Source: Natranaeroarchaeum aerophilus
Lineage (GTDB): Archaea > Halobacteriota > Halobacteria > Halobacteriales > Natronoarchaeaceae
Assembly: GCF_023638055.1 (NCBI RefSeq)
Contig: NZ_JAKRVY010000002.1
Span: 62,001-126,000, forward strand
DNA length: 64,000 nt
Direction of reading: 5' to 3'
In this document: one piece after another, positions 1 to 64,000 of the stretch
How the letters are laid out: each line of letters begins with the position of its first letter
Numbering within the stretch: position 1 is the first letter of the stretch
Position numbers and translations under genes: made by a program
The notes under the pieces: generated by a model
The model's database searches: none
What the model saw: the letters and a program-made list of their open reading frames with translations, nothing else
What the model was told of the DNA's origin: nothing

Positions 1-11
1 GCGCCCGATCG

Positions 12-650
12 CTACCGATCCAGTGTGTCGGGTAGTGGCGGCCAGTCGAGTTTCTCCCGGGCGGCGACGGCGGACCAGCCACCGAAGATCAAAGCCCCAA
101 CGGTTTCGGGGATTGCGAGGCCGGGGATCTGCCCAGTGAGCAGGGCCGCCCAGACGAGCCACGCCACCAGGTGAACGATGCCGAGCCAGATCGTCACGAG
201 GCCCCAGCGCGTCCGACCAGCGAGGACGCTTCCAGTCCCGTGAGTCCACATGAAGACGATCCCGAGCAGGTAATGTGCGATCGCGACTGCACCATGGGGA
301 TCGCGTGGGATGTAGTAAACGCCGACCAGCGCGAGCGCGATCAGCGCGCCCGCGAACTGGGCTGCACCGACCCGCTGTAGCGGATGGTCAGCGTCCACCC
401 AGAGCCGCCAGGCGAACGGCAGGCCGACGAGGCCTGTCAGGATCAGACCCCCGTTGAACAGAGCAAACTGTGGGGTATCGACGAGAAAGGACAGCGTAAC
501 GGATTCGCCAGCCGGGAGTTCCCCGAGGTTCGAGAGCGCGTCATCTGCCCAGACGAATCCCGGATCCACAAGTGTCGCCGCAAGGATCGTCACCGCCGCG
601 ATTGCCGGGGCGATCAGACCAGTCGCGGCTGCCGACGTTCGTCTATCCAT
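12..650 (-). CDS. DUF998-family integral membrane protein
   Basis: Predicted 212-residue polytopic membrane protein of the DUF998 type, with no known biochemical role. About six hydrophobic segments are visible, beginning near residues 7-25 and ending with a segment containing GALIFGGW. I chose the ATG at 650 (MDRRTS) because a TATA-like TTTTAATA on this strand is centred near 678, 28 bp upstream, which fits a leaderless haloarchaeal transcript. A longer frame reaching 821 would run into the end of the preceding ABC ATPase gene. It has its own promoter, so it is probably not part of the iron transporter operon. Function unknown. Confidence 0.75.
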   Translation of the reverse strand: MDRRTSAAATGLIAPAIAAVTILAATLVDPGFVWADDALSNLGELPAGESVTLSFLVDTPQFALFNGGLILTGLVGLPFAWRLWVDADHPLQRVGAAQFAGALIALALVGVYYIPRDPHGAVAIAHYLLGIVFMWTHGTGSVLAGRTRWGLVTIWLGIVHLVAWLVWAALLTGQIPGLAIPETVGALIFGGWSAVAAREKLDWPPLPDTLDR

Positions 651-712
651 CACACAGACAACTTGTTTATGGTGTATTAAAACTACGGCGCCTGCGGGTA
701 CTCGAACGCCAC

Positions 713-1870
713 CTATCGACTCGGACTCCCTTTCGGGAACCAGACGAGCTCGTGATCGGCCGTGAGGGTCACGGAAACGGGTGTATCCAGATCGAGGGAT
801 TCGCTGTGGTTGTGCATACACTCGACTGTCTCGCCGCTGTCGAGTTCGACCCGGTAGAGCACCGAGGGGCCGAGATACCGCCGGTAGGTCACTCGACCGT
901 CTGCCTCTGCTTCCGTCGTCGGATAGGCAAGCACGTCGTCGGGTCGGACGAGTACGTCGATCTCGGTCATATCGTACTGGCTCGCCAGCCCATGGACCTG
1001 GTCGCGATCGATCGACGCCACGGTGGTGTCGACCTCGTCACCCCGTACGTAGCCCGAGAGGAAACTCGCGTGGCCGAGGAAGCCGGCGACGAATCGGGAT
1101 TTCGGCCGCTGGAAGACGGATTCTGGACGGCCGACCTGTTCGAGACGCCCGTCGTGCATCACCGCGACCCGGTCACTGATCGACAGAGCCTCCTCCTGAT
1201 CGTGCGTGACCGAGACGGCGGTAACGCCGGTCTCTTTGAGGATCCGGCGAACCTCCTCGCGCATCTCGACACGGAGGTCAACGTCGAGGTTGGAGAACGG
1301 CTCGTCGAGCAGCAGGATTGTGGGTTCTGGTGCGAGCGAGCGGGCCAGTGCGACGCGCTGTTGCTGACCGCCTGAAAGCTCTTCGGGGCGGGAGTCGCCC
1401 TGCTCGCCGAGGCCGACGAGATCGAGCAACTCCGCGACGCGGCGCTGCTGTTCTGACTCGGGCCAGTCGTCGATGCCGAAGGCGATGTTCTCGGCAGCGG
1501 TCATGTGTGGAAAGAGTGCGAAGTCCTGAAAGACGACACCGATGTCGCGGGCATCCGGCGGAACGAAGGTATTCTCACCTGTCGCGATCGGCCGACCGTC
1601 AACGCGGATTGCGCCCGTATCTGGGCGTTCGAGTCCAGCGATCAGTCGGAGCGTCGTCGTCTTGCCACAGCCGGAGGGGCCAAGCAGAGTTAGCAGTTCC
1701 CCGTCTTCGACGGCCAGTGACAGCTCTTCGACGGCGACTTCCGTGCCGAACGTTTTCGAAATCTCGTCGATTGACAACAGTGGCTCGTCTGCCACCTGTT
1801 GCGGTGCGGTCTCCCGCTGCTGTTCGTGAGCGGCCTGCTCCGTCGTGGTAGTCGTTGATTCAGCTGACAT
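713..1870 (-). CDS. ABC transporter ATP-binding protein, iron(III)/FbpC type
   Basis: 385-residue cytoplasmic ATPase that powers the importer encoded with it. Visible motifs are Walker A GPSGCGKTT, the signature LSGGQQQRVALARSL, Walker B ILLLDEPFSNLD and the switch HD of SVTHDQEEAL. The last ~100 residues look like a TOBE-type regulatory domain, as in FbpC, PotA and ThiQ relatives. The N-terminus carries a ~30-residue polar extension. The start overlaps the permease gene by 11 bases, indicating translational coupling. Iron is inferred from subunit architecture and DtxR-like boxes in the operon; thiamine or another substrate cannot be excluded. Confidence 0.9.
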   Translation of the reverse strand: MSAESTTTTTEQAAHEQQRETAPQQVADEPLLSIDEISKTFGTEVAVEELSLAVEDGELLTLLGPSGCGKTTTLRLIAGLERPDTGAIRVDGRPIATGENTFVPPDARDIGVVFQDFALFPHMTAAENIAFGIDDWPESEQQRRVAELLDLVGLGEQGDSRPEELSGGQQQRVALARSLAPEPTILLLDEPFSNLDVDLRVEMREEVRRILKETGVTAVSVTHDQEEALSISDRVAVMHDGRLEQVGRPESVFQRPKSRFVAGFLGHASFLSGYVRGDEVDTTVASIDRDQVHGLASQYDMTEIDVLVRPDDVLAYPTTEAEADGRVTYRRYLGPSVLYRVELDSGETVECMHNHSESLDLDTPVSVTLTADHELVWFPKGSPSR

Positions 1871-3449
1871 TGTACTTTTCCTGTCGCAACAGTACGATCA
1901 TCGAGAGTCCGGAGATCACGATGAGAATGAGGGCAGGCAGCGCCGCATACCGGTAGTAGACGCTCTCGTGGGCGGCCCAGATGATCGTCACGAGCGTATC
2001 GTACCCGATCGGCTGGAGCATCAGTGTCGCCGGAAGCTCCTTCATCGTCGTCAGGAAGACGAGGACGCCCCCCGCGATCACGCCCGGTGCGATGAGCGGG
2101 AGCGTAATCCGGCGGAACGTTTCGACACGACCGGCATTCAGCGTCCGGGCGGCTTCGTCGAGGCGCTCGTCGACCTGTAGTACCGACGTTCTGGTACTCC
2201 CGACGGCCTGCGGGAGGAAGCGAACCACGTACGCGAACACGAGCAACGGCACCGTCCGGTAGACCCACGGCAGGTAGTTCGAGCCGAAGAAGACGAGCGC
2301 GAGCCCGATGACGATGCCGGGCACCGCGAAGCCGACGTAGGTCATCCGCTCGAATAGTCGGGCGGATAGCGAGTCCGACCGGGCCGCCATGTAGCCGACT
2401 GGAATCGCCAGCGCACTGGCAACGAGGGCCGCCAGCGCCGCGAGCGTGACCGAGTTGACGACGTACTCGAGCTCGAACTCCAGCGAGGCGACCTCGCCAC
2501 CGGTCCCCTGGAAGAACCACAGCCCGAAGATCGCAACTGGTACGACGAGCGTGACGAATCCGATACCCGCGAACGCACCCATCGCGGGCCACTTCCACGC
2601 GCCAAGTCGGAGTCGCGCGCCGTCCGCGCCCCCGGCGCTGGCGTCGTCGTCGTGGCCCACACCCGCCTCGATAGCGATTACGATCGCCGTCACGGCGATC
2701 AACTGGAGGGAGAGCAAGGCGGCATACTCGACGTTGAACGCGCCGTACTCCCAGTAGATCGCGCTCGTGAACACTCGAACCTGCATGAATGCGGGCGTCC
2801 CGAAGTCAGAGATCGCGTACAGGGCAACGAGCAGGGCCCCGGCAGCGATTGCGGGACGGATCTGTGGGAGCGTGACGCGACGGAACGCCTCGAACCGGCC
2901 GGAGTTGAGCGTCCGGGCGGCGTCGACGAGCGACGAGTCCATCGACAGCAGGGCCGCTCGCGTCGTCAGAAAGACGTACGGATAGGTGTACAGCGTGATA
3001 ATGAGGGCCGCGCCGTAGAACCCGTAGACCTCAGGAAGACCGACACCCAGCAGCGAGCTCAGCTCTCCTCGCGGCCCGAATGCGGAGACGAACGCGAACG
3101 CGCCGATGTAGCTCGGGACGACTAGCGGCAAGGCGGCGACGATGGTCCAGAACCGGCGGTACGGAAGGTCAGTTCGAACGGTCAGAAAGGCCAGTGGAAC
3201 ACCGATCAGTATTGAGGCGATGGTCACGGTAGCCATCAGCCCGACGCTGTTGGTGAGGATCTCGACGGTATCTGCGGAGGTCATCAGGCTAGCTGCCCGT
3301 GCGGCTTCAACATCCGAAGCGCGCAACACGAGCCATAGTAGTGGCGAGACGACCAGTGCCGCAATAGCACCGCTCAGTAGAAGGAGACCGACAGATGCGG
3401 CATCGGCGTCGTCCGATGTCACCAGTTTACTGAAACGATTTGTTCCCAC
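1860..3449 (-). CDS. ABC transporter permease, fused two-domain FbpB type
   Basis: 529-residue membrane permease with two tandem binding-protein-dependent transport domains in one chain, as in FbpB/SfuB iron transporters. Each half ends in a cytoplasmic EAA-like loop, seen as [18 protein letters not shown] and ARTLNAGRVETFRRITLP; these loops contact the ATPase. The predicted start is GTG at 3449. It lies 96 bp downstream of the binding-protein gene, and this gap contains its own DtxR-like box (3487-3500), so it may also be expressed from an internal iron-responsive promoter. Overlaps the ATPase gene. Confidence 0.9.
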   Translation of the reverse strand: MGTNRFSKLVTSDDADAASVGLLLLSGAIAALVVSPLLWLVLRASDVEAARAASLMTSADTVEILTNSVGLMATVTIASILIGVPLAFLTVRTDLPYRRFWTIVAALPLVVPSYIGAFAFVSAFGPRGELSSLLGVGLPEVYGFYGAALIITLYTYPYVFLTTRAALLSMDSSLVDAARTLNSGRFEAFRRVTLPQIRPAIAAGALLVALYAISDFGTPAFMQVRVFTSAIYWEYGAFNVEYAALLSLQLIAVTAIVIAIEAGVGHDDDASAGGADGARLRLGAWKWPAMGAFAGIGFVTLVVPVAIFGLWFFQGTGGEVASLEFELEYVVNSVTLAALAALVASALAIPVGYMAARSDSLSARLFERMTYVGFAVPGIVIGLALVFFGSNYLPWVYRTVPLLVFAYVVRFLPQAVGSTRTSVLQVDERLDEAARTLNAGRVETFRRITLPLIAPGVIAGGVLVFLTTMKELPATLMLQPIGYDTLVTIIWAAHESVYYRYAALPALILIVISGLSMIVLLRQEKYNVS

Positions 3450-3486
3450 GGGACAACTCTATCAGCCCAATTCGCCCGCGAAGGTT

Positions 3487-3500
3487 TTAGGCTTTCCTAA
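3487..3500. promoter_or_regulatory. DtxR/SirR-like operator before the permease gene
   Basis: TTAGGCTTTCCTAA is an inverted repeat with perfect TTAGG/CCTAA arms and a 4-bp spacer. It has the same arms and spacing as the box at 4700-4713. It sits in the 96-bp gap between the binding-protein and permease genes. DtxR-family repressors recognise TTAGG...CCTAA-type palindromes; binding here is inferred. Confidence 0.65.
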
Positions 3501-3545
3501 ATCGGAGTCCGTCAGTGGACCGACCGACGGGCTGGCCAACCAACC

Positions 3546-4691
3546 TCAGACAGTCATTCCTTCTTCGCGGAGCAGGTCACTCGCCGGTTCCAGATCTCCG
3601 AGCGCGTTCAGGTCGAACGACGGCGGGTTGATCTCGTCGACGGTCGGGAGGTCCCCGACGTAGTCGACGCCGTCGACAACGGGGTACTCGCCGTTGACGT
3701 CGACGAAGAACTCCTGGCCTTCCGCGGCGAGGATATGTCGGGTGAACTCCGCGGCGAGGTTCGGCCTGTCCGAGGCTTCGAGGATGGCGACGCCGGAGAC
3801 GTTGAACAGACAGCCAGGATCGTCGCTGGTGAACGCAACGTCGAGCGTAGCGTCGGGATCCTCGTTCAGAATTCGGCCCGCGTAGTACTGGTTCCCGAGG
3901 CCAATATCCTGATCACCGTATGCGACCTCCTCGGCCTGCTGTGAGCCGCTGGAGTACAGTGTGGCGTTTTGTTGGTTCACCATGTCACTAATCCATCCCC
4001 GGGTTTCGTCCTTGCCTTCCATCTCGATCATTGCCGTGATGAACGATCGGAACGTTCCGGAGTTCGGCCGGGTCGAAATGATGTCCCGGAACTGCTCGTC
4101 CTCGGCATACGCGAAGATGTCGTCAGGCAGATCCTCGCCGTCGAACTCGTCGGTATCGTACATGATTGCCCGGACGCGGCCGGACGCGCCGGTCCACCGG
4201 CCGTCGGGGTCGCTCTTGTCGTCGTCGACTGCCCCGATGATGTCTTCGGGCAGTTCCCGCGCGAGGCCGTCCGATTTGAGTGCTGCAAGTGCCCCCGAAG
4301 ACTGCGTGTAGAAGATGTCGGCAGGGCTGTTCTCGCCTTCCTCTCGAAGGCTGTTGAGCTGGTCTTCGTTACCGTCGTGGTCGATGCTCAGCGTAAAGTC
4401 GGGATACTCGTCTTCGATCATCTCGAACAGCGGATCGATCTGATCCCGGGAGCGCCCGGAGTAAATCGTCAACTCGCCTTCCAGATCTCCGAGATCGTCC
4501 CACGATACCGCGGTTGATTCGAGTGCCGCAGCCTGTGGGCCGTAGTCGTCGAAGGGATCGCCGGGGTCGTCGCCGAGACAGCCAGCCAGCCCGACCGATC
4601 CGGCAACAGCAAGGCCTGATGCCGCAAGTACGCGCCGGCGGGAGTGGTCGATTACAGTGCGCCCGGCCCGACCGGAACCATCGTGTGCCAT
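3546..4691 (-). CDS. Iron(III)-type ABC transporter substrate-binding lipoprotein
   Basis: 381-residue extracellular solute-binding protein (bacterial extracellular binding protein family 1, like FbpA/IdiA). The N-terminus has a Tat motif (HSRRRVLAA) followed by a hydrophobic stretch and the lipobox LAGC, so the mature protein is probably a lipid-anchored receptor outside the membrane. The binding fold starts at ELTIYSGRSRDQIDPL, typical of iron-binding FbpA-like proteins. First gene of the importer operon. The promoter has a TATA box at 4717-4723, 29 bp before the ATG, flanked by two DtxR-like boxes, so iron-dependent repression is likely. Confidence 0.9.
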   Translation of the reverse strand: MAHDGSGRAGRTVIDHSRRRVLAASGLAVAGSVGLAGCLGDDPGDPFDDYGPQAAALESTAVSWDDLGDLEGELTIYSGRSRDQIDPLFEMIEDEYPDFTLSIDHDGNEDQLNSLREEGENSPADIFYTQSSGALAALKSDGLARELPEDIIGAVDDDKSDPDGRWTGASGRVRAIMYDTDEFDGEDLPDDIFAYAEDEQFRDIISTRPNSGTFRSFITAMIEMEGKDETRGWISDMVNQQNATLYSSGSQQAEEVAYGDQDIGLGNQYYAGRILNEDPDATLDVAFTSDDPGCLFNVSGVAILEASDRPNLAAEFTRHILAAEGQEFFVDVNGEYPVVDGVDYVGDLPTVDEINPPSFDLNALGDLEPASDLLREEGMTV

Positions 4692-4699
4692 ATCCTGAT

Positions 4700-4713
4700 T
4701 TAGGTCTGCCTAA
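4700..4713. promoter_or_regulatory. DtxR/SirR-like operator overlapping the iron ABC transcription start
   Basis: TTAGGTCTGCCTAA has perfect TTAGG/CCTAA arms with a 4-bp spacer. It lies between the TATA box (4717-4723) and the ATG at 4691, where transcription should begin, so a bound repressor would block RNA polymerase. Matches the DtxR-family recognition pattern. Confidence 0.75.
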
Positions 4714-4716
4714 ACA

Positions 4717-4723
4717 ATATATA
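4717..4723 (-). promoter_or_regulatory. TATA box of the iron ABC operon
   Basis: The strand reads TATATAT, centred 29 bp upstream of the ATG at 4691, the usual archaeal TATA position for a leaderless mRNA. It is sandwiched between two DtxR-like boxes. Confidence 0.75.
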
Positions 4724-4732
4724 GTTGGCGAT

Positions 4733-4746
4733 TTAGGCTGGCCAAA
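4733..4746. promoter_or_regulatory. Second, degenerate DtxR-like box upstream of TATA
   Basis: TTAGGCTGGCCAAA keeps the TTAGG-N4-CC core with one mismatch in the right arm. It starts exactly 33 bp from the start of the first box (about three helical turns), on the far side of the TATA element. Confidence 0.5.
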
Positions 4747-4916
4747 AACACAATAACCGTCGAATGGAGGGTGTAAGATCCTGAAGGATACTCTAATCTA
4801 TAGCGGTAAGAGCGGGAACAACGTAGACGATAGTGCAGTTCGGCCCGCGCGAACACCGGCTATCGTCCAGCGCGCGGATCGACTCGCTCTCAGCCGGACA
4901 ACCGGTTGGCGCGTGG

Positions 4917-5573
4917 CTACTCCGCGGGCAGGTCGTCGATCAGTACGACTGCTTCGCCGTCGATGATCGTCTCCCCCTCCTCGTCGCTGACGATCGTGCT
5001 GAGGCGGTACTGATCGTTACCGAGCGCCTCGATGACCTCGACGGTGGCTGTGACACGGTCGTCGATCCGGACGGGGCCACGGAACTCCAGATCCTGTGAG
5101 AGGTAGATCGTCAGCCCGGGCAGGCGTGCGAGGGCGGCACTGATGAGGCCCGAAACGAGCGTCCCGTGGGCGATCCGACCGCCAAAGCGCGAGTCTTCGG
5201 CGAACGCCTCGTCGATGTGGAGTCGGTTCGTATCACCGCTGGCGAGTGCGAACCGTTCGATGTCCTCGTCGTCGATCGACTTGCTGAAACTGACGCTGTC
5301 GCCCACGGTGATCGCGTCGGCCCGCTCGACCGAGCGCTCGAACTGCCAGTCCTTGCCCTCGAACGCGAGCGAAGGAATCGAACCGGACCGTACTGTAGCG
5401 CCGTCCGTGCCCGGCCTGGCCTCGTTGTCATCGTGTGCGTCTCCGTTATCTCCCGCGACCCCGATGGCGGCCCGGTTCATCGCTGTTGCACTCTTTACTG
5501 CGCTCTCCCCCAGTTGCATCCACGCGCTCGTGAGATCCGCGAAGGGGATCGTAGCTCCCGTATCCTCGGACAT
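4917..5573 (-). CDS. MaoC-family (R)-specific enoyl-CoA hydratase (PhaJ-like)
   Basis: 218-residue hot-dog-fold protein. Residues ~85-218 form a MaoC dehydratase domain with the hydratase-2 signature SGDTNRLH (D114 and H119) and a downstream GGRIAHGTLVSG segment. Such enzymes hydrate enoyl-CoA to (R)-3-hydroxyacyl-CoA, feeding polyester synthesis from beta-oxidation. Divergent from the phaR-P-E-C operon, which supports that role. The start MSEDTG at 5573 is preceded by a TATA-like CTTATAG about 28 bp upstream. Residues 1-80 are a polar, acidic extension rather than part of the core fold. Confidence 0.85.
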   Translation of the reverse strand: MSEDTGATIPFADLTSAWMQLGESAVKSATAMNRAAIGVAGDNGDAHDDNEARPGTDGATVRSGSIPSLAFEGKDWQFERSVERADAITVGDSVSFSKSIDDEDIERFALASGDTNRLHIDEAFAEDSRFGGRIAHGTLVSGLISAALARLPGLTIYLSQDLEFRGPVRIDDRVTATVEVIEALGNDQYRLSTIVSDEEGETIIDGEAVVLIDDLPAE

Positions 5574-5677
5574 ACGTACCACTAGGTGAGGGCCTATAAG
5601 TGTCCTCTGGCCACGGTATCCGTCCGCACGGTGAGATATCCACGTGTCCGACAGATCCGGGGGATAGCCCGACGGCC

Positions 5678-5717
5678 ACCATCTGAAACCATCTGACACC
5701 ATACAATACCATTTGAC
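5678..5717. repeat. Four 10-bp direct repeats upstream of the pha operon promoter
   Basis: Tandem units ACCATCTGAA, ACCATCTGAC, ACCATACAAT and ACCATTTGAC start at 5678, 5688, 5698 and 5708, exactly one helical turn apart. They end about 10 bp before the TATA-like GAGTTAAGTC (5723-5732) of phaR. The position and phasing suggest a binding site for an oligomeric regulator, with the AbrB-like PhaR encoded next door as first candidate. Confidence 0.6.
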
Positions 5718-5755
5718 GGCAAGAGTTAAGTCTCCAGGGTGTGTATCGAAACGTG

Positions 5756-6067
5756 ATGACAGACGAGACGACCGGGATGGGGTGGCCGCCAGCGATGTTT
5801 GCAGAGCAGTTGCAGGAAGCGAGCGAGCAGGCCGTCGAAAGCCAGCAGGCGCTCGCGAGACAGTTCCTCTCCGCTGCGAGCGCGGGATCGAGTAGTATGT
5901 CCGGTTTCCCGGCGATGACGATGGGAACCGCGACGTTCAAGACCCGCGTGCAAAGTGGCGGGCGGATCAGCATCCCGGACGCCGAACGCGAAGCCCTCGA
6001 CATCGATGAGGGCGACATCGTCCAGACGATCGTCATCCCGATCAACACGAGTGATTCCAATGAGTAA
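5756..6067 (+). CDS. phaR: AbrB-like PHA regulator PhaR
   Basis: 103-residue protein. Residues ~60-100 form an AbrB/SpoVT-type swapped-hairpin DNA-binding domain (TRVQSGGRISIPDAEREAL, then DIDEGDIVQ). The N-terminal half is helical and Met/Ala/Gln-rich and could contact the granule. In Haloferax mediterranei an AbrB-like protein encoded in this place, PhaR, controls phaRP expression and granule formation. The ATG at 5756 is preferred because the TATA-like element at 5723-5732 lies 28 bp upstream. The gene overlaps phaP by 8 bases. Confidence 0.8.
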   Translation: MTDETTGMGWPPAMFAEQLQEASEQAVESQQALARQFLSAASAGSSSMSGFPAMTMGTATFKTRVQSGGRISIPDAEREALDIDEGDIVQTIVIPINTSDSNE

Positions 6068-6548
6068 CCCAGTCCAGACAGCCTTCGACTTCCAGCGTAC
6101 CGTCCTCGAATCGAGCCAGCGCATGACGAAAAGCACCGTCGACGCCCAGCAGACCGCGATGACGGCGTTTGTCGACAGTATGGCGACCGTCGAGGAGATG
6201 GGTGAGCAAAACGCCAGCATGACTCAGGACGCCATCCACAGCTACTTTGACGCCGTCGAGGAGATGACGCCCGAGGACAACGAGATGGATTTCACCGAGG
6301 TTCGTGAACTCGTCGACGAGCAGTTCGACGCCTACGGCGAGGTCAGCGAGGAGACCTGGAGTGCCATCCACGAGGCACTCGACGAGGCCAACGCGGCCTT
6401 CGAGGAGGCGAGCGACGAGTACATAGAGGCCGTCGACGAGGGCTTTGACGCCTACCTCGACGTTCACGAGGAAGTCGAATCGAGCGCCGTCGAGATGGCA
6501 GAAGAGATGGAGTCGACCGCCGAAGATATCGACGTCTCCGCCCCGTAG
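6060..6548 (+). CDS. phaP: PHA granule phasin PhaP
   Basis: 162-residue very acidic, alpha-helical protein with phasin-like repeated Gln/Met/Glu-rich helices (for example QTAFDFQRTVLESSQRM near the N-terminus). Phasins coat polyhydroxyalkanoate granules and control their number and size. The start ATG at 6060 overlaps the end of phaR, so the two are translationally coupled. Identification rests on position between phaR and phaE plus composition; sequence conservation in haloarchaeal phasins is modest. Confidence 0.75.
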   Translation: MSNPVQTAFDFQRTVLESSQRMTKSTVDAQQTAMTAFVDSMATVEEMGEQNASMTQDAIHSYFDAVEEMTPEDNEMDFTEVRELVDEQFDAYGEVSEETWSAIHEALDEANAAFEEASDEYIEAVDEGFDAYLDVHEEVESSAVEMAEEMESTAEDIDVSAP

Positions 6549-6591
6549 CCCGCCGAACCCTTTTGTTTCGTGGCTGTGAAACCTGTTTACT

Positions 6592-7149
6592 ATGACCGAC
6601 ACATACGACACCGACGCAGTACAGAATAGCTGGACCGAGTTTATGGAACAGATGAACGAGCAGTTCGTCGACGCGTTCGAGGAGAACATCGAGGCGCAGG
6701 CGGAGTTCGTCGAGGCCTGGAGCGACACCGTCGACTCCGCCAGCTCCGACGAGCAACTCAGCGAGGGCGTCGAGGGCTACGCCAGAGCCTATCAGGTCTG
6801 GATGGAGGCGGCCGAGGAGATGGTCGAACGCACGGGCGACGCCGCGGCGGGCGAGGACGTCTCTGTCGACGAGTTCCGGGATATCTGGCTCAACAACGCC
6901 AATCAGGCGTTCAAAGAGGTCATGTCGACGTCGGCGTTCGCGGCGATGACCGGCGAGACCGTCGGTGATGCCCTCGAAGTCCAGCAGATGGCCGACGAGA
7001 GCGCCGAGGCGACGCTCCGCCAGCTCAGGATGCCGACCCAGAGCGACGTCGAGGAAATCGGTGAGCGACTCGTCGAACTCGAACGCCGCCAGCACGCCGT
7101 CGAGCAGAAGATCGATCGGGTGCTCGAACACGTTCAGGACGGGGAGTAA
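6592..7149 (+). CDS. phaE: Class III PHA synthase subunit PhaE
   Basis: 185-residue partner subunit of the class III polyester synthase. It is acidic and helical, with a C-terminal coiled-coil segment ([20 protein letters not shown]) matching the conserved PhaE tail. PhaE has no catalytic residues of its own but is required for PhaC activity. It lies 43 bp after phaP and 7 bp before phaC, so it is co-transcribed with the synthase. The haloarchaeal PhaE is much shorter than the ~350-residue bacterial one. Confidence 0.85.
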
Positions 7150-7156
7150 CCGACCG

Positions 7157-8545
7157 ATGAGAAATCCCTACACCGCCACGCTGGATCTTCAGCGTCAGGC
7201 CTGGGAGAACGCCGCCGAGCTCGTCGAGTCAGCGGGCACGATGCCGGAGGCCAACGAAACCATCGCCGAAGTCGACGTCGGCGCGACACCAAAGGAGACC
7301 GTCTACGAGGAGAACAAGCTCGAACTGTATCACTACGAGTCCCAGACCGACGAACAGCACGACGTGCCGATTCTGATCGTCTACGCGCTGATCAACCGCC
7401 CGTACATCCTTGATCTACAGTCCGATCGGTCGGTCGTCCGAACCCTGCTCGAAAACGGATTCGACGTCTATCTGATCGACTGGAACGAACCCTCCCAGCT
7501 CGACCGATCGCTAACGCTCGAGGACTACGTCACCCGGTACATTGACAACTGCGTCGACGTGGTCCGCGAGCGATCCGGTCAGGACAGTATCAACCTGCTT
7601 GGCTACTGCATGGGCGGCACGATGTCGACGATGTACGCCTCGCTCTATCCCGAAAAAGTCCGCAACCTCGGCCTGATGGCCGCCGGGCTCTGTTTCGACG
7701 AGACCGGCGGTGTGCTCGAACTCTGGGGCGATGACGAATACTTCGATCCCGAAGATGTCACCGAAACCTTCGGCAATGTCCCCGCCGACTTTCTTGATAT
7801 CGGCTTCGCGCTAATGGATCCCGTCGAGAACTACGTCACCAAGTACGTCCGCTTCTACGACAACGTCGAGGACGAGGAGTTCGTCGAGAACTTTGCACGC
7901 ATGGAAGAGTGGCTCGGTGACGGTATCGATGTCGCCGGTGCGACCTTCGAGGAGTTCATCGAGGATATCTACCAGGAGAACAGGCTCTATCGTAACGAAC
8001 TCGAACTCGGTGGGGAGCACGTCGATCTCGAAAACATCGATATGCCGGTGCTGAATATCGTCGCCCATTACGACCATCTCATCCCGCCGGCGGCGTCGAA
8101 ACCGTTCAACGATGTCGTCTCGAGCGACGATACGACCGTCATGGAGTTCAAGACCGGACATATCGGCATGTCGGTTTCCTCGCGCTCGCACGCTGAACTC
8201 TGGCCGGACGTCTGTGAGTGGTTCGAGGAACGGTCACAGGACCGGGTTGAGACGGAGTCTCACTCGACCGAACCGAAAGAACACGACGCGGCACTCGCGG
8301 AGGATGTCGCGGGGGACGACACAGGCGCTTCGGAGCTCGATGTGGAACCCGTCTCGGACGAAGCCACGCCGGTCCAGACGATCGACGGTATTGGCCCGGC
8401 CTACGAGGAGCGGCTGAGCAACGCTGGCTATGGAACGGTTGCCGAACTTGCCGCGGCGGACGCCGACACCGTTGCCGAGGAGTGTGAGCTCCCGCCGTCC
8501 CGCGTCGAGGGCTGGATCGAGCAGGCTCGCTCGCTCGACGACTGA
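7157..8545 (+). CDS. phaC: Class III PHA synthase catalytic subunit PhaC with C-terminal HhH domain
   Basis: 462-residue alpha/beta-hydrolase that polymerises (R)-3-hydroxyacyl-CoA into polyester. The lipase-like box GYCMGG carries the nucleophile C151; D306 (HYDHLIPP) and H335 (TGHIGMS) complete the triad. After a ~40-residue acidic linker, residues ~405-460 form a helix-hairpin-helix-type domain ([18 protein letters not shown], then GWIEQARSL), absent from bacterial PhaC. The ATG at 7157 was chosen because it follows phaE closely and matches the family start; the frame is open further upstream only as an overlap of phaE. Confidence 0.9.
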
Positions 8546-8630
8546 GCGCACTGCTCTCTTTTTCGGCTCACTTTTATTACAGTGCTCGGTGATGACAGTA
8601 TTATCACGGGAAACGCCCGTAGTATACACT

Positions 8631-9368
8631 ATGGACGACAGGACCTGTCTCATTACGGGGGCATCACGGGGTATCGGTCGGGGGATCGCGGAACACCTCG
8701 CGGCGGAAGGGGCGAACGTAGCGATCAATTACCGGAGCTCGACAGCCAAAGCCGAGGATGTCGTCGAGGAGATCCGATCCGCGGGTGGCACCGCGATGAC
8801 GGCCCAGGCCGACGTCACCGGCCGTCGCGAGGTCGAGGCGATGCGCGAGGAGATCCACGACGAGTTCGGCGAGATCGACGTGCTGGTCAACAACGCCGGG
8901 ATCACCCAGGACACCCGCTTCGAGGAGATGACCCGCGAGGAGTGGGATCGGGTGATCGACGTCAACCTCGGCGGCGTGTTCAACGTCACCCAGACGTTTT
9001 TCGACGACATCAAGACCGCCGAGGAGGGCCGGCTGATCAACATCTCCTCGATCGTCGGCAAGCAGGGCAACTTCGGGCAGGCGAACTACGCCACCGCGAA
9101 AAGCGGCCTCTTTGGCTTTACCCGGACCATCGCGCTCGAACTCGCCCGGTCGGGCTCGACCGCCAACGCCGTCTGTCCGGGATTTACCGAGACCGACATG
9201 CTCGCCGAAGTCGACGATCACATTCAGGAGCAGATCCTCGAAGACATCCCGCTCGATCGGTTTGCCACGATCGACGACATCGGCGCGACCGTGCGATTCC
9301 TCGCCAGTGAAGACTCCTCGTATATCACTGGCGAAGTAATCGACGTCAACGGCGGGATGGATCTCTGA
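8631..9368 (+). CDS. phaB: Acetoacetyl-CoA / 3-oxoacyl reductase (SDR, PhaB/FabG)
   Basis: 245-residue short-chain dehydrogenase. The cofactor motif TGASRGIG lies at residues 9-16, NNAG at 87-90, and the catalytic set is S140, Y153 and K157 (SIVGKQGNFGQANYATAK region). In this cluster it most likely reduces acetoacetyl-CoA to (R)-3-hydroxybutyryl-CoA for PhaEC. A TATA-like CTTTTATTAC at 8571-8580 gives it its own promoter. An in-frame ATG at 8592 is an alternative start, but MDDRTCLITG is the family start. A second, partial copy of its last 23 codons lies at 11784-11852. Confidence 0.88.
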   Translation: MDDRTCLITGASRGIGRGIAEHLAAEGANVAINYRSSTAKAEDVVEEIRSAGGTAMTAQADVTGRREVEAMREEIHDEFGEIDVLVNNAGITQDTRFEEMTREEWDRVIDVNLGGVFNVTQTFFDDIKTAEEGRLINISSIVGKQGNFGQANYATAKSGLFGFTRTIALELARSGSTANAVCPGFTETDMLAEVDDHIQEQILEDIPLDRFATIDDIGATVRFLASEDSSYITGEVIDVNGGMDL

Positions 9369-9492
9369 TGCAGTCGCTACGCGTGGCGTAACTGCAAAGA
9401 AACGAAAAACGATCGCCTCAGATACCGTCCTCGAAGTCCTCGAGCGCGTAGCTCGGCTCCGCGCCGCGGCGGTCGAGCAGCTCGTTGGTCAT
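9300..9492. repeat. Left direct repeat: 3' end of phaB plus a partial rps2 3' end
   Basis: This stretch holds the last 23 codons of phaB, a ~49-bp spacer, and on the minus strand the last ~24 codons of a ribosomal protein S2 gene (9418-9492, ending [15 protein letters not shown]). It is repeated with ~192 bp length at 11784-11975. The phaB parts differ at 6 of 69 bases, all silent. The rps2 parts differ at 5 of 75, including a different stop codon. Confidence 0.85.
9418..9492 (-). pseudogene. Truncated rps2 3' end
   Basis: Minus-strand fragment encoding a 24-residue C-terminal tail of ribosomal protein S2, very similar to the tail of the intact gene at 11901-12665, with Asp-to-Glu and Ala-to-Thr differences and TGA instead of TAG as stop. 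Homology ends at 9492, where AT-rich island DNA begins. It is a relic and not expressed as a protein. Confidence 0.8.
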
Positions 9493-9594
9493 TAGTAGGC
9501 AGGTTCTTATATTAAATTGGCATACTTTCTACTATATAATAGAGGTTCATTCTAAGATATAAAGAATAAGTCTATGCGAAAATGGTGATTAACC

Positions 9595-10872
9595 ATGGAT
9601 AGTAGTAAACTATCTCGGATGGGCCGCCGCCGGTTCGTGGAAACGCTGACGCTTGCTGGCGTAAGTACGCAGACTGCAACAGCGATCTCACCAGAAAAGC
9701 TTAAAGAATTAACTGATGACCCTTCCGAGCGTGTCCCGATCCACAAAGGTAAAGAGATCGACCGTGACAAACTAAATAAAGACGGAACCCTCGATGGCCT
9801 ACCTCAAGTCAAGGATAAGTTCGTCACAGTTTCTCGAGATGAGTGGACAGTAGTTGAGAGTGCGAAGGACGCAGCAAAACGTGTGAACGGCAAAATAAAC
9901 GAGTTGGATGACTCCGGTTTGATAACCGCAGGGGTTACTATCGATACTAGTGGGCACCATCGGCAGCACACGGTCAAAGTGACCTACACAGAGAAAGAGT
10001 CAAAACTCACAAACAGAGAGAATGCGGATAGGGAGTATGTTCACAAGCCTGATATCGAGTTCGATGAACTTCGGAATAACATACCTAATAAAATAGATGG
10101 CATAGCTGGTAATCCTAGTGGTATGAGCGAAACCGTTGAAGATATTCCGGTATTGGTAGAAAAAACCCAGAAAACACCAGAAGAAGATGACATCACAACT
10201 AATTGTGGTGAAAAGTCATGGTGGCGGAAGTATTATGATGACGACTACCGGCCAGTGCCAGCAGGTGTTGACCAAAATATATCTGACCACTCAGGTGGAG
10301 GGACTTTGGGATATCCTGTCACATACGATGGAAACCGAGCTTTTGTAACAAACGCACATGTGACTCACGATACGGATGATGAAGACGAGGACGACGCAAT
10401 TGGAAGACTGTCTCGACAGCCTGTAGAGGCCATCGGTGAGGTTGTAGAAGCTAATTACGAGCCCAACGGTTCAAGACACGATATTGGTATAATTGAAATT
10501 TATGATGATTTTACTCGGTCATATAGTTTAGCAAATGACGACGGTGGATATGGCGAATTAATAGATGGAACCATCTCTTGGTCGTATCTACATTATTTAC
10601 AATCAAATAAAGACGATGTTTACAAGCAGGGGGTGACTACTGGGCGATGTAGTGGCAGGATAATGGAGCTGAGAACTGACGGCCACGGTGCAAAAGAAGT
10701 TATAATTAGAGCTACAGCGGAGGATGGTGACTCTGGTGGACCATACTTTATCCCGGATTGCAATAATGTAAAAATAATCGGCATACACAAAGCATCTACC
10801 GATTATAATGCGTATGGGTTACATCATAGTCGTCTTGATCATACCCTCCCCGGTGAAATATCCCTCTTCTAG
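9595..10872 (+). CDS. Tat-exported trypsin-like (S1-fold) serine protease
   Basis: 425-residue protein. Residues ~7-30 are a Tat signal (SRMGRRRFVETLTLAG) without a lipobox, so it should be secreted folded. Residues ~31-200 are a charged region of unknown fold, perhaps a propeptide. The C-terminal half is a trypsin-like peptidase with an apparent triad H255 (VTNAHVTH), D296 (RHDIGII) and S380 (GDSGGP). Base composition and codons are AT-richer than in flanking genes, indicating recent acquisition. It lies 6 bp before the first lipoprotein gene, suggesting an operon. The substrate is unknown. Confidence 0.8.
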   Translation: MDSSKLSRMGRRRFVETLTLAGVSTQTATAISPEKLKELTDDPSERVPIHKGKEIDRDKLNKDGTLDGLPQVKDKFVTVSRDEWTVVESAKDAAKRVNGKINELDDSGLITAGVTIDTSGHHRQHTVKVTYTEKESKLTNRENADREYVHKPDIEFDELRNNIPNKIDGIAGNPSGMSETVEDIPVLVEKTQKTPEEDDITTNCGEKSWWRKYYDDDYRPVPAGVDQNISDHSGGGTLGYPVTYDGNRAFVTNAHVTHDTDDEDEDDAIGRLSRQPVEAIGEVVEANYEPNGSRHDIGIIEIYDDFTRSYSLANDDGGYGELIDGTISWSYLHYLQSNKDDVYKQGVTTGRCSGRIMELRTDGHGAKEVIIRATAEDGDSGGPYFIPDCNNVKIIGIHKASTDYNAYGLHHSRLDHTLPGEISLF

Positions 10873-10878
10873 TCGATC

Positions 10879-11259
10879 ATGAATCTGACCCGTAGACATT
10901 TTATTCAAGTATCAGTTATCCCATCCGTGGTCGGCTTGACCGGATGTACTATACTCGATAGAGATATCAACCACAACCTCCGAGTTCGCAATCTCACAGA
11001 GGAAGATCAACCGGTCACAATCAAAATCACAGTTGATGATGAACAGGTCTTCAATGAACAGCTCACAGTTGAAGCCGGGTCCAGCTCTGAAATTATCTCG
11101 TTAAACCAACCCGGCGACTGCGAAATTGTCGTCGACGCACCAATCGGTCGTTATTCGGAAAACCTGACAGTACCACTGCAGGATCCGGATCAAACATCGA
11201 AAACGGACATCGATATACACGAAGACAAAATCGAGTTCATATCCTACGCCTTAGATTGA
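10879..11259 (+). CDS. Small Tat lipoprotein, paralogue 1
   Basis: 126-residue predicted lipoprotein. The N-terminus TRRHFIQ resembles a Tat motif and is followed by the lipobox LTGC with the lipidated Cys at 23. The mature part is predicted beta-rich, with a pattern (VRNLTEEDQPVTIKITVDDE) typical of a small immunoglobulin-like fold. It is clearly homologous to the next gene, including a shared xFxEQLxVEAGSS-like core and a C-terminal YALD/WVLD end. It starts 6 bp after the protease stop. Function not recognised; an inhibitor or substrate of the protease is one possibility. Confidence 0.7.
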   Translation: MNLTRRHFIQVSVIPSVVGLTGCTILDRDINHNLRVRNLTEEDQPVTIKITVDDEQVFNEQLTVEAGSSSEIISLNQPGDCEIVVDAPIGRYSENLTVPLQDPDQTSKTDIDIHEDKIEFISYALD

Positions 11260-11299
11260 TACTCCGACGCCTGGACCAAGAACAAGTTGAATTTTAAAT

Positions 11300-11677
11300 A
11301 TGAAACGTAGAACGTTCATCCAGACACTCCCCGCTTCGTCGCTGATTGGCATCTCGGGGTGTAGCCTCCTCGATAATACGATCTCGTATCAAATATGGCT
11401 GAACAACCACACGGATACTGAACAGACTGTTACTGTTCGAGTATCGGTCGACGACGAGGTGATATTTGACGAGCAACTAGCGGTTGAAGTCGATTCGGGT
11501 CCACAGATCGCATCACCGGAGCAGCCGGGCGAGTGCGAAATCGTCGTTGAAACCGCAACTGATCGCTATACGGAGAGCCTATCGCTACCACTTGACGACC
11601 GGTATGAATCAACATCAGTAACGAATATCAATCTACAGCAGGACGACGTAGAGTTTCGATCGTGGGTTCTGGACTGA
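11300..11677 (+). CDS. Small Tat lipoprotein, paralogue 2
   Basis: 125-residue paralogue of the preceding gene. Tat-like KRRTFIQ, then lipobox ISGC with Cys 21. The same mature-domain pattern is present (VTVRVSVDDEVIFDEQLAVE, then PGECEIVVETATDRYTESL). The two lipoproteins are aligned over their whole length without large gaps, so this is a tandem duplication that has since diverged. It is 40 bp downstream of paralogue 1. Function not recognised. The 106 bp after it (11678-11783) hold no gene. Confidence 0.7.
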   Translation: MKRRTFIQTLPASSLIGISGCSLLDNTISYQIWLNNHTDTEQTVTVRVSVDDEVIFDEQLAVEVDSGPQIASPEQPGECEIVVETATDRYTESLSLPLDDRYESTSVTNINLQQDDVEFRSWVLD

Positions 11678-11783
11678 TAGGACGGTTGTTTCTACTTTTT
11701 TGGAATTCGAAACAGTACGTCGCCAGAAGCGCTTGAAGCTATCCGGTTCCCAGATTGTCAAGAATGATACTACTGATAGCCTG

Positions 11784-11852
11784 CTCGCCAGCGAGGACTC
11801 ATCCTACATCACTGGCGAAGTAATCGACGTCAACGGCGGAATGGATCTCTGA
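11784..11852 (+). pseudogene. Truncated phaB 3' end
   Basis: Last 23 codons of a PhaB-type reductase including the stop, identical in protein sequence to the end of the functional gene but with six silent changes. Homology stops abruptly at 11784 next to island DNA. Confidence 0.8.
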
Positions 11853-11975
11853 TGCAGTCGCTACTCGACGTGAAACGAAAGAGAAACGAAAACTAACGGT
11901 CTAGATACCGTCCTCGAAGTCGTCGAGCGCGTAGCTCGGCTCCGCGCCGCGGCGGTCGAGCAGTTCGTTGGCCAT
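11784..11975. repeat. Right direct repeat: partial phaB 3' end plus rps2 3' end
   Basis: Partner of 9300-9492. It begins with a 23-codon phaB tail (11784-11852, reading LASEDSSYITGEVIDVNGG) that has no start, then a 48-bp spacer and the 3' end of the intact rps2. The six differences from the real phaB tail all fall in third codon positions, so this copy was under selection as a coding sequence before it arrived here. Confidence 0.85.
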
Positions 11976-12665
11976 CAGCCAGTAGACGACCGACAGGGCC
12001 TTGCGACCCTTGTTGTTCGTCGGGACGACCAGATCGACGTTGCTCGTCGAGTTATTCGAGTCACACATGGCGATGACGGGAATGCCGACCGTGATCGCCT
12101 CCTTGACGGCCTGTTCGTCGCCGATCGGGTCGGTGACGACCAGGACGTCCGGCTCGATGTAGCCGTCGTACTTCGGGTTCGTGAGCGTGCCGGGGATGAA
12201 GCGTCCGGTGCGTGCACGAGCACCGACTGCCTCCGCGAACTTCTCGGCCGGGAACCGGCCGTACTGTCGCGAGGAGGTGACGAGGATCTGCTCGGCGTCG
12301 TAGTTGGCCAGGAAGTCCGCGGCGGTGCGGATCCGCTGGTCCGTCGTACCCACGTCGAGCACGTACAGACCGTCGGTCCGGACGCGGTGGATAAACCGCT
12401 CCATGTCCGCGGTCTTCTGCTGGGTACCGATGTGGACACCGGCACCGAGGTAGTCCTCGACCGGGATGAGGAGGTCGGCCTCGTCGTCGGCCATGACGTC
12501 CTCGTCTAGCTGTGGTTCGTCCTCGGCCTCCTCGGCGTCGGCGGGCGCTTCCTCGACGGGCTCTGCGTCCTGATCGGCGGCCGGTCCGGCCCCCGGATCA
12601 GGCTCTTCGTCGACCGCCTCCTCGGCGGCGTCGAGCCCTTCCTGTTCTACGTCGTTGTCTGTCAT
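11901..12665 (-). CDS. rps2: Small ribosomal subunit protein uS2
   Basis: 254-residue ribosomal protein S2 of the 30S subunit. The conserved core starts near residue 68 with [17 protein letters not shown]. It is preceded by a long, almost purely acidic Glu/Asp/Ala extension typical of halophilic S2 proteins. The start overlaps the end of eno by 4 bases (12662-12665), and it is the last gene of the rps13-eno-rps2 operon. Its 3' end is part of the right direct repeat flanking the accessory island, but the gene is intact. Confidence 0.95.
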
Positions 12666-13867
12666 GCTGCGTCGTCCGCGATGCGGATTAGTTCGTTCAG
12701 CTTTGCGGTGCGCTCGCCACCGACCGCGCCAGTCTTGATGAAGTCGGCGTCGGTCGCGACGGCGAGGTGTGCGATCGTCGTGTCCTCGGTCTCACCGGAG
12801 CGGTGAGAGACGATGACGTCGTAGGTGTTGTTGGCGGCCAGCTCGATCGCGTCGAACGCGTCGGTCAGCGAGCCGATCTGGTTGGGCTTGATCAGGATGG
12901 AGTTTGCCGAGTCCATCTCGATGCCTTGCTCCAGGCGCGAGACGTTGGTGACAAAGAGGTCGTCACCGCAGATGAGCGTCTGGTCGCCGACTTTCTCGGT
13001 GAGATCGGCGAAGGCCTCGAAGTCGTTCTCGTCGAGCGGGTCCTCGACGTACGCGAGGTCCCACTCCTCGACGAGCTCGGCGATGTACTCGACCTGCTCG
13101 TCCGTGTCCCGGACCTGATCGCTGTAGACGTAGCCACCCTCTTCTTCGTCGTACATCTCCGCGGCGGCGACGTCGAGGCCGAACTTGATCTCGAAGCCGA
13201 CCTCGTCGGCGACCGTCGAGGTGGCTTCTTCGAGGATCTCGAAGGCTTCGGCGTCGTCGATCGACGGTGCCCACGCGCCCTCGTCGCCCTTGCCCGCGGG
13301 CGTATCTCGCTCGATGAGCATGTCGTGGATCTCCTGGTGAACCGCCGCGTTGGCGAAGACGGCGTCGGCGACGCTCGGTGCGCCAACCGGTGCCGACAGG
13401 AACTCCTGAATATCGGTCGCGTCGGCAGCGTGTTCACCGCCGCCGATGACGTTCCCGAGCGGAACCGGGAAGTTGTCGCCGCGGAACGCGCCACCGAGGT
13501 GCTGGTACAGCGGTGCACCGAGCACGTCGGCAGCGGCCTTCGCGGTCGCCATGCTGATCGCGACGGCGCTGTTCGCGCCGATCTCCGAGAAGTCATCGGT
13601 GCCGTCTGCGGCGCGAAGCGTGTTGTCGACCGCACGCTGATCGCCCGCATGAACCTCGCCGACGAGGCGCGGGACGGCGTGCTCTCGCGCGTTCGCGATC
13701 GCTTCGTTCGGCGGCAGTTCGATCGCCTCGAACTCACCGGTCGATGCGCCACTCGGCGCTGCGGCACGCCCGAAGCCACCGCTCTCGGTCAGCACGTCTG
13801 CTTCCACCGTTGCGTTACCACGCGAGTCCAGGATCCGTCGAAGTCGGATGTCGGTAATCAGAGTCAT
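12662..13867 (-). CDS. eno: Enolase
   Basis: 401-residue phosphopyruvate hydratase interconverting 2-phosphoglycerate and phosphoenolpyruvate in glycolysis and gluconeogenesis. It begins with the enolase signature [20 protein letters not shown]. Metal and substrate regions are visible at [14 protein letters not shown] and at [18 protein letters not shown], followed by [17 protein letters not shown]. The start overlaps the end of rpoK in an ATGA arrangement (13864-13867) and the end overlaps rps2, so the genes are translationally coupled. Placement of enolase within this ribosomal/RNA polymerase operon is standard in haloarchaea. Confidence 0.97.
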
Positions 13868-14040
13868 GATCGGTTAACTGTAAAGGGGAGGGCGTTTGCG
13901 TCGTACTCCTCTGCGGCGATCAGGATCGGTTCGGCCTGATCGGTCTCGACGAGCACCGGCGCTCCATACGAAACCTGCAGCGCTCGTGCGCCGAGGATCC
14001 GTGCTTTCTCGTATCGGGTGTATCGCTGTGTCCCTGACAT
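13864..14040 (-). CDS. rpoK: DNA-directed RNA polymerase subunit K (Rpb6/omega)
   Basis: 58-residue subunit of archaeal RNA polymerase, homologous to eukaryotic Rpb6 and bacterial omega. The conserved signature [19 protein letters not shown] occupies residues ~6-24, and the EPILIA block follows. It stabilises assembly of the largest subunits. The gene shares one base with the stop of rpoN (TAATG) and overlaps eno by ATGA, placing it in the operon order rpoN-rpoK-eno. It is short, which makes it easy to miss. Confidence 0.93.
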
Positions 14041-14234
14041 TATTGATAGGGTGCGACGATGTCGACGAGGTCTTTGTGGGAGACGAGCATCCGGCGACAG
14101 CAGTGTCGCTCGACGCCGAGTTCGTCGAGAACTTCGGCGGGATCCTCATCGCCCTCACGAGCGCGCTCTTTGAACTCCTCCCAGTGTTCACCTACGACGT
14201 TGCCGCACGTGAAACACCGGACTGGTACCATCAT
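14040..14234 (-). CDS. rpoN: DNA-directed RNA polymerase subunit N (Rpb10)
   Basis: 64-residue zinc-binding RNA polymerase subunit, the archaeal Rpb10. The family hallmark is visible: VRCFTCGNV near the start and ERHCCRRML in the middle, giving the atypical CX2C...CC zinc site. It anchors the D/L platform during polymerase assembly. The start could be either of two adjacent Met codons (14234 or 14231). The stop overlaps the rpoK start by one base. Confidence 0.95.
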
Positions 14235-14245
14235 ACTAGTTCACC

Positions 14246-14641
14246 TTAGCGGTACGATTTCTGGTAGCGGGCACGCGCACCGGGTCCGCCCCACTTTTTC
14301 GGTTCGGACTGGCGAACGTCGTTGACCAGCAGCGAACGATCGAACTCCATGAACGCATCACGGAGTTCGGCATCGCCCGTATGCTGGACGAGCCCACGTG
14401 CAATCGCCGTTCGCACGGCGTCGGCCTGTCCGGAGATCCCGCCGCCCTCAACGCTGACCTCGATATCGAGGCCGCCGCGGACGTCGTCAGCGATGCGGAA
14501 CGGCTCCGTCATCTTCAGTCGGGAGGTCTCCGGCTCGAATAGCTCGACCGGCTGGGAGTTGATTCGTACGCGACCCTCGCCTTCACGCACGGTAGCGCGC
14601 GCGATGGCGGTTTTCTTCTTTCCACTGGTGTTGGTTACCAT
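14246..14641 (-). CDS. rps9: Small ribosomal subunit protein uS9
   Basis: 131-residue 30S ribosomal protein S9. The conserved C-terminal tail is present as [17 protein letters not shown], which reaches toward the P-site tRNA. The N-terminal [16 protein letters not shown] is typical of the archaeal protein. It overlaps the end of rpl13 by 7 bases, the usual coupling between these two genes. Confidence 0.96.
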
Positions 14642-15072
14642 GTTCGGTTAGCACCCAGGTTCTCACTGATCTCTCCGAGCTGGAGGAACTTGATGTTCGA
14701 TAGTCGATCGAGCGAGGTACCCTCGAGGATCTCGCCGTCCTCGTCGTACGGGTTACCGACGTAGACGCGGACGTTCTCGAACGCTTCGCGACCTCGATCC
14801 TTCTTGTACGGAAGCATGCCGCGGATCGAGCGCTTGAAGATCATGTCCGGCCGCTTGGGGTAGTACGGACCTCGATCGGAGCCGAGTTCGGCTCGCTTCT
14901 CGAAGGTGCTCATGACGTCATCTTCGCTGCCGGTGATGACCGCATCTTCGGCGTTGACCACAGCAATACGCTCGCCGTCGAGCGCTTGCTGGGCCACCTT
15001 GCTCGCAACGCGACCGAGGATACAGTCGCGGGCGTCGACGACGACGTCGGCTTCGAACTCTGCGACACTCAT
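14635..15072 (-). CDS. rpl13: Large ribosomal subunit protein uL13
   Basis: 145-residue 50S ribosomal protein L13. It begins with [18 protein letters not shown], the conserved family N-terminus, and contains [20 protein letters not shown]. The start overlaps the end of rpl18e by 4 bases (ATGA), and the end overlaps rps9. Confidence 0.96.
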
Positions 15073-15419
15073 CGAATCACCCGGACGTTGGATCCTTCGG
15101 GGTTCTGTTCAATTGCCTGTTCTAGCTCTACTGTTTCGCCGACCTGGTCGATCTTGCGCTCGGCCGTGCCCGAGAAGTCGACCGCTGCAACGGTGACCGA
15201 CTTCTGCAGGACGCCGCTGCCAAGCACCTTGCCCGGAACGACGACCGTCTCGTCTTCCTGGGCGTAGCGCTCGATGCGGCCAAGGTTTACTTCCGCGTGC
15301 GTGCGGCGGGGCTTTTCGAGCCGGGAAGCAACGTCGCTCCAGACGTTCGCGTCCTCGGTTCGAGAAACCGACTTCAGCTCGGCGATGAGACTGCTGAGTC
15401 TCGGATTCGTCTTACTCAT
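15069..15419 (-). CDS. rpl18e: Large ribosomal subunit protein eL18
   Basis: 116-residue archaeal/eukaryotic 50S protein L18e (eL18), related in fold to uL15. Conserved blocks include [21 protein letters not shown] and [20 protein letters not shown]. First protein gene after tRNA-Leu, 32 bp from the tRNA 3' end, and translationally coupled to rpl13. Confidence 0.95.
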
Positions 15420-15451
15420 AACTTTCCTCCTGATAGGGGTGAAAACGGTGA

Positions 15452-15536
15452 TGCAGGGAGCAGGATTTGAACCTGCGGACTCCTACGAGACAGCGCCCTG
15501 AACGCTGCGCCGTTGGCCAAACTTGGCTATCCCTGC
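15452..15536 (-). tRNA. tRNA-Leu (anticodon CAG)
   Basis: An 85-nt cloverleaf is readable on the minus strand: acceptor GCAGGGA pairing with TCCCTGC followed by A73, anticodon stem CAGCG/CGCTG with loop TTCAGGG, giving anticodon CAG, a long class II variable arm, and a T arm with GGTTCAAATC. It decodes CUG leucine codons. No intron is visible and CCA is not encoded. It lies inside the operon between rpoD and rpl18e. The 184 bp on its 5' side (15537-15720) contain no gene. Confidence 0.95.
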
Positions 15537-15720
15537 CCGCATTCTCGTGTACTCGGTGCCCCTTCAAACCACTTTCGATCGAGACCGCCCGCGATCGCGG
15601 GACGGCCACGGCTCCGGCCTCGTAGTGTACGGCGTCGGAGCCAGCCGAACGTCGGGCGAAGCTAGCGCTTCGGGCCCGGGCGTCGGTCAGGGTGGAGTGG
15701 TCTGTTGGAGCGTTCATAGC

Positions 15721-16467
15721 TTATAGCTGTACTGCTGCTTCGAGTTCGTCGGCGCGATCCGCTATGGAGTCGGCTGCCAGCGTAACGAGTTCCTCCACCG
15801 TGTAGGAGCCGTCCGTCTCGACGTGGAACACGAACGCGTTCTCGACGTCGGTGACCTCGACTTCCTTTCCGGGATACCGCTGGGAGAGATCGTTGTCGAA
15901 CTCCTCTGCCAGCAGGAGTTCGCCGTCATCCTCGATGACGCCCCGGACGATCCGGGTCTCGTCCTCCTCGAACTCGCCGCGGTCGCCGACGACCTCCACG
16001 GACTGGAGATGCTGGTAGCCGACGGAGACGCCGCCCTGATGTTTGGCATGGTCCTTGCCGGTTATCATCACGGCTTCGGCGTCAAATTCGAGACGCTGGC
16101 CGTCCTTGAGATCGATAATCGGGACGCCTTCGGTGGCTACCTCGACGGATTCGTCATGACTGACGATGTCGCCGGAGTAGGCCGTGTTCGGCCCCGAAAC
16201 GTCGAGGGAGAGCGTGACAGAGTCACCCCTCTCGAACTCCTCGGGTGGTGTGGTCAACGGAACCAGACCGAGCCGAAGCGCGATCTGTTCGTCGAACATC
16301 ACCGACGAGTTCTCGACGAAATTGACCGTATCGATCGCCATCGTCGGCACGTCGGCGATCATCGCGCGACGGATCCCGTTGGCGAAGGCCGGCGTCACTC
16401 CTCTGACGAGGAATCGTGCGGATCGATCGGACCGTTCGATGAACTCAACCTCGTAATCCACTGGCAT
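15721..16467 (-). CDS. rpoD: DNA-directed RNA polymerase subunit D (Rpb3/alpha-like)
   Basis: 248-residue platform subunit of archaeal RNA polymerase, homologous to Rpb3 and bacterial alpha. The dimerisation region carries [20 protein letters not shown] near residues 16-35. No Cys-rich ferredoxin-like cluster is visible in the middle domain, in line with haloarchaeal versions. It lies 5 bp downstream of rps11. The name is the archaeal subunit D, not the bacterial sigma factor gene of the same symbol. Confidence 0.95.
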
Positions 16468-16472
16468 GGTCG

Positions 16473-16859
16473 TCAGAATCCGCCCTTGCCTTTCGGTGCG
16501 CGCGATCCGTCGTGTGGGATCGGGGTGACGTCTTCGATACGACCGATCTCGAGTCCGGCACGGGCCATCGCACGGATCGTTGCCTGTGCGCCCGGTCCGG
16601 GGCTCTTCTGGAGGTTCCCGCCGGGTCCGCGAACGCGGACGTGAACGCCGTCGATGCCCGCTGCGAGCACCTCTTCGGCGATCTGCTCGGCCATCTGCAT
16701 GGCCGCGTACGGGGATGCCTCGTCACGGTTCTGTTTGACGACTGCGCCGCCCGAAGACTTCGCGATCGTCTCCGCGCCGGTCAGATCCGTGACCGTCATG
16801 ATCGTGTTGTTGAACGATGCGTGCACGTGGGCTACGCCCCACTTTCCGTCTTCTGCCAT
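16473..16859 (-). CDS. rps11: Small ribosomal subunit protein uS11
   Basis: 128-residue 30S ribosomal protein S11. Conserved features include [20 protein letters not shown] near the N-terminus and the C-terminal [17 protein letters not shown]. One base separates it from the rps4 stop. Confidence 0.96.
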
Positions 16860-16860
16860 G

Positions 16861-17385
16861 TTATTGTTCCTCCGCTCGTGCCGGGTGTAGTTCGTCCTCC
16901 AGCGGGCTCGTCTCGTCGAACTCGATCGAGTCTTCCTCGTCGACTTCGACCGTGTACGACGGGACGGTCACGCGGTGGTCGCCGACGACCACGTGGCCGT
17001 GACCGATGAACTGTCGTGCCTGCTGGGGCGTGTTGGCGAGACCCTGTCGGTAAACGACTGTCTGGAGACGGCGTTCGAGCACGTCGTTGATCTCCAGGGA
17101 CAGCACTTCGTCGAGACCGTCCGTCTCGTCGAGGATGCCGTCGCGCTTGAGGCGTGCGAGGAACTCACTGCCTGCTTCCTCTGCGGCCTCGGTGTCACCG
17201 AGTGCCTCGCCGATGAGGCGTCGTGCCTCACGACGCATGTCACGAAGCTCGGACTGCGCGCGCCAGAGCTCTTCTTTGGTTGCGAGCCCGTAGCGACCGA
17301 CGAGGTCGTGTTCGCCCGCGATACGCTCGCCCTGCCACGGGTGGTTGGGCGTCTCGTACGCTTTGGTTTTGTTACCGAGCGGCAT
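16861..17385 (-). CDS. rps4: Small ribosomal subunit protein uS4
   Basis: 174-residue 30S assembly protein S4. It has an S4 RNA-binding domain at residues ~108-155 ([20 protein letters not shown], then [15 protein letters not shown]). The zinc-free archaeal form begins [16 protein letters not shown]. The acidic C-terminal tail is halophilic. Its start overlaps the rps13 stop by one base. Confidence 0.96.
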
Positions 17386-17912
17386 TATTCGTCATCCCCC
17401 TCGGCTGCTGCCTCTTCTTCGGCGGCCTCTTCACGAAGCTCCTCGACGTTGACGCCGATGGTCCCCTCGGTACGTCCAGTGGACTTGGTCCGCTGGCCGC
17501 GTACCTTCTGGCCACGGTTGTGTCGAACGCCCTTGTAGGAGCTGATCATCTTCATCCGGTTGATGTCGTGACGGCGTTTCATGTTGAGGTCGTTGCCGAC
17601 CTTGTGACTCGTTTCGCCCGAGAAGAAATCCCGCTGGCGATTCGTCAGCCAGTCGGGGACTTCCTCGGCGTACTCGTCGACGACATCGACGACCGCGTCG
17701 ATCTCGTCGTCTTCCAGTCGACCGAACGTCGCCTGTCGGTCGACATCGGCTTTGTCCGCAATGATTCGGGCCGTCCGACGGCCGATGCCGTTCATCTCGA
17801 TGAGCGAGCGTTCGACGCTCTTGGTCCCATCAAGATCGGTCTGCCCGATGCGGACGAAATACCGAAGGTCCTCGTCGTCCTCGATTTCGTCCTGTGGTTC
17901 TTCTGCACTCAT
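17385..17912 (-). CDS. rps13: Small ribosomal subunit protein uS13
   Basis: 175-residue 30S protein S13, which contacts the P-site tRNA and the central protuberance. Signature regions are [17 protein letters not shown] and the basic tail [19 protein letters not shown], followed by an acidic halophilic extension. First protein gene of the operon; tRNA-Ser lies 79 bp upstream and is probably co-transcribed. Confidence 0.96.
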
Positions 17913-17991
17913 GTGTGGTGTGGTAGGTTGCAGTCGATCGTCGACTGCTGGTACAATCCACCGACCAAGCGGCTGGTCGGAAGATGATTGA

Positions 17992-18074
17992 CGTCGTGGC
18001 GGGGATTCGAACCCCGGAGGCTTTACGCCACATGGTTAGCAACCATGCGCCTTGGGCCGCTTGGCTACCACGAC
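17992..18074 (-). tRNA. tRNA-Ser (anticodon GCT)
   Basis: An 83-nt class II tRNA on the minus strand: acceptor GTCGTGG with CCACGAC and discriminator G, anticodon stem CATGG/CCATG around loop TTGCTAA, giving GCT, a long variable arm, and T arm GGTTCGAATCC. It reads AGC/AGU serine codons. A TATA-like TTTAAGTA on the same strand near 18155-18162 could drive it and the ribosomal operon. The interval 18075-18285 otherwise holds no gene. Confidence 0.95.
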
Positions 18075-18285
18075 TCGCGTGTGTTATCATCGCCCTGGCG
18101 GACTCGGGGCCGCTGCCCCTACATTGGATTGCAGCCGTACCTTCCCCGTTGCCGTACTTAAACGCAACGATAGACGGACAGTCGAGACTGGCTGAATCGT
18201 GCGTGTTCGGACGTGACACGGTCGGTACGTGTTCACACGGCCCGCCGTCGAGTTCCTGCCGTGCCATCCTACGGGGTCGGGGCTT

Positions 18286-19392
18286 TCACACCGCTGTGTC
18301 CGAAACGTCCTCACGGTCCTGCCGGACTGCCGAGGTGATCGTCTCGATACGGTTGTCGAGTGCGAGGGGGCCGCTCCCGCCGATCAGCAGGACCGAGGCC
18401 ATTCCGAACAGTGCGACGTGAGCGAGCACCGGATCGTCCGGCAGGGCAAAGAGCGTCAGTGCAAACATCGTGATTGCCGTGGCCGCGCTTGCCCGCGTGA
18501 AGAGGCCCAGAATCAGCGCGACACCCAGGGCCGTTTCGGTGAGCCCCGCACCGAGTACCCACAGTTCGGGGGCAACGGGGATGACGCCGGTGAGATCGTA
18601 GTGATCGACGACTTCCAGCGCGATGCCGGGCCGGAGGATCTTCTGGCTGACGCCGAGGTAAATGAATGTGACGCCGAGGCCGACCCGTGCAACGGTCGGG
18701 AAGAACCGCTCGTAGGGCTGGATCCACGTCTGTCCCTGCTGGACGAGATCGTGGACCACATCGAGTCGGCCGTACATCGTCCCCGGCGTTCCGGCGAGGC
18801 GCTGGAAGACGTGATCCGCACTCGGCTTGCCGCTCCCGACGAGCGCGAGCGTTGCAAGCCCGCCGACCATCTCCAGTTGCAAGAGCATGATCGGGTACAG
18901 CACTGCGCCGACGACGTAGACGACGAGCGTGACCAGCGCGACGACGCGCGTGGCGAAGCCAAAGAGCAACAGGAACCCGAGCGCGACCTGGAGGATCCGG
19001 AGCTCGATTTCGAGCGCAGGGGTGATGAAGTAGCCGCTAAAACCAGCACCGATCAACGGAATACCGAAGGAGATCCGCAGCAGCCACGGCACGTACTCGG
19101 TATACTCGACCATCGCGGCGCGGAACGCGCCGATATCCTGCTGTACTGGCTGGACGTAGAGATACGCGACGACGACCGCGAGAACGCCGATCGCTCCAGC
19201 GACGAGCGGCCCCACAACGAACGGATCGGACAGTGCGTCTCCGAGAAACTCGACGACAGTAACGTCTTGCTCCTGATCGACGACGTACTCCTCGTGGGCG
19301 TTCGCCGAGCCAGCGAGCGACAGCCACAGGGCAAGCGAGGCGACGATCGATGCCAGCAGTACCCACAGGCGTCGCGAAGCAAACGAGATCAT
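18286..19392 (-). CDS. DoxX-family integral membrane protein with two DoxX-like halves
   Basis: 368-residue membrane protein. It starts with a signal or anchor helix (RRLWVLLASIVASLALWLSL, then ANAHEEYVVDQ). Two DoxX-like four-helix regions follow: one around WLLRISFGIPLIGAGFSGYF and one around VARVGLGVTFIYLGVSQKIL, ending near ALTLFALPDD. DoxX proteins are linked to terminal oxidases or thiosulfate metabolism, but the role here is unknown. The ATG at 19392 (MISFASRR) is preferred over one six codons upstream because the signal helix follows directly. Confidence 0.75.
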   Translation of the reverse strand: MISFASRRLWVLLASIVASLALWLSLAGSANAHEEYVVDQEQDVTVVEFLGDALSDPFVVGPLVAGAIGVLAVVVAYLYVQPVQQDIGAFRAAMVEYTEYVPWLLRISFGIPLIGAGFSGYFITPALEIELRILQVALGFLLLFGFATRVVALVTLVVYVVGAVLYPIMLLQLEMVGGLATLALVGSGKPSADHVFQRLAGTPGTMYGRLDVVHDLVQQGQTWIQPYERFFPTVARVGLGVTFIYLGVSQKILRPGIALEVVDHYDLTGVIPVAPELWVLGAGLTETALGVALILGLFTRASAATAITMFALTLFALPDDPVLAHVALFGMASVLLIGGSGPLALDNRIETITSAVRQDREDVSDTAV

Positions 19393-19462
19393 ACAGTCTG
19401 TACTAGTCACCAGCCATCAAGTATCCCGTCGGTCGACCAGTGCAGCGAGAGCGGAGCCCGAT

Positions 19463-19873
19463 TCAGACGTCGAAGACAACGTAGGCGTACCACTCCCCCT
19501 CGCGCTCTTCGACGACCATCTCCGAGTACGTGACCGCTTTGACCTCCCGGGCGGTTACCGCGGACAGCGGAACACCTCGTGCGGATCCGTCGAGCGTCCA
19601 CTCGCCCGACTGTTCGGTGATGGTCGCCTCGTTGTCGACCGGCAGTACCGATCGGACATCGCGCTCGTAGATGAGTTCGTCGAGGTACTCGAACAGAAGC
19701 GCCTCGCGGCTCTCGGCAGCGACGGAGAGTGAGAACCGATCACCCTCCTCGGGCACCGACTCACACATCGCGGCGGCCAGTCCATCGGCGACAGCCGCCG
19801 CGACGGCGGCGAACGTCTCGCCCGACGCCTCGACCGCGATGTCGGCCGTGTGCTCACGCAGTTCGTAGCTCAC
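19463..19873 (-). CDS. Archease, RtcB RNA ligase cofactor
   Basis: 136-residue archease that promotes guanylylation and turnover of the tRNA/RNA ligase RtcB. Conserved metal-site region ELREHTADIAVEASGE at the start and VTAREVKAVTYSEM near the end. The GTG at 19873 (reading VSYELREH) is the family start; an ATG further upstream (19954) would add 27 unconserved residues. Divergent from the GNAT gene and sharing the short intergenic region with it. RtcB is not in this window. Confidence 0.88.
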   Translation of the reverse strand: MSYELREHTADIAVEASGETFAAVAAAVADGLAAAMCESVPEEGDRFSLSVAAESREALLFEYLDELIYERDVRSVLPVDNEATITEQSGEWTLDGSARGVPLSAVTAREVKAVTYSEMVVEEREGEWYAYVVFDV

Positions 19874-19974
19874 GAACGAACTGATGGCGGCGGCGACCGT
19901 GAATACCCCGGTTTCTCGCTGGGCGTGGCGGTCTGCCGGTGGAATTATATTCACGTCCCCGTTACGTAGCCACA

Positions 19975-20454
19975 GTGAGCGTCAACGTCGATTCGCGCGT
20001 CGTTGCCCCCGGCGACGACGAACTCATGGGTGATGCCTGGCGACTCAAAGAGCGGATCCATAGCGAAGAGGGTGTGCTCAAGCAGCGACGCGGCTTCTTC
20101 ACCGATGCCTACCGCCGCTCGACGGTCCACGTCTTCCTCGCCGGTGAGGAACTTGTCGGCTTCGCGACGGTCCGACGCGACGGCTACATCCTGTTTCTCG
20201 CCGTCTCCCCCGATTTCCGCGGCGAGGGCTTTGGCGAACGTCTCGTCGCCCGCGTCGCCGACGAACACGGATCGGTGACCTGCCACGCCCGCGCGACCAA
20301 CGAGGACGCCCTCAAGTTCTACGAGTCGCTCGGCTTCGAAATCAAACGCCGTATCGAGAACTACTACGAGGACGGCGGCGATGCCTACTATCTCAAACTC
20401 GGCGACGACGAGAGTATCACGAAACGGCTGAGTGAACTCGTCAGACGGCGATAA
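19975..20454 (+). CDS. GNAT-family N-acetyltransferase
   Basis: 159-residue acetyltransferase. Residues ~65-130 carry the acetyl-CoA site (FLAVSPDFRGEGFGERLVAR) and the typical NEDALKFYESLGFE motif. The GTG at 19975 is favoured because a TATA element (ATTATATT, 19944-19951) lies 28 bp upstream, fitting a leaderless GTG-initiated transcript; a longer frame from 19939 would start upstream of the TATA box. One base separates it from the rhomboid gene, so the two are likely co-transcribed. The substrate is unknown. Confidence 0.85.
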   Translation: MSVNVDSRVVAPGDDELMGDAWRLKERIHSEEGVLKQRRGFFTDAYRRSTVHVFLAGEELVGFATVRRDGYILFLAVSPDFRGEGFGERLVARVADEHGSVTCHARATNEDALKFYESLGFEIKRRIENYYEDGGDAYYLKLGDDESITKRLSELVRRR

Positions 20455-20455
20455 G

Positions 20456-22090
20456 ATGGCGCTACGCTCGTGGGCGCTTGGCGGATCGCTCGTCCTCGCT
20501 TTTGTCCTCGCGTTCGCCGCGGTCGTCTATCTCGACCGGCCGAACGGTCGGTGGGGACGTCAGGCCCGGTCACGTCTCCTGCTCGGCATTCCGTGGGGGA
20601 CGCTCGTCTCCGTTCTCTTTGTCCTCTCGGTCTATCTCTTCTTGCAGGATGGTCTCTCGAACTGGTCCGATCCGCTGGTTATTCCCTATCGCTCGTGGTC
20701 GTACTTCTATCCGACCGGCTGGCTGGCCTCCGGGTTTGCCCACGCCAGTCCGGGCCACATCATCGGGAACCTCACCAGCGCCATCGTTCTCGCATCCATC
20801 GCCGAGTACGCGTGGGGGCATTTCCCGGCCGACCGTGGCTCCCAGTCGTTCGCCTCCTGGCGGACGAATCCGTGGATCCGGGCGTTTGCCGTCTTCCCGG
20901 CGGTCGTCCTGCTGGTCGGCCTCGCCACGAGCCTGTTCGCGCTCGGCCCTGTCATCGGCTTTTCGGGCGTCGTCTTCGCCTTTGCTGGCTTTGCGATCGT
21001 TCACTACCCGATCGTGACGATCGTCGGGATCCTGGTCTCGCGAGTCGTCGCCACAGTCCTTCAGGGGTTGCTCGATCCGATCACCGTGGCGGCAACCTCC
21101 GCAAGTGCACCGTCCGCACCGTCGTGGGCCTCCATTGCGATCCAGGGCCACGCGCTTGGATTCCTGCTCGGGATCGTCCTCGGCCTGTTCGTCCTCTCCC
21201 GCCGAGATCGACGCCCGAACGCGGCCCGCCTGCTCGGGGCGACGCTGATCTTCGGCGTCGTACAGGGGCTACATCTGGTCTACTGGTTCCGCGGCGGCGG
21301 CGAGTACGTGCTCTTTCGGGGGCCTGGCGTCACGCTCGTCGTCATACTCGCTCTCTTCGTCACGCTCGCAGTGACGGCCTCCGAGCGGCGTTTTGTCCGC
21401 TCGACGACCCGCCGCGGTGTCGCCCTCACGCTCGTGATCCTCGCGGTCGCCGCGCTCGCCGGACCAGCAATTATCCCCAACCTCGCCGTCGTCGAGCACG
21501 CCGACCTGGGCGAGGACGCGGTGACTGTGGAGGACTACCAGATCACCTACGACGAGGAGGTCCGCAACGAGATGGTCTACGTCGGCGAGGTCGAACTGTT
21601 TGGGGAGAGTACGGCTGTGAACACCAGCGGTGTGATCGTCACCAGCGAAGACCGCGAGATCTGGATGACTCATACCTCGAAGCAGGGACTCGAGTTCAGG
21701 GGATCGACCGAGGTCAAAGTTGGCGGACCGGGCTGGAGCGAGACGGTTCCCGTCGAACGAACTGGCTGGACACCGACCGGCAACGAGAGCGTCTATCAGG
21801 TGTCGGTCGGCGAGGACGAGCGATCGGTGTTCGCCTCGGAGGAAAAGCGTGCATCCCCCCGGATCGACGGCCGGAGCGTCTCGGTCGTCCCCGAGGATGG
21901 CGAGTTCGTCCTCGCAGTCGCCGAAGGTGGTGACGAGCTCGATCGCACCCAGCTACCGGCCGAAAACGAGACAGTAGCTGCTGGGGGAGTGACCTTCGAG
22001 CGCGACCAGTCCGGAGACCGCACCGCCATCGTCGCCGAGCGTGGCGAGACGAGCATCGAGGTCGCCCGCGCCGAACGACGTGGCTTCTAG
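20456..22090 (+). CDS. Rhomboid-family intramembrane serine protease with large C-terminal domain
   Basis: 544-residue protein. The membrane part contains the rhomboid hallmarks: HASPGHIIGN in the second helix, GFSG with nucleophile S170, and QGHALG with general-base H232. Rhomboids cleave transmembrane substrates within the bilayer. After about three further helices, residues ~340-544 form an acidic extracytoplasmic region of no recognised family. It may be an accessory substrate-binding domain; the whole chain is about twice the minimal rhomboid length. Confidence 0.85.
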   Translation: MALRSWALGGSLVLAFVLAFAAVVYLDRPNGRWGRQARSRLLLGIPWGTLVSVLFVLSVYLFLQDGLSNWSDPLVIPYRSWSYFYPTGWLASGFAHASPGHIIGNLTSAIVLASIAEYAWGHFPADRGSQSFASWRTNPWIRAFAVFPAVVLLVGLATSLFALGPVIGFSGVVFAFAGFAIVHYPIVTIVGILVSRVVATVLQGLLDPITVAATSASAPSAPSWASIAIQGHALGFLLGIVLGLFVLSRRDRRPNAARLLGATLIFGVVQGLHLVYWFRGGGEYVLFRGPGVTLVVILALFVTLAVTASERRFVRSTTRRGVALTLVILAVAALAGPAIIPNLAVVEHADLGEDAVTVEDYQITYDEEVRNEMVYVGEVELFGESTAVNTSGVIVTSEDREIWMTHTSKQGLEFRGSTEVKVGGPGWSETVPVERTGWTPTGNESVYQVSVGEDERSVFASEEKRASPRIDGRSVSVVPEDGEFVLAVAEGGDELDRTQLPAENETVAAGGVTFERDQSGDRTAIVAERGETSIEVARAERRGF

Positions 22091-22707
22091 TCCCACTCGA
22101 TTCGGAACACTTCCGCGTCGACGACGTGTCGGTTCTCCCGATGAAATTCGAACTGTCGGTCGAGATCGAGTTCGGCGCGGAACGCTCGTGTCACCTCGCC
22201 GCCGTTGTCGGCCGCAAAGGCCTCGACGAACTCCTGACTGTCGGCGTTGTGAATCGAGTACGAGACCGCGGCCACCTCGCTCGCGGTCCGGAGAAATGCC
22301 CGATCGGCGTGTTCGTTACCGTCCTGTGCCCCGAAGGGCGGGTTCATCAGTACGACGGTATCCTCAATACGGAGCGGGGCACGCGTCGCGTCGGCGTGCA
22401 CCCAGCCGATATCAGTTCTCGTCCCGACACGACGTTCGTTCTGTCGGGCCGTAGCCAGCGCCCCCCGGTCGATGTCGACGCCGATCGCTCGCTTCGGACC
22501 GCGAAGCGCCGCGCCGAGTACGAGCATGCCTGTTCCCGTCCCCAGGTCCAGTATCGTGCGCCCGTCGATATCCCCCTGTAGATCCGCGACGTGAACCAGA
22601 TGGGCCGCCAGATCCGGCGGCGTCCGGTACTGTTCTAACTCCACGGATGGATCGTCGAAACCGCCGACAACGCCGAGCTGCTGGGCGAGTCGTCGTTTCG
22701 TGCTCAT
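22087..22707 (-). CDS. METTL5-like N6-adenine methyltransferase
   Basis: 206-residue class I methyltransferase. SAM motif LDLGTGTGMLVLGA and catalytic NPPFG typical of amino-group methylation. Size, N-terminus (STKRRLAQQLGVVGGF) and QYRTPPDLAAHLV match the METTL5 family, which in eukaryotes methylates an adenine of small-subunit rRNA. The ATG at 22707 is preferred; another ATG at 22758 would add a non-conserved Ser/Arg-rich tail. It converges on and overlaps the rhomboid gene by 4 bases. Confidence 0.85.
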   Translation of the reverse strand: MSTKRRLAQQLGVVGGFDDPSVELEQYRTPPDLAAHLVHVADLQGDIDGRTILDLGTGTGMLVLGAALRGPKRAIGVDIDRGALATARQNERRVGTRTDIGWVHADATRAPLRIEDTVVLMNPPFGAQDGNEHADRAFLRTASEVAAVSYSIHNADSQEFVEAFAADNGGEVTRAFRAELDLDRQFEFHRENRHVVDAEVFRIEWD

Positions 22708-22941
22708 CGAGTCTCTCCCCCGGGAGCGGTCAGTACGATCACTGTCGGCCGACACCATCGATCGGCGATCTGGGGTCCCGAGGACGGCTGATTCATACTA
22801 CCATGGGATACACAGTAAGAATACAAAAGCGTGATGGATGCTTGAAGGTAATAACTCGGTCGGATAGCGTCAGGCTGCCCGATCTATCGACCGAAACGAC
22901 CGCGGAAAATAGTTAAGTCGGTTCCTTCCATCGGTACCAGT

Positions 22942-23109
22942 ATGGACTGTCCACGCTGCTCTGCGACGCTGAAAACGTATACGCTGGAGGGACATCAGGC
23001 GGAGGTCTGCGAGTCGTGTGGCTACGCCGGGGTCGCGGTCGAGCACGGGAGCGAGCCCGAGGAGTTCGAGTCCTGGCAGGATGCACTGGCGCGATTCCGT
23101 GACGGGTAG
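22942..23109 (+). CDS. Small zinc-ribbon protein
   Basis: 55-residue protein beginning MDCPRCSATLKTY with a second pair CESCGYAG, forming a CX2C...CX2C zinc ribbon, followed by an acidic tail (EPEEFESWQDAL). A TATA-like AATAGTTAAG about 30 bp upstream supports expression. It converges on the histidine kinase gene 6 bp away. Role unknown; such ribbons usually bind nucleic acid or protein partners. Confidence 0.75.
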   Translation: MDCPRCSATLKTYTLEGHQAEVCESCGYAGVAVEHGSEPEEFESWQDALARFRDG

Positions 23110-23115
23110 CGACGT

Positions 23116-24978
23116 TCAGGTCCGGATCTCGAAGCGCGCCCCTGTCTCGCTTTCCTGTGCGTCGTGCACTGATACCTCCCAGCCGTGGGCGTCCGCCAGC
23201 GTCTCGACGATGTAGAGGCCAAACCCCGTGCCGTCCTCCGCTGTAGTGTATCCTTGCCCGAAGACGGCGTCTTTCTTCGCATCGGGGATCCCGGGGCCGT
23301 TGTCCTCGACGTAGAACCCCTCCTCGTCGGAGCCGACGATCACCCGGAGCTTGTTCGGGGACTGAGCTTCCGAAGCAGCGCTCGTCGAGCCATGCTCGAT
23401 CGCGTTCCGGAACAGGTTCTCTAACAGCTCCAGTAGCCGATCCCGGTCGGCATGGAGCTGGTCCGCACCCGAGGAGCGGGTGGTCGTCCAGGATTGTTGT
23501 TCCCGGACGGTCAGCGATGCACCGTCGGTCTCGACGTGTTGCCACGCCTCGCGGGCGAGTTCGGGGAGCGATAGCAGCTCGGTCTCGCTGACGACCTGCC
23601 CGTTTTTGGCGAGCGTCAGCAGCTCTTCGATCAACGACTCCATCCGATCCAGCGCCCAGTCGATCTCCTCGACGACCTCCTCGTCCGTCTCCAGCAGGCC
23701 GAGATACCCCTGGGCGACCGACAGCGGGTTCCGGAGGTCGTGACTGACGATCTGGGCGAACTCCTCTAGGTGCTCGTTTTGCAGGGCGAGTGCCTGCTCG
23801 CGTTCCGCCCGATCCAGCGCGACCTTGAGATTTGCCGCGAGGACGTCCGCAAGCTCGACAGTGAATTCGTCAATCGGCTCGTCGGCGACGAGTCCGAGGA
23901 CGCCGTGATCGCCGAGCGGGAGCGCCACGGCGTCGATCTCGGACGCTGACAGTGGGTGGTCAGGTCGCCAACGCCGCCCATCCGTGTCGAGCAGCATCGC
24001 CCGGCTATCCTCGTAGCTGGTCTCGAACAGCGACAGATAGCTGTCGTCGAGAGCGACCGACGTCTCGCTGGCAACTGGTGTGAGCCCATCGTGATCGGCC
24101 AACAGCACCTGCACCGGCGGCAGATCCGGCACGCCATCGGAGATGTCGACTGCGATCGCACAGATATCGTCGCTCGTCCGCGCCGCGACGAGCTCGCGAC
24201 TCGCGGCGTGCAGGGCGTTCATCTTTGCCTCTCGCCGTTTTTGCTCGGTAACGTCACGGGCACTGCCGACGATACCGACGATCTCCCCATCCTCGTACCG
24301 CGGCGCTTTCGTCGTCGACACCCAGCGTGGTTCGCCGTCGTCGACGTATTGCTCGATATCGTTCACGATCGGCTCGCCGGTCTGCATGATCTCTCGTTCC
24401 TCTGCGTGGAGCTCCGGTGCGCTCTCGCCCACCAGTTCGTAATCGGTCAACCCCCGTAGTTGGTCCCGGGGAAGGTCGTACTCCGCCGCAGTCGACCGAC
24501 TGACGATCTCGTGCTGGTGCTGGTCGTTTTTGACGTACAGCTGATGCGGGTAGTTCTCAAGCAGCGCATCGAGTACCGCCGCTTTCGACGGCGTCGATCT
24601 CCCGACGTTTGCAGCACGTTCGAGTCGTCCGACCATCGCGTCCGGGAACGCGCCGTCGCCAGTCTCCGGAACACTGATGACGTCGCTCGCACCCATCGAC
24701 TTCGCGTCGACGACGAACGTCTCGTCGAAGCCGATCACGAACGCGACGATCGGCACGTCGAACTGGGAAAGCGCCAGTTCGAGCATCGCCCTGCCATCCG
24801 TCGTCTCGCTTTCGGCCACCACGACGCAGTCCGGGTCCTGATCGGCGGTCCGGTCCGGCTCGAGCCCGCTGATGACGCTCGTCCTGATTGGTCGGTCGGC
24901 GTCGTCCAGCGCCGCCCGTAGCTGTCCGAGTTCGTCTGCTGGATCGACGAGCAGTAGCTCCAGCGGAGGCCCAGGCAT
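23116..24978 (-). CDS. PAS/GAF sensor histidine kinase
   Basis: 620-residue cytoplasmic kinase with no transmembrane segment. Residues ~1-120 resemble a degenerate receiver-like domain. Residues ~135-250 are a PAS domain with PAC end (GIVGSARDVTEQKRRE), ~255-395 a GAF-like domain, ~402-470 HisKA with H413 (QIVSHDLRNPLS), and ~505-620 HATPase (NAIEHG, VEDNGPGIPD, GTGFGLYIV). The stimulus and partner response regulator are not in the window, as is common for orphan haloarchaeal kinases. A 14-bp palindrome (24985-24998) lies just before the start. Confidence 0.9.
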   Translation of the reverse strand: MPGPPLELLLVDPADELGQLRAALDDADRPIRTSVISGLEPDRTADQDPDCVVVAESETTDGRAMLELALSQFDVPIVAFVIGFDETFVVDAKSMGASDVISVPETGDGAFPDAMVGRLERAANVGRSTPSKAAVLDALLENYPHQLYVKNDQHQHEIVSRSTAAEYDLPRDQLRGLTDYELVGESAPELHAEEREIMQTGEPIVNDIEQYVDDGEPRWVSTTKAPRYEDGEIVGIVGSARDVTEQKRREAKMNALHAASRELVAARTSDDICAIAVDISDGVPDLPPVQVLLADHDGLTPVASETSVALDDSYLSLFETSYEDSRAMLLDTDGRRWRPDHPLSASEIDAVALPLGDHGVLGLVADEPIDEFTVELADVLAANLKVALDRAEREQALALQNEHLEEFAQIVSHDLRNPLSVAQGYLGLLETDEEVVEEIDWALDRMESLIEELLTLAKNGQVVSETELLSLPELAREAWQHVETDGASLTVREQQSWTTTRSSGADQLHADRDRLLELLENLFRNAIEHGSTSAASEAQSPNKLRVIVGSDEEGFYVEDNGPGIPDAKKDAVFGQGYTTAEDGTGFGLYIVETLADAHGWEVSVHDAQESETGARFEIRT

Positions 24979-25071
24979 TGTATTCGTGTTAAAACACGTT
25001 GTACGGACCCCTACAAAAACCTTCCCGCAGTCGCTATCGGCACGTCGTCGAAAAAATATCGCGGGGTAGCG

Positions 25072-26094
25072 TTACTCGTCTGCGGTCGCGGCTTCTTCTT
25101 CCTCGGCTGCGGGCGCTTCCTCGTCCGAGCGGGCGGCAACGAGGCCACCGCGTGCAACGCTGTACAGCGGCTCGTTGGCGTGACTGACACCGCTGATCGA
25201 GAACGGGATGTTCGCGTCCTGCAGGTGGTCGCGGAACAGATCTTCGAACCCATCGGGGCTGGATGTGCCGCCGGTGACGACGACCGGGACGTCCAGACCT
25301 TCCTCGACGTCTTCCTCGTCGACCTCCTTGACGATCAGGTCGATGACGTAATCGAGCAGGTTCTCGTAATAGATGCTGAGTGCGCCCTCGACGCCACCGA
25401 CATCGGTCGTGAAGTCCAGCTCGAAGTCGTCTTCCTTGATCGAGGTGACCTTGTCGACCGGCGTCCCCGTCGCCTGTGCGGCCTGTTCGTCGACCCAGTC
25501 GCCACCGCGGGCGACCGAGAACTTCATGACCGGCACCGCGTAGTAGGCCAGACAGACGTTGGTCATCCCGGCACCGAAGCTGATACCGAGCCCGGTGAAG
25601 TCGTTGTCAGCGAGCTCGCTGTAGATGACCGCCATCCCCTCGTTGATGGGCTCGGCGTCGTAGCCCATGTCGTTGATGAAGGATTCGAGGGTCTTCTGGT
25701 GATACAGCGTCGACAGATCCGAGTCGATCGGATCCGCGGGCGAGGAGAAATACAGCTTCTCGCCCGGATGATTCGGCTCGCCGACGACCTGCTCGATGAT
25801 GAGCTTCATCATCGGGATTGCCGATTTCTCGTCGGAAGAGAGGATGCCGTGTTGCATCGGACGGCGCGTCTCACGGTTGAAGATATTCGCGAAATTGAGC
25901 GCGTCGTCACCGACGACGTAGACCTTGTCGTCCTTGCGGATGTGGAGGACTTCGCTTCGCGAGAGCATCTGCTCGGCCATATCCGAGTAGTCGATCTCGA
26001 CGAAGGAGTTGCGCTGTTGCACGAAGACGGTGTCGTTACCATCCTGCTGTGCCGACAGGATGTTCATTGTGCCGACGTCTAGGCCTTTCGCCAT
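25072..26094 (-). CDS. Salactin, haloarchaeal actin-fold ATPase
   Basis: 340-residue actin/Hsp70-superfamily protein. Phosphate-1 motif [10 protein letters not shown] at the N-terminus, phosphate-2 motif [11 protein letters not shown] at mid-chain, and adenosine motif [14 protein letters not shown]. The C-terminus is an acidic Glu/Ala tail. It resembles the Halobacterium actin homologue called salactin, which forms dynamically unstable filaments growing from the cell poles. The ATG at 26094 is supported by a TATA-like TTTTATTG ~28 bp upstream. An 8-bp perfect inverted repeat (26136-26166) sits just before that promoter. Confidence 0.8.
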
Positions 26095-26135
26095 ATACGA
26101 TACAACTTTGCCCCCATACAATAAAACTATGTGAA

Positions 26136-26166
26136 ATATTTACAGAACTTCCGGGCAAGTAAATAT
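26136..26166. promoter_or_regulatory. Inverted repeat upstream of the salactin promoter
   Basis: ATATTTAC-N15-GTAAATAT, perfect 8-bp arms. It lies immediately upstream of the TATA region (26116-26128) of the salactin gene and downstream of the DUF7139-like gene. It could be an activator or repressor site or a transcript hairpin of the upstream gene. Confidence 0.45.
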
Positions 26167-26188
26167 AACAGAAGCGATGGAATGTCGA

Positions 26189-27106
26189 TCAGTTCCGACC
26201 GACGAGTGCCCGAAGCCGATCGAGCAGCCCCAGCTCCGCGAGGACGCCCTCGTTGCTCTCCGCTGCCTGCTCTTCTTTCCGTTGCTGACGCAACTCGTTG
26301 AGCTTCGTGGTCTGGTCGTCGACCGTCGACGAGGAGGTCGCAGTCTTCGTATCACCCCCCTTGAGCGCCTTCAGACCGCTGACCTGTGCGTCGACACCAC
26401 CGCTCTCTCGGGTGGTTTCGGCCTCGACGTCGACGTTTGCCGCCTCAAACGAGTCCTCGGTGCTGAACGAGAGCCGTTTGGACTCGTGTTTCTCGACGCC
26501 ACCCCACGACATCTCGACACCGTCCATGGCCGCTTCGATGTCCTGTTCGATCTCTGCATCGCTGATCGATTCTTCCTCTTGCTCCTCTTCGATCCCCTCG
26601 ATCTCGGATGGGTGTGGTTTTGCCCGCTCCAGCTGGTGGGCCACCAGGGCGGCCCCGGTTGCAGCCGCAACTACTGCCAGTCCGACGCCGTACGTGCCGA
26701 GAATTGCGAGCATCGTCGATGCGCCGAACTCGGCCCACTGGCTGGGGTAGTACCACGAGAACGCAGCCGAGGCAACGACGGTGACCAGCACACCGCCTGC
26801 CGAGGCGATAACTGCCTTCTGTTTGACCGGCAACAGGACGTCGATGCCGAGCAATAAGACCGGTAAGGAGAGCAACGCGGCGACAAAGGCGACGTTCGCA
26901 AAGAGGAAGTACGAGCCCTCACGATACCCGAAGGCTGCAACACCCGTCACGAAGGTGATCGCCGCGATCACGGCGAGGGCGACGCCGATGAAGAACAGCC
27001 CGAAGCCGAGGTAAACGTCAGTCTGCGTGTCCGGTTCGCCGATGTACTGCTCGTATAGCTCGAACAGCCTGTTGTCGGGCAGGCCGTCGGAGTCGTCCTG
27101 GCTCAT
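26189..27106 (-). CDS. Haloarchaeal membrane protein with coiled-coil tail (DUF7139-like)
   Basis: 305-residue protein. Four to five transmembrane helices lie in residues ~33-160. A cytoplasmic acidic tail from ~165 to the end includes EEEQEEESISDAEIEQDIEA and a Lys/Glu/Gln-rich segment near the C-terminus. Only a haloarchaea-specific domain of unknown function is suspected. It is encoded directly upstream of salactin in the same direction, 94 bp away, so a functional link such as membrane anchoring of the filament is possible but unproven. Confidence 0.65.
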   Translation of the reverse strand: MSQDDSDGLPDNRLFELYEQYIGEPDTQTDVYLGFGLFFIGVALAVIAAITFVTGVAAFGYREGSYFLFANVAFVAALLSLPVLLLGIDVLLPVKQKAVIASAGGVLVTVVASAAFSWYYPSQWAEFGASTMLAILGTYGVGLAVVAAATGAALVAHQLERAKPHPSEIEGIEEEQEEESISDAEIEQDIEAAMDGVEMSWGGVEKHESKRLSFSTEDSFEAANVDVEAETTRESGGVDAQVSGLKALKGGDTKTATSSSTVDDQTTKLNELRQQRKEEQAAESNEGVLAELGLLDRLRALVGRN

Positions 27107-27217
27107 TGGCGACGTTTTCTTACCGCATACTCATGACTGTTCCCCTAATTATTTCATATCTGACCAGTGTGGAGAGAGGAGAGCTGCCTTTCTTCGGGTG
27201 TGACCTGGGCTCGGGTA

Positions 27218-28267
27218 CTACCAGGTGCCGTGGAACGTGTCGAAGCTCAGCTCGTCGAGCGGTTTGTTTCCGACGGCGATCTGATACTCGCCGGGCGTGA
27301 GCATCGGTTTGTGGAACTGCGGGCCGTCGTCGGTCGTGATCCGGGGACAGCCGGTGTTGACGTACGCGTCGAAGCCGAAGTTACGCAGCCGATCGGGCGT
27401 CACCTCGTCCATCGTGATCAGGTAGGCGTCGTCGTTGTCTTCGAGGATCGCTTCGGCCTGATCCATCCGCCCCTGCCCGATCTTGGTACAGAAGATGACG
27501 CCGAACGTCTCGGCGTCCATCGCCTTGTGGACCGTGGCGTAGCGCTGTTTCATGAACTTCTCCGTGTCGGCGATCGTCACGACGTTGTTGACCGGATCCG
27601 CGATGATGACGTTCTTGTCGGGATGTTCCATCGCCAGTCCGAGCGGGTGGAACTTGCCGCCGCCGACGTAGAGGATCTGGTCGGCGTCGACGTCCGCCGA
27701 GGCGTAGTTACAGCCAAGCACCTGCCCCTCGTGGGTCAGTCGCTCGTCACCGCGGCGGGTGTGAACCTCGTAGCCACGCTCTTCGAGCCAGTCGGCCATC
27801 TCCTCGAAGCGGTTCATGTGCTGGGCAGTCGTCACGAGCCCCACGTCCGGATCGTCGTCCGGGTCGGTGAGCTCCGCCTTGGCCTCCTCCATGATCGGCA
27901 TGACGTCGACGTTCGAGAAGAGGGGTACGTAGATGATCTTGTCCGACTCCTTCATCGGGCTGTGCCCGAAGTGGACGAACACGTCAGTCCGGCGCATCAT
28001 GAAGGTGTCCAGATCGCAGGCACCGTAACAGGGCTGGCCCGAAAGCAGGATCATCACGTCGTCGTCGAGCAACTGGCGCAGGTCGTCGGCGACGTCCGGC
28101 CCGCGGCGTTTGAGTCCTTCGGGGAACTGTAGACCTACTTTCTTTGCGTCGCGCTCCTCGACTGCCTCGACGATCCGGTCGAGTTCGTAATCCCACTCTC
28201 GGTCGTGCTTGAGGGACATCCCGGTGTTCCGGAGGTCCCCGTCGCTGTACTCCGTCTGCTCGCTCAT
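27218..28267 (-). CDS. dph2: 2-(3-amino-3-carboxypropyl)histidine synthase, diphthamide Dph2
   Basis: 349-residue radical-SAM-like enzyme for the first step of diphthamide formation on elongation factor aEF2. The three cysteines expected to bind the 4Fe-4S cluster lie in LSGQPCYGACDLD, GQVLGCNYASAD and YVNTGCPRIT. The ATG at 28267 (MSEQTEYSD) is supported by a TATA-like CGTTATACG ~28 bp upstream. Single-gene operon, divergent from the carboxylesterase gene. Confidence 0.92.
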   Translation of the reverse strand: MSEQTEYSDGDLRNTGMSLKHDREWDYELDRIVEAVEERDAKKVGLQFPEGLKRRGPDVADDLRQLLDDDVMILLSGQPCYGACDLDTFMMRRTDVFVHFGHSPMKESDKIIYVPLFSNVDVMPIMEEAKAELTDPDDDPDVGLVTTAQHMNRFEEMADWLEERGYEVHTRRGDERLTHEGQVLGCNYASADVDADQILYVGGGKFHPLGLAMEHPDKNVIIADPVNNVVTIADTEKFMKQRYATVHKAMDAETFGVIFCTKIGQGRMDQAEAILEDNDDAYLITMDEVTPDRLRNFGFDAYVNTGCPRITTDDGPQFHKPMLTPGEYQIAVGNKPLDELSFDTFHGTW

Positions 28268-28384
28268 TGTCCGTGATAGCGGTCTGGGACGTATAACGTC
28301 GGCGTTTGCCCAACCGCCGTGATAGTCGGCCACATCCTCGCCCCTTTCAGGGGGTTCAAGCCGTTTGACCTCCTGCATGCATCC

Positions 28385-29041
28385 ATGACAGATACACCGG
28401 AGCTACCGCTCGAACACCGAACGATCGCCGCCGACGGAGAGGGACCTCATCCCGCTGTCGTCATTCTCCACGGTCGCGGTGCAGACGAAACCGACCTCCT
28501 GCCGATCGCACAACGGCTTCCTGACGAGCTGTTCGTCCTTAGCCTTCGCGCACCGGACCCGCTACAGGGCGGCTACACCTGGTACGAACTCGACCTCTCG
28601 GGCGGCGGGCTCCACCAGAGCCAGCCCCATCCCGAGCAGTTCCGCCGGAGCCTCGATCTGGTCGACGAGTCGATCGAGACTGCCGTCGAAGCATACAACC
28701 TCGATGCCGACCGGATCGGCCTGCTGGGCTTCAGTCAGGGTGGGATCACGAGCCTCTCCTTGCTCCTCGAAACACCGGAGAAGTACGACTGGGTCGCCGC
28801 GCTCCACTGCTATCTTCCGGACTCACACTGCGAACTCGACCCGGACGGTATCGAGAACACGCCGGTGTTTATCGCGGGCGGCAATCAGGACCAGATCATC
28901 CCGCCGGGACGCACGGAGGCGGCCGCCACCCGGTTGAGTGAGATCGGCACACCAGTGACATCGAGAACCTACGAGACGGGTCACGGAATCGGACCGGACG
29001 AACACGCCGACCTGCTGGAGTGGATCGACGGACAGGTCTAG
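28385..29041 (+). CDS. Phospholipase/carboxylesterase family hydrolase
   Basis: 218-residue alpha/beta hydrolase. Nucleophile S117 lies in GLLGFSQGG; the oxyanion region VVILHGRGADETD is near residue 25, and the acid and base are likely in GGNQDQIIPP and TGHGIGPDEH. The family cleaves carboxylic esters or lysophospholipids; the natural substrate is unknown. The start codon follows a stretch with weak promoter features. Its stop overlaps the end of the convergent lipoprotein gene. Confidence 0.88.
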   Translation: MTDTPELPLEHRTIAADGEGPHPAVVILHGRGADETDLLPIAQRLPDELFVLSLRAPDPLQGGYTWYELDLSGGGLHQSQPHPEQFRRSLDLVDESIETAVEAYNLDADRIGLLGFSQGGITSLSLLLETPEKYDWVAALHCYLPDSHCELDPDGIENTPVFIAGGNQDQIIPPGRTEAAATRLSEIGTPVTSRTYETGHGIGPDEHADLLEWIDGQV

Positions 29042-29820
29042 ACCAGACCGTCGTCGTCTTCCTCGTCAGTATCGTTATCGCTGTCGTCTTCTTCACCGCC
29101 GTCATCTGCTTCGTCACCATCTCCGCCGTCGTCTGCCTGTTCGTCACTGCCGTCGTCCTCGACGGCCTCTTCGGCACCGTCGGCAGTCTCGACGACGCCC
29201 TCCATCAGCGAGTCGATGTTTTCCTGTTCCTGTGCGCTGACCTGTTGGGGGTAGACGCCGATCGTCACGAGCAGGTCGTCGTCGGTTTCGACGGCCTCGC
29301 TGACGTGGAGATAGACGTCGACGTCTTCGCCGTCGAACTGCGCGCTGGCGGTGAACCGCGAGGCGGTCGTCTCCTGGTCCAAGATCGTCATCGAATAGTC
29401 TTCCTGGTGTTCGATGTCGTCCATCTCGTCGTAGTTATTCTCGACCAGATCGACGAGTTCGCGCGTCGACATGTCTTCGACCGGGTTGAACTGGTAGTTC
29501 GGAATCCCGATCTGGGGCGTCGTCAACACCATGAACACCGCGCCGCGCTGTTCGCCGAGCGGCCCCATATCGATCGATTTCTCGTGTTCTGTCAGGTAGT
29601 TCACGACCCGGACAGACTCCTCGACTGGGCCGACGCCAACCGATTCCTCGATGGTGATGTTGTCGATCCCGATCTGCTGGTAGTCGGTGCTCTCACGGGT
29701 GTCGGCGTCGACACCCCCTGCCGTCGATTCGTGGTCGTCCAGTCCGGCCAGTCCGAGACAGCCAGACAGCGATGCGAGTCCGACCGCGCCAGCGCCAGCG
29801 AGGACACTTCGTCGATTCAT
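29038..29820 (-). CDS. DUF6517-type Tat lipoprotein
   Basis: 260-residue predicted lipoprotein. Start MNRRSVLAGAGAVGLASLSGCLG contains a Tat-like RR and lipobox LSGC. The mature domain (~50-190) is of the haloarchaeal DUF6517 type, seen at NITIEESVGVGPVEESVRV and LTTPQIGIPNYQFNPV. The last ~55 residues are an almost pure Asp/Glu/Gly low-complexity tail. Extracellular, function unknown. Convergent with and overlapping the carboxylesterase gene by 4 bases. Confidence 0.75.
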   Translation of the reverse strand: MNRRSVLAGAGAVGLASLSGCLGLAGLDDHESTAGGVDADTRESTDYQQIGIDNITIEESVGVGPVEESVRVVNYLTEHEKSIDMGPLGEQRGAVFMVLTTPQIGIPNYQFNPVEDMSTRELVDLVENNYDEMDDIEHQEDYSMTILDQETTASRFTASAQFDGEDVDVYLHVSEAVETDDDLLVTIGVYPQQVSAQEQENIDSLMEGVVETADGAEEAVEDDGSDEQADDGGDGDEADDGGEEDDSDNDTDEEDDDGLV

Positions 29821-29874
29821 CTGGCAAGCAATTGCTAGCCAGTTTGTAAGTGTTTTTTGGCTCGTGGCTGGCTC

Positions 29875-30366
29875 TCAAAGCTGCACGAACGGCTCGACGC
29901 CGCCGTCAGCACCGACTGCGTAGACGGTCCACGTCCCCTCTTTCTCTCCGCCCATCCCCGGCGAGCCGGCGGGCATTCCGGGCAGCGCGATACCGGCGAT
30001 ATCCGGGGCGTCGTCGAGCAACGTCGCGATCGTTTCGACCGGAACGTGTCCCTCGACGAAGTACGGCCCAATCTCGACGGTGTGGCAGCTTTGCAGGTCC
30101 CCGGGAACACCGAGATCGGCCTTTACCGCGCCGATCTCTTCCGGGACGGATGCGGAAAGTGACCCATCGAGATGGTCGTCGAGATACTGTTCGTACACGT
30201 CACAGCAGTCGCAGTTCGGGCTGTTGTACTGGTGTGCAGTGGCCGAAAGCGTCCCCGGGTGGGCCCACTCCTCCGTGCTGTCACCGCCGAGACACCCTGC
30301 CACCGAAACGGCGGCGACCGCGGACGCAGTGGCGAGTACGGACCGGCGTGAGAGCCGATCGCTCAT
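29875..30366 (-). CDS. DUF411 metal-binding lipoprotein
   Basis: 163-residue lipoprotein. Tat motif [12 protein letters not shown], then lipobox VAGC. The DUF411 domain carries the conserved [14 protein letters not shown] (CX1CC) and a C-terminal GMPAGSPGM segment, both potential copper ligands. DUF411 proteins are regularly found next to copper resistance genes. Its start overlaps the stop of the copper ATPase gene (ATGA), so it is co-expressed; an extracellular copper-binding role is inferred. Confidence 0.85.
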
Positions 30367-33002
30367 CGAACCACCTCCGCAAGGGCGCGGAACGGCCTCG
30401 TCACGGCGAGATGGTAGTCCTCGTGGGGATCGTAGCCGCGGAACGCGAGGCTGTTGCCCATCACCGAGAGGCTGGAACCGGTCATCGCCAGTCCGGCCAG
30501 CGCGGGGTTGAGCAGCCCCAGCGAGGCAATCGGAATGAGCGTGACGTTGTACGCGAAGGCCCAGAAGAGGTTCTGCCAGACCTTCGAGATGGTTGCTTCC
30601 GAGATCCGGATCGCTTTGAGCACGTCGGCGGGGTCGTCACGCATCAGCGTCACGTCGGCGCTCTCGATGGCCACATCGGTCCCGCTTCCGATGACGATGC
30701 CGACGTGGGCCGTCGTGAGCGCGGGCGCGTCGTTGACGCCGTCACCGACCATGATCGCCCGCCGACCGTCTCCCTGAATTCGCTCGATAGTATCGGCCTT
30801 CTCGTCGGGGAGCACCTCCGCGTAGACGTTCTCGGGGTCGATCCCCAGCTGTTTGGCCACCGCGTGGGCGGTTCGTTCGTTGTCGCCGGTCAGCATCACG
30901 GGATCGAGCCCGCGCTCTTGCAGGGCCGCGATGGTCTCTTTCGCGCTCTCGCGGACGGTGTCGGCCGTGGCGACGACACCGATTAGCTCGCCGTCGAGTG
31001 CGACCAGCATCGCGGTCTTGCCGTCGCGTTCGAGCCGCTCCATCCGCTCCACGGCGGGCTCGGGGTCGATTCCGTTGTCCCGCATCAGTTTGCGGTTCCC
31101 GACCAGCGCCTCGCCGCGGGCCGTTTCGGCGCGGACGCCGTGGCCGGGGACGTTCTCGAACGCGCTCGCGTCGTCGATCTCGATACCCCGTTCCTGTGCG
31201 CCCTCGACGATGGCCTGTGCGAGCGGGTGTTCGGAATCGGATTCGACGCTGGCGGCGACCGCCAGCACGTCGTCTTCGCCGAACTCGTCCCCTCGGTCGT
31301 CGCCGATGACTGCGCCGCCGTCGGGCCGTTCCTCTCCGGATCCGTCTGCTGCCACGCCGCTCATCCCCGTTTCGCCGCGAATCGGCACGACGTCGGTCAG
31401 CACCATGTCGCCGTGGGTGAGCGTCCCTGTCTTGTCGAAGACCACGGCGTCGACGCCCCGGACCCGTTCGAGGATATCGGCCCCCTTGAACAGGACGCCG
31501 TTGGTGGCGCTGATCGTCGAGCCGACCATCGTTGCCGCGGGCGTCGCCAGCCCGAGGGCACAGGGGCAGGCGATCAGCAGGGCGCTGGCGAGCACGACCA
31601 TCGAGAACTCCAGCGTCGAGACCCCGCCCGCGACCGGTCCGCCCCCGACCGGATCGAGGTACGGTAACAGGCCGCCCAGCCACGCGGAGACGCTGTAGAG
31701 CACGTCGGGTGCGAACGCCCAGACGATCGCCCAGACGATGGCGTTGACGATTACGGCGGGAACGAAGTACGCCGAGACCGTGTCGACGAGTCGCTGTACG
31801 TCGGGCTGGCGCGCCTGGGCCTCCTTGACGCGCTGGACGATCTGCTGGATCGCGGTGTCCTTGCCGACCTGTGTCGCCTCGACCAGTAGAACACCGTTCT
31901 CGTTGATCGTCGAGCCGACGACCTCGTCGCCGACGCCTTTTTCGACCGGGACCGACTCGCCGGTCACCATCGACTCGTCGACCGCGCTCTGGCCGTCGAC
32001 GACGACGCCGTCCGTGGGGATCTGGTCGCCGGGGCGGACTTTCATCACGTCGCCGACCTCGATATCCTCGACCGGGACGACCTGTTCTTCACCATCCACT
32101 ACCAACGTCGCCTCGTCGGCCTCCATCTCCAGCAGCGTCCGGAGCGCATCGCTCGCGCGGGCCTTCGAGCGCGCTTCGAGCCAGTTGCCGAGCGTGATGA
32201 ACCAGAGGATGATCGCGACGGCCTCGAAGTAGAGCCCGCCGGGGATCAGCCCCGCCACCACGCCGGTCGAGTAGATGTAGCCGGCGGAGGTACCGACCGC
32301 GACCAGCGTGTCCATGTTTGCGCGACCGGTGTTGACGGCGGCCTCGTAGGCCCCGACGATGAACTCCTTGCCGAGCGTCGCCATCAGCGCTGTCGCAAGA
32401 ACGAACTCGACCCAGCCGGGCGCGACGAGGACGCTCGGCAGGACGCCCGGGAAGAACATCTCGATCATCACGCCGATGAAGGGTATCGAGAGAAGCCCGC
32501 CACCGATGACGAGCTTTCGCTGTTTGTTCAACTCGCGCTCGACGGCGCTTTCGCGTTCCTCGGCGAGGTCGGTCCCCTCCTCGCCGCTGGGGCGATCCGG
32601 CTCGAACCCCGCGTCCTCGATCGCGTCGTAGACGTCAGCGAGCGATGCGTCGACCGGGTTGTAGACGACCTGTGCCTCGTCGGTCGCAAAGTTGACGTTC
32701 GCCTCGATCACGCCCGGAACCGACTCGATCGCCTCACGGTTCGACTCCGCACAGGTAGAACAGCTCATTCCGGCGATCCCGACCGAAGCAGACGCTTTCT
32801 CGGGCTCGTAGCCCGCCTCCTCGATCGCCGCATAGATCTCGCCGAGCGAGACAGCGTCGGGATCGTACGTGACGGTTCCGTCGTCGGTCGCGAAGTTCGC
32901 GCTGACCGACTCGACGCCCGCCAGTGCGCCGACGGCCTCCTCGACCGATCCGGAACAGGTCGCACACGACATCCCGGCGATCTCGACGTGGGCTGTATTC
33001 AT
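30363..33002 (-). CDS. copA: Copper-exporting P1B-type ATPase
   Basis: 879-residue membrane ATPase that exports Cu(I). Two N-terminal heavy-metal-associated domains carry GMSCATC (residues ~10-16) and GMSCSTC. The membrane core includes the CPC motif in [13 protein letters not shown]. The catalytic loop has DKTGTLTHG with the phosphorylated Asp and [12 protein letters not shown] at the hinge. A TATA-like GAGTATAGA lies ~27 bp before the start. It is preceded on the same strand by its probable regulator (TRASH protein) and followed with overlap by the DUF411 gene. Confidence 0.95.
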
Positions 33003-33095
33003 TGCTGTTGCTAGCTACGGGGTCTATACTCAAGCGGGTTGTCCCTAACGAATCTCGAATGCGTGTGGTCTGTGGCCTAACGAACCAGGGGTCGA

Positions 33096-33689
33096 TCAGG
33101 CATCGACACCGTCTTCTAGCTCCTCATACCGTTCCAGAAACAGCGACTCACAGGAGTGACAGCAGAGAACGTACCGGTGACCGTTCCGTTCGACCGTGAC
33201 GCCCTCGCCCTCGACGGTCTTGCCACACTCCACGCAGTCGACGGCGAACTCGCCGCCGCGCAGGTCGGGGTTCCACGCCGACTCGACGACGCCCTCGATG
33301 CTGTACTCGACGACCGTTCGCTCGGCGAGATGCTCCCCGAGTAGCGCCCGCACCTCGTCGTCCGGGAGGTGTGTCTGGGCGACGACGCGTTCGCTCTCCG
33401 TGCGGATCACGTGCTCGACGCCGTCGATACCGGCGAGCGCCCCGGCCAGTCCGTCGGCCTCGCCCGGCCCGACCTGCACGTCGACGAGCCGTGCCGCGCT
33501 GTTCTCGAACATCGACTGGTCGACGGCGACGGTAAAGCGTTCGAGGACGCCGAACTCGCGCAGTTGCTCGACCCGGTCGGAGACGCTCGGTGCTGTCAGG
33601 TCGACTTCCTCGCCGATCTCGCGGTAGGATCGACTGGCGTCTTCGACCAGCAGGCGCAAGATCTCGGCGTCGGTTTCGTCGAGTGGCAC
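33096..33689 (-). CDS. Lrp/AsnC-type regulator with metal-sensing TRASH domain
   Basis: 197-residue transcription factor. Residues ~5-55 form a winged HTH (DETDAEILRLLVEDASRSYR, then TAPSVSDRVEQL). A ligand-like middle domain follows, and residues ~160-190 form a TRASH domain: VDCVECGKTV, then LCCHSCESLF. In Halobacterium salinarum the related regulator VNG1179C controls the copper ATPase gene. Start taken as GTG at 33689 (VPLDETDAE); an upstream TTG would add nine residues. It lies 93 bp upstream of copA on the same strand. Confidence 0.85.
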   Translation of the reverse strand: MPLDETDAEILRLLVEDASRSYREIGEEVDLTAPSVSDRVEQLREFGVLERFTVAVDQSMFENSAARLVDVQVGPGEADGLAGALAGIDGVEHVIRTESERVVAQTHLPDDEVRALLGEHLAERTVVEYSIEGVVESAWNPDLRGGEFAVDCVECGKTVEGEGVTVERNGHRYVLCCHSCESLFLERYEELEDGVDA

Positions 33690-33725
33690 AGAGAAGAGTA
33701 GGGCAGGGTGATACAAACGTTTTCC

Positions 33726-33899
33726 CTACACGAAGGCCACGACAGCGAGCATACACAGAAACGCGAGTACCAGTATCATAGCACCGGCAGTCGGCATCAC
33801 CGAGTGGTACAGCATCGCGCCGCCGATGATCAGCAGCACCATCCCGAGGACGGACAGACCGATCCCCCGCCCTTCGGTGAACTGCTGGAGTTCGGCCAT
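33726..33899 (-). CDS. Small two-helix membrane protein
   Basis: 57-residue protein with two closely spaced hydrophobic helices (GLSVLGMVLLIIGGAMLYH and TAGAMILVLAFLCMLAVVAF) after a short polar head MAELQQFTEG. The ATG at 33899 is chosen over an upstream frame without conservation. Positioned 37 bp upstream of the copper regulator. Function unknown. The gap 33900-34145 has no recognisable gene. Confidence 0.6.
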   Translation of the reverse strand: MAELQQFTEGRGIGLSVLGMVLLIIGGAMLYHSVMPTAGAMILVLAFLCMLAVVAFV

Positions 33900-34145
33900 G
33901 CTATGCACCCCCGCCAGTCGGTCGGCTGTTCCGTGCCGGTGCATCCGAGTCCGAACGGTCAGATCGTGCTCTCATGATGGTAGCCTCCGTTCGTCCGCGC
34001 GCCGACCCGCGACGACGCATGTGGGTGTATAGTACGAGGCATAGTATCGATTGTTGCATCTTGCTTCGATGCGCTCGTCGGATGGCTCCGAATCGGTTCG
34101 AGCGGTGACCGAAACACACTGGATCGTCGAGTCCGGACAACCAGT

Positions 34146-34460
34146 ATGACAGATTCGCCCCCAGAACTCGAACTGTACAACCTGCAGGGCTGTCCGTACT
34201 GTGCGAAAGTGCGCCGCGCGCTCGACGACCTCGATCTCGACTACCAGACCCACGACGTTCCGCGCTCGCGGAGCGACCGGGACGCCGTCCACGCGGCGAG
34301 CGGCCAGCGCGGCGTCCCGGTGCTGGTGGACCGATCGAACGGGATCGAGGGAATGCCCGAAAGTGACGACATTGTCGCCTATCTCTACGAGGAGTACGGG
34401 GACGGCGAGACGCCGCCGCCATCTGGTATCGTCGATCGTGTGCTTTCGGCGCTGTTCTGA
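34146..34460 (+). CDS. Glutaredoxin-like protein
   Basis: 104-residue thioredoxin-fold protein. It starts ELELYNLQGCPYCAKVRRAL with the active-site CPYC, and has a cis-Pro loop in RGVPVLVDR and a GST-N-like ending (ESDDIVAYLYEEYG). Because haloarchaea use gamma-glutamylcysteine rather than glutathione, the reductant is probably different from that of bacterial glutaredoxin. Monocistronic, followed by repeat-rich DNA. Confidence 0.88.
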   Translation: MTDSPPELELYNLQGCPYCAKVRRALDDLDLDYQTHDVPRSRSDRDAVHAASGQRGVPVLVDRSNGIEGMPESDDIVAYLYEEYGDGETPPPSGIVDRVLSALF

Positions 34461-34473
34461 CGATCGAACCCTG

Positions 34474-34512
34474 ACTTCAATCTTCGAAGTATAAAACTTC
34501 GAAAACTGAAGT
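34474..34512. repeat. Nested double palindrome after the glutaredoxin gene
   Basis: Outer arms ACTTCA (34474-34479) and TGAAGT (34507-34512) enclose inner arms TTCGAAGT (34483-34490) and ACTTCGAA (34496-34503), all perfect, around ATAAA. The symmetry is 39 bp long. It lies 13 bp after the glutaredoxin stop, so a terminator-like RNA hairpin is possible. A perfect 14-bp palindrome ACGGTGATCACCGT follows at 34535-34548. Confidence 0.6.
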
Positions 34513-34576
34513 GTAACACTCCAACAGGTGTTGCACGGTGATCACCGTCTGTATTAGGTGATTGTAGGCGCTTAGC

Positions 34577-34626
34577 CCCCTGCCTCAAGGAGCCGCCAAC
34601 GCCGGCGAGTAGGCAGGGGTAGTTCA
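34577..34626 (+). mobile_element. Possible IS200/IS605-type right-end remnant
   Basis: A perfect 9-bp stem CCCCTGCCT (34577-34585) / AGGCAGGGG (34611-34619) encloses a 25-nt loop with a secondary GCCG/CGGC pairing, and is followed by TAGTTCAC. Such hairpin-plus-short-tail ends resemble the 3' guide-RNA/right ends of haloarchaeal IS1341-type (TnpB) elements. No transposase gene remains. Identification is from memory of such ends and is uncertain. Confidence 0.35.
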
Positions 34627-34974
34627 CCCGATCGTCAGCACACGATCCGACGTCGTGACGACATCGAGCAGGTCCGACATCGTCGAGACGGGACAGACGT
34701 CGCTGCCCTCGCTGTTGCGGATCTCCAGACAGGTACCACAGGCGAGCAGTTCGCCACCTGCCTCGTCGAACGCCTCCATCCGGTCGCGAACGTCGAACTC
34801 GTCGTTGTCGGTGATCTCCTCGGCCTCGACGCCCTCGCCGAGCAGGAAGACGGAGACGTCTTTTCCGTCTTCGAGTGCCGTGATACCGAGTCGGAGCGCG
34901 TTCCACGCACGTTCGGGGTCAGCGGTTTCGAGGACGATTCCGAGGGAGTCGACGCTATCCGATGTGTTCGGCAT
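34624..34974 (-). CDS. DsrE-family protein
   Basis: 116-residue DsrE/DsrF-like protein. Features are LGIVLETADPERAWNALRLG, the phosphate-like loop VFLLGEGVEAEEI and a conserved Cys pair region LLACGTCLEIRNSEG. The family handles sulfur or sulfane transfer, though many archaeal members are uncharacterised. The ATG at 34974 is chosen because TTTATATG lies ~29 bp upstream. A 19-bp near-palindrome overlaps the expected transcription start, implying a dedicated repressor. Confidence 0.8.
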   Translation of the reverse strand: MPNTSDSVDSLGIVLETADPERAWNALRLGITALEDGKDVSVFLLGEGVEAEEITDNDEFDVRDRMEAFDEAGGELLACGTCLEIRNSEGSDVCPVSTMSDLLDVVTTSDRVLTIG

Positions 34975-34976
34975 GT

Positions 34977-34995
34977 ATTGTCCAAAGTGCACAAT
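34977..34995. promoter_or_regulatory. Near-perfect palindrome between TATA and start of the DsrE gene
   Basis: ATTGTCCA-AAG-TGCACAAT: 8-bp arms with one mismatch, 3-bp spacer. It sits directly between the TATA element (about 34998-35006) and the ATG at 34974, a classic archaeal repressor position. The regulator is not identified. Confidence 0.55.
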
Positions 34996-35040
34996 ATCAT
35001 ATAAACGTATGCGTAGCGGTCGACCGCTACGACGGTCTGC

Positions 35041-36189
35041 TCAGGACTGCCGGTAGATCAGGTTCCGCTGGATCTCGTTTGCGCCCTCGTAGATCACGGG
35101 GACGCGCACGTCGCGGTAGACGCGAGCGATCCGGCGATCGGTGAGCACGGAGCGCCCGCCGTGGAACTGCATCCCCTGTTCGGCACAATCCGTCGCCGTT
35201 TCGGTGGCTTTCGTCTTGGCCATGGCGGCCCAGAGACCGGGATCCTCACCCGCTTCGACCTTCTCGGCGGCGCGCCAGGTGAGCGCACGGGCGCTCTCGA
35301 ACTCCATGCGCATGTCCGCGACGCCGTGCTGGACGGCCTGGAACTCGCTGATGTTCCGACCGAACCCTTCGCGGTCGTGGATGAACTCCCACGTCTCCTC
35401 GATTGCGGCGGCGGCCAGACCGATGCCATGGCCCGCGACGACGACACGGCCGTGGTTGAAGAAATCGGCAACCATCCAGAAGCCAGCGCCTTCCGCTCCC
35501 ACGAGATTCTCCTCGGGGATCCGGAAGTCGTCGAAGACGATGTGGGCCTGTTTGGAGGCACGAAAGCCCATCTTCTCCGGGATATGCTCTGCGTGGAACC
35601 CCTCCCCTTCGGTCGGGATGATGAACATCGAGTGGTTGCCGTAGCGGTTGTTCTCGTCGTCGTCGGTCCGCGCATAGAGCGTCAGCCAGTCGCCTTCGAC
35701 CCCGTTGCCGATCCAGTACTTCTCGCCGTTGATGACGTACTCGTCGCCGTCTTTCTCGGCGGTGGTCTGCATCCCCGCCAGATCACTGCCGGTGTCGGGT
35801 TCGGACACTGCGAGGCCGGTGATCTGCTCCCCTTCGGCGACCGGGCGGAGATACTCCTCTTTCTGTGCCTCGCTGCCGTGCTCTTCGACGATCTCCGCGC
35901 CGAAACTGGCGAGCTGGAGCGTCAGGGCGATCCCGGCGTCGGCCCTGTAGAACTCCTCGGCGATCGCCAGTACCTCGGTGAGCGAGAGATCCCGCCCGCC
36001 CAGATCCTCGCCGAGATCCTGTGCGACCAGTCCGGCGTCCTGTCCGGCTTCGAGGATGTCGTGGGGGTACTCGCCCTTGCGAAAGTACTCTTCGGCATTT
36101 GGCTTGATATGCTCGTTGGCGAACTCGCGGGCCTCCTGTTTGACGTCCCTGGCGTGCTCGGGGACGATGGTGTCGTCGAGTAGCTCCAT
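35041..36189 (-). CDS. Acyl-CoA dehydrogenase
   Basis: 382-residue FAD-dependent acyl-CoA dehydrogenase of beta-oxidation type. Conserved substrate and FAD regions are GLAVSEPDTGSDLAGMQTTA, EKYWIGNG and the C-terminal GMQFHGGRSVLTD. The likely catalytic Glu lies in the final VIYEGANEIQRNLIYRQ segment, as in short-/medium-chain enzymes. The ATG at 36189 (MELLDDTIVPEH) matches the family N-terminus. Divergent from cdc48; single gene. It could supply enoyl-CoA to the MaoC/PHA route, but this is inference. Confidence 0.9.
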   Translation of the reverse strand: MELLDDTIVPEHARDVKQEAREFANEHIKPNAEEYFRKGEYPHDILEAGQDAGLVAQDLGEDLGGRDLSLTEVLAIAEEFYRADAGIALTLQLASFGAEIVEEHGSEAQKEEYLRPVAEGEQITGLAVSEPDTGSDLAGMQTTAEKDGDEYVINGEKYWIGNGVEGDWLTLYARTDDDENNRYGNHSMFIIPTEGEGFHAEHIPEKMGFRASKQAHIVFDDFRIPEENLVGAEGAGFWMVADFFNHGRVVVAGHGIGLAAAAIEETWEFIHDREGFGRNISEFQAVQHGVADMRMEFESARALTWRAAEKVEAGEDPGLWAAMAKTKATETATDCAEQGMQFHGGRSVLTDRRIARVYRDVRVPVIYEGANEIQRNLIYRQS

Positions 36190-36329
36190 GGTCCCACCGT
36201 AGGGCGGGTCGGGCATATAAGCAAGGGAACCGCTAGCACGGCGAGGGGAGTTCATTTCGAGGATATGCGTGGCTGACCGGGAACCCACAGAGGGAATACT
36301 TCAAGAACGACCGGATGTAAATAGTGGGT

Positions 36330-38516
36330 ATGAGTCAGCAATCGGGTGGCGTCCGCCTCACCGTCAAAGCTGCCCAGAAACGCGACGCCGGGCGTGGCGT
36401 CGCCCGCCTTCCAGAGTCGGCCCGCAGCGAACTCGGCGTCCTCAGCGGCGACACTGTCGTCGTCGAGGGCGAACGCCGGACTGCGACGAAAGTCTGGCCA
36501 GCGAGCGGCGACGTACAGGACGGAGCCGTGCTCATCGACGCCGATACTCGGGCGAACGCCGGCGTCAGCATCGGCGATACCGTCACTGTTCGACAGGGAT
36601 CGCTCAGCGACGCCATCTCGGTGAAGCTTATGCCCCCCGAGTCGCTCGCGGACGTCGACCAGCGCGTCATAGAGCGGGCGGTCAACCGCGACCTGCATGA
36701 CCGCCCGGTGAGCGAGGGCGAGCAGGTCGCACTGGAGCGGGTCGCCAGCCAGCCCTTTACCGTCACCGACACCTCGCCGGACGGGCCGGTCCGGATCACC
36801 GACCAGACGGTTGTCGTCGTGACGCCGCCCCCCGTCGAATCCGACGAGGAACCGGACGTACCAGCAGATATGTCGACGGAACAACCAGCCCGCGACGACG
36901 AGAGGGACGAGGAAGCCCAGCCCCCAGAACGGGTGAGCTACGAGGACATCGGCGGGCTGGACGAGGAGCTCGAACAGGTCCGCGAGATGATCGAACTCCC
37001 GCTGAGTCGACCGGAGCTGTTCCGCCGGCTCGGTGTCGAGCCACCAAAGGGCGTCCTGCTCTACGGTCCGCCAGGCACCGGGAAGACGCTGATCGCCCGT
37101 GCCGTGGCCCACGAGGTCGACGCGGAGTTCATCACCGTCTCCGGGCCGGAGATCATGTCGAAGTACAAGGGCGAAAGCGAAGAGCACGTCCGTGAGATCT
37201 TCGAGGAGGCCGAGGAGTCGGCTCCCACGATCATCTTTTTCGACGAGATCGACTCGATTGCCGGCCAGCGAGAGGACGGCGGAGACGTCGAGAACCGGGT
37301 CGTCGCCCAGTTGCTCTCGCTGATGGATGGGCTGGACTCGCGTGGCGACGTGATCGTCATCGGTGCGACCAATCGCGTCGACGCCATCGATCCGGCGCTC
37401 CGTCGGGGCGGCCGCTTCGACCGCGAGATCGAGATCGGCGTCCCGGACAAGACGGGTCGCAAGGAGATCTTCGACGTCCACACCCGTGGAATGCCTCTCG
37501 CCGAAGACGTCTCGGTCGAGAAGCTGTCCGCACAGACACACGGGTTCGTCGGCGCGGATATCGACGCCCTGACCACCGAGGCCGCGATGTTGACGCTTCG
37601 GCGCGCCCGGACCGATCCCGATGGGCTCGATGACGCCGACCTCGAAGTCTCGCGAAGCGATCTCGAAGACGCGCTGGCCGCTGTCGATCCCTCCGCGATG
37701 CGCGAGTGGGTCGCGGAGACGCCCGACGTTTCCTTCGCCGATGTCGGTGGGCTCGACGACGCCAAATCGACACTCAGGGAGGCCGTCGAATGGCCGCTGA
37801 CCTACGACCGACTGTTTAGCGTGACCAATACGGAACCACCCAGCGGCGTCCTCTTGCACGGCCCACCGGGAACCGGAAAGACGCTGCTCGCCCGGGCGCT
37901 CGCGGGCGAGAGCGATGTCAACTTCGTCCACGTTAACGGCCCCGAACTGCTGGATCGGTATGTCGGCGAGTCGGAAAAAGCCGTCCGAGAGGTGTTCGAC
38001 CGCGCGCGCCAGTCCGCGCCGAGTATCGTCTTCTTCGACGAGATCGACGCTATCGCCGCCCAGCGTGAGGACAGCCACGAGGTCACCGAACGCGTCGTTT
38101 CTCAGCTCCTGACCGAGCTGGATGGAATGGTCGAGAACCCCAATCTGGTCGTGCTCGCTGCAACAAACCGAAAGGACGCGATCGATCCCGCCTTGCTCCG
38201 GCCCGGCAGGCTGGACAACCACGTCGAGGTGCCCGCGCCAAACGCTGCGGGACGGCGGGCGATCATCGAAGTCCACGGTCGCGGCAAGCCGTTCGCTGAC
38301 GATGTGGATCTGGAGGAAATCGCCGACGATCTTGAGGGCTACACCGGCGCGGACATCGAGGCGATCGTTCGCGAGGCGTCGATGTTGTCGATCCGCGAGA
38401 CGGCCGCGGAGCTAGGGCCCGAAGAAGCCAACGAGCGTGCCGACGAAATCGAGATCACCGCCGAGCACTTCGAGCATGCGATGGAATCGGTCGAACCGAC
38501 GCTGGCATCGCTCTGA
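36330..38516 (+). CDS. Cdc48/p97/VAT-type AAA+ unfoldase
   Basis: 728-residue double-AAA ATPase that unfolds proteins, often for the proteasome. N-domain (residues ~1-180) has the double-psi barrel typical of VAT ([20 protein letters not shown]). D1 Walker A GPPGTGKT at 246-253 with [12 protein letters not shown]2 Walker A near 511-518 with [11 protein letters not shown]. Both second regions of homology are intact. The final ~60 residues include an acidic helix ([12 protein letters not shown]). A TATA-like GAATACTTC lies ~30 bp before the ATG. Confidence 0.93.
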
Positions 38517-38533
38517 CAGATAGACAGCGGACG

Positions 38534-38563
38534 CCCGCGCCCTTCAGGCGCGGGAGGATGTCA
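38534..38563 (+). mobile_element. IS200/IS605-type right-end (guide-RNA-like) remnant
   Basis: Perfect 8-bp hairpin CCCGCGCC (38534-38541), 5-base loop CTTCA, GGCGCGGG (38547-38554), followed by AGGATGTCA. Haloarchaeal IS1341-type elements end in such a GC hairpin plus AGGATGTCA-like tail after tnpB. No tnpB is present here; the stop of cdc48 is 17 bp upstream. A transcription terminator for cdc48 is the alternative explanation. The following 38564-38739 stretch is AT-richer with no gene found. Confidence 0.45.
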
Positions 38564-38739
38564 AACGTGTCGAGCACAGGCCCACCCGTTCACGCTGGGA
38601 AGCTATCAATCCCAGGTGTCGTTTCTGCGGCTCCCTGATAAAGCAAATAATTAAGTGATATCTGTATAACAGAGTTAATCGAAATGCAAGCAGAACGGCC
38701 CATTGAAGCGTTCCAACAGCAGTTCGTGACCTCACATTC

Positions 38740-39216
38740 ATGAGTGGAAAACAAAAACGAGCCGACGAAGTGTTCTGCAGGTCCTGTGGTGAGCCAATAA
38801 AAAAGAGAGCGGAAATCTGTCCTAACTGCGGAGTTCGGAACAACAAGGCCGGTTCATCAGGGCAACGGAGAACGTCCCGCACACCTTCGACACCCCACAA
38901 TCCCGCACAGTACGAGACAACCGTCTCGGATACCTGGTGGTATGGGGTTGCCGGCGGAACCGCTCTTTGGGCACTGGCGTTCATCTTCGCCGGAGTGGTG
39001 GGAGACAGTCTGGGGCCGTTGGCTGGATTCGTTTTGTTAGGTGCCTGGATCGGATTGCCACTTGCCGCGTACTTCGATATACAGTATGTCCGGGCGAATG
39101 CAGAGTGGAACCCGACCACTGTCCTCTGGATGATTCTCTTGGCAATCTGGCTTGTGAACATCCTTGCCGGTGTGGTGTACCTTTATCGCCGCCACGAGGT
39201 TCTTGGCGTCCCCTGA
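38740..39216 (+). CDS. Zinc-ribbon plus three-helix membrane protein
   Basis: 158-residue protein. The N-terminus carries a zinc ribbon with CRSCGEPI and CPNCGVRN (residues ~14-33). A Ser/Thr/Pro-rich linker follows, then three transmembrane helices between residues ~65 and 152. Base composition is lower in G+C than neighbours and it lies after an IS-end-like hairpin, so it may be horizontally acquired. A GTTCAC/GTGAAC hairpin at 39234-39254 may end its transcript. Function unknown. Confidence 0.65.
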   Translation: MSGKQKRADEVFCRSCGEPIKKRAEICPNCGVRNNKAGSSGQRRTSRTPSTPHNPAQYETTVSDTWWYGVAGGTALWALAFIFAGVVGDSLGPLAGFVLLGAWIGLPLAAYFDIQYVRANAEWNPTTVLWMILLAIWLVNILAGVVYLYRRHEVLGVP

Positions 39217-39318
39217 GCCCTGCGAACTGTGGAGTTCACCGGTTTCTCGTGAACCCGGGTGAGACGTGCCAGCCTCACGGACCATCTTTCGATCCCGTGT
39301 GTGTTTTTGTGGGAGCCG

Positions 39319-40311
39319 CTACCAGAACATCTCCGTCGCCCGATGGCCCGTATCGTACGCATCCAGCCCCTCGCCGGTGAGCCGAGTCACCCGAAAATCG
39401 TCGTACATCGTCGTGTCGGTGTAATCCACGAACGTGATCGGCAGCACGAGCTTACCATCCCGCCGGTACAGGCTTGCGATCGCCGTGTAGACGTGTTTGT
39501 GTCGGGCGTTGCGGACGTACCCTGCGACGACGGGCTCGGTCGCCGCGTGGGCGGGGACGGCCTGTAGCGCCTCCGCAGATCGACGTGTCAGCTCGGTACA
39601 GAACAAACCAGTGTTCTCGCCGTCGGCGATCGCCCCGAAGTCGGTCGGCGACTCGAAGTACTCCCGGAGCTCGACCTGACTCATCAGCACGTTGTCCTCG
39701 ACGGCTCCCGCCAGATACCGCGGCACGTCGTAGTTCGAGTACTCCCGGAACGCCGTCATGAGTTCCACGACCACGCGCTCGGGATCGGTCGGTGGCGAGC
39801 CGAGAAACTCCTCGACGACCTCGGGGTCGGCGTCGGTCCACAGGTTCCGGGACGCGCCAACCGAGTGCGCTCGGGTGTCGACCTCGCGCAGTCGGTCGAA
39901 AAACGCCTCGTAGCCCGACGGCTCGACGACGTACTCGCCCGCCCGGATCGTCTCGACATCTCGGACGAGCTCTTCGAGTGGGCTGCCGGGCAGGTCGTAC
40001 TCGGCGTCGACGGCGGCCGCTTCGGCGGGCGTTGTGTCGCTCAGTGACAGGGTTTCGACGCGTTCGCCGGACGCTGAGAGAGCGAGTTCGTCGCCGGACA
40101 GCGAGATGGCGTACTCACCCAGATCGGCCCGATAGTCGTCAGCGCCGAGGCGCTCGGCGATCAACGGGCGCAGGTCCTGCTCGGTGAGGTTCGTCCCGGT
40201 GATCCGGCCGTAGCCGATGACGGTGTTGTGGGCCGCCCGACCGGTGCCGACGGCGAGCAGGCCGCCGCCGATGTACTTCAGCGCCTGCCGTCGCTCCATG
40301 GTCGGATCCAT
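39319..40311 (-). CDS. Uncharacterised haloarchaeal protein with Tat-like N-terminus
   Basis: 330-residue protein not assigned to a family by me. The N-terminus MERRQALKYIGGGLLAVGTG is Tat-like without an obvious lipobox. The rest has no clear motif; it is acidic with conserved-looking patches EPSGYEAFFDRLREVDTR and LWTDADPEVVEEFLGSPP. A cysteine appears in GLFCTELTRRS. It is located next to the archaetidylserine decarboxylase gene (45 bp gap), both leftward. Function unknown; secretion is inferred from the signal-like start. Confidence 0.6.
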   Translation of the reverse strand: MDPTMERRQALKYIGGGLLAVGTGRAAHNTVIGYGRITGTNLTEQDLRPLIAERLGADDYRADLGEYAISLSGDELALSASGERVETLSLSDTTPAEAAAVDAEYDLPGSPLEELVRDVETIRAGEYVVEPSGYEAFFDRLREVDTRAHSVGASRNLWTDADPEVVEEFLGSPPTDPERVVVELMTAFREYSNYDVPRYLAGAVEDNVLMSQVELREYFESPTDFGAIADGENTGLFCTELTRRSAEALQAVPAHAATEPVVAGYVRNARHKHVYTAIASLYRRDGKLVLPITFVDYTDTTMYDDFRVTRLTGEGLDAYDTGHRATEMFW

Positions 40312-40356
40312 CGGATGGCCGGTACTAAGCTTTGTGTTCCCGGGTGTGTCTCCTGC

Positions 40357-40944
40357 TCACTCCCGGGCCAGCACCGTCTCGCCGGCCCGCACCGTCTTGC
40401 CACGCTCGACTGTGAGATCCGACCGGTCGTACTCGGGGGGCAAGAGGACGTCCGCACGAGACCCGAAGGAGATGTGACCGATCCGGTCGCCCCGCTCGAT
40501 GCGCGCTCCGGCCTCGGGATAGGGGTGGATCCGCCGGGCGAAGGCACCTGCGATCAGGGTCACCGTGTGATCCTCGAAGCGCAGGTGGACCCGCTCGTTG
40601 TGATCCGACTCCTTCGAGAAGGCGGGCCGGTGTGCGCCCGGGACGTGCTCGACGTCCTCGACGACCCCGCCGAGCGGCGCGCGATTGACGTGGATGTCCC
40701 AGACGTTCATGAACACGCCGACGCGAAGCCGACCGTCCTCCTCGCGGATCACCGACACCGTCCCGTCCGCCGGCGAGACGACGCCCTCGGCGTAGGGCCG
40801 CCGGTCGGGATCACGGTAGAAATACAGCACGCCAGCCGCGAGCGCGACCAGCGTGAGACCGACCGGCGGAACGAACAGGATGCCCGGAATCGCGGCGACG
40901 AGCAACGGGACGGCGTATCTGCGCGCTCCCGATGCGAATTGCAT
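40357..40944 (-). CDS. asd: Archaetidylserine decarboxylase (PSD-family)
   Basis: 195-residue short-form phosphatidylserine-decarboxylase-like enzyme that converts archaetidylserine to archaetidylethanolamine in membrane lipid synthesis. N-terminal hydrophobic helices (~10-40) anchor it. VSPADGTVSVI and WDIHVNRAPL are conserved. The self-cleavage site generating the pyruvoyl cofactor is the GS of ISFGSRADV near residue 165. Transcribed leftward, upstream of the Tat-like protein. Confidence 0.88.
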   Translation of the reverse strand: MQFASGARRYAVPLLVAAIPGILFVPPVGLTLVALAAGVLYFYRDPDRRPYAEGVVSPADGTVSVIREEDGRLRVGVFMNVWDIHVNRAPLGGVVEDVEHVPGAHRPAFSKESDHNERVHLRFEDHTVTLIAGAFARRIHPYPEAGARIERGDRIGHISFGSRADVLLPPEYDRSDLTVERGKTVRAGETVLARE

Positions 40945-41034
40945 GCATCGATGTTGGTGCGGGGGCCCTAATGAGGTTGGGGGATCCGTCGACAGCCCTC
41001 AATCCCGGGGGCGGGGTCAGTCTCGGCCGATTGG

Positions 41035-43935
41035 TCAGTCCCAGAACGACTGTGTTCGGGCGTACTGTCGCTCCTGTTCGAGGATGTCCCGGTAGAACTC
41101 GTCTTCGTCCTCGCGCAACCGATTGATGATCCGGGCGGCGTTGTGCGGGCCGACGCCGCGGGCAGCCAGTGCGATCACCGCCTGTTTCCCGTGGGTCTGG
41201 ACCAGACTGCCGGCGCGGTAGGCCCGCTCTGTCTGGCGTTCCTGTTCGTCGTCTTTCTCCTGGGCGCGAACCGCCTGGACCACCTCGTCGGCCCACGGGT
41301 TCAGCGCGGCGACTCTGGTCGACCCACACTCGGGGCATTTGGGCTGTTCACGGACGCGCCGGACTGGCTTTTCGGTCTTCCACTCCGTGCAGTGCAGACA
41401 GAGCAGGATGACTCGATCGTCCTGAATCCGCTCGCGAACGGTGTCGATGACGCTCGCGTCGGCGTTTTCGGGCGAGAGCAGCTCGGTCCCGCTGGAGCGT
41501 CCCCCGGACCCGACCGGAGTGCGCCCGCCGACGATCTCGACATCGAGCTCCTCGCGCTGGATCGCCGCCAGCACGTCGCTCGCCGCCGCGACGTCCAGGT
41601 CCTCGTGGAACACTTCCCGGACCGCCTCGTCGTAGACCGGCGTGTCCTCCAGCGCGGCGAGCAGGCGGCCGCTGGAGACGCTCGCGTCGCCCTGCCAGCG
41701 CTTGATCCGGCCGAACTGCTCGGCGACCTGCGCCAGCCGGAATTTCAGCGTATCCGAGCGTTTGAGGCTCAACTCGATGATCGTCTCGACGTGGCCCGGG
41801 TCGGTCGTTTCGAGCACCTCGACGACGTCCGGGGCCTCGATCCGGCCGGGCGTCTCCAGCTCGATCCGGTACGGATCGACGTCCAGCGCGATCGACGAGC
41901 CGGTGCGCTGGCCCAGCAGCGAGGAGAGTACCCGGCCGAGCGTCTCGTTGGTCTGGTGGCCGAAGGGCGCGTTGACGACGATCGTCCGGCCCTCGCGTTC
42001 GATCACGAGCCTGTCGTCGGTCGGCATCGGATGCTCGGTCTCGGCGTGGCGCTCTAGCTGGGTTAGAGCGTCGCGAGCAGTGTGTTCGTCTGCCGGATAC
42101 CGACGCGTGAACTCGCTCGCGACGCGCCCGGCGTCCGCGCCGCCAGCGAACTGCGGTTCGGCGACCCGGCGCATCTCGCCGACCTCGCCCGCGACTGCCC
42201 CGGGGACCGGGATCTCCTGACCGATCCAGGAGGGGACCTCGCCCGCCGGGTCCTCGATCGGCGAGACTTTGACTTCGCTTTCTTCGTCGTCGATGTCGGT
42301 GATCCGCCACATCTCGCCGCGCTGGATGAACACTTCGCCCTGCGTCGCGAAGTTGACGACGAAGCGCTCGTCGAGCGTACCGATCTGGCAGCCACTGGCC
42401 ACGTCGTGGACCTCGTAGGTTTCCTCGTCGGGAATCATCGAGAGGTTCGCGTAGACGTACTGCCACGTCCCGCCGGTTTTCTCGATCCTGTCTTCGCCTT
42501 CGTCGTACCAGATGACGCGGTTGCCCGCCAGCTCCTCGACGATCGACCTGAACGTCGACTCGGTGAGTCCACGGAACGGGTAAGCCCGGCTTACGAGTTC
42601 GTAGGCGTCCTCGACTGCAATCTCCTCGTGGCCCATCGCCAGCGCGACGGTCTGGTTGGCGACCGCGTCGAGGCTCCCCTCGTGGATCGGGTGGTGCTCG
42701 ACATCGCCCGTTTTCGCGCGGCGGGCGATCGCCAGCGCCTCGAACGTGTCGTCCGGGCGCGTCGTGATCACCGTCCCCGAGGAGACCTGATCGCGGCGGT
42801 GACCTGCCCTCCCGACGCGCTGGAGCAGGCGCGAAACCTGCCGAGGACTGGCGTACTGCACGACGTGATCGACGTGGCCCACGTCGATGCCCAGTTCCAT
42901 CGAGGAGGTACACAGCAGGGCGTCGATATCGCCCCCTTTGAACCGGTCCTCAACGTCGATCCGGGCGTCCTTCGAGAGCGAGCCGTGATGGACGCCGATC
43001 GACACGTCGGTATCGAGCGCGCGCACCTCGCCGTCCGGTCCGAGCGTTTTGAACCGCGATCCCAGTGCTTCCGCCGTCTGGCGCGTATTGACGAAGATCA
43101 GCGTCGACTCGTGGGCCTCGACGAGTTCGACGATCCGCCGGACGTGGCTTGCGACGGATTCGTTTGTCATCAACTCGCCCGCGAGGCGTTCGTCGATCGG
43201 TGTGATCTCGGGCGTCTCGACGTCGAGTTCGATCCGGCTCCCCACGTCGACGCTCCGGATCGCACGCTCGCGCCCGCCGGTGAGAAAGTCGGCGATCGCG
43301 TCGGGATCGCCCACCGTCGCCGAGAGGCCGATCCGCTGGAACTCACCCGCGACCTCGCGCAGGCGCTCCATGGCAATCGCCAGTTGTGCGCCGCGTTTCG
43401 ACGCCGCGAGTTCGTGGACCTCGTCGATCACGACGTGATCGATCGATTCCAGCCCCACTCTGAGCTTCGAGCCGGTGAACATCGCCTGCAGGGTCTCGGG
43501 TGTGGTCACCAGCACGTCGGGCGGGTTCTCGGCCTGCTTGCTGCGCTGGTAGTCGGTCGTATCGCCGTGGCGGACGTCGACGCTCACGTCCAACTGCTCG
43601 CCCCACCACTCCAGTCGCTCGCGCATGTCACGGTTCAGCGCGCGAAGCGGCGTGATATACAGTGCCGCGAAGCCGGAGTACGGATCGCCAGCCTCGGTCG
43701 GCGTCTCGGCGCGCCGCTGTGCGATGGCGTCGAACACCGGCAACATCGCGGTCTCGGTTTTCCCCGTCCCGGTCGGGGCGATCACGAGCCCGTTCTCTCC
43801 GGCTGCGAGCGGCGGAATCGCGCGACGCTGTGGCTCCGTTGGTGTCGAAAAGCCCCGCTCGGAAAGCGCTGCCCGGACCTGCTCGCCGAGATGCGTGAAG
43901 GCCGCAGAATCCGGGACGACCTCGCCCCCTGTCAT
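41035..43935 (-). CDS. lhr: Lhr-type ATP-dependent superfamily 2 helicase
   Basis: 966-residue helicase. Walker A APTGTGKTE (residues ~54-62), the DEVH box in VVIDEVHELAASKRGAQ, SATVGDP (motif III) and QRVGRAGHRRDQ (motif VI) are all present. The Lhr-core winged-helix region follows. The C-terminus holds a zinc-ribbon (LCLHCTEW, then PKCPECGS) and a helical domain. Such archaeal Lhr proteins act in DNA repair or RNA processing. Monocistronic. Confidence 0.92.
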   Translation of the reverse strand: MTGGEVVPDSAAFTHLGEQVRAALSERGFSTPTEPQRRAIPPLAAGENGLVIAPTGTGKTETAMLPVFDAIAQRRAETPTEAGDPYSGFAALYITPLRALNRDMRERLEWWGEQLDVSVDVRHGDTTDYQRSKQAENPPDVLVTTPETLQAMFTGSKLRVGLESIDHVVIDEVHELAASKRGAQLAIAMERLREVAGEFQRIGLSATVGDPDAIADFLTGGRERAIRSVDVGSRIELDVETPEITPIDERLAGELMTNESVASHVRRIVELVEAHESTLIFVNTRQTAEALGSRFKTLGPDGEVRALDTDVSIGVHHGSLSKDARIDVEDRFKGGDIDALLCTSSMELGIDVGHVDHVVQYASPRQVSRLLQRVGRAGHRRDQVSSGTVITTRPDDTFEALAIARRAKTGDVEHHPIHEGSLDAVANQTVALAMGHEEIAVEDAYELVSRAYPFRGLTESTFRSIVEELAGNRVIWYDEGEDRIEKTGGTWQYVYANLSMIPDEETYEVHDVASGCQIGTLDERFVVNFATQGEVFIQRGEMWRITDIDDEESEVKVSPIEDPAGEVPSWIGQEIPVPGAVAGEVGEMRRVAEPQFAGGADAGRVASEFTRRYPADEHTARDALTQLERHAETEHPMPTDDRLVIEREGRTIVVNAPFGHQTNETLGRVLSSLLGQRTGSSIALDVDPYRIELETPGRIEAPDVVEVLETTDPGHVETIIELSLKRSDTLKFRLAQVAEQFGRIKRWQGDASVSSGRLLAALEDTPVYDEAVREVFHEDLDVAAASDVLAAIQREELDVEIVGGRTPVGSGGRSSGTELLSPENADASVIDTVRERIQDDRVILLCLHCTEWKTEKPVRRVREQPKCPECGSTRVAALNPWADEVVQAVRAQEKDDEQERQTERAYRAGSLVQTHGKQAVIALAARGVGPHNAARIINRLREDEDEFYRDILEQERQYARTQSFWD

Positions 43936-44078
43936 CGTCTCCAGTTCGGGCGCGACGGGGTTAAGCCGTTTGTTCCCGGGCGTTCCTCCCGGCGTCTTTC
44001 ACCCCCTGCCGGTAAGCGCCGTATAGTCATTACTCACGAACCCTCTGGTTCGGGTATCGCCCTGTGTCTCTCGCTCTC

Positions 44079-44810
44079 ATGTCCACCCCCTTGCTCACGA
44101 CGCTGTTTCGGGTGCTGATCGCGCCGCTAACAGTACTGGCCAGGCTGGTCGCAGTAGTGTTCGGCCTGCTGATCGGGCTGGTAAAGGCCCTGCTCGCCGT
44201 TCTCGTCCTGTCAGTTCTCGTCGTCGCCGCCCTGCAGGTCGGCGGCGTCGGCGTCGATCTCGGTCCCATCGAGGACGTGCCGATTCCGGGAAGCGACGAC
44301 GAGGTCGCGCCCGGTGATCCGAACACCTCTACTTACGGCTTCGACGACGGCGAGGTCAACAGTACGGCCGTCGAACGCGAGATCCACGACCGGGTAAACG
44401 AGCGCCGGACTGCTCGTGGACTCGACCCGCTGGAGTGGGACTCGACCGTCGCGTCAGTCTCCCGTGCCCACAGCAAGGACATGGCTGACAGGGAGTACTT
44501 CTCGCATACGACGCCGGAGGGCGACGGGCCTCACGACCGTTACCGCGAGGTGGGAAGCGGCTGTTATGCCTACGGCGAGAACATCGCGATGTCGTGGGCA
44601 GGCCAGCCGGTCGATGTCGACGGTGAGACCGTCACCTACACGACGAATGAGGAACTGGCGGAGGGACTCGTCACCCAGTGGATGGAGTCACCGAGCCATC
44701 GTGAGAACATGCTCCACGACCGCTGGGAATCCGGCGGTGTCGGCGTCTACGTCACCGACGACGGGCAGGTGTTCGCCACGCACAACTTCTGTCGCGGCCT
44801 CGGGCTGTGA
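44079..44810 (+). CDS. CAP/SCP-domain extracellular protein
   Basis: 243-residue protein. Long N-terminal hydrophobic region (residues ~8-55) anchors it, then a short linker rich in Asp/Gly, then a CAP domain. CAP signatures are seen at WDSTVASVSRAHSKDMADR, AYGENIAMSW and ESPSHRENMLHDRWE with HNFCRGLGL at the end. CAP domains in prokaryotes are of diverse, often unknown, function. A palindrome CGAACC-CTCT-GGTTCG (44037-44052) lies just before the start. The alternative start is GTG at 44064. Confidence 0.8.
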   Translation: MSTPLLTTLFRVLIAPLTVLARLVAVVFGLLIGLVKALLAVLVLSVLVVAALQVGGVGVDLGPIEDVPIPGSDDEVAPGDPNTSTYGFDDGEVNSTAVEREIHDRVNERRTARGLDPLEWDSTVASVSRAHSKDMADREYFSHTTPEGDGPHDRYREVGSGCYAYGENIAMSWAGQPVDVDGETVTYTTNEELAEGLVTQWMESPSHRENMLHDRWESGGVGVYVTDDGQVFATHNFCRGLGL

Positions 44811-44811
44811 C

Positions 44812-44952
44812 CTACTCCCGGGCGACTGCGATGTTGCGGACGACGCCGCCACACTCCGGACAGTTGCCGGTGATCTCCTCGGTTGTTCTGCTCAGACACT
44901 CGGTACACTCGTAGTACGCCGACGAGGGCGTGTACGGATCGGATCGAACCAT
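44812..44952 (-). CDS. Small zinc-ribbon protein (rubrerythrin-like, DUF7129 type)
   Basis: 46-residue protein with two CX2C pairs: YECTECLSR and GNCPECGGVV, plus a polar N-terminus MVRSDPYTPS. Proteins of this size with this arrangement are widespread in haloarchaea and annotated rubrerythrin-like. Convergent with the CAP gene, stop codons adjacent. The 123 bp upstream (44953-45075) are AT-rich with no gene. Confidence 0.7.
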   Translation of the reverse strand: MVRSDPYTPSSAYYECTECLSRTTEEITGNCPECGGVVRNIAVARE

Positions 44953-45075
44953 GTGTCATGATACCAGCATACGCCGTATTTAGCAGTTGCCACTAATGTG
45001 TTCTACAGCGCAACAATATGACTATATAGTGAACAAACGGTCAGTATTGGACCGAGGTTCGAAGTCTTTGTCCTG

Positions 45076-45816
45076 TCAAATCTCGTCGAACGGCCCGAGC
45101 CGCGTGCCGTCCAGCAGATATGCCTGTCCATGGACCAGCGCGTCGGGGAGGAAGGGTGCGAGAAAGTCGTCGTTCGTGTTGACCCACGTGCCGCCGACGA
45201 GGTCGTTGAACGCGGGAACGACGATCAGCTCGGACGCCCCGACCGGCGCGTCGTACCGGTCCTCGAAGACGCTCCCCTCCAGCCCTCCGCGCAACCAGAC
45301 GCGCTCGGCGCGGCTGCCGCCGACCTCGTCTTCCAGCCGGACCTGTGGATGCTCGTGAGCCACACAGACGATATCCGCCGCGAGGACGTCAGGGTCGGGC
45401 CAGGTGTGACCGTGTGCGAAGCCAACTGATCCGAGTCGGATGCCGCCGCCGTCGGTGACCGTGACATCCTCGATCCACGACTCGATCTCGCCGTCGTGGT
45501 TTCCCTTGACGAGCGTGACGTCGACCGCGGGGAGCGATTCGAGTAGCACCTCGATTTCTCCCCGCTCCGCGCCACCGGGGCCGCCGATCGAGTGCATCAG
45601 GTCGCCGAGGACGATCAGGCGCGTCGCGCCGGTCTCGGCGAGCAGTCGCTCGATCCGCTCGCGGCGCGCTTCCGCCTGGCTGTCCAGTGACAGTCCCCGT
45701 TCCGTCCGGAGCGCGGATTCGATGCCCGCGTGGACGTCCGCGATGACCAGTGCGGGCTCGCCGTCGATATCGGCGATTGCAGCGGCCTCGCCGGGGATCG
45801 GCTCGACAGTCGCCAT
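45076..45816 (-). CDS. rpe: RPA-operon metallophosphoesterase (Rpe)
   Basis: 246-residue calcineurin-like phosphoesterase. Metal-binding motifs ALVIADVHAGIE, IVLGDLMHS, LVKGNHD and GFAHGHTWPD are intact. Third gene of the rpa1-rpap1-rpe operon known from Haloferax, where the esterase is encoded downstream of the single-strand binding proteins. Its ATG at 45816 shares its A with the TGA of rpap1. Substrate not known. Confidence 0.88.
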   Translation of the reverse strand: MATVEPIPGEAAAIADIDGEPALVIADVHAGIESALRTERGLSLDSQAEARRERIERLLAETGATRLIVLGDLMHSIGGPGGAERGEIEVLLESLPAVDVTLVKGNHDGEIESWIEDVTVTDGGGIRLGSVGFAHGHTWPDPDVLAADIVCVAHEHPQVRLEDEVGGSRAERVWLRGGLEGSVFEDRYDAPVGASELIVVPAFNDLVGGTWVNTNDDFLAPFLPDALVHGQAYLLDGTRLGPFDEI

Positions 45817-47510
45817 CAGATCGGCTTCAGGGTGTCGTCGGTCGGCTCGTAACACCGCCCGCCCATCAGCGCCTCCTCGATGGCGTCCTTGACGTCGGGT
45901 TCAGTCATCCCCGTATCCTCAATCACCGCGTCGATCAGGTCGTACCGGTCGACGCCGTCCCCGTCGTCGAGTTCCTGCATCGTCTCGATGACGACGTCGG
46001 TCAGCGTCACGTCGTCGGGGATGTTCACCTTGCCCTCGCCAGGGCCCGCCTCGTCATCGTCGTCCTCGGATCTGTCGTCGTCTTCGGCCCCCGGGTCGTC
46101 CTCGGTCTCGGACCCGTCGGGGTTTTCGTCTTCGGTGGCCGGCTCGACGTCCGTCTCGGTCGCCGCGACGTCCTCGGACGCCTTGCCGTCCTCCTCGGCT
46201 GGTTCGTCGAGCTCGTCCGGATCCGGCGTCTCGATGTCGGCCTCGCCCGGTTCGGGCACCTCGGTTCCGGTGGAGAACTCGGTGCCGTACTCCTCTTCGA
46301 TCTCCTCGCGCTCGTCCTCGGAGAACTCGTACATCTCGCCGGTCCCGGCGGAGTCGTCGGACTCCGCGGCGGTCGAGTCGGCGTCCTGATCGGGCCCAGT
46401 ATCGTCCGAGGCAGCTGCAGTTTCGTCCGATCCGGTCCCCTCAGCGTCCGTTCCGGTCTCGAAGTTCCCGACCGACTCGCTTCCCGACAGTACATCGTCG
46501 GCAGTCACGCTCTCGTCGGACTCCTCGTCCACCGTCTCGGGTTCGCCAGTCGTATCGTCCGGCTCCTCGTCCGGTGTTTCCGTCACACTCTCGTCGGTGG
46601 CATCCTCCGACGCTTCGTCACCTGTTTCCGAAACGGTGTCCTCGCTCGCTGTTACAGGATCGTCGTCGCCTGCCGTCACCTCGGTCCCCGATTCCGCCGG
46701 CTCGTCGAGGATGTCCGGTTCGCCCGCGCCCGTGTCGTCCGCGGTCGCGCTCCCGGTGGTCTCCGGAGCGGGCAACTCGCCAAGGCCCTCCGGCAGGTCG
46801 TCGACAGTTACGCTACCGTCGCCCTCGCCGGGTGCAACGGCAAGCTCGGCTACTTCCTCGCGCTCGCCCGCAACGGTTTCGGTCGCCTCGATTGCGAGGT
46901 CGCGGATCGCAGCGAGGTACTCGGGCGTCGTGCCGTAGTGTTCCAGCGCGAGGCGGATCCCGTTTGCGTGCTCGGGTGTTGCTCCCGCATCGACGAGCAG
47001 GGATTCGAGTTCCTCACCCGCTTCCGGACGCTCCAGTGCGGTTGCCATCGTCGCCACGCGCTCGATCGTCTGCTCGGCGGTGCCGACGATCCAGCGATCC
47101 CGCGTCTCGGCGTCGACCCGGTTGATGCTTTCGGGCCGGATCGACGTGAACACACGATCGGAGTCCTCGGGCTGGAACGTCCGCGCCTTGCCGGTAATTG
47201 CGAGGAACGCGGGCGGATCAACCCGTTCGAGGAATGCCAGTTCGTCGGGCTGGTACTGCCCGGCGTAGACGACGAACGCGCCGGTCGGATCGACGATCCG
47301 CGCGCGCAGCACGTTATCGTTGACCTGCTCTAGCTCGGTGAGGACGCCGACGACGAACATGCGGTTGACGCGCGCGCCGGTCGGCGTCACGACGTAGTTC
47401 GGGGCGCGTTCCTCGTCGCTTTCTTTGTAGTCAAGCGTTGCGTCCTCGAACTCGGCGGCGAATAGCCGATGGGCCACCTCGCGGCGGCTGACCTCCTCGT
47501 TTCCGCTCAT
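45816..47510 (-). CDS. rpap1: RPA-associated protein RPAP1
   Basis: 564-residue partner of RPA1. Residues ~35-135 form an OB-fold (RMFVVGVLTELEQVNDNVLR). Residues ~225-485 are an extremely acidic Ser/Asp/Glu/Thr low-complexity linker, and the last ~75 residues form a winged-helix-like domain (VVIETMQELDDGDGVDRYDL). RPAPs cooperate with RPA in DNA repair in Haloferax. The real start is the ATG at 47510, which overlaps the rpa1 stop; the open frame upstream is only a shadow of rpa1. Confidence 0.85.
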   Translation of the reverse strand: MSGNEEVSRREVAHRLFAAEFEDATLDYKESDEERAPNYVVTPTGARVNRMFVVGVLTELEQVNDNVLRARIVDPTGAFVVYAGQYQPDELAFLERVDPPAFLAITGKARTFQPEDSDRVFTSIRPESINRVDAETRDRWIVGTAEQTIERVATMATALERPEAGEELESLLVDAGATPEHANGIRLALEHYGTTPEYLAAIRDLAIEATETVAGEREEVAELAVAPGEGDGSVTVDDLPEGLGELPAPETTGSATADDTGAGEPDILDEPAESGTEVTAGDDDPVTASEDTVSETGDEASEDATDESVTETPDEEPDDTTGEPETVDEESDESVTADDVLSGSESVGNFETGTDAEGTGSDETAAASDDTGPDQDADSTAAESDDSAGTGEMYEFSEDEREEIEEEYGTEFSTGTEVPEPGEADIETPDPDELDEPAEEDGKASEDVAATETDVEPATEDENPDGSETEDDPGAEDDDRSEDDDDEAGPGEGKVNIPDDVTLTDVVIETMQELDDGDGVDRYDLIDAVIEDTGMTEPDVKDAIEEALMGGRCYEPTDDTLKPI

Positions 47511-48781
47511 CCGCGCACCTCCGTGAGCAGGGCGGTTGCACGTGATTTCGGCTCGTCGTCGACTTCGGCGAACTCCGAGGCGTCGAGGTTCGCGCCGTAC
47601 TCGTCGACCGAGAGGTGCCCGCGGATGCGGAACTCGCGGCCCACGATCCCCTCGCGGATCGAGTCGGCGACGACGGTCTGATCCATCGCCTCGCGGGCCT
47701 GCTCGCGGGCGTCTTCCAGCCCGCCGCCGTAGATCTCCTCGGTGATTTCGGCGTCGAGCACCGCGGTCAGCGTACCAGTCCCGTCGTCGACGATCGCTTT
47801 CACCCGCAGGTCGTCGTAGGCGTCGACCTCGCCGTGGGTGCGACACTGGCCGTTTTGAACCACTCGATCGCACTCCGGACAGCGCTGGATCAGTCCGGAG
47901 CCCTCCCGGACCGAGAGGACGTGACCGGTCACTTCGACGTCGTAGACGCCGCCCGCGTCGACGGCCTCGCCGATCGCCAGTCGGGTCCCTGTGTCGCTCA
48001 CCTCGACCGTCCGGTCGAGTGCTGTAACTGTTGAGAACTCCGAGACGTTGATCGAGGGGACGCCACGGTACTCGCGGACGTAGGCGTTCTCGACTCTGAC
48101 CGAGTTCCCCTCGGTTTCGAGGTCGGGATGGGGATCCCAGTCGGTGAAGGGGAGCTGTCCCGTCTCGTCCGCGAGCACGCCGCTGAGGATGTCCGTTTCG
48201 CCATCGCGACCGTCGATCGTCCGGCGTTCGACCTCTGCCACCTGCACTTCGACGTTGACGCCGCGGTCGCCCGTCTCGATGTCGACGAGGTCGGCATCGC
48301 CGCCGATCTCGTAGGGCACATCAAGCGGGTCCTCTTCGACGGCAACGCTCGTCCCCTCGCCGAGGTTGAGCTCCGGTTTTCCGTCCCACTCGCGAACGCC
48401 CGCATTGCCGATCGTGAGCGTGTCCCCGGCCGAGAGCCCGAAGTCCTGCCATGCGGTGTAGTCGATTCGACCGGACTCGTCGGCGAGCGTCCCCTCAAAA
48501 ATTGTCTGGTCGTCGCCCTGATACCGGATCGAGCGCTTGCCGACCGACAGCACGCGCGCGGTGACGGTGACGCTCCCGTCCGCGGTCGTGATCTCGTCGA
48601 TGCTCTCAATCGAGTGTGTTCCCGTGGAGTCACTGGTGCCGCCGTACTTGCGCCGCAGGCTCTGTACGGCCTCGTCGATCGGCACGCTGTAGGCGACAAG
48701 GTTCTCCAGGTCCTCTGTGACCTCCTCTTTGTCAACACCGAGGTCGGAGGCGAGCTCCTCGGCACGTTCTTCTACCGTCAT
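47507..48781 (-). CDS. rpa1: Replication protein A, RPA1-type single-strand DNA binding protein
   Basis: 424-residue ssDNA-binding protein with three OB-folds (about residues 60-150, 160-260 and 265-400) and a zinc finger within the third (RCPECDRVVQNGQCRTHG, CX2C...CX2H). An N-terminal HTH-like segment (ERAEELASDLGVDKEEV) precedes. The ATG at 48781 has a TATA-like CTTTTTAATC ~27 bp upstream, so it is leaderless. Head of the rpa1-rpap1-rpe operon. Confidence 0.92.
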   Translation of the reverse strand: MTVEERAEELASDLGVDKEEVTEDLENLVAYSVPIDEAVQSLRRKYGGTSDSTGTHSIESIDEITTADGSVTVTARVLSVGKRSIRYQGDDQTIFEGTLADESGRIDYTAWQDFGLSAGDTLTIGNAGVREWDGKPELNLGEGTSVAVEEDPLDVPYEIGGDADLVDIETGDRGVNVEVQVAEVERRTIDGRDGETDILSGVLADETGQLPFTDWDPHPDLETEGNSVRVENAYVREYRGVPSINVSEFSTVTALDRTVEVSDTGTRLAIGEAVDAGGVYDVEVTGHVLSVREGSGLIQRCPECDRVVQNGQCRTHGEVDAYDDLRVKAIVDDGTGTLTAVLDAEITEEIYGGGLEDAREQAREAMDQTVVADSIREGIVGREFRIRGHLSVDEYGANLDASEFAEVDDEPKSRATALLTEVRG

Positions 48782-48897
48782 CGCTCCCCACTTCGCAGCG
48801 AGTGATTAAAAAGGGTTGGCGGAAAGCGGGAGTGAAATCGGGCAGGGTCCCGCGCCGCCGGTCAGCGGTACTCGTGGACAGTTTCGGCCGAGAGCGA

Positions 48898-49482
48898 TCA
48901 GGCCTCGTCCTCTTCCTCGACGACTTCCGGGTCGCTCATCGCGCTCTGCAGGCTGTCGAGGCCGTTCACCCACGTCGAGACGAGCCCGTACTCCAGATCT
49001 TCGGCAATCGAGAAGTCGAGTTCCTCGCCGTCGATGATCATCGTGCCAGCCTGCACGAGGTAGCCAAGCGCCGCGTCGATGTCCTCTTCGGCCTCCGCGT
49101 CGGCGGCCGCCCGGACGTACTGTTCGATCTCGGCGTCGTCAGTTGCGCCGTTGGCGACGTACTCCTCGGCAGCGTAGAAGACGCAGACAAGGCTGGTCTG
49201 GACATCGTCGACGAGCAACTCCTTTTCCTCGTCGTCGAACTCGACCTCGCTCAGTACGATCTCGCGGATCTCCTCGATCTCGTCCATCGCCGTGTCGGCA
49301 TCGATCTCGCCGTCGTCGTGGGCCGAGACGACTTTTGCGACGGCGATCGCGGCATCGTCCTGCAGGTTGAGCAGGAGTCGTGCCGAGTCCTCGTCTTCGG
49401 GATCGAGATCCTCGTCGGTAATTCGGTCGAGCCAGTTCTGCCAGCGTTCCTCTGAGTAGAACTCGTTCGGCGGCGCGCTCAT
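48898..49482 (-). CDS. DUF2150 family acidic protein
   Basis: 194-residue acidic helical protein of the archaeal DUF2150 family, annotated by its FYSEERWQNWLDRI start and the helices AIAVAKVVSAHDDGEID and EEYVANGATDDAEIEQYVRA. Cytoplasmic, no motif for catalysis. Function unknown. Start ATG at 49482 is preferred; a longer frame adds a basic segment unlike the rest. Confidence 0.75.
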   Translation of the reverse strand: MSAPPNEFYSEERWQNWLDRITDEDLDPEDEDSARLLLNLQDDAAIAVAKVVSAHDDGEIDADTAMDEIEEIREIVLSEVEFDDEEKELLVDDVQTSLVCVFYAAEEYVANGATDDAEIEQYVRAAADAEAEEDIDAALGYLVQAGTMIIDGEELDFSIAEDLEYGLVSTWVNGLDSLQSAMSDPEVVEEEDEA

Positions 49483-49627
49483 ACTCTGACGGTACGCTGG
49501 CGGCTTGAAAACCCTTTCTCTCCGATGCCTTCGGATAATGCGAGGAATATCCGTGATAAAACGGCTGTAGGGCGGCCTACAACAGGATATAGCTCTCGTC
49601 TGGACAATCAACCGGTTGCAGAATAGT

Positions 49628-50467
49628 TTATAAATGGTTGTGGGTATCGATTCCGTACACCGCCCGTGGTGTCTCGACGTGTGCAGTCCTTACTGCCGCG
49701 TCGTAGCCCTCCTCCAGCAGCCAGCGAACTCGCCGTGGGACGGTTTTCGGCCCCATCACCGCGCCGGGGCGATCGGGATCGTCGACAAAGTCGGTCTCCA
49801 TGAGAAACGGCTCGCCCGCCTCGGCCGCGACGCGCAGGCGGTCTTTCTCGCTCATCACGCTCGGGATCGGCCCCGCGAGTGTGCCCCCGGAGTAGTGTTT
49901 GACAACCTTGCCCGCCGGAAGCCCGGCTTCTTCGGCCCACTCGGCGACCTCGGTCAGATCGTCGGTCCCCTCCGTGTGTAACTGGACTGCACAGTCTAGC
50001 TCAGCGCCCAACTCGAAGGCATGGCGCATGACCGCGTTCGAGGCGTCCCAGACGGCGTCGTCGACCTCGTAGTGGGGCCGCCCCGACTTCAGCGCGAGCG
50101 CCCGACCATCGCCAACGATCTCCGCGGCGACGTCCAGCCCGGCCTGCATGAGATCGCGGGCCTCCTCGGGCGTGAATCCTCGGTCATCGACGAGCCGGGA
50201 GATCAGCCCCGGGTGGACGCCAAGCACCGGCCACGCCCGCCCGTCGAGTAGCTCGCTCGCGTCCTCGACGATCGCGATCGTCCGCTCGAACACCTCACGG
50301 AAGTCCTCGCCAGTGTTGACCTCGACGTCGAGATGCCAGGAGGGCTTGTTGACGACCAGCAGATGCGTCCCGCCGAGTCGCGCGAAGTCATCGACGGCGT
50401 CTAACCCCCGGCCGTAGTCGGGATCGAGGTGCATGTGGTTGTCCAGCACCGGCGTGTCGAGTTCCAT
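49628..50467 (-). CDS. TatD-related metal-dependent hydrolase
   Basis: 279-residue amidohydrolase-fold protein of the archaeal TatD-like group. Metal ligand motif LDNHMHLDPDYGRG at the N-terminus; ALKSGRPHYEV, VQLHTEGTDD, VVKHYSGG and METDFVDDPDR follow the order of TatD metal-site residues. The substrate is unknown (TatD nucleases are one precedent). Monocistronic. Confidence 0.85.
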   Translation of the reverse strand: MELDTPVLDNHMHLDPDYGRGLDAVDDFARLGGTHLLVVNKPSWHLDVEVNTGEDFREVFERTIAIVEDASELLDGRAWPVLGVHPGLISRLVDDRGFTPEEARDLMQAGLDVAAEIVGDGRALALKSGRPHYEVDDAVWDASNAVMRHAFELGAELDCAVQLHTEGTDDLTEVAEWAEEAGLPAGKVVKHYSGGTLAGPIPSVMSEKDRLRVAAEAGEPFLMETDFVDDPDRPGAVMGPKTVPRRVRWLLEEGYDAAVRTAHVETPRAVYGIDTHNHL

Positions 50468-50509
50468 GGGTCGAGGTTGGACGGTGGGGCCGAAAGGACT
50501 TCGTTTCGT

Positions 50510-50959
50510 TTACGTATCGGTCCAGAACGCACGCTGGCGCTCTTCGATTTCTTCGAGCACCAGCGAGAACACGTCCCGCCAGTCGTTCGGATCGGACGCG
50601 TCGGTTCCCGGCGTCGGTGCGTCGGGACCGGGATGGATGTGGTCACGAGCATTGTGCTCTGATGGATGCCGATCCCATCGGTGGTCGAACGATCCTTCGA
50701 TCGTTTCCTCGTGATAGTGCACCGAGAAATCCCCGTTCTCGTACCAGACGATCTCCAGTCGCGCCGTGTCCACGCTCTCCGGATAGAATCCGGGGTCATA
50801 CGTTAGAACAATCCGATCCGGGGCAAACGCTGGCTGTCGGTCGATATCCTTGAACCGATCGTCGGTCCGGCATCGGTCCGCGATCACGTCCAGCCGATCG
50901 AAATCGACCGGCGCGCCGCTGTGCTCGTCGTCGGACGCTTGTTCGTCGCGGTTCGTCAT
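50510..50959 (-). CDS. TumE/DUF6516-like protein, putative toxin of a toxin-antitoxin-like pair
   Basis: 149-residue protein. The central pattern YPESVDTARLEIVWYENGDF, then YHEETIEGSFDHRWDRHP, and the terminal RDVFSLVLEEIEERQ resemble the DUF6516 (TumE) toxin family. Its start overlaps the HTH gene by 4 bases (ATGA), so the two are strictly coupled. By analogy TumE is the toxin and the HTH protein its regulator/antitoxin, but no toxicity is shown here. Confidence 0.6.
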   Translation of the reverse strand: MTNRDEQASDDEHSGAPVDFDRLDVIADRCRTDDRFKDIDRQPAFAPDRIVLTYDPGFYPESVDTARLEIVWYENGDFSVHYHEETIEGSFDHRWDRHPSEHNARDHIHPGPDAPTPGTDASDPNDWRDVFSLVLEEIEERQRAFWTDT

Positions 50960-51531
50960 ACAGCGGGCCGCTCCGTCGCTCCGTCACTCGCGTCCGTCTG
51001 CAGTGCCCGTTCAAGCAGCCGTATCCGCCGTCGCGCCGTCCGCCACGCAGCCACGTCCTCCCAGACCCCCGCTACTGACTCTCCTCGCTCGGACGCCTGT
51101 CCCGTAACCGAGACGTCGTCCGGCACGTCGACGCCGAACGACTGAGCATACGCGTCTGCACGCTCGGTTTCCTCGGCGAGCATGTCGACGAGTTCGTCGT
51201 TGGCGAATTCCTCGCGGAGTCGCTGAACACGACGCCAGTCCAGATACGCCTGATTCCGCTGGTAAGTCGCGGGGGACTCGGTGACACGCGTAACGATCCC
51301 CATGCGCTCGAACCACGCCAGATACTCCCGTGCGGCGTCGACACCGTGACCAGCTCTGTCAGCGATCTCGCTCACTGGTGCGGCCTCGTCCAGTCCGAGC
51401 ACTGTCTCGAAGAAGTCGTCGCGGGTCCGCCCGCCAGAAATAACTTCTTCGGGATCGGTCAACGCCTCGAAGTCCGGCAGTTCACCGCGTTCCCCCGCGT
51501 CGGCCCGTAGCTCCTCGGCTGGCTCGTCCAT
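50956..51531 (-). CDS. HTH regulator/antitoxin-like protein (DUF7342 type)
   Basis: 191-residue protein. Residues ~40-95 form a predicted winged helix (FETVLGLDEAAPVSEIADRA, then EYLAWFERMGIVTRV). The second half (RNQAYLDWRRVQRLREEFA) is helical and acidic, ending in an Arg-rich segment RTARRRIRLLERAL. Upstream lies a perfect 8-bp inverted repeat (51553-51584) only 22 bp before the start and three 22-bp-spaced repeats (51615-51680), implying autoregulation. The ATG at 51531 is the best start; a longer frame exists. Confidence 0.65.
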   Translation of the reverse strand: MDEPAEELRADAGERGELPDFEALTDPEEVISGGRTRDDFFETVLGLDEAAPVSEIADRAGHGVDAAREYLAWFERMGIVTRVTESPATYQRNQAYLDWRRVQRLREEFANDELVDMLAEETERADAYAQSFGVDVPDDVSVTGQASERGESVAGVWEDVAAWRTARRRIRLLERALQTDASDGATERPAV

Positions 51532-51552
51532 GCGTACAGATTCGACTGCCTG

Positions 51553-51584
51553 CGGAATAAGTCTTTGTCTCACGGATTATTCCG
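51553..51584. promoter_or_regulatory. Inverted repeat overlapping the promoter of the HTH/TumE pair
   Basis: CGGAATAA-N16-TTATTCCG with perfect 8-bp arms. It begins 22 bp upstream of the HTH start codon, in the core promoter region. Autoregulation by the HTH protein is the simplest role. Confidence 0.6.
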
Positions 51585-51614
51585 TCTGCTATCGGTTGGC
51601 CTTGCTACTGATCG

Positions 51615-51680
51615 TACTACAAAATTCGAAGTGTGATACTACTATTCTTGAATTATTATACTACAGATATCGAAGTAATG
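51615..51680. repeat. Three 22-bp-spaced imperfect repeats
   Basis: The hexamer TACTAC occurs at 51615, 51637 and 51659, exactly 22 bp apart (two helical turns). Units 1 and 3 also share ATCGAAGT/TTCGAAGT at the same offset; unit 2 is degenerate. AT-rich, located between the NYN gene's stop (51700) and the inverted repeat before the HTH gene. Iteron-like operator suggested. Confidence 0.55.
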
Positions 51681-51699
51681 GCGAAACACGTTTCTACAG

Positions 51700-52170
51700 T
51701 CACTCTCCAAGCAATACTGCGTCGTTCGCCGCGTTCCGCAGCGCATCAGATCTGCCGTGCGTCCCAGGAGCGATCGCCACGGTACGGATGCCGTTCCGGC
51801 CCGCCGTCTCCAGCACCGGCTTGAAGTCAGTATCGCGCGAGGCGATCACCAGCACGTCGATCTCGTCGCGGACTGCCGTCTCGGCGGCGTCGATGGCGAG
51901 CTTGACGTCGACGTCCCCGCTCGTGATGACGACCTCGTAGCCCCGCGCTTCGGCGGCCTGAATCAGTCCCGGCGTGGCGTGTTCGTCGAGATAGAGGCGC
52001 GTGACGCCCAGCTGTCCGAACTCCGCGGCGGCGTCCCGGACATCGTCGAGGTCGACATCGAACTCGTCGCGGAGCACGTTCGGACCGTCCACGAACAGTC
52101 CGACCCGAACGCGGTCGGCGTTGTCGACCGCCGAGATCCGGTCCTGCAGGGCACGTAACCGATCAACCAT
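51700..52170 (-). CDS. NYN-domain (LabA-like) putative ribonuclease
   Basis: 156-residue PIN-like NYN protein. Acidic active-site motifs are LFVDGPN, TSGDVDVKLAID and IASRDTDFKPVLE, followed by DALRNAANDAVLL. NYN domains are metal-dependent nucleases, often acting on RNA. It lies just upstream of the TA-like pair in the same orientation with its own region of control, so a shared role in RNA degradation is possible but not shown. The N-terminus VDRLRALQDRISAV is a short helix. Confidence 0.82.
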   Translation of the reverse strand: MVDRLRALQDRISAVDNADRVRVGLFVDGPNVLRDEFDVDLDDVRDAAAEFGQLGVTRLYLDEHATPGLIQAAEARGYEVVITSGDVDVKLAIDAAETAVRDEIDVLVIASRDTDFKPVLETAGRNGIRTVAIAPGTHGRSDALRNAANDAVLLGE

Positions 52171-52287
52171 GGGCGTTCTATCCAGTCTCGGCGGATAGGT
52201 GTGACGAAACGCCGGGCGCGACGACTGCTCGATCCCCGGCAGGGAACGGACGGAAAATCATTACTCCCTGCCCGACAATCCACCTGT

Positions 52288-53409
52288 ATGTCGCTACGCC
52301 TGCCGCCGCTCGCGGCGGTACACCAGGATCGGGCCGCCAAACTCACCGACTTCGGCGGCTGGGAGATGCCCGTCGAGTTCGACTCGATCCGGACCGAACA
52401 CGAGGCCGTCCGGAAGTCGGCCGGGATCTTCGATGTCTCGCACATGAGCGAGATCGAAGTAAGTGGGCCGGACGCCACCACGTTGATGCAACGGCTCACC
52501 TCGAACGACGTCACCGCCCTCTCGCCGGGTGACGCCCAGTACTCGATGATCACCGACGAGGCCGGGCTGATAATCGACGACACGGTGGTCTACCGGCTCC
52601 CCGAGGGCGACCGTGCGGTCGCCCCGGATGGCGACGGCGCCCGGTATCTGTTCGTCCCGAACGCCGGCCACGACGAACTCATGGTCGACCGATGGGTCGA
52701 CCACCGCGACGAGTTGGGTCTCGATGCGAGCGTTACGAACCGCACCGAGGAGTACGCGATGGTCGCCCTGCAGGGGCCCGACGCGTCGGACGCGCTCGCG
52801 GCAGTCGCCTCGGGCGACGTCCGGAACCTCTCGCCGTTCGAGGCCACGTACACCTCCGTCGCGGGCGTCGACGCGCTCGTCTCGCGGACGGGCTACACCG
52901 GCGAGGACGGCTACGAGATTCTCGCGCCGTGGGACGACGCAGAGACAGTCTGGTCGGCCTTCGACTGTCAGCCCTGTGGACTCGGCGCGCGGGACACGCT
53001 CCGGATCGAAGCCGGATTCTTGCTCTCGGGCCAGGACTTCGACTACGAGGATGACCCACGCAACCCCTACGAGGCGGGCGTCGGCTTCAGCGTCAAACTC
53101 GACACCGAGTTCGTCGGGCGTGACGCGCTCGAAGGCGTTCACGAGGAGGGATCGGACCAGAAGTTCGTGGGTCTGCGCCTGATCGACCGGGGCGTCCCGC
53201 GTCACGGCTATCCGATCACGACGCCCGACGGCGAGACGATCGGCACCGTGACGAGCGGGACGATGAGCCCGACGCTCGACGAACCAATCGGACTGGGCTA
53301 CGTTGACCGCGAGCACGCCGCGGTCGGGTCGACCGTGCGCGTCGAAATCCGCGGCCAGCCGAAAAAGGCAAGGATCGAACCCACGAACCTACTCGACGAA
53401 TACAGATGA
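52288..53409 (+). CDS. gcvT: Glycine cleavage system aminomethyltransferase (T protein)
   Basis: 373-residue tetrahydrofolate-dependent aminomethyltransferase that releases ammonia and makes methylene-THF. Features are [16 protein letters not shown] near the N-terminus, [12 protein letters not shown] mid-chain and [17 protein letters not shown] near the end. The start ATG at 52288 (MSLRLPPL) follows family length. It overlaps gcvH by 4 bases, so coupled. Confidence 0.95.
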
Positions 53410-53789
53410 GCTTCGAAACTCCCGACGATCTCGGCTATCTGGAATCACACGAATGGGCCCGACGCGACGGTGACACTGTACGGGTCGGCATCACGGACTT
53501 CGCACAGGACGAACTCGGCGATGTCGTCTTCGTCGAACTTCCCGACGTCGGCGACGAACTCGACGCCCAGGCGGAGTTCGGCGTCGTCGAGAGCATCAAG
53601 GCCGTCTCCGATCTCTACGCTCCGGTCGGCGGCGAGGTCACCGCGGTCAACGAGGACCTGTTCAGCGCGCCCGAGCTCGTCAACGACGATCCGTACGGTG
53701 AGGGGTGGATGCTCGAACTTGAACTCTCCGAGGAAAGCGACTTCGACGACCTGCTGTCGGCCGAGGAGTACACCGAACAGACCGAATAG
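53406..53789 (+). CDS. gcvH: Glycine cleavage system H protein
   Basis: 127-residue lipoate carrier shuttling the aminomethyl group between P, T and L proteins. The lipoylated Lys is K65 in [17 protein letters not shown]. Full-length and intact. Its stop is only 3 bp from the convergent MccF-like gene's stop. Confidence 0.96.
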
Positions 53790-53792
53790 CGG

Positions 53793-54848
53793 CTACGCGA
53801 ACCGGATCCTCTCTTCGTTCGGATCGAGACGAACCCGCCCGCCGAGCGGGAGCGGCGCGATCGGCGTCGTATGCCCCCAGTCGACGCCAAGTACAACTGG
53901 TGCGTCCGGGTTGTACCGCTCGACCTCCGCAATAACTGTTTCATAGAGGCGCTCCCGGTACGCCTCCCGTTCTTCTCGGGGCGGCTCCGTCAGATAGCTC
54001 CGCGTCGGCGGTCGCCCAACGATTACCCCTGCGAATCGCTCCAGGAGCCCCCGCTCGCCAAGACACATGAGCGTCGCGCCGACATCCTCCGGCTCCGGAA
54101 TCGTCTCGGCGGTCTCCAGTCCCAGAATGCAGCCGTCGAGTGCGTCGGCGTCCGGCAGAAATCGGTTGGCCGCCAGTTGCCACTCGACGATCGACCGACA
54201 GCCGCCCCAGAGCCGCCCCTCGACCGTCTCACCCGCGCCAGCCCAGCGCCAGCCCGGATTCGGTTCGTAGGTCGGCGATTCGTCCATCTGCGAGGGATCG
54301 GTCCACCACGTCGTTGGTTCGTCGGTCCACTCCTCGCTGGGGGCAAGGTCGCCCATCGACTCTTCAAAGAACGCCCGGCGACAGTACCGCTCGGTGTAGG
54401 CCGGAAGCTCGCCCGGAATCGCCAGCTCGTTCATCAACTGCGCGCCGTTGTACGAGACGATCCCCTGATTCCAGAGATAAAGCCCGAGATTGGTGTTGTC
54501 GCTCATCCCGAAAAACCGGGTCGGGGTAGCCCGGAGCACGTCGGGGTCGAGGTGTTTCAGGACCCGTAGCTGGTCGCTCCCGCCGATCGTCGCGACGATG
54601 CCCGTGATCTCCGGGTTGCGGACGGCGGCGTGGGTGTCCGCCGCACGGGCCCGGGGATTGGCTGCGAGAAAGTCGTCCCCCTGTCTGGCGGTCGGGTAGA
54701 CCACGGGTTCGAGACCGAACACCTCGCGAAGGCGTTCGAGTCCCAGCTCGAAGACGTGCGGGGCGTCGCGTGCGCTCCCGCTCGACGGCGCGAGGACGGC
54801 GACCCGGTCGCCCGGTTCCATTGGCGGCGGCGTGACGAACTCCGGCAT
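53793..54848 (-). CDS. LD-carboxypeptidase/MccF-type serine peptidase (S66)
   Basis: 351-residue S66-family peptidase. Nucleophile S116 in FFGMSDNTNL, E245 in ILGLETAETI and H326 in GVDWGHTTPIAP form the expected Ser-Glu-His triad. In bacteria the family trims murein peptides or inactivates microcin C (MccF). As an archaeon lacking murein, a peptide/nucleotide-amidase or detoxification role is more likely; the EEWTDEPTTWW loop is MccF-like. It is inserted convergently between gcvH and gcvPA. Confidence 0.88.
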   Translation of the reverse strand: MPEFVTPPPMEPGDRVAVLAPSSGSARDAPHVFELGLERLREVFGLEPVVYPTARQGDDFLAANPRARAADTHAAVRNPEITGIVATIGGSDQLRVLKHLDPDVLRATPTRFFGMSDNTNLGLYLWNQGIVSYNGAQLMNELAIPGELPAYTERYCRRAFFEESMGDLAPSEEWTDEPTTWWTDPSQMDESPTYEPNPGWRWAGAGETVEGRLWGGCRSIVEWQLAANRFLPDADALDGCILGLETAETIPEPEDVGATLMCLGERGLLERFAGVIVGRPPTRSYLTEPPREEREAYRERLYETVIAEVERYNPDAPVVLGVDWGHTTPIAPLPLGGRVRLDPNEERIRFA

Positions 54849-55073
54849 ACCCGATACGTGATGCGTGATCGATACAAAACGGTTGCCCCGGCCGATAAGG
54901 TGCATTTGATATAGCAATAAACGATGTATGTGGTGTATAGCTCCGGTTAGTCTCACCGCGCGGATACTGCTTACAGTAGCAGGCTGGGGTTCCCGAACCG
55001 GGATTCTGATATACCACTAGTCGTAACCCCCACTCGTGACAGCTCTACACGGTAGCCAGGTGGGATTCCAGTC

Positions 55074-56408
55074 GTGACCCGCTCCGGTGGAAGCCCGTAC
55101 GCGCCCCACACCGACGCCGAGACTGCGGCGATGCTGGCCGACATCGGTGTCGAGGCGGAGGCCGACCTGTTCGATATCCCCGAGGGGGTCGGCTTCGACG
55201 GTGCGTTCGGGATCGATTCACGCAGTGAACGAGAAGTACGAACGGAGGTCGAACGGATGCTCGGCCGCAACGACGACATGGTCGAGTTGCTCGGCCGCGG
55301 CCACTACGATACGTACGTCCCCTCGCTGGTCGATCACCTCTCCCAGCGTGCCGAGTTTCTGACGTCGTACACCCAGTACCAGCCCGAGGTCTCGCAGGGG
55401 TTTCTGCAGGTCCTGTTCGAGTACCAGTCGATGCTGGCCGAACTCACCGGGCTCGGAGTCGCGAACTGCTCGATGTACGACGCGGCGACGGCGCTTGGCG
55501 AAACGGCGACGCTGGCCGATCGGATTAGATCGACGACCGGCCAGCGCGTGCTCGTGCCCGCTCATCTCCGCTCGGGCAAACGTGGGGTGCTGGACAACTA
55601 CGTCGCCGGAACTGACCTGCACGTCGAAACGTATCCGATGGACGACGGCTGTGTCGACGTCGACGCGCTGGCCGAACTGGCCGAAGACGACGTCGTCCTC
55701 GTCTACGCGGAGAGCCCGACGGTTCGGGGCGTGATCGAGGAACGACTGGATTCCATCGCCGAAATCGCGGACGACCACGACGCCCTCTTTGCGCTCGGCT
55801 CCGATCCGGTCTCGCTCTCGGTGCTCGAAGAGCCCGCCAGTGTCGGTGCGGACGTCGTAATCGGCGACGCGAGCGTCCTCGGTCTCCCGGCGAGCTACGG
55901 AATGGGACTGGGGATGTTCGCCACCCGCGAGGAGTACGTCCGGCAGGTACCGGGCCGGCTCGTCGGCGCGAGCGAGGACGCCGCGGAGCGACGGGCGTAC
56001 ACGCTGACGCTTCAGACCCGCGAGCAGCATATCCGCCAGGAACGGGCGACGAGCAACATCTGCACGAACCAGGCGTGGGTCGCGCTCCGGGCGGCCATCC
56101 ACGCGGCGTGGCTCGGCCCGAGTGGCCTCGTCGAGACGGCCCGAGATTCGATCACTCGGACCAGCCGTCTCGCCGATGCCGTCGACGAGCTATCGGGGAT
56201 CGACGGACCCGTTCACGAGCGTCATCACATCCGGGAGTTCGTCGCCCGAACGGAGCGACCAGCGGCCGACCTCGTCGACGCGCTTGCCGATCGGGGCTAT
56301 GCGGTTCACGGGGTCGACGACCACGAAATACAGCTGTGCGTGAACGATCTCGCCGAGGACGATCTCGACGGCTTCGTCGCCGCCGTTGCCGAGGTGATCG
56401 AGGGATGA
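55074..56408 (+). CDS. gcvPA: Glycine dehydrogenase (decarboxylating) subunit 1
   Basis: 444-residue alpha-type half of split glycine decarboxylase (P protein). N-terminus [16 protein letters not shown] is characteristic, and [14 protein letters not shown] and [13 protein letters not shown] fit GcvPA. It pairs with GcvPB, which holds the PLP lysine. Start is GTG at 55074. Overlaps gcvPB by ATGA. The 225 bp upstream (54849-55073) contain no gene. Confidence 0.94.
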
Positions 56409-57859
56409 CGTTCGATCAGGCCCGGTGGCGACGCGACGACGAACCGGTCTACGAACCGCTGCTGTCCGAGAAGGACGAGACGACGGTCACGATTGACGGG
56501 GATGACACCGAATCAGCTGATGACAGCGCTGTCGACGTCCCGCTGCCCGACCATCTGACGCGGGACGAACTCTCCCTCCCCGAACTCTCGGAACCCGAAC
56601 TCGCGCGTCACTACACCCGGCTGTCCCAGATGACCTACGCCATCGATACAGGGCCGTATCCGCTGGGCAGCTGTACGATGAAGTACAACCCGAAGTTCAC
56701 CGAGGATGTTGCCGCGCTTGGCGACGCAGCGATCCATCCCGACCGGCCCGAACGCCGCAAGCAGGGAACGCTGGAGCTTCAGTACCGCTTGCAGGACTAC
56801 CTCGCACGCATCGGCGGGATGGACGCCGTCTCGCTCCAGCCGCCAGCCGGTGCAGCGGGCGAGTTTACCGGCATTCTGGTCGCGAAGGCCTATCACGAAG
56901 CGCGAGGCGACGACCGGAGTGAGGTGATCATTCCGGAGAGCGCCCACGGCACGAACTTCGCAAGCGCGGCACTGGGCGGCTACGACGTCGTCTCCCTTCC
57001 CGGCGGCGAGGACGGTCGGGTGGATCTGGACGCGCTGGAGAGCGCGCTCTCGGAGGAGACCGCAGCGCTCATGCTGACGAACCCGAACACGCTCGGCCTC
57101 TTTGAGCGCGATATCGAGGAGATCGCCGCGATGGTTCATGACGTCGGCGGACTGCTCTATTATGACGGTGCGAACCTGAACGCCCTGCTCGGTCGCGCCC
57201 GCCCCGGCGACATGGGCTTTGACATCATGCATTATAATGTCCACAAGACGTTCGCGACGCCTCACGGGGGCGGTGGCCCCGGCGCTGGGCCGGTCGGCGT
57301 CGTCGACGAACTCGCCGAGTTCCTGCCTGCTCCCCGAGTTCGGCGCTCCGAGATGGGCTACGAGGAGTTCAGGCCCGAACAGTCGATCGGCAAGGTTCAT
57401 GGCTTTTCGGGCAACTGGCTCGTCCTCGTGAAGGCGTACGCCTATATCGCTCGCCTGGGTGACGAGGGGCTCGCGGACGCCAGTGCGAAGGCCGTGCTGA
57501 ACGCGAACTATCTCGGCGAGCAGGTCGAGTACGAGGTCCCATACGGTCCGTTCCACCACGAGTTCGTGGCCAGTGCGGGCGAGCAGGACGCCGCCGATGT
57601 CGCAAAGCGGATGCTCGATTACGGCGTCCACCCGCCGACGACCAAGTGGCCCGAAATCGTCGGCGAGGCGCTGATGACCGAACCGACCGAAATCGAGAGC
57701 AAGGACACACTTGACCAGCTCGCACAGGCGTTCAACGCGGTGATCGATGAGGACGACGAGACGCTTGCGAGCGCACCAGAGCGCACCGCTGCGCGGCTGA
57801 TCGACCAGACGTCCGCCGCCCGAAACCTGCGGCTCTCCTGGCAGGCACTCGACGAGTAA
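56405..57859 (+). CDS. gcvPB: Glycine dehydrogenase (decarboxylating) subunit 2
   Basis: 484-residue PLP-dependent half of glycine decarboxylase. PLP Lys is in [19 protein letters not shown], with [12 protein letters not shown] and [15 protein letters not shown] upstream. N-terminus begins [20 protein letters not shown]; the open frame upstream is in gcvPA and is discarded. Translationally coupled to gcvPA. A strong inverted repeat follows its stop. Confidence 0.95.
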
Positions 57860-57865
57860 GTTAGT

Positions 57866-57893
57866 AACACAGCCCCGGTTTTCCTGCTGTGTT
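57866..57893. promoter_or_regulatory. 28-bp inverted repeat between gcvPB and nikR
   Basis: AACACAGC-N12-GCTGTGTT, perfect 8-bp arms; taking the outer 6 bp gives AACACA-N16-TGTGTT. It lies just upstream of the nikR TATA-like CTTAATAAC (57902-57910). Overall geometry equals that of the E. coli NikR operator (6-16-6). A terminator hairpin for gcvPB, with a T-rich loop, is the alternative. Confidence 0.5.
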
Positions 57894-57931
57894 CAGCAAT
57901 CCTTAATAACGAGACGCGATTCAGTTAACAT

Positions 57932-58363
57932 ATGACCGTCGTAAGCGTCTCGATGCCCGAGGAACTGCTCGAACGGATCGACGAGTTTGCCGACGACCAC
58001 AGCTACACCGGCCGCAGCGAGGTTATTCGGGAGGCCTCTCGAAGCTTGCTTGGCGAATTCGAGGACAAACAGCTCGAAGGCAAGGAGCTGATGGGTGTGG
58101 TGACCGTCGTCTTCGATTACGAGACGACCAGTGTCGAAGAGCAGATGATGCATCTTCGTCACGAACACGAGGATCTGGTCGCCTCGAACTTCCACAGCCA
58201 CGTCGGCGAGAGCTACTGTATGGAGCTGTTCGTCCTCGAAGGCCAGTTAGAGGATATTTCGACCTTCGTCGGGAAGATCCGTGCGACCCAGGACACTCTC
58301 TCGGTCGATTATTCCGTCCTCCCTCTCGATGAGTTCGCTCAGGGGATCACCGAGGCGCTCTAG
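57932..58363 (+). CDS. nikR: NikR-type nickel-responsive regulator
   Basis: 143-residue ribbon-helix-helix regulator. Residues ~1-45 are RHH ([19 protein letters not shown]); ~55-143 an ACT-like metal domain with the ligand set H77, H88, H90 and C96 ([14 protein letters not shown]), equal to E. coli NikR spacing. It should repress target genes when nickel is bound. TATA-like CTTAATAAC lies ~26 bp before the ATG. No nickel transporter is in the window; the next gene is a CDF exporter. Confidence 0.9.
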
Positions 58364-58541
58364 ACGGGGCTTCTGTACTGTTCGGTGAACGCGCCGATGC
58401 CGAGCGTCTCATCAAGACCGGGAACAGCACTACCCTCCTCACTTGCTATTGTTCCTACCGGTTCCATCCAGTCCCGGATGCAGTGTCACGGATTAGCCTA
58501 CCGTTTGCCGGATTGCCGTTTCTCCCGATGACAAGCTTGAA
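58364..58541. other. Intergenic region, no confident gene
   Basis: This gap between nikR and the CDF gene contains one short minus-strand open frame (58360-58467, about 35 codons, reading MEPVGTIASEEG and ending FTEQYRSPV). It has acidic composition like a haloarchaeal peptide but no promoter support or match that I recognise, so I do not call it a gene. Confidence 0.3.
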
Positions 58542-58560
58542 GTTTAGACTGCATCTAAAC
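58542..58560. promoter_or_regulatory. Palindromic operator directly before the CDF exporter gene
   Basis: GTTTAGA-CTGCA-TCTAAAC, perfect 7-bp arms with 5-bp spacer, ending 5 bp before the ATG. A bound protein would cover the transcription start. It resembles, with 1-bp wider spacing, the TTAGG...CCTAA boxes of the iron operon. Confidence 0.65.
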
Positions 58561-58565
58561 CGAGT

Positions 58566-59465
58566 ATGGACGACGCCGAGCAGTCACGCTTTGCCCGCGC
58601 CTCGTGGGTCAACGTGCTCGGAAACGCGGCGAAAATCGTCGTCGAGGGTGCGGTCGGCCTCGTCTTCGGCTCTGTGGCCCTGCTGGCCGACGCTGCCCAC
58701 TCGATCGCCGATCTGGTCGCTTCGATCGTCGTGCTGATCTGGGGACAGGCCCGGTTCAAGGATCCCGACGCAACGCATCCCCACGGACACTCCCGGATCG
58801 AACCGCTGACCGCCCTGTTCGTCGGTGTTGCGATTGCCCTGCTCGGACTCAATCTGTTGTACGAATCTATTCAGGGGCTGCTCGTCGACGAGTTCGCCCA
58901 GTTCAGCTACCTGTTACTCGGCGCGCTTGCTTTCGCGATCGCCGATATGTACGCCGTCTACTGGTACACGAAGCGGGTTAACGCTGACCTCGGATCGACC
59001 GCGCTCTCGGCACTCGCCACCGACTGCCTGAACGATATCTACACCTCGCTTGCGGTTGTCGCGGGCGTCCTCGGCGTATTGCTCGGCTATCCCCTGCTCG
59101 ATCCGCTTGCTGGCGCACTGGTAAGCGTGCTGGTCGTGTATCAGGGCGTCTCGATTGGCCGGGAGAACGTTAGATATCTCGTCGGAGCGGCACCGTCGGA
59201 TGACCAGCGTGCGGCAGTCCGGGAGACGATACAGTCACATCCGGCTGTGCGAGGCGTTCACGATCTGGTCGTCTTCTACGATGGGACGGTCCTGGAAGTC
59301 GAAGCCCACGCCGAGGTGGATGGGGGCCTCCCGCTCCGGGAAGCCCACGATGTGGAATCAGAACTCGTCGACATGTTGCGGGCCGAAGAGGACGTCGGCG
59401 ACGCTCACGTTCATCTCGATCCGTCGGGCGTGGGCGAGTGGAAAGATGCCCAGGAGAACAACTAG
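58566..59465 (+). CDS. CDF-family cation efflux transporter
   Basis: 299-residue inner membrane metal exporter of the cation diffusion facilitator family. Six helices span residues ~15-200, with HSIADLVASIVVL and DCLNDIYTSLAVVAG typical of metal sites in helices 2 and 5, and a C-terminal cytoplasmic metal-binding domain (EVEAHAEVDGGLPLREAHDV). Metal identity (Fe, Mn, Zn, Ni) cannot be fixed. The palindrome before the ATG suggests metal-dependent repression. Stop overlaps the convergent zinc ribbon gene. Confidence 0.9.
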   Translation: MDDAEQSRFARASWVNVLGNAAKIVVEGAVGLVFGSVALLADAAHSIADLVASIVVLIWGQARFKDPDATHPHGHSRIEPLTALFVGVAIALLGLNLLYESIQGLLVDEFAQFSYLLLGALAFAIADMYAVYWYTKRVNADLGSTALSALATDCLNDIYTSLAVVAGVLGVLLGYPLLDPLAGALVSVLVVYQGVSIGRENVRYLVGAAPSDDQRAAVRETIQSHPAVRGVHDLVVFYDGTVLEVEAHAEVDGGLPLREAHDVESELVDMLRAEEDVGDAHVHLDPSGVGEWKDAQENN

Positions 59466-59623
59466 GCAGCGGCCGTGTCGACGTCCTCGCCGATCCGAAC
59501 GACGCCGTGCTCACACTCCGAACAGCGCCACTTCGTCTTCGTACCGAGGTGTAGCTCCGTGCTCGCCGCGAGCCAGAACGTCTGTTCCTCCTCGCAGGTC
59601 GGGCAGTAAATCTCTCGTTCCAT
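59462..59623 (-). CDS. Small zinc-ribbon protein
   Basis: 53-residue protein: CPTCEEEQ at residues ~7-14 and RCSECEHGVV later form two CX2C pairs with a WLAASTELHLG beta segment between. Start ATG at 59623. Family name not certain (DUF7838-like). The interval 59624-59845 holds no gene. Confidence 0.65.
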   Translation of the reverse strand: MEREIYCPTCEEEQTFWLAASTELHLGTKTKWRCSECEHGVVRIGEDVDTAAA

Positions 59624-59845
59624 ACGCCGATGTTCCCGTTCGGTCCGTTTAATCCCACTGGTTGGCTGTGGCTCTCCTGACAGCCGGGTTGCACACGCTG
59701 GGATGGTGTGGTGACTCCGGGATGTCGGGGGATGTAGCACATATTGCTATATCGAATCTGACCTCGTCTCTGTTCGACTGATCCCAGTTTCTGAGAATCA
59801 CGACCCCTGTTTTCGGGGATATCGACCCGACTCCTACCCGGAACG

Positions 59846-60067
59846 ATGGATCAGAAGACACTACAATCCGAACTGGAAGCGACTGGCGAACTGATGGTAA
59901 ACGTCGAGGAGTTCGAGGCGCCCCTGGAGCTACACCTCCACGACACCGAAATCGGGACAGAACAGGTCACGCTGGATCTGTCGGACGGAACGCTCACGTT
60001 CGCACTCGATTCGATCACCGGCTACTGGAAACACTACCACTCGCTGGCGGATTACGGACTAGAGTAA
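59846..60067 (+). CDS. Hypothetical 73-residue acidic protein
   Basis: 73-residue protein of no recognised family. Acidic N-terminal helix (LQSELEATGELMVNVEEFEA), then beta-like LHLHDTEIGTEQVTLDLSDG and SITGYWKHYHSLADYGL. Cytoplasmic, located between the zinc ribbon and the adenosyltransferase. It could be a DUF-type haloarchaeal protein; function unknown. Confidence 0.6.
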   Translation: MDQKTLQSELEATGELMVNVEEFEAPLELHLHDTEIGTEQVTLDLSDGTLTFALDSITGYWKHYHSLADYGLE

Positions 60068-60142
60068 TCCGGTCACACTGCCGGTTTTGCGTGACCGATT
60101 CGGGTAGCATCAACTAAGGTCGCTCGGGCCTACGTCCCTCGT

Positions 60143-60676
60143 ATGAAGATCTACACCGGCCGCGGTGACGAGGGAATGACCGATCTGCGAAACATGTCGC
60201 GGGTTTCGAAGACCAGCGCGCGTATCGAGGCCTACGGTACCGTCGACGAGGTCAATGCCCTGATCGGCGCAGTCCGGCCGAGCGGCTACGATGATATCGA
60301 CGATCAGCTCGAACGGATTCAGAACCACCTCCACATCGCGCAGGCGGATCTGGCGAACCCCGCACCCGAGGAAGGCGACCCTGTCGTTACCGAGGAGCAC
60401 GTCGAGGAGCTGGAAGGCTGGATCGACGCCCACGACGAGAAACTCGACCCGCTGGAGAGCTTCATCCTGCCCGGTGGCGGCGAGAGCGGTGCGAGCCTGC
60501 ATCATGCACGGGCTGTCTGTCGTCGTGCGGAACGTCGTTCGGTCGCACTGGCCGCCGAGGAGACGATCAACGACATCGTGATCGAGTATCTCAATCGGCT
60601 CTCAGACGCCCTGTTCGTGCTTGCTCGTGTGGTGAACAAACGGGACGACGTGCCCGAGGAAAATCCGACGTACTGA
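60143..60676 (+). CDS. PduO-type cob(I)alamin adenosyltransferase
   Basis: 177-residue ATP:cob(I)alamin adenosyltransferase that makes coenzyme B12. N-terminal IYTGRGDEGMTDL and VSKTSARIEAYGTVDEVNAL match the ATP site; later RRAERRSVALA and YLNRLSDALFVLARVVN form the helical bundle. Monocistronic and intact. Confidence 0.92.
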   Translation: MKIYTGRGDEGMTDLRNMSRVSKTSARIEAYGTVDEVNALIGAVRPSGYDDIDDQLERIQNHLHIAQADLANPAPEEGDPVVTEEHVEELEGWIDAHDEKLDPLESFILPGGGESGASLHHARAVCRRAERRSVALAAEETINDIVIEYLNRLSDALFVLARVVNKRDDVPEENPTY

Positions 60677-60699
60677 GCTACTCGCCTCCTGTCCGTCCT

Positions 60700-62445
60700 C
60701 TACTCGTCCGCCTCGTCGGGCGTGAGTCCGACCACCGATCGGCCGAGTACGTTAGCGTACCCCGAGCACGTCATCTTGAACGTCGGCACGCCGACAAAGG
60801 GGAGCGACGTGAGTGTCAGGAGAGGACGATCGACGTCGACGCCAAGCGAGCGCGATCCCTTTTCGACGGCGTTCAGAAGCTGTGCCGTCTCCTCGACTTC
60901 GAGATCGGCGGCGACGCCGGCGATCCGATAGGGAAGCTCGGCGATTGCCCCGCCGTCACGGATGACTGCCCAGCCGCCACCCTGCGCTTCGACGTGTTCG
61001 ACCGCCGTCGAGAGGGAATCGTCGCTCGTCCCGACCGCCAGCACGCCCGTCGACTCCATGGTCATGCTGGTTGCGATCGCGCCCTCCTCGATCCCGTAAC
61101 CTGCCAGAAAGCCAGTGAATCCGGTTCCGTCTGCGTCGGGATGCCGGTCCAGCAGCGCGACCTTGGAGACGTCCCGTTCGGGTGCGGCGTGGAGGTTACC
61201 GTCCTCGACACGCGGCTTGACAGTCGTTTCGGTCGAGAGTAGCCCCTCGCCGACGTCGATCGCGCGTACCCGACCGTCCGCGTCGGCTGCGCTCGCGGGG
61301 ACCGTGAACGTGTCGGGATCGCTCTCGACGTCGATCGAGTCGTAGACGAACTCGGGGTACTCGTGACTTCGTGGCGCAACCTGGTGTACGCCTTTCTCGA
61401 CGACGACCTCGCCGCCCGAGAGGACGGTAGTGACGTTCATCGCCGTCAGGTCGTCGACGATTACGATATCGGCGACGTTGCCGGGTGCGAGCGAGCCCCG
61501 GTCGTCGAGCCCGAAATGTCTGGCCGGGTTCAGCGTGGCCATCCGAAGCGCATCGGCGGGATCGACGCCCGCATCGATGGTCCGCCGGACGACGGCATCC
61601 ATCGCGCCCTCGTCAAGCAGGTCGCGGGGCCACATTCCGTCGGTCGACAGCGAGAGCTCCGTGGGACCGATTCGGTCGACTGCGTCGGCGAGGGCGTCGA
61701 TATCGTCCCGTATCGTCCCGTACCGGCCGATCGTGTGGATGCCGCGCTCGACCCGGTCGATCATCCCGTCGCCGCTGATCGCCTCGTGATCGTTGTCGGC
61801 GAGTCCGGCGAAGGCGGTCAGTTTCTCCTCCCGACAGCCAGCACCGTGACCGCAGATCGGCTTGCCAGCGCGGTGGGCCCGTTCGTACAGTTCGTCGAGG
61901 TCGTGATCCCGGCCGACGACGTGGATCCAGTCGGTTTCGCCGACGCCGACGACGCGGTCATCATCAAGCAGGTCGACGAGCGCTTCGGCTTCCTCCTGGC
62001 TTGCGCGTCGCTCCTCGAACGTGTCGATGAGGGGCATCGTCGGCACGGTCACCCTGACGGTGATCGGGAGGTATGCGGTCGCCGCGAGCAGCGCCTGCAC
62101 GCCGCGTGCGCCGAACAGGCTTCCAAGCCCCGAGGCTTCGGTGATGACAGTTGTCGTTCCCGTCGCCAGCAGGTGATGATACGCGTTCTCCAGCGACTGG
62201 ACGGTGTCCACGTGCGTGTGTGCGTCGATCAGCCCCGGCAGGACAACTCGCCCGTCAGCGGATAGCTGGGTAGTTTCGGGGCCGATAACGTCGGTGGCAT
62301 CGTCGGGAAGGGCAGCGATCTCGTTGTCGACGATAGCGACATCGAGCGAGCGGAACTCGCGTGTCCCGGGCAGGAAGACGCGGCCCCCTGTGATCGCGAT
62401 GTCGGCGTCGGCCTCGCCGAGCGCGACCGCCTGTGTGCGGTTCAT
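60700..62445 (-). CDS. ade: Adenine deaminase
   Basis: 581-residue amidohydrolase converting adenine to hypoxanthine in purine salvage. Metal and active-site motifs are IDAHTHVDT near residue 75, VVGVGETDW, GHGAGCRE and LSTDGMWPRD. Its C-terminal domain ends LTSLPFVGVPTFKMT. Overlaps the upstream MBL hydrolase gene by ATGA, so the pair is coupled. Confidence 0.92.
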   Translation of the reverse strand: MNRTQAVALGEADADIAITGGRVFLPGTREFRSLDVAIVDNEIAALPDDATDVIGPETTQLSADGRVVLPGLIDAHTHVDTVQSLENAYHHLLATGTTTVITEASGLGSLFGARGVQALLAATAYLPITVRVTVPTMPLIDTFEERRASQEEAEALVDLLDDDRVVGVGETDWIHVVGRDHDLDELYERAHRAGKPICGHGAGCREEKLTAFAGLADNDHEAISGDGMIDRVERGIHTIGRYGTIRDDIDALADAVDRIGPTELSLSTDGMWPRDLLDEGAMDAVVRRTIDAGVDPADALRMATLNPARHFGLDDRGSLAPGNVADIVIVDDLTAMNVTTVLSGGEVVVEKGVHQVAPRSHEYPEFVYDSIDVESDPDTFTVPASAADADGRVRAIDVGEGLLSTETTVKPRVEDGNLHAAPERDVSKVALLDRHPDADGTGFTGFLAGYGIEEGAIATSMTMESTGVLAVGTSDDSLSTAVEHVEAQGGGWAVIRDGGAIAELPYRIAGVAADLEVEETAQLLNAVEKGSRSLGVDVDRPLLTLTSLPFVGVPTFKMTCSGYANVLGRSVVGLTPDEADE

Positions 62446-63389
62446 CTCTCTGTATACACGGTTCGGCCGTCCTCTTCAATCGCTCGCACTTTGCCGCGCG
62501 CTTCGAGCACGTCGAGGTGGCCGACCGCCTCGCTCATCGCCGGGAAGTACTCGGTCACCGGCAGGTCGTCGAACAGCCCCTCCATCACCTCACGGGCGCT
62601 CGTCTTGCCGTCGATCAGTGCGAGGACGTTTTCTGTTCGGTCCTCGTGGGCGGCGAGGATCTCGTCGATCCGCGCCGTTGGTGCCTCGATACGACCGCCG
62701 TGACCGGGTAGCAACTGCTCGAACGCTCGCTCTCGAAGATGCGACAGCGAGGCGTTGAAGCTCGGTAACACTCGGGGACGCTCGTCGTCCGGTTCCATCG
62801 GTGGCCGGAGCAGCGGATTCGGCGTCACGTCGCCGAGCACGTGATCGCCAACGATCGCCCGGTCCGCTCCTGCAGCCCGGTAGGAAAACAGCAGTTCGCC
62901 CGGCGCGTGGCCGTCCACAGCCTCGACGGTCAGAGTCGTCTCCTCGATGTCGAGCGTATCGCCGTCCTCGGCAATTCGGTCCACAGTGCAGTTCGGTGCG
63001 TACGGGAGATACGCTTCGGGAAGCGTGGTTACGCTATCGACGGTCGAGCGATCGAGCCCATGACGTACAAAAAACGTCTCGAAAAAGGACTGTTCGTACT
63101 CCAGTCGGTTGTCGAACGCTTTGATGATCTCGGCGGCGTCAGGGCTGGCGATGACGTTGATTCCGCGGTCGTGGAGGCGCTTTGCCATGCCAAAATGGTC
63201 CGGGTGCGGATGTGTTACCACCACTCGTTCGAGGTCGCTGATCTGGCAGTCTTCGGCTGCCAGTTTCTCCGTGAGTGTTTCCCAGGCCTCGTCGCTGTCG
63301 GGACCGGGATCGATCAGCGTCCGACCGGCGAGATATGCGTTCACTGGACCGACCTGAAACGGCGTCGGGATCGAGAGCCGACTGAACAT
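62442..63389 (-). CDS. Metallo-beta-lactamase fold hydrolase
   Basis: 315-residue MBL hydrolase. Zinc motif THPHPDHFGMA, later GDHVLGDVTPN and LLPGHGGRIE. The C-terminal ~90 residues form an extra helical winged domain, LACTB2-like (VTEYFPAMSEAVGHLDVLEA). The ATG at 63389 (MFSRLSIP) is the best start. First gene of the MBL-adenine deaminase operon. Substrate unknown. Confidence 0.88.
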   Translation of the reverse strand: MFSRLSIPTPFQVGPVNAYLAGRTLIDPGPDSDEAWETLTEKLAAEDCQISDLERVVVTHPHPDHFGMAKRLHDRGINVIASPDAAEIIKAFDNRLEYEQSFFETFFVRHGLDRSTVDSVTTLPEAYLPYAPNCTVDRIAEDGDTLDIEETTLTVEAVDGHAPGELLFSYRAAGADRAIVGDHVLGDVTPNPLLRPPMEPDDERPRVLPSFNASLSHLRERAFEQLLPGHGGRIEAPTARIDEILAAHEDRTENVLALIDGKTSAREVMEGLFDDLPVTEYFPAMSEAVGHLDVLEARGKVRAIEEDGRTVYTER

Positions 63390-63627
63390 CGTGCGTGGCT
63401 GGGCCGCGGAGCGGTAAAACGGTTTGTGAACCGGTGACGCACTACTGGCGGTTGTCCCCGCGTTCGGCCGCCGGGAATCCGGGAAATGATCCATATAGTG
63501 ATAGGTCCTCACGTCGTCATCCTTCAAATATCAGTACTACTGTAGTGCGTTTATCCGTATAGATCGAGCGACACGTCAGATTAATTAGGACACAAGAGTT
63601 ATATCTGTCCCTTGCGTAAGGTCGTAT

Positions 63628-63912
63628 ATGAACAGACACTTCGAGGATGCACGATACTACCTGACTCGCGCCGGAAAGAAAGCCAAACAGGGCGTTGCTG
63701 AGGAGCTCGAACCGGTCGAGGAGAAGTTCAGGGAACTAACGGGCGGCGACGAAGAGCCGGAGGCGAGCCGCCTCGACAAGATTCGGGCCGACCTCGAAGA
63801 GATCGAGGAACGCGCCGAAGGTGAGGCAAAAGAGGCCGTCGGGAAGGCCCGCGAACGGATCCACGCCTATCGTCACGGCGCGGAAGCCGAACCTGCCGAA
63901 AGTAAGGCTTAA
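63628..63912 (+). CDS. Small acidic coiled-coil protein (DUF7553 type)
   Basis: 94-residue highly charged helical protein with Lys/Glu-rich heptads (VEEKFRELTG, LEEIEERAEGEAKEAV). A haloarchaea-specific small protein that I associate with DUF7553; it has no known role. TATA-like GTTATATC lies ~26 bp before the ATG. The 238 bp upstream (63390-63627) are the divergent promoter region with no gene. Confidence 0.7.
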   Translation: MNRHFEDARYYLTRAGKKAKQGVAEELEPVEEKFRELTGGDEEPEASRLDKIRADLEEIEERAEGEAKEAVGKARERIHAYRHGAEAEPAESKA

Positions 63913-63941
63913 GTTCGGAGCGGCGGTACGAATTTCTACGA

Positions 63942-64000
63942 GGGTTGGTGGTCTAGTCTGGTTATGACATCGCCTTCACACGGCGAGGGCCGCAAGTTCA
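63942..64000 (+). tRNA. tRNA-Val (anticodon CAC), truncated by window end
   Basis: The first ~59 nt of a tRNA: acceptor GGGTTGG, D arm TCTAGTCTGG, anticodon stem TCGCC/GGCGA with loop TTCACAC, giving anticodon CAC, valine (GUG). The window ends inside the T arm. A TATA-like GCTTAAG about 33 bp upstream overlaps the end of the previous gene. Confidence 0.9.

Follow-up and report, generated by a model that had tools for sequence, protein, structure and literature searches.

A putative toxin-antitoxin-like gene pair beside one of many dispersed 22-bp repeat arrays in Natranaeroarchaeum aerophilus

We analysed a stretch of 64,000 nucleotides from Natranaeroarchaeum aerophilus (the window; its genome is G000 below) and concentrated on two coupled genes and the intergenic region ahead of them. 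An earlier note had described an ATGA-coupled gene pair, a palindrome at its core promoter, three TACTAC-headed repeats at 22-bp spacing further upstream and a putative NYN nuclease gene facing the same way, and each of these elements was found in place. The open reading frames at 50956-51531 and 50510-50959, both on the minus strand, share an ATGA overlap, and the palindrome is a perfect 8+8 inverted repeat, in a search where 0.05 matches were expected by chance even with three mismatches tolerated. The TACTAC starts lie at 51615, 51637 and 51659, in exact 22-bp steps, so that TACTAC-N16-TACTAC occurs twice in register (from 51615 and from 51637), which none of 100 shuffles reproduced. The NYN gene has the same direction as the pair (Pfam NYN, E 1.6e-22). 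The repeats form a three-unit array that matched our array profile R1 (65 positions, built from three-unit arrays) at 51615-51678 with 57.4 bits. The features, in window positions, are as follows.

34474..34512, no strand: a further, two-unit array of the 22-bp family, flanked by the convergent genes 34146-34460 (+) and 34624-34974 (-)
50508..51614, no strand: insert of about 1.1 kb with the pair and the candidate operator, missing in the sister species G001; right border placed to within about 15 bp
50510..50959, minus strand: gene 2, the partner, 149 aa, TumE-like putative toxin (ATGA overlap with gene 1; sub-threshold TumE likeness)
50956..51531, minus strand: gene 1, 191 aa, a winged-helix protein of the DUF7342 family and putative autorepressor/antitoxin (Pfam PF24033, predicted model, orthologues)
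51553..51584, no strand: candidate operator CGGAATAA-N16-TTATTCCG at the pair's promoter, over its TATA region (perfect inverted repeat, conserved placement)
51616..51632, plus strand: array unit 1, ACTACAAAATTCGAAGT, 17 bp (profile R1)
51638..51654, plus strand: array unit 2, ACTACTATTCTTGAATT, 17 bp, degenerate, one 22-bp step away from each neighbouring unit
51660..51676, plus strand: array unit 3, ACTACAGATATCGAAGT, 17 bp, same array as units 1 and 2
51700..52170, minus strand: NYN-domain gene, TIGR00288-like, ancestral neighbour outside the pair; the array follows its stop codon

Gene 1 matched PF24033 (DUF7342) in Pfam with an E-value of 4.8e-29. Its AlphaFold2 model (pLDDT 74.6) has a winged-helix topology with weak Foldseek matches to IclR/MarR-type domains, and we found no paper on DUF7342. 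Orthologues of gene 1 (55-64% identical) were observed in a patchy set of genera among the 195 genomes of the order searched, while the best relative in G001, the other species of the genus examined, was a paralogue of 36% identity. A counterpart of gene 2 (60-70% identical) immediately follows gene 1 at 27 of the 29 orthologous loci, and in nearly all of them gene 2 starts one base ahead of the gene 1 stop codon. The pair is a bicistron with the partner gene upstream, the arrangement that marks TumE-TumA and type II toxin-antitoxin units. Three more DUF7342 and TumE-like pairs with the same layout, 25-38% identical to the window pair, were observed in G000 (C2:406804-407715, C11:6362-7131 and C1:465917-466764). 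No viral relatives of gene 2 were found. As judged from sequence, the DUF7342 gene and its partner are an accessory, horizontally distributed pair.

The kinship of gene 2 with TumE, which the earlier note had proposed as a DUF6516 match, was visible only below the PF20126 cut-off of 23.4 bits. Gene 2 had no match in Pfam, NCBIfam, PADLOC or PHROGs, and PF20126 gave no match at E<=10 to gene 2 and 19 of its orthologues. A paralogue 33% identical to gene 2 scored 16.3 bits against PF20126 (E 0.01), also below the cut-off. When about 1500 proteins were ranked with an HMM of the gene-2 family, seven of the twelve best loci outside the family were TumE proteins (best E 0.007), and a borderline PF20126 match (L303) connected the gene-2 family set with the TumE set; a profile-profile comparison of the two families with hhalign was negative. 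The predicted model of gene 2 (mean pLDDT 68.8) consists of a helix, five strands and a C-terminal helix. Fold searches of the PDB gave no significant match for either the gene 1 or the gene 2 model, with none at E<=0.001 for gene 2. TumE has been described as an alpha+beta fold in which a seven-stranded antiparallel sheet carries two helices (PMC10584680). Like the TumA-TumE superfamily (DUF6516, PF20126), the window pair is an operon of two genes, of which the upstream one encodes a putative DNA-binding partner (PMC10584680), and gene 2 resembles TumE as a small downstream protein, alpha+beta in its predicted model, with an R-x-D...H...H region and weak profile links. However, gene 2 falls under the PF20126 cut-off and has five predicted strands against seven, and the partner here is a DUF7342 winged-helix protein, which differs from the partner validated for TumE (PMC10584680). 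Taken together, gene 2 is likely a remote TumE relative, its membership being unproven.

Upstream of the orthologous pairs, the block cGGaaTAtTCCgt...aAAGATTTATTCCGt recurs at a distance of 19-22 bp ahead of the ATG, in most cases with 16-17 bp between its arms, and the palindrome columns carried a mean of 0.5-1.6 bits versus about 0.1 further upstream. The palindrome occupies the place that TATA has in leaderless haloarchaeal promoters. No second copy of the motif occurs in G000, and G001 showed no excess of it over control level, weak two-mismatch matches aside. Such uniqueness is as expected for a local autoregulatory operator, which is the simplest reading of the palindrome. Most likely, the DUF7342 protein, alone or with its partner, would bind this conserved site over the TATA region and repress its own promoter; the two genes would be transcribed together and self-repressed as in type II toxin-antitoxin units. 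The expectation that both kinds of repeat would be conserved upstream of homologous pairs held for the palindrome, which was kept in other genera, but not for the array, whose profile was empty in the other Halobacteriales genomes searched. Thus an autoregulated toxin-antitoxin-like unit is credible for the coupled HTH and toxin-like genes with their conserved palindrome, whereas the 22-bp repeats lie outside that unit.

The 22-bp repeats belong to a dispersed family. The unit TACTACANNNTTYGAAGT, with up to two mismatches allowed, was found at 95 sites in G000 and 75 in G001, versus 1 and 3 sites for a reversed-pattern control, and these make up about 46 arrays in G000 and at least 37 in G001, with 2-5 units each. 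The unit consensus, ACTWCR-N5-YGWAGT, is 17 bp long and pseudo-palindromic, normally with one ACTACA and one ACTTCG half-site. Of 126 steps between units, 106 measured 22 bp (about two helical turns), 10 measured 21 bp and 10 measured 44 bp. Unlike half-sites were strongly preferred (108 units vs 61 expected) over like pairs (14 vs 61), with both-ACTACA units observed 10 times (34 expected) and both-ACTTCG units 4 times (27 expected). The spacing TACTAC-N16-TACTAC was also observed where an AbrB-like/PIN-like gene pair begins (L022 3990-4020; G000 C8:30789-30816); no other part of the unit is present there, and a connection to the arrays is improbable. We found no paper on such phased arrays.

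None of 83 arrays lay within genes called by a simple codon-usage script, on which these placement counts are based, while the coding fraction of the window is 0.86. Of the arrays in G000, 14 were observed between convergent, 12 between divergent and 20 between tandem genes; median distances were 39 bp to stop codons and 84 bp to start codons. Orientation of the units relative to transcription had no consistent bias (17:16 and 11:20). Judged by eye, the array neighbours (DnaG, HisS, GatB, MutL, HMG-CoA reductase and others) share no function. One of the largest arrays, with five units, lies upstream of dnaG, where it directly follows the preceding gene's stop codon (L077 2564-2667). No clustering of arrays along the G001 chromosome was detected (KS P 0.44). 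Along the G001 chromosome, array orientation was mostly minus in the first 1.4 Mb and mostly plus over the remaining half; this is suggestive only (P 0.08 with a free boundary), and the switch is possibly replication-related.

Comparison of the two species indicated that the arrays are both old and maintained. Thirty-six of the 37 compared G001 arrays flank the same orthologous genes as the G000 arrays, and the second array in the window is likewise matched by one at the corresponding G001 position (L168). Identity between the species was 86.2% in the array cores, 70.8% in the flanks, 71.4% in the unit centres and 65.2% in the spacers. The cores exceeded the flanks at 35 of 36 loci, by 0.155 in identity (95% CI 0.10-0.20), a difference between two species that is somewhat inflated because the sites were picked for their motif match. 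The array cores thus appear to be selectively conserved.

In the two species of the genus, profile R1 matched 64 and 58 times; 57 other Halobacteriales genomes, among them seven from the window's family, gave no match. Many of the Halobacteriales genomes searched carry orthologous pairs. When 295 genomes sampled across the phylum were again searched by profile, under stricter filters, a single genome from another family (G093) was added, with two matches. In 800 kb sampled from it we found ten matches at eight loci, at intergenic positions; the weaker ones may be chance. Its best matches follow a variant consensus rich in ACTATA, and its phased pairs peak at 22 bp (17 vs about 5). The diverged intergenic arrays with 22-bp phase in G093 are:

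L334 2474-2523
L335 2542-2579
L337 1877-1919
L356 16770-16831
L365 6133-6171

The array family is therefore not strictly bound to the genus, and among the genomes searched the diverged version was found outside it only in G093. R1 gave no match at E<=10 in 800 kb of two sister genera, no array was seen at their dnaG locus, and the exact array pattern was absent among GTDB genome contigs. A search for a 22-bp lag in intergenic DNA gave no above-background peak in G093, G005, G004 or 80 named loci, from which it follows that this method detects strong arrays only. A viral origin was also considered; six exact matches scattered through the IMG/VR viral collection were taken as chance.

Several features of the arrays point in one direction, namely conservation of the cores and not the spacers, a phase that is kept, an orientation blind to transcription and unlike half-sites that would disrupt pairing in an RNA stem. 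On these grounds the arrays are most likely double-stranded-DNA platforms for a putative DNA-binding protein. Binding by this candidate protein would be sequence-specific and cooperative, along a single face of the helix. Since the sites also lie between convergent genes and their neighbours have no functional theme, a genome-wide role is favoured over a regulon, and the platforms may serve a lineage-specific role in chromosome organisation or insulation between transcription units and not the control of single promoters. We tentatively propose, with less than even confidence, a putative haloarchaeal chromosome-organising or insulator-like protein whose phased dimers would load onto the unlike half-sites of about fifty intergenic arrays. 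Its specificity may drift between lineages, with ACTACA/ACTTCG in the window's genus and the ACTATA-rich variant in G093. Iteron-like arrays and parS/ParB-type sites are bound by partition or nucleoid proteins. Our arrays are similar to them in having pseudo-palindromic sites on one helical face dispersed over the chromosome, but differ in occupying tens of loci that are unclustered in G001.

The arrays may instead be operators of a global transcription factor, each regulating its neighbour, in which case the window copy may regulate the pair. We consider this rather unlikely. Many arrays do lie 50-95 bp upstream of start codons, just above core-promoter distance, and their conserved cores are compatible with such operators; a subset may form a regulon, given that roughly one quarter of the arrays are divergent and more are tandem, often 50-150 bp from start codons. 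Against it, the 14 convergent arrays of the 46 in G000 have no called start near them, and no common function was seen among the neighbours. Moreover, 26 of 38 arrays in tandem settings are closer to the stop than to the start codon, and the dnaG array is about 150 bp ahead of the start codon, well above the conserved dnaG promoter region.

Dispersal by a transposase is a further possibility, the arrays then being REP/MITE-like, mobile or formerly mobile repeats that are now decaying. Bacterial REP/BIME repeats are short, imperfectly palindromic and strictly extragenic, occur in tens of copies and are often arrayed. Our arrays share the short, imperfect palindromes, the extragenic placement, the tens of copies and the arrayed layout, and their restriction to a lineage would also suit mobile repeats. 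They depart from REP/BIME repeats in the strict 22-bp phase, the unlike half-sites, the cores under selection and the static positions between species. REP-like or MITE-like mobility entails differing positions in related genomes, whereas the orthologous positions of 36 of 37 arrays imply no recent movement; array cores better conserved than their flanks likewise do not suit decaying elements. Small palindrome-bearing elements are numerous in haloarchaea, e.g. PATEs, which are mobile and have near-terminal palindromes (PMC3119063). The arrays resemble PATEs in being haloarchaeal and palindrome-bearing, but have neither a body nor constant ends, their common sequence being the phased unit alone in 2-5 copies. 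Mobile repeats are thus an unlikely explanation, which we rank below a global factor.

As RNA, the units may act as hairpins in 3' end processing, stability or termination. On either strand, folding of the arrays was better than that of shuffled sequences (mean z -1.9), and many are located close behind stop codons. However, the preferred unlike half-sites give stem mismatches (A-A and A-C, or U-U), arrays are also present in divergent regions, and the lack of a consistent orientation to transcription is a further objection. The stem mismatches and orientation counts disfavour RNA hairpins, and we regard them as improbable.

At the locus of the pair, window positions 48029-50507 and 51699-53866 match adjoining parts of a colinear G001 locus (L169) with 88% and 91.5% identity, while the roughly 1.1 kb from 50508 to about 51614 is absent there. 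The G001 locus contains the NYN gene, the array and the hydrolase gene in matching order without the pair, and the NYN protein gene is 100% identical. A pair near NYN was observed in none of 80 other haloarchaeal NYN loci. The empty site in G001, the colinear flanks and the NYN loci together suggest that the pair with its palindrome was inserted beside an existing array, and arrival next to an array already present is the most likely history. The earlier view that palindrome and 22-bp repeats form one elaborate control region for the pair, which their proximity and the exact phase of three units above the promoter had encouraged, is very improbable, since the array is present without the pair in G001 and recurs at some 45 other loci (about 46 intergenic sites in all, with unrelated neighbours), while orthologous pairs keep the palindrome and the array profile is blank in the other genomes searched. 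On the G001 empty site and the genome-wide copies, we reject the array as the operator of the pair.

The control region is therefore probably two independent systems side by side, a toxin-antitoxin-like module and one of the genome-wide array platforms of the host. An accessory module of this kind that lands beside an array can mimic a single elaborate promoter, and control regions read from one genome can mislead in this way. For the haloarchaea, selectively kept, helically phased arrays at about fifty intergenic sites would imply a new genome-wide DNA-binding system, and the array sequences provide an exact bait with which its putative binding protein may be found.
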